Positions 1 to 24,917 of a stretch of 24,917 bases of DNA are shown here, one piece after another. Made by a program: the position numbers and the translations under genes. This DNA comes from a virus: the IMG/VR virus record IMGVR_UViG_3300020171_000129, positions 1 to 24,917 of that record, one strand, 5' to 3'. Positions within the stretch are counted from its first letter, which is position 1. Each line of letters begins with the position of its first letter. The notes under the pieces were generated by a model. The model ran no database searches, was not told the origin of the DNA, and saw nothing but the letters and a program-made list of their open reading frames with translations.

Positions 1-1566
1 GGTGGCGGCCACGCGCTGGCCGTTGACCTCGGCGTCGGCCTGCGTGTGGACGGTCTCGGGGGAGACGTTCGCGACGATGTTGACCGTGACGACCTGCGAG
101 GCGGCCGCCACCGCGCCCGCGAACCCATTGATTTGGGCGGGGCGAGTAGTGCGAGAAGAAAAGGACTCCTCCCCCGTGAAATATTGAGCCGGATCGATAC
201 CCAACTCCTTGCTCAACAAAGCCCCGCCCCCGAAGCCCGCCGCTGCCAGTGCTAGGATGGGGCCGATGCCCGGAACCGCAGCGGCGCCAGCAACGCCGGG
301 GAGGAGTTTCGAGGCGCCCGTCGCAGCTCCGGCGACGGCGCTGACGGCGCTGACGGCCTTGGTTCCGAGCCACAGTGCAACGAGTGTCTGCCAGTTGTCC
401 GCCGCAAACTTCGCGGCCTCTGCCAGCGCCGCCATGGCGTCCTTGATTTCCTCTCGATGATCCAGGAGCCATCCCATCGCGCTGCGGATCAACGGCTCGG
501 CCTGCTTCTTGATGTCCTCCATGAGCCCGGCCCATGAAGTCCCGCTCGACGCCTTCGCCTCGTCCAGCGCGGCCCCGAAGTCGTCCAGCTTCCCGCGTGC
601 GTTCTGTGCGGCCGTTCCGACATCGTTGACCACTTGGTAGTTGTCCCCCATCGCCTGAGCGATCAGCCGGACTTGGTCGCTCATCTGGATTTTCTCGAAC
701 TTGGATGCCTCCGTCCGGTACAACGACGCGAGGTTCAACATCGTCTCGCCACCGGTCGCGCCGAGCGCGTCGCCCATCGACGCCTTCTCCTTCGCGGTCA
801 GCGTTTCGAGCGACTTCATCGCCTTGAAGACGACGTCCTCCTGTCCCATGAACTCCTGGCCCGCACCGGCCTGGACCTGCAAGACGCGCTGGATGTCCTC
901 CGCGCTCGCGCCCTCCATCATGCGGATCGTCTTGCTCGCGCCGCCGAGGAACGCGCCCTCGTCCCCGCCCGCCGCCTTCGCCGCTGCCGCGAGCATCGCC
1001 ATCCCTTCGCGCGAGCCGACCTTGCCCCCGGTGGCCTTGGCGATGGCGCCGACCGCCTTCCCGGCCTCGGCCGTGTCCACGCGCAGGAGCTTCGCGAAGG
1101 CTACCAGGTCCTCCATCGAAGTGAGTGCGTCATCGAAGCCGACGCCGAAGTTCCCGACGACGTCGAGCAGGTTCAGCAGTTCGACCTTCGACTTGCCGGT
1201 GGTCGAGCGCATCCGCTCGATCGCGGCGTCGATGTTGACCCACTCCTCTTTCGTCTTGTCGGCCTGGAAGCGGAGCGCGATGCTCGCGTCCTCCGCCTCC
1301 ATGATCTCCTTCGCGAGCGACGCGAAGCCGATGACGCCGCCGATGCCGGTCATCGCGACGATCCCGCGCATCTGGTGCCACAGCCCGCGCGCGGCGCCGG
1401 TGGCCTGCCGGATTCCGGACTGCCACCGTTGCCAGCCCTGCGCGCCGCGGCCGGTATGCCTCTGCGCTTCCTGGACGCCCTGGCCGACGCGGCCGATTTC
1501 TTTCACGACGCCGTCGGCGCCGCGGGCCGAGAGGATGAACTCCAGCCCGGCTTTCGTCTGCGCCAT
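1..1566 (-). CDS. Tail tape measure protein (N-terminal 522 residues; C-terminus beyond window)
   Basis: This is an open frame of 522 codons from an ATG at 1566 running off the left edge without a stop, so the gene is partial. The protein begins MAQTKAGLEFILSARGADG and is mostly Ala-rich helix. A hydrophobic Ala/Gly-rich stretch lies near residues 420-450, typical of tape measure proteins, which set tail length and thread into the host membrane. A GAGGA ribosome site precedes the ATG. It starts 10 bases after the stop of the frameshifted tail assembly chaperone, the position this gene occupies in most long-tailed phages. The call rests on composition, size and position; no catalytic motif was seen. 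Confidence 0.85.
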   Translation of the reverse strand, partial: MAQTKAGLEFILSARGADGVVKEIGRVGQGVQEAQRHTGRGAQGWQRWQSGIRQATGAARGLWHQMRGIVAMTGIGGVIGFASLAKEIMEAEDASIALRFQADKTKEEWVNIDAAIERMRSTTGKSKVELLNLLDVVGNFGVGFDDALTSMEDLVAFAKLLRVDTAEAGKAVGAIAKATGGKVGSREGMAMLAAAAKAAGGDEGAFLGGASKTIRMMEGASAEDIQRVLQVQAGAGQEFMGQEDVVFKAMKSLETLTAKEKASMGDALGATGGETMLNLASLYRTEASKFEKIQMSDQVRLIAQAMGDNYQVVNDVGTAAQNARGKLDDFGAALDEAKASSGTSWAGLMEDIKKQAEPLIRSAMGWLLDHREEIKDAMAALAEAAKFAADNWQTLVALWLGTKAVSAVSAVAGAATGASKLLPGVAGAAAVPGIGPILALAAAGFGGGALLSKELGIDPAQYFTGEESFSSRTTRPAQINGFAGAVAAASQVVTVNIVANVSPETVHTQADAEVNGQRVAAT

Positions 1567-1575
1567 CGTGCGTCC

Positions 1576-1896
1576 TCAGTTCTTCGGCCGACCGACGAAC
1601 GGGCAACGCATCCCGTTGACCGCCTGTTGCTCCTCGCGCCACAGCTCCCGCCCGTGCCAGTCGAGCACGACGAGCCAGTGGAGCGACCGGACCGGGCGCC
1701 CGTAGTACGCCGCCAGCGCCGAGCCGTGGATGCGCCGCAGCGTCGCGAGCAACTCGCGGACGAGCCACCACCAGACGATCAGCCCCGGTCGGTAGCGCCT
1801 GCCGCCTTGTCCTTGCGCGGCTTCCAGTTGTTCGTGAGGTAGTGAGCGAAGCGTCTCAGCGTGGAGGGTGCGCAGCGGTTCAAGACAGCTTCGTCG
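1576..1896 (-). CDS. Tail assembly chaperone, -1 frame extension (T part of G-T fusion)
   Basis: In the -1 frame relative to the short chaperone, an open frame runs from just after a TGA at 1945-1947 to a TGA at 1576-1578. It contains no ATG that would give a sizeable protein. If ribosomes slip at 1896-1902, the product is 155 zero-frame residues plus 106 new ones, about 261 in total. The new part contains the stretches RYRPGLIVWWWLVRELLATL and LHWLVVLDWHGRELWREEQ, then ends PFVGRPKN. It has the amphipathic, Trp-rich look of a genuine protein. It ends 10 bases before the tape measure ATG, filling a gap that would otherwise be non-coding. Confidence 0.75.
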   Translation of the reverse strand, partial: RRSCLEPLRTLHAETLRSLPHEQLEAAQGQGGRRYRPGLIVWWWLVRELLATLRRIHGSALAAYYGRPVRSLHWLVVLDWHGRELWREEQQAVNGMRCPFVGRPKN

Positions 1897-2360
1897 AAAG
1901 GGCCGCGGAGCGAGTCCGCCAGCCGCTCGAACTCCGCCTCGTCTTCAACCTGCGTCGGGAGCGGGGCCATCTCCTCCGAGTAGTCGCTGTACTCTCGCAT
2001 GAGCACGTCGATCTCGGAGCGATGGCGGCGGGAGATGTCGGCCAGTGTCGTGATGAGCGGCTGTCCGCTGTCCGGGTCCACGAGGGCGAGGCGCAGCACC
2101 TCGCGCGAGTAGCGCGCGGAGTGCATCGCCTTGTGCTCCCCGGACAGCCACGCGGCGAGCTGCCCTGCGCCGAACTTGTGCGTGGTGACGTATTCGTTCG
2201 CCGCCAGCTCGCACGCTTCGATCTCTGCGTCGGACAGCAGCCGCAGCCCGACCTTGACACCGGGACGGAACGGCCAGTCGATCGGCTTCGGGTTGTCCGC
2301 CGCGGTGCCAAGCACCTTGTCCAGCAGGCAGGCCCAGTCCCGCTCTTTCGTCTCGCCCAT
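1779..2360 (-). CDS. Tail assembly chaperone, short (zero-frame) product
   Basis: A 193-residue protein (MGETKERDWACLLDK...) lies between the tail tube gene and the tape measure gene, the standard place for the tail assembly chaperone that coats the tape measure during tail assembly. The ATG at 2360 has a very good AGGAGGGTGA ribosome site. The first part is acidic and helical; the last 40 residues turn basic. Residues 153-155 (G-P-F) are encoded across a canonical -1 slippery heptamer, so this is probably the G-like partner of a G/GT pair. Function is inferred from position and the frameshift arrangement rather than from a recognised domain. Confidence 0.8.
   Translation of the reverse strand: MGETKERDWACLLDKVLGTAADNPKPIDWPFRPGVKVGLRLLSDAEIEACELAANEYVTTHKFGAGQLAAWLSGEHKAMHSARYSREVLRLALVDPDSGQPLITTLADISRRHRSEIDVLMREYSDYSEEMAPLPTQVEDEAEFERLADSLRGPFDEAVLNRCAPSTLRRFAHYLTNNWKPRKDKAAGATDRG
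1896..1902 (-). promoter_or_regulatory. Programmed -1 ribosomal frameshift site, C CCT TTC
   Basis: On the minus strand the zero-frame codons read GGC CCT TTC GAC, giving the heptamer C-CCT-TTC. This matches the X-XXY-YYZ rule exactly, with both tRNAs able to re-pair as CCC and TTT. It is the only canonical heptamer I found in the zero frame within the 165-base overlap where both frames are open. I could not identify a convincing downstream stem or pseudoknot by eye. Confidence 0.75.
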
Positions 2361-2384
2361 GTGTCACCCTCCTACGGTCGCGCG

Positions 2385-2750
2385 CTACTCGATGACGCTC
2401 CCCTCGAAGGACACGGAGCACGTGCGGTCCTCGAGGAAGTTGTCGGACAGGTCGAGCCCGGTCACGACGCACACGGCGTCCTCGATCTTGTCGAGGTCCT
2501 TGCGCCGGATCGTGATCTGCCGGCCGTCCTGGAGCGCGGCGTTGTAGTCGAACTCGTGGCCGCCGCGGGGGATCTGCACGTCGATGCTCCCGGTGACCTG
2601 CACCGGGGTCAACGACGGCATCACGCCCTGGCCCTTCGGGGTCAGGACGCGCTTGTGTCCCGCCGACTTGGTCCACTTCAGCGACGTCGCCTCCAAGAGC
2701 GGAAGCGAGTCGAACATGACCTGGGAGTGCTCGAACTTGGACAGGCTCAT
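2385..2750 (-). CDS. Tail tube protein (Mu gpM-like)
   Basis: A 121-residue protein directly follows the sheath gene, with only 3 bases between the sheath stop and this ATG. The sequence GGAGGTAGGCC before the ATG acts as ribosome site and contains the sheath stop. The product (MSLSKFEHSQVMFDSLPLLE...) is beta-rich, with alternating segments such as GRQITIRRKDLDKIEDAV and a GLDLSDNF element. Its size matches Mu-type tube proteins of roughly 120 residues. It would polymerise into the inner tube surrounded by the sheath. Identification depends mainly on sheath-tube gene order, length and beta-rich character. Confidence 0.75.
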   Translation of the reverse strand: MSLSKFEHSQVMFDSLPLLEATSLKWTKSAGHKRVLTPKGQGVMPSLTPVQVTGSIDVQIPRGGHEFDYNAALQDGRQITIRRKDLDKIEDAVCVVTGLDLSDNFLEDRTCSVSFEGSVIE

Positions 2751-2753
2751 GGC

Positions 2754-4328
2754 CTACCTCCCCACTTCGCGATGGAAGCCGCCCATCGCGTCGATCCAAC
2801 GCGGGACGTCCATCGGCAGTTCGTAGAGGATGCGCCCGGACGGCGTCGTGGCGCGCTCGACGTTCGTGACGGCCGCGTGCGCCGTGACGTTCTGCACCCA
2901 GCCCTGTTCCTCGTAGCCGCGCATGTAGGTCAGCAGCGACCGCTTGATCAGCAGCGGCGAGGTCTGGTCCGACCGCAGCTTCGCGGGCGGGCTGCCTTCC
3001 ACGTCGTCGATGGCCGAGAAGCCGGAGAACTCGCCCGTGAGCTGCGTCCGCACGCCGTAGGACACGACGCGCGACACGGCGCGGACGTTGGTGTTCTCGA
3101 GGTAGGTCGGGTCGTTGGCCGCCCCGATCAGGTGCTTGGAGCAGACGGAGCGCACGAGGCGCGTGGTCTGGTTGCGGTGCGAGTAGGAGCACGGCGACAG
3201 GCCCGACGCGATGGCGTCGTTCAGTTCCGCGTCGGTCGGGTAGCTGGACACGAGAGGCGGCGGCGGAATCAGGCGCCCGACGGGGCCACCTTCCAGGCCG
3301 ATCCAGTTGTGCTGCGGGTCGACCGCCTCCTCGAACGCTTCCATCCCGCCCCAGTGCGCCGCGGCGAACCACGGCTCGACCTCGTTGTTCGGCACCCAGT
3401 AGCACGTGAACCAGTAGCCCGGCTCGTTGTAGGCCGTCGTGCCGAGGTCCAGTCCGTCGTTGAACGTCGCAGCCGCCGATTCCCCGGCGCACTGCGCGAC
3501 GAACACGTCCATCAGCTTGCCGACCGTCGGGGCCAGCCCGTCCTGGATGCGTCCGCGCAGGTTGCCGGTCCCCGCGTTCAAGGTGGCGATGACCGCGGTG
3601 GCCGGAACGACGTGGTAGAAGACGGTGTCCAGCGCGAAGGCGGCGGCGTAGGCGGCGGACCAGGACGGCTCGGTCGCGCCGGTCGCCAGGTTGCCGCTCG
3701 ACGGCACGGAGGTCATGCCCGTCGGGATGTCGGCGAGCCGGACGTAGCCCGCGTTGCCGCTCGGGCCGAAGCACTTCCACGTGAAGGTCAGCGTGTTCGT
3801 GAGCAAGACGTACGACGCGAACATCGGCAGGTCCGCGTTGCCGTTGACCGCCGCCACGATGTCCCCGGCGACGTCATCCACTGCCGTGTCGCTCGCGACG
3901 CTCACGGGAACGCGCGTGCCGCAGATATAGACCGACATCTCGGCCGACGCGGTCGGCGTACCGGCGCCGAGCACCATGTCGAGGGAGGCGCGTGTGGAGC
4001 CGCCACCCTTCGTTGCCGCGACTCCGTACGCGGGTGCGCCCGGATACGAGTCGAACCACGCGACTGCCTCGCGGTGGATATCCGACCCGTGACCCCACTT
4101 GTCGGCGGCGTCGCTGGCGCTGTAGACGGGGAGCACCTCGGGATCGGTGGCGTGTGCCGTGCCCTGTGCGACGAGCCCCGTGGCCGCGTCGTACGAGCGG
4201 GAGCCGATGAACAGCACGTAGCCCTGCGCGGCCCCCGGAGACTTGTCGCCCTGGCCGAACGCGAGCGCGAACACGACGCGCGGGATGCGGTCGTTGGTCG
4301 CCCAACCCGGAATGACGATGGTGCTCAT
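2754..4328 (-). CDS. Contractile tail sheath protein (Mu gpL-like)
   Basis: A 524-residue protein begins MSTIVIPGWATNDRIPRVVF. Early features match Mu-type sheath proteins: a Gly-rich strand near residue 38 (VLFIGSRSYD), then VYSASDAADKWGHGS near 67-82, then a beta-alpha domain around residues 130-190 with the AVDDVAGDIVAAVN helix. The C-terminal part contains the conserved polymerisation-type segments, including RVVSYGVRTQ. The length is close to that of Mu gpL at about 500 residues. Sheath makes this a contractile-tailed phage. The gene follows a DUF2635 gene and precedes the tube gene, the same order as in Mu. Confidence 0.9.
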   Translation of the reverse strand: MSTIVIPGWATNDRIPRVVFALAFGQGDKSPGAAQGYVLFIGSRSYDAATGLVAQGTAHATDPEVLPVYSASDAADKWGHGSDIHREAVAWFDSYPGAPAYGVAATKGGGSTRASLDMVLGAGTPTASAEMSVYICGTRVPVSVASDTAVDDVAGDIVAAVNGNADLPMFASYVLLTNTLTFTWKCFGPSGNAGYVRLADIPTGMTSVPSSGNLATGATEPSWSAAYAAAFALDTVFYHVVPATAVIATLNAGTGNLRGRIQDGLAPTVGKLMDVFVAQCAGESAAATFNDGLDLGTTAYNEPGYWFTCYWVPNNEVEPWFAAAHWGGMEAFEEAVDPQHNWIGLEGGPVGRLIPPPPLVSSYPTDAELNDAIASGLSPCSYSHRNQTTRLVRSVCSKHLIGAANDPTYLENTNVRAVSRVVSYGVRTQLTGEFSGFSAIDDVEGSPPAKLRSDQTSPLLIKRSLLTYMRGYEEQGWVQNVTAHAAVTNVERATTPSGRILYELPMDVPRWIDAMGGFHREVGR

Positions 4329-4331
4329 GGG

Positions 4332-4532
4332 CTACCCCTTGGCGCGGACGAGTTCGCCCGCGGCGATGGCGCGCAGGTAGAAGTCCGACTCCGGCACTTC
4401 GACGGCGCCTTCCTTCACGGCCCCGGTCCGCTGGTCGAGCAGCCCGTCTTCCGTGATCTTCTTGTGGTGGATGCGCACCCCGTCGGGCGCGTAGTAGGAA
4501 ACGATCAGGCCTTCGCGTGCCAGAACCTTCAT
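4332..4532 (-). CDS. DUF2635 family protein (Mu gp38-like)
   Basis: A 66-residue protein (MKVLAREGLIVSYYAPDGVR...) has an ATG at 4532 preceded by CGGAGACAACC. The C-terminal half contains VEVPESDFYLRAIAAGELVR, which closely resembles the conserved V-P-x-xxYWxRRLxDGDV pattern of DUF2635. These small proteins sit immediately upstream of Mu-like sheath genes and their role is unknown. The frame is open far upstream (to about 5318), but the upstream part is a shadow of the neighbouring gene, so the short start was chosen. The stop lies 3 bases before the sheath ATG. Confidence 0.8.
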   Translation of the reverse strand: MKVLAREGLIVSYYAPDGVRIHHKKITEDGLLDQRTGAVKEGAVEVPESDFYLRAIAAGELVRAKG

Positions 4533-4561
4533 GGTTGTCTCCGTTCGCCGCGATGCGGCGT

Positions 4562-5395
4562 CTAGGTGGTCGTGCTGGACTGCTTCGCGATCGGCCGCGA
4601 GAGCCCGAATACGACGGTCCCGAGCGCCGCGGGAATCGTCCCCGCGTCGCCCGTCACAGTGAGCAGCGCAGCCGCCGGCGCCTCGGCCGCGACCGCGGCT
4701 GCCACGTTGGTCAACGTCGTCGTGTTGGCCACGTAGGTCACGACGACCGTGTGCCACGTCACGACCACGCCAAGCACCGGACCCGGCTGGAGCATGAAGA
4801 TCACGCCCAACTTCTCGGGCGTCAGGATCATGTCCTTGCCGGTGTCGTACTCGAACGTCACGGCGCCGAGGTCGGAGTCGAGCTCGAACGTGCCGAGGAT
4901 GTCCGTCAGCGGGTAGCCCGCCGAGCCGCGCTCGTAGTCGTGCTCGCATTCGATGGTCAGCACGGCGTGCGGGTACTGTTCTTTCCCGCCCTGGTAGCGG
5001 ATGTCCGTCACGCCGATGCGCCGGACGGACGCGAGCGCCCCGAGCCCCTGCCCGCTCTCGTAGGTCGAGAGGTTCTCGTCTTCCAGGACGGAGTCCACGT
5101 ACTGCATCGCCTCGCGCACGGTGGCCGTCGCGACCTTGATCTTGCCGACCTGCACCGGGCCGAGCTCGTACATCGCCTTCAGCGTCGCAACGCGCGTGCG
5201 GCGCGCCCCGGTGCCCTGGCGGTTCGGCTTCTCGCCTTCGACCCACACGGACAGGCACGGGAACTTCGGCTGCGGTGCCCCTTGGTAGGGCTCGAACTCC
5301 TGGACGTCGGCGCACCATCCCGTCGCGTGCGCGTTCAGCGCGGCCTTGATGAGCAGGCCGACATGGTGCACGACGAGGTCAACGGGGTCAGGCAC
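4562..5395 (-). CDS. Putative tail terminator/neck protein (position of Mu gp37)
   Basis: A 277-residue protein starts at a GTG at 5395, preceded by AGGGTGAAAC. The first 190 residues (VDLVVHHVGLLIKAALNAHA..., then LSVWVEGEKPNRQGTGARRT) look like a tail terminator fold: an N-terminal helix followed by strands carrying variable loops. The last 75 residues are a separate Thr/Val/Ala-rich beta-alpha module (VVVTYVANTTTLTNVAAAVA). That module resembles repeat domains found in phage sheath and decoration proteins, so this may be a fusion. Gene order, between the connector and the DUF2635/sheath genes, supports a neck or terminator role. No diagnostic motif was recognised. Confidence 0.55.
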   Translation of the reverse strand: MPDPVDLVVHHVGLLIKAALNAHATGWCADVQEFEPYQGAPQPKFPCLSVWVEGEKPNRQGTGARRTRVATLKAMYELGPVQVGKIKVATATVREAMQYVDSVLEDENLSTYESGQGLGALASVRRIGVTDIRYQGGKEQYPHAVLTIECEHDYERGSAGYPLTDILGTFELDSDLGAVTFEYDTGKDMILTPEKLGVIFMLQPGPVLGVVVTWHTVVVTYVANTTTLTNVAAAVAAEAPAAALLTVTGDAGTIPAALGTVVFGLSRPIAKQSSTTT

Positions 5396-5403
5396 GTTTC
5401 ACC

Positions 5404-5769
5404 CTACGACCTTCGGATCGGGCTGCTACCGCGCGAGGGCACGGTGTCCACGTAGAGCGGCACGGATGCGATCTCATCCTCGAACTCGCGCCGGTACGCC
5501 TGTGCCTTGGCCCACAGCGGATCGTCCGCGGCGCGAGACGCGGCCTCGAAAAACAGCCGGTAGAGCGTGTAGCGGACCTCGGCCTCGGTCAGTTCGGTGC
5601 TGTCCGTCACCGAGTCCTGCGTCACGGGAGGACTGCGGCGCATGAGGCGGCGGCCGATCTCCGCGTAGGCGATGCCGCGTTGGCGGGAGAAGTCCGTTGA
5701 CCCGCCGTTCAGGTCGGACGCGATGGGCTCCCGGTTCGTGATGTCGGCGTCAACGGAGTAGGTTGCCAT
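5404..5769 (-). CDS. Putative head-tail connector/adaptor (position of Mu gp36)
   Basis: A 121-residue protein starts MATYSVDADITNREPIASDL at an ATG 4 bases after the stop of the preceding gene. The frame extends 12 codons further upstream, but those overlap the previous gene and have no ribosome site. The N-terminal pattern, a short strand, a specificity segment and then helices (AYAEIGRRLMRRS, EVRYTLYRLFFEAASRA), resembles adaptor proteins that dock below the portal. The C-terminus is a basic tail. The assignment rests on size, helical pattern and position between the gp10-like and terminator-like genes. Confidence 0.55.
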   Translation of the reverse strand: MATYSVDADITNREPIASDLNGGSTDFSRQRGIAYAEIGRRLMRRSPPVTQDSVTDSTELTEAEVRYTLYRLFFEAASRAADDPLWAKAQAYRREFEDEIASVPLYVDTVPSRGSSPIRRS

Positions 5770-5773
5770 GCCG

Positions 5774-6328
5774 TCACTTCTTCGCGCCCGGCAGCGCCCC
5801 GGCAATGGCCTTGGCGATGTCGGACGAGAGTTGCGTTTCGAGCGCCGGGAGTAGCCGCTCGATGGTCGGGAAGAACCACGGGCTTGCCGCCTTCGCCGGG
5901 ATTGTGACGGCCGGTGCCCATGCGCGCCGCGAGAGGCACTTTGTCCCGTCCGGTCGGCGGATGAACATGCGCCCGTTGTGGAGCCGCGGGCCGATGAAGA
6001 GGAAGCCGCCGTCCATCGGAATGCGGAGCGCCTTGCGGTAGCGCGGGTTGACCGCGTGCGCCGCGGTACCGAACTCGGTGTAGACCGCTTGCGCCGTCCC
6101 GGCGAAGACTTGTAGCACCGGGTCCGCTTGCTTCGCGCCCTTCACGATGACGCGGAGCGCACCTTGCGTGTGGCCCGTCGCGCCCACGGGGGCGGCTTGG
6201 GTCAGCGCCGGAAGCAACGTCTTGTTGCCCCAGACGCGCATCGAACGCGCGACGGCGGCGGGATACCGGCGCGCGAAGTCGGAGAGCTGTCGGACGACGC
6301 CCGCCGCGTTCTTGATCGTGACGTCCAC
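5774..6328 (-). CDS. HK97 gp10-like / Mu gpG-like virion morphogenesis protein
   Basis: A 184-residue protein starts at a GTG whose G is shared with the TAG stop of the previous gene (TAGTG), implying translational coupling. It contains hallmarks of the HK97 gp10-like family: an N-terminal helical region (VVRQLSDFARRYPAAVARSM), APVGATGHTQGALR near residue 46, an AVYTEFGTAAH segment near 80, and a late SPWFFPTIE segment near 150. Such proteins work at the head-tail junction or tail completion. An insertion of about 40 residues (PRLHNGRMFIRRPDGTKC) between the last two motifs makes it somewhat longer than the usual 120-150. Confidence 0.75.
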   Translation of the reverse strand: MDVTIKNAAGVVRQLSDFARRYPAAVARSMRVWGNKTLLPALTQAAPVGATGHTQGALRVIVKGAKQADPVLQVFAGTAQAVYTEFGTAAHAVNPRYRKALRIPMDGGFLFIGPRLHNGRMFIRRPDGTKCLSRRAWAPAVTIPAKAASPWFFPTIERLLPALETQLSSDIAKAIAGALPGAKK

Positions 6329-6714
6329 TACTGGCCCGCCACGTCACGGGCCGCGCGCTTCGCCGCCAGTGCGGCGCGCGCCTTCGCCATGCGGTCGGTC
6401 GGTTCCACCGTCGGAGGCGGCACCGGGACCGGCGGCGGCTCGCTGTGTTCGACTGCGGTTGTGGTAGCAGGAGGCTGCGGAGAGGCAGGCGCAGCGGCGG
6501 GGGCAACGGGTGTCGCCTCGCCCCGTGCGATGCGCATGCTCGGGACGAGCCCGCCACCGCCGTCCTGCACACGGATGAGGCGGCGCACCATGAAGTGACC
6601 CGGGTCGTACGCTTGGACTGAGACGCCGTGCGCGAACACGACGTGACCGTACGAGCCGCTGAAGTCCGACAGCGCGCCGGACTCGTCCCGAATCTCCAGA
6701 TGATGCGCCGCCAT
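6328..6714 (-). CDS. Small capsid-adjacent protein with Pro/Ala-rich linker, unknown function
   Basis: A 128-residue protein starts MAAHHLEIRDESGALSDFSG at the ATG at 6714. A GTG directly in front is an alternative start. The first 65 residues form a compact beta-rich domain, including HVVFAHGVSVQAYDPGHFMV and RRLIRVQDGG. A Pro/Ala/Thr-rich disordered linker of about 40 residues follows, then a basic helical tail (MAKARAALAAKRAARDVAG). It lies between the major capsid and gp10-like genes and overlaps the latter by one base. A head-surface or head-completion role is possible but inferred only from position. Confidence 0.6.
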   Translation of the reverse strand: MAAHHLEIRDESGALSDFSGSYGHVVFAHGVSVQAYDPGHFMVRRLIRVQDGGGGLVPSMRIARGEATPVAPAAAPASPQPPATTTAVEHSEPPPVPVPPPTVEPTDRMAKARAALAAKRAARDVAGQ

Positions 6715-6728
6715 CACGTCACCCCGTG

Positions 6729-7991
6729 CTAGACGACGTAGACGCCGTAGCGGCAAGCCGCGGCGGCGGTGGAGTAGAGGGCCAGGGCGTAGTAGCCGGA
6801 GACGACGTAGCGGGTGACCATCTTGGTCTTGCCGTCGCCGTCGCTGGGCAGGTTGACCTGGTCGATGTTGACGCCCATGACCGGGTTCTGCGGCGTCTCG
6901 GCTTCGATTCCCGCGCCGTACAGGCCGCACAGCCCCGCGCCCATGTAGCCCGCCACGGACGGCGCGCCGGTGGGCGAGGAGAGGACGACGCAGTACATGT
7001 GCGAGCACTTCGCGGCCGCGGTGCCCTGCGTCTCGGTCTGGACGATGAATTCGTCCTTGAACACGGGGCAGCCGTCGAACGCGAGCTGCTTCACCATGCC
7101 GTAGTTGGGCAGCTCGATGTAGGCGTCCGCGGTCATCTTGGCGTCGACGAGGGTCTTGTACGCGCGGACGAGCTCGGGCGAGAGGACGAACGACGGCAGG
7201 CCGTCCGTGATCTTGACCTTGTCCTGGAGCGCGCGGAACGTGTCGAACGCGAGCGCCTCGCCGTTGGTCGCGGCGGTGTACTGCGCGGCCGGGATGCCGG
7301 TGGACATGATCTTCTTCAGGCCGTCGAACTGGTAGCCGGCCGAGCTGATCGTGATGTCGAAGACGCAATCGGACGCGCCTTCCTCGGACACGTCGAGGGT
7401 CAGTTGGACCTTCTGGACGCCGTCGGCGCTCGTGACCCAGTAGGCGGCGTCACCCACGTAGGTGGCGATCGCGCCGTACTCGGTATCCCCCGGCGCCTGG
7501 AACTGCACCGTGTTCTCCGACACGTCCAAGAAGATCTTGCCGGTCCCGGTCTTGAGGTAGGCCGACCCCGCGGCGGCGGTCACGAAGCCCACGGGCTGCG
7601 TCGCGCCGACCGTGACGGTCGGGAAGTCGCCGGTGATCAGCTTCTGCTTGAGCAGACGCCCCATCGCCTTGACGCGCGCGCTGATCTGGATCTGCGCCAG
7701 CCCGTCGCCCATGTTGTCGGACAGGGCGCGCGGGATGTCGACCGAGTCGCCGACCGAACGGAGGTGCGCGGTCACGTCCATGAACGTCTCGCTGCCCTCG
7801 GTCACGGACCCGCCCTCGGGGATGAAGTTCGCGGTCATCGCCGCGCCCTCGCGCTGGTAGGTCTGCGTCAGGCCGTTGGCCCGCGTCCACGGGAGGGCGC
7901 GGATCAGCTCGTCCTGCTCGGCCAAGGTGAGGAACACGCCGCGCAGAAGCTCGCTCTGCGACAGCTTCGACGCATGGTAGAAGTTCAACAT
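6729..7991 (-). CDS. Major capsid protein (HK97-fold type)
   Basis: A 420-residue protein begins MLNFYHASKLSQSELLRGVF at the ATG at 7991, with an AAAGGAAAC ribosome site. The frame is open 270 codons further upstream, but that part is a shadow of the scaffold gene. The order fits an HK97-fold coat protein: an N-terminal helical arm, an E-loop-like segment rich in polar residues (NFIPEGGSVTEGSETFMDVT), and a long middle domain. Near the end come YIELPNYGMVKQLAFDGCPVF and VVSGYYALALYSTAAAACRY. It follows the scaffold gene as expected for the coat protein of a capsid built on a scaffold. Confidence 0.85.
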   Translation of the reverse strand: MLNFYHASKLSQSELLRGVFLTLAEQDELIRALPWTRANGLTQTYQREGAAMTANFIPEGGSVTEGSETFMDVTAHLRSVGDSVDIPRALSDNMGDGLAQIQISARVKAMGRLLKQKLITGDFPTVTVGATQPVGFVTAAAGSAYLKTGTGKIFLDVSENTVQFQAPGDTEYGAIATYVGDAAYWVTSADGVQKVQLTLDVSEEGASDCVFDITISSAGYQFDGLKKIMSTGIPAAQYTAATNGEALAFDTFRALQDKVKITDGLPSFVLSPELVRAYKTLVDAKMTADAYIELPNYGMVKQLAFDGCPVFKDEFIVQTETQGTAAAKCSHMYCVVLSSPTGAPSVAGYMGAGLCGLYGAGIEAETPQNPVMGVNIDQVNLPSDGDGKTKMVTRYVVSGYYALALYSTAAAACRYGVYVV

Positions 7992-8038
7992 CGTAGTTTC
8001 CTTTCTCGGTGCGGCGTGTTTCTCGGCGCGCCGCGCGC

Positions 8039-8803
8039 CTACTTGCCGGGGAATCGCTTCGCGAGTCCGGCCTGGATGAGGGAGGCCGAGGTCCGGCCTT
8101 CCAACTTCGGTGCCCCCGCGGGGCGTCCACTTCCGCCGCCCGTTCCCGACGCCGGAGCGGCGACGTGATGCGGCTTCTTCGCGAGCCAGTCGGAGTAGAA
8201 CTTGGCGAGCGGCAGTTCGTCGCCGTCCGTGAGCACGGCAACCACCTCGCCGGACTCGCTGATCCGGAGCGCTTCCCGGGTGAGGGTGAACACCTCGCCG
8301 GGGTCGCGCACCTTGCCGTCCTGGTACTCCCCGAGCGCGGAGAGCGCGGAGGTCTTGATCAGCGTGTCGCGCAGTTTGGCCTCGGTCTCGGCCTTGGCCT
8401 TCTCCAGTTCGGCCTTCGTCTTCTCCCACTCGGCGCGCTCGGTCGCGAGCCGGGCGGCGAACTTGTTCGGCCGCTGCGGCTGCGGCGCGACCGGCTGCGG
8501 TGCCGGTGCCGCGGGCTGTCCCGCCTGCGGTGCCACGGGCTGCGCGGCGACCGTCGCGGTCCCTTCGTCGTCGTCCGCGTCGATCGTCTCGGCCGCCTTC
8601 GCCGCGGCAAGCTGCCGCTGGAGTTCCGCGTTCTGCGCGGCAAGAGACGCCTCCTTGGCCTTCAGGTTCTTGAGCCGGTCGTTGACCGCCCGCTCGACCG
8701 CGGCCTTGTGCTGCGACTCCGTGATCGTCGGCGCTTCGACCGTCTGGCTTGCCGCGGCCGCCGCCGTTCCGTCTCCAGTTCCCTGCGCGTTCGTGCCTTC
8801 CAT
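8039..8803 (-). CDS. Capsid scaffolding protein
   Basis: A 254-residue acidic and Ala-rich protein starts at the ATG at 8803 with an excellent GAGAGGTGAACG ribosome site. Residues 30-70 form a coiled coil (AAVERAVNDRLKNLKAKEAS). A Pro/Gln/Ala-rich linker covers about 85-112, and a second coiled coil about 115-150 (ERAEWEKTKAELEKAKAETE). The C-terminus contains SDWLAKKPHHVAAP and a Gly-rich segment before a basic end. This coiled-coil and linker composition directly upstream of the major capsid gene is typical of scaffolds. No protease motif is visible, so it does not look like a protease-scaffold fusion. Confidence 0.75.
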   Translation of the reverse strand: MEGTNAQGTGDGTAAAAASQTVEAPTITESQHKAAVERAVNDRLKNLKAKEASLAAQNAELQRQLAAAKAAETIDADDDEGTATVAAQPVAPQAGQPAAPAPQPVAPQPQRPNKFAARLATERAEWEKTKAELEKAKAETEAKLRDTLIKTSALSALGEYQDGKVRDPGEVFTLTREALRISESGEVVAVLTDGDELPLAKFYSDWLAKKPHHVAAPASGTGGGSGRPAGAPKLEGRTSASLIQAGLAKRFPGK

Positions 8804-8963
8804 CGTTCACCTCTCGGCCGTTGGTGCGGGTAGCCGGTGGACCCGTTGTCTCCCGCCGCCCGGCGGGGATGTTCGCGGCGCTTTGCGTCGCAGGCCGTTG
8901 TCGGTTGACTCCCGCTCCGTGTGTTCGTCGTGCGGTCGCCGCGGGGAGACGGCCGCCCGTGTT

Positions 8964-9971
8964 TCACGCTTCGACTGACTCGTCCACGATGGGGAGCCAG
9001 TAGCACATGCAGTGCGGGTGCGCGGGCATCTCGGGTTGCTTGCCCTTCGCGAACCCACCGCGCCCGAGTTTCTTTCCGCCGTCGTGCGCGGCGTGCACGT
9101 CGCAGATGTCAGGCCGCGGCTGCCGCCGCTTCGTCGAGAGCATCCAACGCTGGCCGATGACCTCGGGCGCATCCTCCGTCGTCTCGAGGTAGGCCGCGTG
9201 GTACGACTCGGACATCGTCGTGCGGGCGATCATCCGCTGGTGGTACGCGCGCTTGTCGTAGCCGTGGTAGTAGACGGCCCGATCGATGAGGTCGGTCCGG
9301 CCAAGACGGACCGCGCGCTCCAGCTCCCCGACGAGGTGTTGCGCGCTGGCCCGCATCCCGTAGGCCAGCTTGCCGGAGGTGTCGTGCATCGTGCCGAGGC
9401 GCCGCGCGTGCGCCCTCATCTTCGCGAGGTCGCCCGAGTAGGCGCGGACGAGGTCCTCGTCCCCGACCGCCTGGATCATCTTGCGGGCCGAGTCAACGAC
9501 GTCCTGCGCGACCTTGCTGATCTTGACGGCCGGAACGTGGCCGAGAACGTCGCGCAACTGGCGCGCCGCCTCCGTCGCGCTCTTGCCCTCGCGGATGACG
9601 CCCGCCACCGAGTGCAGCAACTCGCGCGTCATCAAGCGTCCCTGCGTGTGGATGCGCGCGGCGAACCTGGCCCCGACTGTTTCCGTGTTCGCCGTCAGCC
9701 ACCGGGCGGCGGCCTTGTCCCCCAGACTCCCGACGCGTGCGCCGAGGAATGCTCCCTGCCGCTTGGCAACGGCGATGCTCTCCCGCAGGACCAGGATGAA
9801 GCGGGCGGCCTCGCGCTTGCTCGCGCCCTCGACCACGCGCCGCAGTTCGGCGGGGGTCAGGCCCGAGAGCGAGTCCGCAAACTCCTTCGCCAGCCGGTCA
9901 ACGCGACCACCCTGCCGCGCGACAAGCGAACGAAACCGCTTCTGCGCGCGCTGTACCTCGCGCTCCGACAC
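8964..9971 (-). CDS. Minor head morphogenesis protein (SPP1 gp7 / Mu gpF family)
   Basis: A 335-residue protein starts at the GTG at 9971, two bases after the portal stop. The first 200 residues are helical. The C-terminal gp7/MuF domain (about residues 210-330) contains RMIARTTMSESYHAAYLET and then a metal-binding signature. Its elements are RPDICDVHAAHDGG and, further on, PAHPHCMCYW, whose Cys and His residues are the conserved ligands of the family. These proteins bind the portal and are packaged in the head. Placement between portal and scaffold is the usual one. It ends 160 bases before the scaffold ATG, in a gap with no open frame I would defend. Confidence 0.85.
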   Translation of the reverse strand: MSEREVQRAQKRFRSLVARQGGRVDRLAKEFADSLSGLTPAELRRVVEGASKREAARFILVLRESIAVAKRQGAFLGARVGSLGDKAAARWLTANTETVGARFAARIHTQGRLMTRELLHSVAGVIREGKSATEAARQLRDVLGHVPAVKISKVAQDVVDSARKMIQAVGDEDLVRAYSGDLAKMRAHARRLGTMHDTSGKLAYGMRASAQHLVGELERAVRLGRTDLIDRAVYYHGYDKRAYHQRMIARTTMSESYHAAYLETTEDAPEVIGQRWMLSTKRRQPRPDICDVHAAHDGGKKLGRGGFAKGKQPEMPAHPHCMCYWLPIVDESVEA

Positions 9972-9973
9972 GG

Positions 9974-11818
9974 CTACACGGAGACGCTACCGCCGAGGGC
10001 CTTCTCCGCGGTGGCCTTCCCCCCGGCGACCTGCGCCTGTTGCGCCGCGCGCAACGCTTCGCGCTTCGTGCGGAAGTCCTCGACCGTCAAGTCGCCGTCC
10101 GGGTCGCGCTTGCCGTTGGGCATCGTCAACGCCGCAAGGCCCATCTTGACGCGCGCCTCGTTGACGGTGACGACTGCGGCGACGTCGGTTGACGCCGTGA
10201 GCAGCCGGTTCGTGTCGTCGGTCACAACCGTGGCATCGGGCTTCACGGCCGCATCGTCGGCGCCGTCGCCGTCGCCCGCCTGCTCTTCCTCGAACATGGA
10301 CCGCTCGGCCTGCACGTCCGCGATGCCGTCGATCTCGCGGTCGCTTTCCTCGCGGGCGTCCGGCTTCAGGTCCACCACCGCATCGCGCACGCCCTTGCGA
10401 ACCGCCGCCATCGCCGTGCGCCCGATGCCGACCGCCTGCGCGTCGAGTGCGAGCTTCATCTGCCGCTCCACGTCTCGCGCGTCGAAGTTGTCGGGCCAGG
10501 AGACGGAGTAGCCCTTCAGCGTCGCGACCGGGTCCTTGTTCTCCCACAGCGCGCGCAGGGTCAACAGGCGGCGCTCGTAGGCCACCATCCGCTTCGTCAC
10601 GGCCGACAGGCGCCGGTTCAGCGGGTTGAAGCGCCACTGTCGCGCGGTGCCGCTCTCGTTCCCGGTCTGCCCGCGGATGGCGTCCAGCCCGAGCAACTCG
10701 TAGATGCGCCCGATGGAATCGTTGATCGCCCGGAACAACGCCTCGACCACGCTCGACGGCGGCGCGATGAACGACGGCGCGGCGCCGTCCTTGTCGAAAT
10801 TCAACGCGTTGTCCGTGCCGATGACGATCGGCCCGGGGTCCGTGCCTTCCTTCCGCGGGCGGCACAGGATCGCGAACGTCTGCGCGTGGAGCGCCTCGAA
10901 CAACAGGGACATCAAGCGGTAGAGGTTCAGCCCCTCGTCGCAGACCTGGCGAAATATCGTCGTGCCGAGGAAGCCTCCGCCGATGGTCGCGTCGAGCCCC
11001 ATGACGATCAACGGGATGCCGACCTTCTCCGGCAGTGCGATGGGCTCCCCGACCTGCGTCGGCGCGGTGCCCTTCGTTCCCTGCCGCCACGTCTCGCACG
11101 ACCCGGGGCGCCAGACGCGGCACCGCGCCCACGTCGTCGGGGTCGCGACCGTGGCGCCTGGAATGCCGAGTGTCGCGTCCTGCTGGTTCGCCTCGCTCGG
11201 GACCGACTCGTCCGCGATGCTGCCCTCGGAGACCTCGTCCACGATCTTCCCGGCGGTCAACACGCCTCGCGACGTGGCGCGCCAGTCGAACAGCGTCTCG
11301 GGGAGGAGCGACGCTACGTACGTCGTCGCGCCTGCGTCGCGCGCCTCGGCCGCCGTCTCGTACCACTCCGCCGGTCGGTCGACCGACGAGACGATGGTAC
11401 CGGACAGCATGAGCCGCAGCGCGACCGCGCGGAGGTGGTCGTCGAGCGACGTGCCCACGCCGTCAACGTCGGCCGCCCACTCGGGCCAGTCGGACCCGTC
11501 GGGCCACGTCCGGTCCGGTGGCGTCGAGAACAGGAACCCGACGAGCGTGTCGAGCGCGGCGCGCACGAAGTTCGCGTATGTCGCATTGCGCACCCGCCAG
11601 AGGTACTTTTCAGTCGTCTCCTGCGGGTGGCGCAAAACGTACGTGCGGGACTTCGTGAGCGGGAGGTTCGGCTGCGCGGTCCCCGTGTCGCAGTGGACGA
11701 TCTCGTCGAGCGGCGCGGCGAAGCCACCCGTGCCGTCGTAGGCGTCGGCGGCGAGCGTGTAGTACGGTTCGTTCGCCGCGCTCTCGGCCGCGCGCCGCCA
11801 GAATGTTGCTTCGTCCAT
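9974..11818 (-). CDS. Portal protein
   Basis: A 614-residue protein (MDEATFWRRAAESAANEPYY...) starts at the ATG at 11818. Portal-like elements appear in order: an N-terminal wing region, then FSTPPDRTWP near residue 95. A central clip/stem region follows (FRQVCDEGLNLYRLMSLLFE, then AINDSIGRIYELLGLDAIRG). The C-terminal segment TVNEARVKMGLAALTMPNGK resembles the conserved ending where portals carry N-E-x-R-x-x-x-G-L. An acidic, disordered region covers about 500-535. The gene lies between the terminase module and the gp7-like minor head gene, as expected for the dodecameric DNA gate. The exact portal family was not determined. Confidence 0.85.
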   Translation of the reverse strand: MDEATFWRRAAESAANEPYYTLAADAYDGTGGFAAPLDEIVHCDTGTAQPNLPLTKSRTYVLRHPQETTEKYLWRVRNATYANFVRAALDTLVGFLFSTPPDRTWPDGSDWPEWAADVDGVGTSLDDHLRAVALRLMLSGTIVSSVDRPAEWYETAAEARDAGATTYVASLLPETLFDWRATSRGVLTAGKIVDEVSEGSIADESVPSEANQQDATLGIPGATVATPTTWARCRVWRPGSCETWRQGTKGTAPTQVGEPIALPEKVGIPLIVMGLDATIGGGFLGTTIFRQVCDEGLNLYRLMSLLFEALHAQTFAILCRPRKEGTDPGPIVIGTDNALNFDKDGAAPSFIAPPSSVVEALFRAINDSIGRIYELLGLDAIRGQTGNESGTARQWRFNPLNRRLSAVTKRMVAYERRLLTLRALWENKDPVATLKGYSVSWPDNFDARDVERQMKLALDAQAVGIGRTAMAAVRKGVRDAVVDLKPDAREESDREIDGIADVQAERSMFEEEQAGDGDGADDAAVKPDATVVTDDTNRLLTASTDVAAVVTVNEARVKMGLAALTMPNGKRDPDGDLTVEDFRTKREALRAAQQAQVAGGKATAEKALGGSVSV

Positions 11819-11836
11819 TCGATGCCGCCTGCTTGT

Positions 11837-11923
11837 TGGTGGAGCCCAACGGAGTCGAACCGCTACAGCCGCAAGGGCAGCGGGGTTACAGCCCGCCCAG
11901 CGTCCCGGCGCTGACGAGGCTCC
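11837..11923 (-). tRNA. tRNA-Tyr (anticodon GUA), class II with encoded CCA
   Basis: The minus strand folds by hand into a complete tRNA. A 7-bp acceptor stem (GGAGCCT with GGGCTCC) is followed by discriminator A and an encoded CCA. The anticodon stem is five G-C pairs around the loop CTGTAAC, giving anticodon GTA. The T arm is AGCGG-TTCGACT-CCGTT. A long variable arm with a GCC/GGC stem is the class II feature expected for bacterial tRNA-Tyr. The D arm is slightly unusual (positions 8-9 are CG, and the D stem can extend). Its 3' end is 18 bases from the portal ATG. Confidence 0.92.
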
Positions 11924-11928
11924 TTAGT

Positions 11929-11958
11929 GCCGCGCCGCGAGTCACCCCACGGCGCGGC
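11929..11958 (-). other. Strong GC stem-loop directly before tRNA-Tyr
   Basis: GCCGCGCCG pairs perfectly with CGGCGCGGC across a 12-base loop, giving nine G-C pairs. The stem ends 5 bases before the tRNA 5' end and lies 35 bases after the stop of the fibre-domain gene. No T-tract follows on the minus strand, so it is not a standard intrinsic terminator. It may protect the upstream mRNA end after RNase P cleavage, or weakly attenuate transcription; both are inferences. Confidence 0.55.
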
Positions 11959-11993
11959 TGCTCGCTGTAAGGCCGCCAGCCAGGCCGAGGTCA

Positions 11994-13310
11994 CTACCGG
12001 CTGGCGATGATCTCCCACTGGCCGACCGCCACGCAAAGCAGCGTGACGCAGTTCCACTGCGCGGCCAGCGCGTAGAGCGCGTTGACGCCGTTGATCAGCT
12101 CGGCTCCGTCCGGCGTGACGTTCACGTCGTCGGCCGCCGCGTCGATCTTCTGGACCGTGATCCGGCGACCCACGGCCGCGGCGTCCGCTGCGTACAGGGT
12201 CGCGGCCACGGCACCGGCGCCGCCACTGTCGCAACGGACGTACTCGTCGGTCGTGAGGATGGCGTACGCGCCCGCGGCCGGGGTCGTGATCGGCACGCGG
12301 TAGGGGTCCGCACCCGCGTTGCGGTGCGTCGCGGCGTGCGCCGCGGTGGTCGTCGTCGATGTCACGACGTGCCACTTGACGCCGTCGCTGCGCAGCGTGA
12401 CGCCCTGGTACTGCGCGGTCAGGTTGTACGGGTTGCCCGCGCCGAGTCCCTCGATGTGCTCCACGCCGGCCGGGTCGATGGCGATGACGCCCGCGCCCGC
12501 GTCCACCTTCTTGATCTCGATGGTGCGGCCCGCGCACCCGACGGCGGTGGGCAGGTCCACGTCGTCCGACACCGCGCCGCTCGTGACGTCGAGCGCCTCG
12601 TCCGTCGCCAGGACCGCGTAGGGGACGGCGGTGGCGAAGTCGTAGGCGGTCGGCGTCGGACGCCGCCAGCCCTCGGCCAGGAAGGCACCGCCCGCGCCCG
12701 TCATCGGGATCTTGCTCGCCGTGGGGGTTGCGGTGGCGTTCGCGGGGTTCTCGACGACGAGCACGCCCGCGTCGAGCGTCGCCAGGGACGACGCCACGCC
12801 ACCCCACGACGCTGCCAGGGCGCCGGTCACGGCCGCGCCGAGGGGGATCTTGCCCACGCCGCCCGCGGCCTGCGCGTTCGCGGGGTCCTGGACGACCTTG
12901 CTCGTCGCGCTCAGGCTCGCGACGCCGGACGCCGCGGCCTTCTCCGTCGAGGGGATCGCCGTGCCCGCCGTGGTCGCGTCCGCGGCGCTCGACAGCGCGT
13001 CCGCGTCCACGCCCGTCAGGGTGGCGGTCGTCCACGTGACCTCCGTCACCATCGCGCCCGAGAAGTCCGCGTTGGTGAGGTTGGCCGAGGTGAAGTTGAC
13101 GCCGATCAGGTTCGCGCCCTCGAACTTCGCGCCGACGAACGAGCCGTTGGACAGGTTCGCGCCGCGCAGGTTCAGGCCGCGGAAGTCGCCCGCGGGGAAC
13201 GTCCTGCCCGCCTTGACGGCCTTCTCCAGGCAGTCCACCAGGGAGACGGCATCGGGCTCCCACAGCAACGGCGTGCCGGACGTGTTCAGGATCTTGACTT
13301 CGATGGACAT
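11994..13310 (-). CDS. Pentapeptide-repeat and duplicated fibre/spike-domain protein
   Basis: A 438-residue protein starts MSIEVKILNTSGTPLLWEPD at the ATG at 13310, with an AAGGAGAAAGCGC ribosome site. A 17-codon upstream extension lacks a site. Residues 42-88 are about nine pentapeptide repeats with A-N/D-L/F-x-x periodicity, which fold as a right-handed beta-helix. Residues 136-160 and 182-206 repeat a VVxxPANAxA...KIP unit. Residues 229-318 and 348-438 are two diverged copies of a beta domain that ends GVKWHVVTS or GQWEIIASR and is common in phage fibres and spikes. Between them, AAHAATHRNAGADPY matches a widespread phage fibre motif. A virion-surface fibre or head decoration is likely. 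Confidence 0.75.
   Translation of the reverse strand: MSIEVKILNTSGTPLLWEPDAVSLVDCLEKAVKAGRTFPAGDFRGLNLRGANLSNGSFVGAKFEGANLIGVNFTSANLTNADFSGAMVTEVTWTTATLTGVDADALSSAADATTAGTAIPSTEKAAASGVASLSATSKVVQDPANAQAAGGVGKIPLGAAVTGALAASWGGVASSLATLDAGVLVVENPANATATPTASKIPMTGAGGAFLAEGWRRPTPTAYDFATAVPYAVLATDEALDVTSGAVSDDVDLPTAVGCAGRTIEIKKVDAGAGVIAIDPAGVEHIEGLGAGNPYNLTAQYQGVTLRSDGVKWHVVTSTTTTAAHAATHRNAGADPYRVPITTPAAGAYAILTTDEYVRCDSGGAGAVAATLYAADAAAVGRRITVQKIDAAADDVNVTPDGAELINGVNALYALAAQWNCVTLLCVAVGQWEIIASR
11997..12626 (-). repeat. Tandem duplicated fibre-type beta domain (protein-level repeat)
   Basis: The two halves encode related domains of about 90 residues in the fibre-domain protein. Shared positions include YAVLATDE versus YAILTTDE, GRTIEIKKVDA versus GRRITVQKIDA, IDPAGVEHIEG versus VTPDGAELING, and NLTAQYQGVTL versus ALAAQWNCVTL. 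Each ends in a G-x-W strand. The divergence suggests an old duplication. Confidence 0.8.
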
Positions 13311-13395
13311 GCGCTTTCTCCTTCTCGCCCTTGCGGGACTGTGCCGCCGCGCCTGCCCCATGCCGGTGCGCCGGACGTGACCTCGGACGCGGCTG

Positions 13396-13620
13396 CTACA
13401 GCTCGCCGCGCGCCTTCGCCTTCTCGATCTCCGTGTGCGTGTCGCTGCGGAAGTACCTGGACGGCCAGCCGCCGCCGCGCAGGACGAACATGCACGGGCC
13501 GATCTGCCGCTCGACCTTGCCGCCGCACGACGGACAGACGGTCAACGCGGAATCGGTGATCCGCTGTACCTGGTCGAACTCGTGCCCGCAGGCGGCGCAG
13601 GCGTAGTCGTAGGTGGGCAT
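13396..13620 (-). CDS. FmdB-type small zinc ribbon protein
   Basis: A 74-residue protein starts MPTYDYACAACGHEFDQVQR, the signature opening of the FmdB zinc-ribbon family. The zinc ligands are C8-C11 and C29-C32 (VCPSCGG). The C-terminal half holds MFVLRGGGWPSRYFRSDT and a charged helix, as in many FmdB proteins. The family is widespread in bacteria and phages, is often called a putative regulator, and has no settled function. The ATG lies one base after the TGA of the preceding gene. The same frame is open further upstream but only as a shadow. Confidence 0.85.
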   Translation of the reverse strand: MPTYDYACAACGHEFDQVQRITDSALTVCPSCGGKVERQIGPCMFVLRGGGWPSRYFRSDTHTEIEKAKARGEL

Positions 13621-13621
13621 G

Positions 13622-14149
13622 TCACGCCTGCGCCGGTTCGGTCTGCGTCGTTGTCGTCGGCGCGGGCGGGGCGGCCGGTGCCGCGGCGAGCGGCTTGCCG
13701 TCCACGCTCGCCACGCTCGGGTCGAAGCGCGGGAACGGAGCGCGCGGGGTGAGCCACCGCCGATACCACGGCAGCGCCCGGCGCCGATGCTCGGCCAGCA
13801 GGTACGCCACGATCTTCCCCAGCGCGTCGGCCACCTGGTCGAACGACCTGCCGACCGACTGGAAGACGCGCGCGTGCCCGCGTAGTCCCGCATCGGCCTC
13901 GAGCAGCGCGGCGATCAGGACGCGCTTCTGCGGCTCGCGGCCCATCTCCAGTTCCGCGCGGAGCATCTCCATCCCGCTCTGCGCGGCGGCGGCGATGCGC
14001 CTCTCGCGCGACGGCAGAGCCCCCGCGGGTGCGGAGTTGTCCGACGTCTCCGCCGGAGGCTTCTTCCCGTTGCCCCCGGCCGTGCGACGATCCGTGATGC
14101 GGACGACGTCGGCGCCCGCCTCTTTGCCCTCGGTCAATGTCTCGCCCAT
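13622..14149 (-). CDS. Hypothetical protein with disordered ends and helical core
   Basis: A 175-residue protein has an AGGAGGGTGAGACA ribosome site before its ATG. It is not recognised. Residues 1-50 are low complexity. Residues 50-130 form a helical core (RRIAAAAQSGMEMLRAELEM, then RVFQSVGRSFDQVADALGKI, then VAYLLAEHRRRALPWYRRWL). The last 25 residues are Ala/Pro/Thr-rich. It lies in the short-gene run between large terminase and the fibre-domain gene. The layout recalls small structural or scaffolding-like phage proteins, but no function can be assigned. Confidence 0.65.
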   Translation of the reverse strand: MGETLTEGKEAGADVVRITDRRTAGGNGKKPPAETSDNSAPAGALPSRERRIAAAAQSGMEMLRAELEMGREPQKRVLIAALLEADAGLRGHARVFQSVGRSFDQVADALGKIVAYLLAEHRRRALPWYRRWLTPRAPFPRFDPSVASVDGKPLAAAPAAPPAPTTTTQTEPAQA

Positions 14150-14179
14150 TGTCTCACCCTCCTATGCTTCCCCGACCCG

Positions 14180-14473
14180 TCAGTCGTCGCTGTCGCCCGT
14201 GATACGGCCGACGACCGTCAGCACGCAGTTCAGTTTCCGCTCGATGCGTTCCAGTAACTCGCGGTCGCCCGCGGAGAGGAACACGCCCCCGTGATGGTCG
14301 ATGCGCAGGGCCGTGACCAGATCCTCCCCCGCGAGCACCTCGTCCCGGATCGCCCGCATGTTCACCCGGGGCTGCGTGGCGAGCGTCAACTCCGCACCGA
14401 GCGCGGCCTGCTCCTCTTTGGTCAGCGGGATCCGCCTCGGAAGCGCGGGGACGGAATAGTCCTGATGTGCCAT
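14180..14473 (-). CDS. Hypothetical 97-residue protein
   Basis: This protein starts MAHQDYSVPALPRRIPLTKE at an ATG behind AGGGGGCGACG. It is not recognised. The middle carries LATQPRVNMRAIRDEVLAGE, and the end is an amphipathic helix (DRELLERIERKLNCVLTVVG) followed by an acidic tail. It is flanked by two other small unknown genes in the same orientation, all with good ribosome sites, so expression is likely. The helical C-terminus could support oligomerisation. No membrane segment or metal-binding motif is present. Confidence 0.65.
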   Translation of the reverse strand: MAHQDYSVPALPRRIPLTKEEQAALGAELTLATQPRVNMRAIRDEVLAGEDLVTALRIDHHGGVFLSAGDRELLERIERKLNCVLTVVGRITGDSDD

Positions 14474-14482
14474 CGTCGCCCC

Positions 14483-14662
14483 CTACTCGCCCGTGCCGTC
14501 GGCGGGGCACGTCCCCGGCTTGCCGTCCCACCCGTTGAACCGGGCGATCATCGACCGGACACGGTCCGCGACGATTTCGAGGTGCTCGACTGTTTCCCCG
14601 GTGCCGAGCACAACCTTGCCCTCCATCCGCCCACACAAGTCGATCGTGACCTCTACCACCAT
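14483..14662 (-). CDS. Hypothetical 59-residue protein directly after large terminase
   Basis: This short frame, MVVEVTIDLCGRMEGKVVLG and onward, ends TCPADGTGE and stops with TAG at 14483-14485. It fills the gap between the large terminase stop and the 97-residue gene. Its ATG has one of the best ribosome sites in the window (AGGAGGTGAGCC), which is the main reason to call it real. The protein is a beta strand pair followed by a helix (VEHLEIVADRVRSMIARFNG). Function is unknown. Confidence 0.65.
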   Translation of the reverse strand: MVVEVTIDLCGRMEGKVVLGTGETVEHLEIVADRVRSMIARFNGWDGKPGTCPADGTGE

Positions 14663-14678
14663 GGCTCACCTCCTCTGT

Positions 14679-17069
14679 TCAGGCTTCCCCGACCCTCTTC
14701 CCCGCGGCGAACATCCGCCGCAGTTCGATCTCCCGTTCCTGCGCGGGGGTCAGTCGCCGGGCGACCTCCCACCGCGTCGAACTCGTGCTTTCGTCCGTGA
14801 GGCGCTCCCAGGAGTAGAAGCCGTAGCGTGCGGCGTCACAGTTCGAGACGAGCACCCCGGCGGCGTAGTACTCGTGCGCCCCTTCGACGGTCAGATTGTA
14901 GACGGGCTCAGGATCTGGCAGGGCCTCGACGCGGCCAACACGCACTGGAGCAGAATCGGACGCCGTCGTACTTCCCGGTGGTGAACGCCGCCCCGCATCG
15001 TTCGCAGGTCCGCTGGACGTTGTCCAGCCCGGCCGCTCGCCGCCATGCCGACTTGCAGGCGTTGGAGCAGAACCGTGCAGCGGCGTTCCGCGCCTCGTAT
15101 TCGCGCCCGCAGTGCTTGCACTTGCGGGCTCCGTAGGATGCTCGCCCGAAGCCGCACGCCTTCGCGTGTTCCCGGTGCCAGGCAAGGCCAGCCTCGCTTC
15201 CGTGCCACGCTGCTGCGAGTGGGCGAATGCGGTCGAGGTTCTCCTTGAACCCGACCCACGGCCCGTTTTCTCGGAAGTGGAGGGCGCTGTGATCGGATGC
15301 CGTGAGGCACACGAGGTTGTCGGGCTCGTTGTTGAGCGGGTTTCCGTCCGCGTGGTGAATGACGCACCCGGACTGGATCGGCCCGTTCCGATCCCTCCAG
15401 ACTTCCTCGTGTAGCCGTCCGACCCCCCGCATCTTGTCCGCAATTCCTGGGGTGTAGTAGACGCGCGCGGTACGGTTCTCGGATTCCGGGTAGCGCCTGA
15501 ACTTGATCCCGTTGAACGTGACGGTGTCGACCATGCCTCCAGTATATCACCGTATCGCAGCGCGTCAATAGGAACCCAGCCACGACCAGGCACCCAGACG
15601 GGGTGATTTCCGGTCGCCACCAAACTCCGCCCGGACGACAGGTGGACCCTGTAGACCCTGGCCGACGGTGCCGTCTGCCCTGCCGCAACCACCGAACGCC
15701 AGCCAGCGCGGGTAAGGCAACGATCTCCAACGCGCACAGTAGAAATCGCGATCTCTCCCCTGTCCGTCAACACCGGGGTCCCGGCGGCGAAGCAGAGATG
15801 GTCGTCCCGCTTGACCGGCTCCTGGATCTCGCGCGCCCCGGTCGTCTCGCGCCACGTCCAGTTTTCGATCTCGTGTTCGAGGTTCGGGCAGGCGCCCTCC
15901 GCGATCATGACCCCGCCCGGCTCCCCGAACTTCTGGCAGAGGTACAGGATGCCGTCGTCGCGGTCGTTGTTCGCCGGGCTGATCTTCAATCCCGCCTGGA
16001 CGAGCATTGCGTTCGACGTCGGGTCCGCGGGGTCACCCCATCCGCGGGTGATGCGCCACGCCTTCGCCAGCGCCAGCGCCTCGGCTGTGCGGGCGTCGGG
16101 TAGCAGCCCCTCCGCGTAGACCTCCCCGACGATCCGATACTGCTTCGCCTTCGTGCGGCCGATGGCGAGCATCCCGGTGCGGCGGAGGCCCCAGTCCACC
16201 GCCAGCCGCCATTCCTCGACGCCCGCGGTCACCTCGTCCAGTGGGCGCACGTGCACGGCGGGATTCCATGCGGCGATGACGCGGCCCGCCATCGAGGCGA
16301 AGCTGCCCTCGTACTCCTGCTCGAACAGCGGCAGCATGTGCGCGCGTTCGAACTGCGCCCGGAGTCGGAGCCACTCGGGGTCCTTCGCCCCGAGCTGGAA
16401 AACGTGCGGGTTGGTCGAACTCGGCGCCGAGTAGGCGGCCCACTCGGGATCGCTGCCGGTCCGCTGCGACTCCTCCGCCATGCGGAAGAGGTCGTAGTAG
16501 TGGTTCCGTCCCCGCGCCGTGCTGATCGCCAGGAGTGAGCCGCGACGGTCCGTCAGCCGCGGGATCAGGTGGCGGTGGAGGATGAGCGACGGGTATTTCG
16601 CCGCCTCGTCCGCGACCGCGAAGTCGAGTCCCTCGGCGTCCATCGAGTCCGGGTGGTCCGCCGACTTCGTGCAGACCCACGACCCGTTCGACAACGCTAG
16701 AAACTGCCCGGTGTCCTTGTTCCCGGTGCAGCGGGTGACGCGGACGCCAAGCGCCGCACCGTGCGCCCTGAACAACGCAGCGATGAACCGGAAGACCTTG
16801 TCGGCCAGGTCGTAGGTCCCGGAGACGATCCATCCGCGGACGCCCGGGACGAGCATGCGGGCCGCGGCCCATCGAGCAGCGGCCCAAGACTTCCCCCACC
16901 GCGTCCCGCAGCAGACCACCTTGAAACGGTGGCGGTCGGCCAGTAGCGGCACCTGCCCCGCGTGCGGCGCCTCACCGATCCTCGTGCAGAGATTCAGCGG
17001 ATTCGCGTTGTCACGCCTTCGACGGCGCCGCGCCTCCAGTTCCGCAAGGTCCAGCATCGTCGCCATCAT
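14679..17069 (-). CDS. terL: Large terminase subunit (TerL) interrupted by an intein
   Basis: A 796-codon frame encodes the DNA-packaging motor with a 318-residue intein. The ATPase shows a terminase-type Walker A (CGTRWGKS, residues 54-61), Walker B (LDFAVADEAA, acidic pair D154-E155) and a coupling motif (ISTARG, 182-187). The RNase H-like nuclease has RLAVDWG (D292) and GWGDPADP (D346). The third acidic site, DDHL-C-DAARY, is split by the intein between L425 and C744. After splicing the enzyme would have about 478 residues, normal for TerL. Two adjacent ATGs and a third at codon 5 are alternative starts; all overlap the small terminase end. Confidence 0.93.
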   Translation of the reverse strand: MMATMLDLAELEARRRRRRDNANPLNLCTRIGEAPHAGQVPLLADRHRFKVVCCGTRWGKSWAAARWAAARMLVPGVRGWIVSGTYDLADKVFRFIAALFRAHGAALGVRVTRCTGNKDTGQFLALSNGSWVCTKSADHPDSMDAEGLDFAVADEAAKYPSLILHRHLIPRLTDRRGSLLAISTARGRNHYYDLFRMAEESQRTGSDPEWAAYSAPSSTNPHVFQLGAKDPEWLRLRAQFERAHMLPLFEQEYEGSFASMAGRVIAAWNPAVHVRPLDEVTAGVEEWRLAVDWGLRRTGMLAIGRTKAKQYRIVGEVYAEGLLPDARTAEALALAKAWRITRGWGDPADPTSNAMLVQAGLKISPANNDRDDGILYLCQKFGEPGGVMIAEGACPNLEHEIENWTWRETTGAREIQEPVKRDDHLCFAAGTPVLTDRGEIAISTVRVGDRCLTRAGWRSVVAAGQTAPSARVYRVHLSSGRSLVATGNHPVWVPGRGWVPIDALRYGDILEAWSTPSRSTGSSSGATRNPRTVPRASTTPQELRTRCGGSDGYTRKSGGIGTGRSSPGASFTTRTETRSTTSPTTSCASRHPITAPSTSEKTGRGSGSRRTSTAFAHSQQRGTEARLALPGTGNTRRRAASGEHPTEPASASTAGANTRRGTPLHGSAPTPASRHGGERPGWTTSSGPANDAGRRSPPGSTTASDSAPVRVGRVEALPDPEPVYNLTVEGAHEYYAAGVLVSNCDAARYGFYSWERLTDESTSSTRWEVARRLTPAQEREIELRRMFAAGKRVGEA
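14908..15534 (-). CDS. HNH homing endonuclease nested out of frame inside the TerL intein
   Basis: A 208-residue protein starts MVDTVTFNGIKFRRYPESEN, in the -1 frame relative to the intein. The HNH core is at residues 58-87: VIHHADGNPLNNEPDNLVCL with H60-H61 and N73, then H82 and H86. Two zinc knuckles follow, C139/C142 with C156/C160, and C177/C180 with C195/C199, each carrying the FCSxxC pattern of phage HNH enzymes. In-frame TGA codons just upstream force this start. GGAGGC sits immediately before the ATG. The stop overlaps the C-terminal splicing half by about 35 bases. It presumably cuts intein-less terL alleles to drive homing. Confidence 0.88.
   Translation of the reverse strand: MVDTVTFNGIKFRRYPESENRTARVYYTPGIADKMRGVGRLHEEVWRDRNGPIQSGCVIHHADGNPLNNEPDNLVCLTASDHSALHFRENGPWVGFKENLDRIRPLAAAWHGSEAGLAWHREHAKACGFGRASYGARKCKHCGREYEARNAAARFCSNACKSAWRRAAGLDNVQRTCERCGAAFTTGKYDGVRFCSSACWPRRGPARS
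15541..15568 (-). promoter_or_regulatory. Candidate sigma-70-type promoter for the nested HNH gene
   Basis: On the minus strand TTGACG and TATACT are separated by 16 bases, each matching five of six consensus positions. The -10 hexamer ends 6 bases before the HNH ATG, so transcription would start at or next to the start codon, giving a leaderless or nearly leaderless message. The same bases encode intein residues IDALRYGDIL, so the match could be accidental. Confidence 0.45.
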
Positions 17070-17598
17070 CCGGGCAAACGTCGTCCAGGACGGCGCGTAG
17101 CAGCACCAGATCGTTGCCCGCCGTCTCGGTCTTGTCGGTCGTGCGCCCGCGGGCCATCCGCTCGACGAACTGGAGCCCCTTCGCGTCGCCCACGCTACGG
17201 AGCGCCGAAAGCGCTTCTTTGGCCGTCATCGTGCCCACGGCCGTCGCGGCCTTCTCGACGAGGGCCTCGCGCAGCTCCAACTCGCGCTTCGCGATGGCGG
17301 CGTGCCGCTCGTCCTGCTCTACCTCAATCTCGACCTGGCGGGCCGCGTCGGGCTTCGCGCGGGCCTTCCTGGCGTCCTCGCGCTTCGTGCGCTCGAGCGC
17401 CCAGCCCAGCCCCTGCGACGCGGCCTCTACGCTGCGCCAGTGCACCGGCGGGTCAAGCTGGTCGGCAACCCAGCGGGCAAGGGCACCAGGCGCTAGGTGA
17501 CGCGCACTGCGGGCGAGGTAGAGGGACTCGGCGACGTCAAGCTGGTCAGGTGCGAGGGCCGGGCGGGGCGGCTTCGGCGTGAGTTTTCTTCCTGCCAT
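17011..17598 (-). CDS. Probable small terminase subunit (TerS)
   Basis: A 195-residue protein starts MAGRKLTPKPPRPALAPDQL at the ATG at 17598, immediately upstream of TerL and overlapping its start by 59 bases. Residues 20-75 are helical and could hold a helix-turn-helix for packaging-site recognition (LAPGALARWVADQLDPPVHW). A long charged coiled coil follows (AARQVEIEVEQDERHAAIAK, then RELELREALVEKAA), suited to ring formation. The C-terminus is acidic. Position and architecture support TerS; sequence alone is not diagnostic. The frame is open upstream to 17994, but that part shadows the neighbouring gene. The ribosome site is weak and the start overlaps that gene by about 106 bases. Confidence 0.7.
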   Translation of the reverse strand: MAGRKLTPKPPRPALAPDQLDVAESLYLARSARHLAPGALARWVADQLDPPVHWRSVEAASQGLGWALERTKREDARKARAKPDAARQVEIEVEQDERHAAIAKRELELREALVEKAATAVGTMTAKEALSALRSVGDAKGLQFVERMARGRTTDKTETAGNDLVLLRAVLDDVCPDDGDDAGPCGTGGAAPSKA

Positions 17599-18422
17599 CG
17601 CGTCACGTCGCCTCGTCGCCGCTCCATCGCCATCTCGTCGCAGAAGGAAACGAAGTCCCTCTCCACGCGCCCCGTGTCGCCCCCACCGGGGTGGACGTGC
17701 ATTCCGCCGTGGTCCGGGTCCCCGCCCTCTCGCAGCACGGCGAGCGGCTGGCGGGTCCAGTGCTTCCGTTGCCCCCACGGCTCGCCGCAGACCCAGACGG
17801 GCTCCGTACCCGCCACGCACTGCGCCGGCCGGACTTCCTCGGCCCGGTTGCCCCCGCCCGTCGGCGTCCCGACCTCCATGCCGTCCGCGTCGGCTGCGGC
17901 CCACAGGCGCCACCCACGCGCCCGCTGGACGGCCTTGCGCGTCCCGCCCGGGGCCTCGCACTCCCAGTGCCCACGGCGCCCGCACTCGGGGCAATGCAGC
18001 GAGGCGTTGACCGCCATCCGGTCGAGCTGCCCGCCCAGCGTCGAGGCGGTCAGGCTCGCGAGCAGGCGGTCGAGCGTCGTGATCGGCACCGGCTTCGACC
18101 GCCGGGACGAACCTCTCCGATCCTCACTTCGGGATCTGGGAGACCTGGGGTCGTCGTGCGAGAGATTGCGAAGCGACGACCATCGGCTGTCGAGGTCGCG
18201 CTTCGTGAGCCTCAGCACCTCGGCGGGTGGGTATCCGCGCTGCCAGTGTTCGAGCGCCACCACCCACGCCTCTTGCTCGCCGTCCTCCGCGTCGTGGCCG
18301 TACCTCTCAGCCGCGTCGCGGCCGATTCTTTCAAGCGCTCGTCGCCACGAGGTATCTACCAGATCCCGAAGGTGACAATTGGACCCATGTCGCTCCCGGT
18401 CCGTCCCACATCCTGCGGACAT
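17493..18422 (-). CDS. Hypothetical zinc-finger protein with sigma-region-2-like N-terminus
   Basis: A 309-residue protein starts at the ATG at 18422, directly abutting the previous stop, with AGAGGTAGAG upstream. Residues 20-75 (LVDTSWRRALERIGRDAAER, then HDAEDGEQEAWVVALEHW) weakly resemble sigma-70 region 2, where D-A-E-D-x-x-Q-E-A-W is common. A possible zinc site near residues 143-153 reads CPECGRRGHWEC, and more Cys/His residues follow. The last 35 residues, Ser/Pro/Thr-rich, overlap the small terminase gene. No sigma region 4 is present, so a working sigma factor is unlikely. A phage DNA-binding or regulatory role is only a guess. Confidence 0.6.
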   Translation of the reverse strand: MSAGCGTDRERHGSNCHLRDLVDTSWRRALERIGRDAAERYGHDAEDGEQEAWVVALEHWQRGYPPAEVLRLTKRDLDSRWSSLRNLSHDDPRSPRSRSEDRRGSSRRSKPVPITTLDRLLASLTASTLGGQLDRMAVNASLHCPECGRRGHWECEAPGGTRKAVQRARGWRLWAAADADGMEVGTPTGGGNRAEEVRPAQCVAGTEPVWVCGEPWGQRKHWTRQPLAVLREGGDPDHGGMHVHPGGGDTGRVERDFVSFCDEMAMERRRGDVTRWQEENSRRSRPARPSHLTSLTSPSPSTSPAVRVT

Positions 18423-18809
18423 CTACTCTACCTCTTCGCGCGTGGCGACGTGCCAGCGAAACGGCCATTGGCGATTCAAGCAGCATTCCGCCCACTTGAG
18501 CAGTTGACAGAGCGGGGAGACAAGTTTCACGTTGCCGACGAAGCCCTCCCCGACCAGCGGGCGGCAGATCGGGAGCCCGCGGCGCTCGATGTTCGTGCGG
18601 ACGCAGCGGCGCGACGGCGGCGGGGCGTCAGGCACGGCGATGACCGCACGGATGCCGTCCAGCCCGACGACGTACTCCGCCGGTAGGACGTGCGGGGACT
18701 CGGTGCCGATGACCCACGGGCGCCACCGCGCGCGGTAGGCCACGGGGAGCTGGTCCCAGCAGAAACCGAGCGGCCCGAGGTTCGGGTGCCACGTCGGAGC
18801 GCCGCTCAT
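18423..18809 (-). CDS. Hypothetical 128-residue protein
   Basis: This protein starts MSGAPTWHPNLGPLGFCWDQ. Its ATG overlaps the stop of the previous gene as ATGA, and its own stop abuts the ATG of the next, so it belongs to a coupled operon. The sequence is Trp- and Pro-rich, with VVGLDGIRAVIAVPDAPPPS in the middle and a KLVSPLCQLLKWAECC segment near the C-terminus. The Cys residues are not spaced like a zinc ribbon. It has the look of a small globular phage accessory protein, but no family was recognised. Confidence 0.65.
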   Translation of the reverse strand: MSGAPTWHPNLGPLGFCWDQLPVAYRARWRPWVIGTESPHVLPAEYVVGLDGIRAVIAVPDAPPPSRRCVRTNIERRGLPICRPLVGEGFVGNVKLVSPLCQLLKWAECCLNRQWPFRWHVATREEVE

Positions 18810-19027
18810 CGCCCACCGTCCACGGCCAGACCGAGCCGGATGCGAGCGGCGTCAAGACGAGCCCGATCAACCTCGTCGTCTCGCTGAGGCGGTCTGGAGT
18901 CCTCGGTCGGCATGTACCCCTTTTGTGCCCTGCTGGCGATCCGGCCTTCCCGTCCGATTGCGCGCCACCGACCAGCGTCTCCCGTCGTGTCATCGTACTC
19001 CGTCCCGCGGTCGATGGCGAACTTCAC
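18806..19027 (-). CDS. Hypothetical 73-residue charged protein
   Basis: I chose the GTG at 19027 (MKFAIDRGTEYDDTTGDAGR...) because GGAGGGTGAG lies directly in front of it. A GTG four codons earlier has no ribosome site. It starts one base after the stop of the membrane-protein gene and its stop overlaps the next ATG (ATGA). The N-terminal half resembles a short beta domain ending in a WRAIGREGRIASRAQKG segment. The C-terminal half is a charged helix (RDDEVDRARLDAARIRLGLA). Function unknown. Confidence 0.6.
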   Translation of the reverse strand: MKFAIDRGTEYDDTTGDAGRWRAIGREGRIASRAQKGYMPTEDSRPPQRDDEVDRARLDAARIRLGLAVDGGR

Positions 19028-19028
19028 C

Positions 19029-19301
19029 TCACCCTCCACCGTGAATCAGTTCACGAAGCGTCTGCGCCACCATGAACACGCAGAACGCCCACCAAGCCCC
19101 TTCCCCCCACGCCCGCCGCAGTTCCTTGTCGTCGCGTCCAGGCCTCCAGTTCGCGCCAGCAAGTAGCACCATCGCCGGGATGAACAGCGCGCGTCCGACC
19201 GTTGCGTTGCCGACCGCGAACCACGCCACCATCGCGGCGACCCACAGGCCGAATCCGAGAGACCAGAGAAGGCAGCCGTGCCGATCGAAGAACGCCCTCA
19301 T
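19029..19301 (-). CDS. Small integral membrane protein (holin-like size)
   Basis: A 90-residue protein starts MRAFFDRHGC at an ATG overlapping the previous stop (ATGA). There are two or three predicted membrane segments: about residues 11-30 (LLWSLGFGLWVAAMVAWFAV), 36-50 (GRALFIPAMVLLAGA), and a shorter one at 69-81 (AWWAFCVFMVAQT). A charged loop separates the last two (RPGRDDKELRR). Size and topology would suit a holin, but no endolysin or spanin lies nearby and the gene sits among early-type genes, so the holin call is weak. It may instead be a membrane accessory protein. Confidence 0.6.
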   Translation of the reverse strand: MRAFFDRHGCLLWSLGFGLWVAAMVAWFAVGNATVGRALFIPAMVLLAGANWRPGRDDKELRRAWGEGAWWAFCVFMVAQTLRELIHGGG

Positions 19302-20581
19302 CTTGCCCTCCCCCTCGGATCCAGCAGGTCGCCCGTGAGCAGGATGCGCGGGTCGGGGCCGCGCACGCCTTCCAGGTTCTTGCGCCGCCATCGAACGGAG
19401 GCCGCGATTCGCTCCAACATCACGGCGGCCTTCTCCGTCACGAGCGACTGGGATCCAAACGCAACTCCGCGTTGCCCGTTGCGCCACGCTCCGAAGTCGG
19501 CCGACGCCTCGCGGTCCCTCTGCGCAGCGTAGGGGTCCGACCACGGCGGCAGCCGAATCCCCCGCTTGCGGCACGTCTCCGTGAGGTTGGAGCCGATGGC
19601 CTCGCACTCGCGGGTCAGTTCCTCTCTGGTCATGAACGCGGCGGCCTCGCGGACGCCGGGCTCGGTGAACTGGTACGGGGTCGGGTGGCCCTCCATGCGC
19701 CATCGCTCGCACTTCGCCTCCCACCGTTCGCGCGGGGTCAGGTCGGGCTTCGCTGGCGTCGAGGCCAGTGAGATTGAAACACCCGGATGGCACCCGGCGC
19801 AGACGCGCATCCGTCCGCCGTTCTCCGCGGGAAGGTCGTACCACGAATCACGGCCGCACTTGGCGCAAGCGTCGGGGTTCGGATCCTTCGCCTTCCTCTC
19901 CCCCAGCAACCGGCGGGCGCGGAGGATGGCGGCGGCGGCGCTCGGCACACCGATCGTCTCCACGGTCGACGAGCATCGCGGGCAGCACTGGAATGGGAAG
20001 TCATGATGCGCGAACATCATGCCCCCCGGTTTTCCCCCGCACACCGCGCACCTCTCCGCCGAGCCGTAGATCGCGCCGGTGCGGATGTCGGAGAGGATGG
20101 CTCTCAGTTCGTCGCGGTATGGTTCGTGCCCTCCGTGCCAGAACGTCGCATCCGCGTTCTCGATGAAGCTCTCCAACCTGAGCGCGGACGGCATTTCGGC
20201 GCTGATCCGTTGCCACCACTCCGACTCCTTCACGACCCCGGCCAGCCCCTCCACCGTCCACTCCATCGGTCCCTCCTCCTTGCCGCTAGGGGCGGCTGAT
20301 TCAAGCGGGTAATCGGCGTACAGCCCGCGCGGCATCACCTTGGACGACAGAATAGGGATGAAGGTCGCGTACAGCGAAGGCGGATCCGCCTTCGTCACCG
20401 TCACGCGCCCGATGCCGAACCGCTCGTCGGCCTCTTCCTGCGTCGAGATGAAGCGCGGCTCGTCTCCGGGCTGGCGCGGACCTGCGCCGAACACGAGGAA
20501 GTTGCGGCGCGCGATCTCGCCCTCCGACAACGAGGCGATCGTGACAGGCTTCGGTTCGTCTCTCGGGTTCGTGTCGTTCAT
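19298..20581 (-). CDS. Zinc-ribbon protein with internal start, paralogue of the 21513-23111 gene
   Basis: A 427-residue protein has its ATG at 20581 behind a strong GGAGGAGGGACGGAAG site. Residues 1-105 form a separate domain (FISTQEEADERFGIGRVTVT). M106 at 20266 has its own ribosome site (AAGGAGGAGGGACCG), so a 322-residue product is possible. The second part has zinc clusters at C178-C181, C199/C200-C203, C239-C242 and C261-C264. Between them the ILRARRLLGERKAK helix is shared with the paralogue. The C-terminal third (LTPRERWEAKCERWRMEGHP...) is charged and helical. It may bind nucleic acid; function is unknown. Confidence 0.75.
   Translation of the reverse strand: MNDTNPRDEPKPVTIASLSEGEIARRNFLVFGAGPRQPGDEPRFISTQEEADERFGIGRVTVTKADPPSLYATFIPILSSKVMPRGLYADYPLESAAPSGKEEGPMEWTVEGLAGVVKESEWWQRISAEMPSALRLESFIENADATFWHGGHEPYRDELRAILSDIRTGAIYGSAERCAVCGGKPGGMMFAHHDFPFQCCPRCSSTVETIGVPSAAAAILRARRLLGERKAKDPNPDACAKCGRDSWYDLPAENGGRMRVCAGCHPGVSISLASTPAKPDLTPRERWEAKCERWRMEGHPTPYQFTEPGVREAAAFMTREELTRECEAIGSNLTETCRKRGIRLPPWSDPYAAQRDREASADFGAWRNGQRGVAFGSQSLVTEKAAVMLERIAASVRWRRKNLEGVRGPDPRILLTGDLLDPRGRAR
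20266..20280 (-). promoter_or_regulatory. Internal ribosome binding site within the zinc-ribbon gene
   Basis: AAGGAGGAGGG is followed by ACCG and then the in-frame ATG of codon 106. It is as strong as the site at the gene's own start. The ATG coincides with the start of the region homologous to the neighbouring paralogue, as expected if two genes fused in frame. Confidence 0.5.
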
Positions 20582-20913
20582 CTTCCGTCCCTCCTCCACC
20601 TTGCGCTCCGTTCCCGTGCCGTCTCCGCGCGCGGCGGTGGACCGGGGCGGCGGCGCTTCTCCTCCGCTGCGGGCATCGGCTCCTGCGTCACCCGCCATCC
20701 GTTGTGGATCCCGGTGCAGCCGCACGCCTCGTTCATCGCGTCCTGAATCCGCCGCGCGGACACGTTCGCACCGTACCAGACACAGAGCACTCCGCCGTCG
20801 AGATCCACGGCGAGTTCGTCCGGATCGTCCACTCGCGTCAGGCGGACGGAGATGGGCAGCGTCATCCCGACGCCAGTTCCAACCAGCGTCACCTTGTCGC
20901 TGGTCGCGCTCAC
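20578..20913 (-). CDS. Hypothetical 111-residue protein
   Basis: The start is the GTG at 20913, overlapping the previous stop (GTGA); its own stop overlaps the next ATG (ATGA). The first half is beta-rich (KVTLVGTGVGMTLPISVRLT, then ELAVDLDGGVLCVWYGANV). A helix with two cysteines follows (RRIQDAMNEACGCTGIHNGW), and the tail is basic and Pro/Arg-rich. An ATG at codon 17 is an alternative start. No known family was recognised. The coupling on both sides makes it a real gene. Confidence 0.65.
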   Translation of the reverse strand: MSATSDKVTLVGTGVGMTLPISVRLTRVDDPDELAVDLDGGVLCVWYGANVSARRIQDAMNEACGCTGIHNGWRVTQEPMPAAEEKRRRPGPPPRAETARERSARWRRDGR

Positions 20914-21290
20914 TCGCCCACCCCCCGCCCCGGGTCCAGGATGACACCGAAGGCGACGACGCGCGCATCCTCGGCGCAGGCGTCCACTCCGACCGCTCGT
21001 TGGATGACGTCCTGCACGACATCGCGCGTCACGCCCGGGGCGATGCCATCCGTTCCGAGCATCATCACCACGGCCGGAAGCTGCCCGCGCACGATGCACC
21101 CGACAGCTCCCCACAGGCTCGGCCCGCTGTACCCCAGTCGAAGCTCGACCCGTCGCCCGTCTCGCACGTGCTGCTTCCCCCACCGCTTCGCGTCCTTGCG
21201 CACCTCCCACCGCTTGCGCCCGGACTTCCACCATCCGAACGCCTCGGCGCTGAGCGGGACGAACAGGCGGTCTTGGCCTGCGGTCCTCAT
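20910..21290 (-). CDS. Probable ASCH/PUA-like domain protein
   Basis: A 126-residue protein starts at the ATG at 21290 with a GGAGGTGAGGCG ribosome site; a ten-codon upstream extension lacks one. It opens with RLFVPLSAEAFGWW, then SGRKRWEVRKDAKRWGKQHV, in which G24-R-K26-x-x-E29-x-R31 matches the G-x-K-x-x-E-x-R core of the ASCH fold. RDGRRVELRLGYSG fits the following strands. ASCH proteins bind RNA or modified nucleotides and occur in phages near modification genes, but none is visible here. The last 50 residues are less typical. Confidence 0.6.
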   Translation of the reverse strand: MRTAGQDRLFVPLSAEAFGWWKSGRKRWEVRKDAKRWGKQHVRDGRRVELRLGYSGPSLWGAVGCIVRGQLPAVVMMLGTDGIAPGVTRDVVQDVIQRAVGVDACAEDARVVAFGVILDPGRGVGE

Positions 21291-21294
21291 CGCC

Positions 21295-21516
21295 TCACCT
21301 CCGACACCCGACCGGCTCATCGTACTCGACGAACTCGATGTAAGTCGTCGAGACAGGCAGGCCCGGGAACGTGTAGTGGATCACGTCCGGGTTGACCTCG
21401 TCGCGCTCCACCGTGATAGCGGCCTCGTCGCAGATGATGCTGGCGCCGACCATGTCGTGTAGCGCTTCGACGATGCGGCGCTTGATCTCTGCGGGCGTGG
21501 TCGTGCGGTCCGTCAT
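21295..21516 (-). CDS. Hypothetical 73-residue protein
   Basis: This protein starts MTDRTTTPAEIKRRIVEALH at an ATG overlapping the previous stop (ATGA). An N-terminal helix is followed by strands (AAITVERDEVNPDVIHYTFP, then STTYIEFVEYDEP). Its stop lies inside the ribosome site of the ASCH-like gene, so translation of the two is probably coupled. The helix-plus-sheet pattern is compact and plausible for a folded protein, but I recognise no family. Confidence 0.65.
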   Translation of the reverse strand: MTDRTTTPAEIKRRIVEALHDMVGASIICDEAAITVERDEVNPDVIHYTFPGLPVSTTYIEFVEYDEPVGCRR

Positions 21517-23111
21517 CGCTTCCCCACCTTCCTCGCCCTCGGCTTGGCCTTGGGCTTCGGATCCATGCCTTGCTCTAGCCGCCGAACGCGGTTCACCGTG
21601 CGGGCGAGCACTTCGTCAAGCTGCCGCCATTCCGAGCGACCGTGGTTCCCACTGACGTGCTCCAGCAGGTCGGCCGCCGTGCGCTGCACCAGTTCGCGGA
21701 CGGCGCGCAGTTCCGCATCGCGTCCACCGAGTATCGACGCCCTGGTGCCGATCTGCGACTCGAGCCGGTCCAACCGCCGCAGCACCTCCGTCCGCTTCTC
21801 ATCCTCGCGCCAGAGGTCGCGCAGGAAGCCGTCGCCGCGGGGGTTGCCGGAGACGGGCTCGCATAGATAGACGGGGTAGACGAATCGCTCCCAGCTCGGG
21901 GCGTGCGTCGTCGCCGTGAACCACGTGTTCCTCTGCCTCCACCCGGAGCAGACCGCACAGGCCATCCCGTTCCCGTGACGCCACAAGCAGTCGGAGCGGG
22001 CGCAGGTGTCGCGCCAGACCGCACGGGCTTGCGCCAGGTGCGGGTTGAACGAGACTCGGCGCGCCCAGTCCGTGGCAGCCGGTGGAACGCGAACCGATGC
22101 GTTCTCCGGGTGCGGCCCCGCCAACGGCCGCCACGCATCGCGCCACGAAGGGCACCCCGGCAGCCCGCAGAGCGTCCACCGCTGGCTATGCCCGTGAACG
22201 TCTCGGTAGACGACGACCGGAAAGCGTGGGTAGGTGACGGCGTCCACCTTCTCGACACGCCCGCACCCGTGCGTGTGCTTGTTGACCCACATGGAGCCGG
22301 GAAGGATCTCGCGGTCGGTCGTCGGCTTCGCCTTCGTCGGCACCTCGGCGCGGATCTTCCCGGCGCGCAGGCGCTCCCGCCAGCGACGCAAGGTCTCCGG
22401 CTGGTATTCGTGCGGCGAGCCAAGCACGCCAGCTTTCCCGGGCCACTCCATCCCCCACTCGCGGACCGGGTTGGGCTTCGGCTTCGGCGTCCAGCTTTTC
22501 CGGCACGCCCACCATCCGGCCTCGCCGGTCCAAGAGTAGACCGCCGTCGCGCCGCACTTCTGGCAGGTCGTGTTGACACGCTGGTCAACAACGAACGGCG
22601 CTGGCGCATAGTCCGAGCAAGCGTCACCGCCGCAGATGCCGCAGGTCGTGAGGCTCGGTTCGGGGAGCGGCTTTGCCTTCCTCTGCCGCAGGATCTTCCG
22701 GGCGCGGAGGATGGTCCGCGTCGTCTCAAACGCGCTGTTGTCGCTGCTCGAATCCTCGTAGGCCTTCAGCCACGCATCCGCACACTCCGGATTCGCGTCG
22801 AAGTGGCAGGCGTAGTGCGGATGGTAGTAGACGCGGTTCCATCGGGTAGGATTCGCACCGCCGCAGACGCAGCACCGCGCCCAAGACCCGAACACCTCGC
22901 CCGACTCCACTTCGCGGATGGCGGCGCGGACCGCGGCGCGCGCCTGGAATCCAAGGCCGCCCCAGGAGGGCGGATCGTCGTCAAGCACGATGCCGATGAA
23001 CTCGCGCTTGTTCTCCGCCGTCTTGCCGCCGGGAAGTAGCACCTCGTCCCAGCATTCGTGATCGGCCAGGATGCGCACCAGCCTCGAAGCGCGGTCGTCG
23101 GGGGCGGTCAT
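21513..23111 (-). CDS. Large multi-zinc-ribbon protein with C-terminal coiled coil
   Basis: A 532-residue protein has its ATG at 23111, overlapping the previous stop (ATGA); a start three codons earlier is less likely. Cys clusters occur at C80/C81-C83, C102/C110, C157-C160 and C183-C186, with C203 after them. A second Cys/His region near residues 300-410 includes HTHGCGR, LCGLPGCPSW and CARSDCLWRHGNGMACAVCS. The shared ILRARKILRQRKAK helix links it to the 19298-20581 gene. The end holds a coiled coil (KRTEVLRRLDRLESQIG) and a basic tail. A nucleic-acid-binding role is inferred from zinc ribbons and basic charge only. Confidence 0.7.
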   Translation of the reverse strand: MTAPDDRASRLVRILADHECWDEVLLPGGKTAENKREFIGIVLDDDPPSWGGLGFQARAAVRAAIREVESGEVFGSWARCCVCGGANPTRWNRVYYHPHYACHFDANPECADAWLKAYEDSSSDNSAFETTRTILRARKILRQRKAKPLPEPSLTTCGICGGDACSDYAPAPFVVDQRVNTTCQKCGATAVYSWTGEAGWWACRKSWTPKPKPNPVREWGMEWPGKAGVLGSPHEYQPETLRRWRERLRAGKIRAEVPTKAKPTTDREILPGSMWVNKHTHGCGRVEKVDAVTYPRFPVVVYRDVHGHSQRWTLCGLPGCPSWRDAWRPLAGPHPENASVRVPPAATDWARRVSFNPHLAQARAVWRDTCARSDCLWRHGNGMACAVCSGWRQRNTWFTATTHAPSWERFVYPVYLCEPVSGNPRGDGFLRDLWREDEKRTEVLRRLDRLESQIGTRASILGGRDAELRAVRELVQRTAADLLEHVSGNHGRSEWRQLDEVLARTVNRVRRLEQGMDPKPKAKPRARKVGKR

Positions 23112-23314
23112 TCGTACCACCTATCGAACTCGATGGTCGTCGTTTCGAGTGCGGCCAAGGCCAGCGCCGCCGGGTTGTCGGTCTCACCTATCGCGATGGC
23201 GAATAGCACGCGCTCGCGCAGCTTGTCGTCCGCGATGTGCGCGCGCGGGCCTTCGCCCTTCTCCGCCTCTTGACGGATCTCCTGAACGGCGAACTTCACT
23301 TCGAAGACGGTCAT
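23108..23314 (-). CDS. Hypothetical 68-residue protein
   Basis: This protein starts MTVFEVKFAVQEIRQEAEKG behind AAGGAGGTGCCGCG and overlaps both neighbours as ATGA. It is predicted to be almost entirely helical (DDKLRERVLFAIAIGE, then AALALAALETTTIEFDRWYE). The frame is open much further upstream, but that part is a shadow of the zinc-ribbon gene. Function unknown; tight coupling to the large zinc-ribbon gene suggests co-expression. Confidence 0.65.
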   Translation of the reverse strand: MTVFEVKFAVQEIRQEAEKGEGPRAHIADDKLRERVLFAIAIGETDNPAALALAALETTTIEFDRWYE

Positions 23315-23649
23315 CGCGGCACCTCCTTCCCGCACGCCGGGCAGTGCAGCGGCGTATCCTCGCGCCACCCCTTCAACGACGGCTCGGGGCGTAGATCCCC
23401 TCGCGTGCCGCTCCACCCGCACTCGCAGGCCACGGGCTGCACGGCGGCGAGCGTCCCCGACGCATGGACGTGTTCGTACACCTCGCCGCACTCGGGGCAC
23501 TCGCGTCCGTCGTGACTGCCGCAGTTCTCGCAGTACGGCTCGCGTTCCTCCCACGCCTCGACCGGGGACGACTTGCCGCACTCAGGGCACGTCCAGTTCT
23601 CCGCCGCCGGGACGCCCCACCATCCACGTTCGCGATCCTCGACGGTCAT
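23311..23649 (-). CDS. Small protein with up to five Cys-pair zinc motifs
   Basis: A 112-residue protein overlaps both neighbours as ATGA. Cys pairs lie at C21-C24 (CPECGKSS), C40-C43 (CENCGSHD), C51-C54 (CPECGEVY), C75-C77 (CECGW) and C103-C106 (CPACGKEV). Successive pairs would form two zinc ribbons plus one further site. The protein is acidic, so direct DNA binding is not obvious; protein binding is as likely. No family assignment beyond zinc ribbon is possible from the sequence. Confidence 0.7.
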   Translation of the reverse strand: MTVEDRERGWWGVPAAENWTCPECGKSSPVEAWEEREPYCENCGSHDGRECPECGEVYEHVHASGTLAAVQPVACECGWSGTRGDLRPEPSLKGWREDTPLHCPACGKEVPR

Positions 23650-23939
23650 CGCTTCACCCCGTCACCGCAAAGGGAAACGGCTCGTATCGTCCGGCCCGGC
23701 CCCCGTGCCACGGCGTCCAGAAGGTCCAGCAACTCTCTGTTCAACTCGACGGTCATCGGCCCCTGTCCCTTCATCGCGGCCAGCCACGAACGGAAGTGCT
23801 TGTCGGCTTCGACCGCGTCCGTGAAGTGGCGCGAGATCGTCACCGTGAGAACGGACCCGTCCAGTCCGTCATCGAGTGAGACCTCGTGGATCAGGACCTC
23901 GTAGTCTGCTGGCTTCGGCTTCGTCGTCTTGCGCTTCAT
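23646..23939 (-). CDS. Hypothetical 97-residue protein (second repeated start)
   Basis: The ATG at 23939 gives MKRKTTKPKPADYEVLIHEV, preceded by GGAGAGGGCAAAGCC and overlapping the previous stop. The first seven residues and the upstream junction are identical to those of the next gene upstream. After that the proteins do not obviously align. The middle has a beta hairpin (DGSVLTVTISRHFTDAVEAD) and then helices (KHFRSWLAAMKGQG, NRELLDLLDAVARG). Function unknown. Confidence 0.65.
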   Translation of the reverse strand: MKRKTTKPKPADYEVLIHEVSLDDGLDGSVLTVTISRHFTDAVEADKHFRSWLAAMKGQGPMTVELNRELLDLLDAVARGPGRTIRAVSLCGDGVKR

Positions 23940-23951
23940 GGCTTTGCCCTC
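23919..23951 (-). repeat. 33-bp direct repeat, copy 2 (gene junction)
   Basis: Identical over 33 bases to 24209-24241. It covers the last codons of one gene (AKP-stop), the ATGA overlap, and the first seven codons of the next (MKRKTTK), including most of the ribosome site. The flanks differ immediately on both sides. Confidence 0.9.
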
Positions 23952-24229
23952 TCCAACGTCAACGTCAGTCTGCCGTCGAGACGTTGCAAACTCCACTCAT
24001 CCACAATCCAGCGCCCGGCGAGGAAGGACTTGTCGCCGTTGTCCCCTGGCGCCGTGATCGTGATGCAGTGATCGTCGGGGGTCGGCCGCATCATTCCGCG
24101 CACCTCGTTCAGGATCACCTCGCGCAGGCGCATGCACTCTCCGAGCGCGGCCTTCCTGGCCTCGGCGCGCACGAGGTAGACCAGTGCGTCGTTCGTCGGC
24201 TTGCTCGCCTTCGTCGTCTTGCGCTTCAT
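23936..24229 (-). CDS. Hypothetical 97-residue protein (first repeated start)
   Basis: This starts MKRKTTKASKPTNDALVYLV at the ATG at 24229 behind a GGAGGGCAAAGCC site and ends LTLTLERAKP. Both its start and stop lie inside copies of the same 33-bp repeat. The central segment EVRGMMRPTPDDHCITITAP suggests a small alpha-beta protein. The basic N-terminus resembles a short nucleic-acid-contacting tail. It has the same length as its downstream neighbour, yet similarity appears confined to the N-terminus. Function unknown. Confidence 0.65.
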   Translation of the reverse strand: MKRKTTKASKPTNDALVYLVRAEARKAALGECMRLREVILNEVRGMMRPTPDDHCITITAPGDNGDKSFLAGRWIVDEWSLQRLDGRLTLTLERAKP

Positions 24230-24241
24230 GGCTTTGCCCTC
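24209..24241 (-). repeat. 33-bp direct repeat, copy 1 (gene junction)
   Basis: Identical over 33 bases to 23919-23951, 290 bp apart. It again spans an AKP-stop/MKRKTTK junction. The spacing equals the length of the intervening gene, so the repeat unit is one gene plus its junction. Confidence 0.9.
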
Positions 24242-24438
24242 CACTCCCCGCACCAACCGTCCTCCACCGTGAGCGCCTGCCGATCTGCCTCCGTCAACAC
24301 GTAGTGGTGTTCGCCGCTGTCCCCTTCCCACTCGCGGTCCAGGTCGAACAATGCGCGCGGTGGGTAGCGGTGGCAGAACATCGTCTCCGCGTCGCGGTAG
24401 TAGCAGCTGGCACACGACTCGCCGGATGGTCCGCTCAT
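24226..24438 (-). CDS. Small Cys-rich protein
   Basis: A 70-residue protein starts MSGPSGESCASCYYRDAETM at the ATG at 24438 behind GGAGGTGAAGAC. C9, C12 and C20 (CASCYY, then FCHRYPP) form a pattern seen in many small bacterial and phage proteins that bind a metal or cluster. A fourth ligand could be H21 or a later Cys (GWCGEWRAKP). The frame opens 14 codons earlier, but without a ribosome site. It ends in the repeated AKP-stop junction. Exact cofactor and role are unknown. Confidence 0.65.
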   Translation of the reverse strand: MSGPSGESCASCYYRDAETMFCHRYPPRALFDLDREWEGDSGEHHYVLTEADRQALTVEDGWCGEWRAKP

Positions 24439-24442
24439 GTCT

Positions 24443-24634
24443 TCACCTCCCGCGCTCCCACACCGCCGAGGTTTCCCCATCCGGAAACCTCGCCATCACG
24501 TCGCAATGGGGACACCAATACGTCTCCGTCTCTACCACGCGCGGCGCAGCCCTGCCGCAGTAGGGGCAGTGCAGGTGCCTCACGACCTTCCAGACCTTGA
24601 CGGTCAGCGTTGATTCCTTTTCGTGGTCGCTCAT
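24443..24634 (-). CDS. Small zinc ribbon protein
   Basis: A 63-residue protein starts MSDHEKESTLTVKVWKVVRH with a GGAGGGGTGAAGGC ribosome site and overlaps the upstream stop as ATGA. A four-Cys zinc ribbon is clear: HCPYCGRAAP followed 13 residues later by WCPHCDVM. The N-terminal strand and short acidic C-terminus complete a minimal single-ribbon protein. It may be a small regulator or an accessory subunit; nothing in the sequence narrows this. Confidence 0.7.
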   Translation of the reverse strand: MSDHEKESTLTVKVWKVVRHLHCPYCGRAAPRVVETETYWCPHCDVMARFPDGETSAVWERGR

Positions 24635-24917
24635 GCCTTCACCCCTCCCTCCGTCACCGGCAGCGGGCACCCCGTCCGGTGCGCACGTTCCATCCGCTCG
24701 GCCATCGTGCTCTCACTCGCCCGCTCCGGCACCGTGAACGCCGCGTTGCAGTAGGCGCACTGCCACGTCTGCAAGCAGCCGTCCACTCCCCACGTGTCGC
24801 CGCGCTGGACGAAGTCATGCGCCGGTGTCGCGCCGCGCTTCGTCAGGGTGACGTTGCGGCTGCGGAGGGCGTGGTCGAGCGCGTCGCCGGAGCAGGTGGG
24901 GCAGAGGGGGGAGCCGT
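24631..24917 (-). CDS. Zinc ribbon protein, partial (N-terminus beyond window)
   Basis: The frame enters at the right edge without a start and ends with TGA at 24631-24633, overlapping the next ATG. The visible 94 residues begin GSPLCPTCSGDALDHALR and continue to GCLQTWQCAYCNAAFTVPE, giving two CxxC pairs about 45 residues apart and so one zinc ribbon. The helical end has a further Cys (MAERMERAHRTGCPLP). It is the most upstream gene of the operon seen here, so the promoter lies outside the window. Confidence 0.65.
   Translation of the reverse strand, partial: GSPLCPTCSGDALDHALRSRNVTLTKRGATPAHDFVQRGDTWGVDGCLQTWQCAYCNAAFTVPERASESTMAERMERAHRTGCPLPVTEGGVKA

What the first reader, a model, noticed from the sequence alone, without database searches (positions are those of the whole stretch)
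14841..15794. TerL intein whose homing endonuclease is a separate, out-of-frame nested gene
Seen: the intein splicing halves (C426 to about residue 513, and about 710 to N743) are in the terL frame. The about 196 codons between them form an open but featureless Ser/Thr/Arg-rich stretch. The same DNA in the -1 frame encodes a 208-residue HNH enzyme with intact HNH and zinc motifs. Its ATG lies in the last codons of the N-terminal half, and its stop lies inside the C-terminal half. Known: full-length inteins normally carry the endonuclease in frame as part of the precursor. Inference: this is a composite element, a mini-intein colonised by a free-standing HNH gene that avoids breaking the host frame by keeping it open. 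Endonuclease expression is thereby uncoupled from splicing. The intein linker is in effect antisense-of-function coding sequence.
Basis: partly seen in the sequence, partly recalled or inferred. Interest (0 to 1): 0.92.

Follow-up and report, generated by a model that had tools for sequence, protein, structure and literature searches.

The report
TerL intein with nested out-of-frame nuclease
A phage DNA-packaging gene carries a self-splicing insert whose disordered middle doubles, in another reading frame, as the gene for a DNA-cutting enzyme; the same two-in-one design recurs in dozens of unrelated viruses and behaves like a mobile unit.

Summary
In the window, terL (14679-17069, -) carries an intein (15794-14841). 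AlphaFold folds its two ends into one confident Hint domain around about 190 disordered residues. The same DNA, one frame back, encodes a 208-aa HNH/zinc-ribbon nuclease (15534-14908) with its own promoter-like site and start at the end of the N-half. In a non-redundant set, 86 relatives share this: TerL host, both intein halves in frame +1 relative to the HNH, no stop in the intein frame (186 expected from codon shuffling; free-standing relatives 98 against 98.3). None has the HNH in the intein frame. An HNH-blind search found 77 of 80 inteins with the same nested HNH and 3 mini-inteins without it. Intein-free alleles exist at up to 96% identity; one pair shares an identical 897-bp element in diverged flanks. 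Best explanation: a composite homing element, a cis-splicing mini-intein plus an independently translated HNH nuclease. Splicing, cleavage and expression are inferred. An out-of-frame HNH without an intein is published (ShiLan, 2025); a preprint on non-canonical actinophage inteins could not be read. New variant of a known kind.

The parts
14679..17069 (-). terL precursor ORF, 796 codons: large terminase with intein
   Evidence: Open frame; Terminase_6N at residues 55-266 and Intein_splicing
15795..17069 (-). N-extein of TerL (residues 1-425)
   Evidence: Terminase_6N; ends ...KRDDHL before Cys1
15531..15794 (-). Intein N-terminal half (intein residues 1-88, begins at C426)
   Evidence: AlphaFold pLDDT 93-98 to residue 88-90; Cys1 and T61-x-x-H64 conserved in the family
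14955..15530 (-). Intein linker (about residues 89-280): open but disordered; this DNA encodes most of the HNH in the other frame
   Evidence: pLDDT 43-60 and no secondary structure; less conserved than the HNH frame in all 30 independent pairs of relatives
14841..14954 (-). Intein C-terminal half (residues 281-318, ends at N743)
   Evidence: pLDDT 95-98; NCBIfam TIGR01443 above cut-off
14682..14840 (-). C-extein of TerL (starts CDAARYG)
   Evidence: Reading frame; site at the end of the RNase H-like nuclease domain, placed from homologous hosts
14908..15534 (-). Nested HNH endonuclease gene, 208 aa, -1 frame relative to terL
   Evidence: HNH_3 5.6e-14; AlphaFold pLDDT 93.6; I-HmuI best solved relative, E 0.0014
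15541..15568 (-). Promoter-like site TTGACG-N16-TATACT with TGn, inside the N-half, just upstream of the HNH start
   Evidence: Only hit in 1.3 kb, shuffles give 0.0 +/- 0.2; score 14.1 against 4.6 for synonymous shuffles
15536..15540 (-). GGAGG, Shine-Dalgarno-like but only 1 nt from the ATG (weakly placed)
   Evidence: Sequence; across relatives the signal is significant

Best explanation
This is a two-gene homing element that occupies one stretch of DNA. Ribosomes that translate terL read through the whole insert. The N- and C-terminal halves fold into a Hint domain that excises itself, looping out about 190 disordered residues, and joins the TerL exteins at the nuclease motif DHL|CDAARY. 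The HNH endonuclease is made separately from an internal start one frame back, served by its own promoter or ribosome-binding site within the N-half. It cuts intein-free terL alleles so that the whole element is copied in. Constraint is split: the HNH frame keeps its amino acids, while the linker frame need only avoid stop codons. Shown here by computation: the anatomy, the conserved -1 phase, avoidance of stops, purifying selection on the HNH frame, start signals, and the element's mobility as a unit in relatives (empty alleles, identical elements in divergent flanks). Inferred: splicing, independent translation, and cleavage of the empty site.
For: Non-redundant nested loci: 86, with 0 stops in the intein frame against 186 expected; free-standing controls 98 against 98.3. 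Both intein halves lie in frame +1 relative to the HNH in 115 of 119 open loci, none in frame 0. Searching by the intein C-terminus alone gave 77 of 80 with the same nested HNH and 3 mini-inteins. Hint halves pLDDT 95-98, linker disordered, best fold match gp41-1 intein. HNH more conserved than the linker frame in 30 of 30 independent pairs, with changes concentrated at HNH third positions. Start signals. Intein-free alleles up to 96.1% identical over 1440 nt, no gap at the junction. L021 and L025: 897-nt element identical, flanks differ from -31 and +17 nt. Window and L142: intein 59%, HNH 49%, TerL 22% identical.
Against: No experiment. In the window the penultimate residue is Ser rather than the usual His, the GGAGG is only 1 nt from the ATG, and the open frame alone is not significant. 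The promoter test assumes sigma-70 consensus and the hosts are unknown. The start codons used for the Shine-Dalgarno test were partly chosen by Shine-Dalgarno strength, which biases that test upward. The HNH has not been shown to cut the empty terL site.
Confidence: 0.85

Rival explanations
1. The HNH is made by -1 ribosomal frameshifting from the intein N-half, giving a TerL-N/intein-N/HNH fusion rather than a free enzyme.
For: The phase is always -1, the commonest direction of programmed frameshifting.
Against: The HNH frame is closed by a stop just upstream of its start (15 nt in the window, typically 15-50 nt elsewhere), leaving little room to shift. Start codon, Shine-Dalgarno and promoter-like signals sit there. 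Free-standing relatives begin at a similar Met.
Confidence: 0.05
2. The two intein halves are made as separate polypeptides (internal start for the C-half) and trans-splice; the open linker is a by-product.
For: Fractured relatives exist with separate terL-intN, HNH and intC-terL ORFs (L053 Vibrio phage 1.238.A, L054, L058, L081, L086, L093, L091, L123). The closest solved inteins include the split gp41-1 and NrdJ-1.
Against: If trans-splicing served, stops in the linker would be free to accumulate, as they do in the fractured loci; 86 nested loci have none.
Confidence: 0.06
3. The HNH is a resident packaging cofactor of the terminase rather than a homing enzyme (HNH proteins next to terL are known to help packaging; own knowledge).
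For: All nested hosts examined are TerL genes, and free-standing relatives often lie beside terL.
Against: Near-identical TerLs exist without the element, and a mini-intein without the HNH exists in the same TerL group. The element moves between TerLs 22% identical or less.
Confidence: 0.07
4. Assembly error or accidental open frame in a G+C-rich contig.
For: In the window itself an open frame has P about 0.12.
Against: Same architecture in finished phage genomes (TJE1, Highwayman) and in genomes of 35-45% G+C.
Confidence: 0.01

Closest known systems
Hidden out-of-frame HNH of the ShiLan domain in a mycobacteriophage DNA methylase (PMC11855218, 2025)
   Same: HNH with zinc fingers nested in an insertion that stays open in the host frame; also in the -1 phase; mobile, patchy distribution.
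   Different: Its authors find no splicing domain and no ribosome-binding site; the insert is thought to stay in the methylase. Here there is a complete Hint domain, start signals, another host gene, and only a distant HNH.
Full-length inteins with in-frame homing endonuclease (mycobacteriophage TerL inteins, PMC5050341)
   Same: TerL host, Hint splicing domain, homing endonuclease between blocks B and F.
   Different: There the endonucleases tested are in-frame LAGLIDADG and all insertion sites lie in the ATPase domain; here HNH, out of frame, at the nuclease domain.
Fractured genes with naturally split inteins and a free-standing endonuclease (gp41-1, NrdJ-1 type; own knowledge of Dassa et al. 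2009, not held)
   Same: gp41-1 and NrdJ-1 are among the closest solved inteins; relatives with the same HNH family and TerL site are fractured this way.
   Different: The window's intein is one continuous ORF with the endonuclease overlapping it.
Gosselin et al. 2025, bioRxiv 10.1101/2025.01.02.630785, 'Actinobacteriophage inteins ... non-canonical architecture'
   Same: The title, and how PMC11855218 cites it for overlapping frames, suggest that it may describe out-of-frame endonucleases in inteins.
   Different: Could not be read; the overlap with this finding is unknown.
I-HmuI, HNH homing endonuclease of a phage group I intron
   Same: Closest solved relative of the nested HNH (E 0.0014).
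   Different: Encoded in an RNA intron, not overlapping a protein-splicing frame.

Membership tests
Intein (Hint, class 1) | Cys1 and block-B TxxH in the N-half | tested here: met
   C1, T61, H64 in the window; C1 and H64 invariant, T61 at least 90% in 46 sequences
Intein (Hint, class 1) | C-terminal block F/G ending His-Asn then Cys/Ser/Thr | tested here: met
   ...HEYYAAGVLVSN|C; the penultimate residue is Ser, not His; N318 invariant; TIGR01443 above cut-off
Intein (Hint, class 1) | Hint fold | tested here: met
   AlphaFold halves pLDDT 95-98, Foldseek to gp41-1 E 1.3e-6
Intein (Hint, class 1) | Exact in-frame insertion, with intein-free alleles | tested here: met
   Shown for relatives; none found for the window's own terL
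Intein (Hint, class 1) | Protein splicing | not testable with these tools
   Needs expression
Full-length intein with in-frame homing endonuclease | Endonuclease in the precursor reading frame | tested here: not met
   HNH in the -1 frame
HNH homing endonuclease (I-HmuI-like, HNH_3) | HNH/HNH_3 motif with catalytic His and Asn, zinc ribbons | tested here: met
   HNH_3 5.6e-14; H60, H61, N73, H82 and ribbon cysteines invariant
HNH homing endonuclease (I-HmuI-like, HNH_3) | Cuts the uninserted allele and drives gene conversion | not testable with these tools
   Indirect only: empty alleles and identical element in divergent flanks
Fractured gene / split intein | Intein halves on separate ORFs | tested here: not met
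   Continuous ORF in the window; met in relatives L053, L054 and others
ShiLan-type hidden HNH | Out-of-frame HNH in an insert with no splicing domain | tested here: not met
   A splicing domain is present

The most novel reading that the evidence does not exclude
The nested out-of-frame HNH is a distinct, ancient and widespread mode of building a homing intein, and the evolutionary bridge to naturally split inteins. Because the endonuclease is translated on its own, breaking the linker frame costs it nothing, and a nested element becomes a fractured gene with a split intein once the halves can associate. The fractured TerL loci with the same HNH family, and the closeness to gp41-1 and NrdJ-1, would then be its descendants.
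Probability: 0.35. Interest if true: 0.85.

Novelty: new variant of a known kind. Interest (0 to 1): 0.74.

Why it matters
It would show that homing inteins can carry their endonuclease as an overlapping, separately expressed gene, so splicing and endonuclease activity evolve on different codon positions of the same DNA. Searches for endonucleases in the intein frame miss it: these inteins look as if they had only a junk linker. It gives clean dual-coding data for testing models of overlapping genes, and a candidate route to split inteins. The mini-inteins and gp41-1-like halves may also be useful for protein engineering.

Tried and rejected
Single-sequence search with the full terL against viral contigs: no relative confirmed. 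Profile scan with the intein N-half: no stretch conserved enough; replaced by a C-terminal query. Foldseek of the HNH model against PDB: no significant match (best I-HmuI, E 0.39), probably because the model is extended (pTM 0.64); the sequence profile gave I-HmuI at E 0.0014. Accidental open frame: not excluded by the window alone, rejected on relatives. HNH in the intein frame: looked for, none found. Correlation tests of joint descent of intein and HNH: weak correlations only (Spearman 0.31); the HNH tree has mostly weak deep support and mixes in free-standing genes, so I do not claim one single joint origin. Papers: Gorbalenya 1998 'Non-canonical inteins' and the Gosselin 2025 preprint are not held.

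Full report
What is there. The window is a 24,917-base virus record. On its minus strand terL (14679-17069) is a 796-codon ORF with a Terminase_6N domain and intein splicing signals at residues 426-743 (Pfam Intein_splicing E 1e-8; NCBIfam intein C-terminus above its cut-off). One frame back, 15534-14908 encodes a 208-residue HNH protein with two zinc ribbons (HNH_3 E 5.6e-14). Its ATG falls at intein codon 87-88 and its stop inside the C-half.

Is it more than chance? In the window alone the open linker is weak evidence: with 66% G+C, synonymous shuffling of the HNH codons leaves the intein frame open about 12% of the time, and even the third frame is open. The relatives decide it. tblastn of terL and of the HNH both hit terL of the isolate Tetrasphaera phage TJE1, which has the same kind of intein at the equivalent site and a homologous HNH in the same -1 phase. 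Scans of IMG/VR, GTDB genomes and phage records gave 146 loci with the HNH. In 119 of them the frame +1 to the HNH is fully open over the HNH, and in 115 of these both intein halves lie in that frame; no locus has the HNH in frame with both halves. After reduction at 70% identity, 86 nested loci have 0 stops in the intein frame where codon shuffling expects 186. The remaining frame has 1460 (1530 expected). Twelve free-standing HNH genes have 98 (98.3 expected). Because that set was defined by being open, the fair ratio is 86 open to 4 closed among non-redundant loci with both halves in frame +1. A search that never used the HNH, starting from an intein C-terminus, found 80 inteins: 77 with the HNH in the same -1 phase and 3 HNH-less mini-inteins.

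Which frame carries the function? In 30 independent pairs of relatives the HNH protein is always more conserved than the linker frame (means 71.7% and 52.0%), and substitutions fall on HNH codon positions 1, 2, 3 at 0.22, 0.19 and 0.41 per codon. The linker frame therefore seems to keep little beyond openness. AlphaFold agrees: of the 318-residue intein, residues 1 to about 88 and 280-318 form one Hint fold at pLDDT 93-98, while about 190 residues between are disordered at 43-60. The best structural matches are the gp41-1 intein and mycobacterial DnaB inteins, with NrdJ-1 further down the list, and the sequence profile ranks gp41-1 first (E 1e-20). The HNH is predicted at pLDDT 93.6 and its nearest solved relative by sequence is I-HmuI (E 0.0014).

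How is the HNH made? In the window the HNH frame is closed by a stop 15 nt upstream of the ATG. A promoter-like TTGACG-N16-TATACT with TGn ends 6 nt upstream of that ATG. Across 85 nested loci, promoter-like scores exceed synonymous shuffles in 77 (Wilcoxon p 1.6e-13), Shine-Dalgarno pairing is stronger than shuffles (p 8e-8; starts were partly chosen by this signal, so it is biased upward), and 76 of 86 starts are ATG. Internal initiation, from the terL transcript or a separate one, is the simplest reading. Frameshifting is unlikely but not excluded.

Does it move? All host genes examined are terminases, of different Pfam families where one matched (Terminase_6N/6C, Terminase_3), and in those with a nuclease-domain match the intein follows the RNase H-like domain. 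Splicing domains and HNHs have median identities of 34% and 35%, while their TerLs have 16%. The window's nearest element, L142, is 59% identical in the intein, 49% in the HNH and 22% in TerL. Intein-free alleles of close relatives exist: L021 and L158 (without) are 96.1% identical over 1440 nt, with no gap at the junction. L021 and L025 share an identical 897-nt element, with the nearest differences at -31 and +17 nt while the 500 nt upstream are only 94.6% identical. That is the mark of recent transfer of the whole nested unit. L270, in the same TerL group, is a mini-intein lacking the HNH, which suggests that the linker is dispensable.

Related states. Some relatives are fractured: terL-intN, HNH and intC-terL on separate ORFs, with stops accumulating (for example Vibrio phage 1.238.A and Brochothrix phage BL3). 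One (L046) is nested in the other frame. Free-standing HNH relatives often lie beside terL and are mixed through the HNH tree (11 changes for 12 rows), which fits repeated exchange between free and nested states. Free-standing genes have far fewer stops in the +1 than in the +2 frame (98 against 279). The constant -1 phase may thus reflect the frame that is easiest to open, as well as descent.

Known or new? PMC11855218 (2025) describes an out-of-frame HNH in a phage methylase insertion with no splicing domain and no visible ribosome-binding site; its HNH is only distantly related, but in the same -1 phase. PMC5050341 describes mycobacteriophage TerL inteins, all at ATPase-domain sites, the two tested carrying LAGLIDADG endonucleases. 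I found no held paper that describes an out-of-frame endonuclease inside a working-looking intein. A preprint by Gosselin et al. (2025) may do so, and it could not be read. I therefore file this as a new variant of a known kind. The parts likely to be new are the scale, the strict phase, the internal start signals and the link to fractured TerL genes.

Limits. Nothing here is an experiment. The loci are mostly metagenomic. The window's intein has Ser where His usually precedes the terminal Asn, and its GGAGG lies only 1 nt from the ATG. No intein-free allele of the window's own terL was found. Direction of change between nested, fractured, mini and free-standing states is not resolved.

Noticed in passing
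L046: 1-919, HNH 174-686: One relative has the HNH nested in the other frame (+2 open with 0 stops, +1 has 9), apparently a separate way of nesting.
   Followed up: partly
L230 and L231: This terL ORF appears to hold two inteins: the C-terminal part of another one at the P-loop (...YITDDFLVTHN|SYIGSAWL) and an HNH-less mini-intein at the nuclease site.
   Followed up: no
L055, L056, L057, L060, L061, L063: Free-standing relatives of this HNH lie beside terminase genes in several phages, so the family may target the packaging region in general.
   Followed up: partly
window 11837-11923 (-): A tRNA-Tyr gene lies just upstream of the portal gene, between packaging genes.
   Followed up: no
window 2754-4328 and 9974-11818 (-): Tail sheath and portal protein by PHROGs, so the record is from a contractile-tailed phage.
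   Followed up: partly
window 13396-13893 (-): The ORF ends in a short CxxC...CxxC protein starting MPTYDYACAACGHEF, resembling FmdB-type zinc-ribbon proteins; the true start is probably internal.
   Followed up: no
L306: 6509-7100: The ShiLan methylase insert HNH is also in the -1 phase of its host gene, as in all but one of the nested inteins, which hints at a general preference for that frame.
   Followed up: partly
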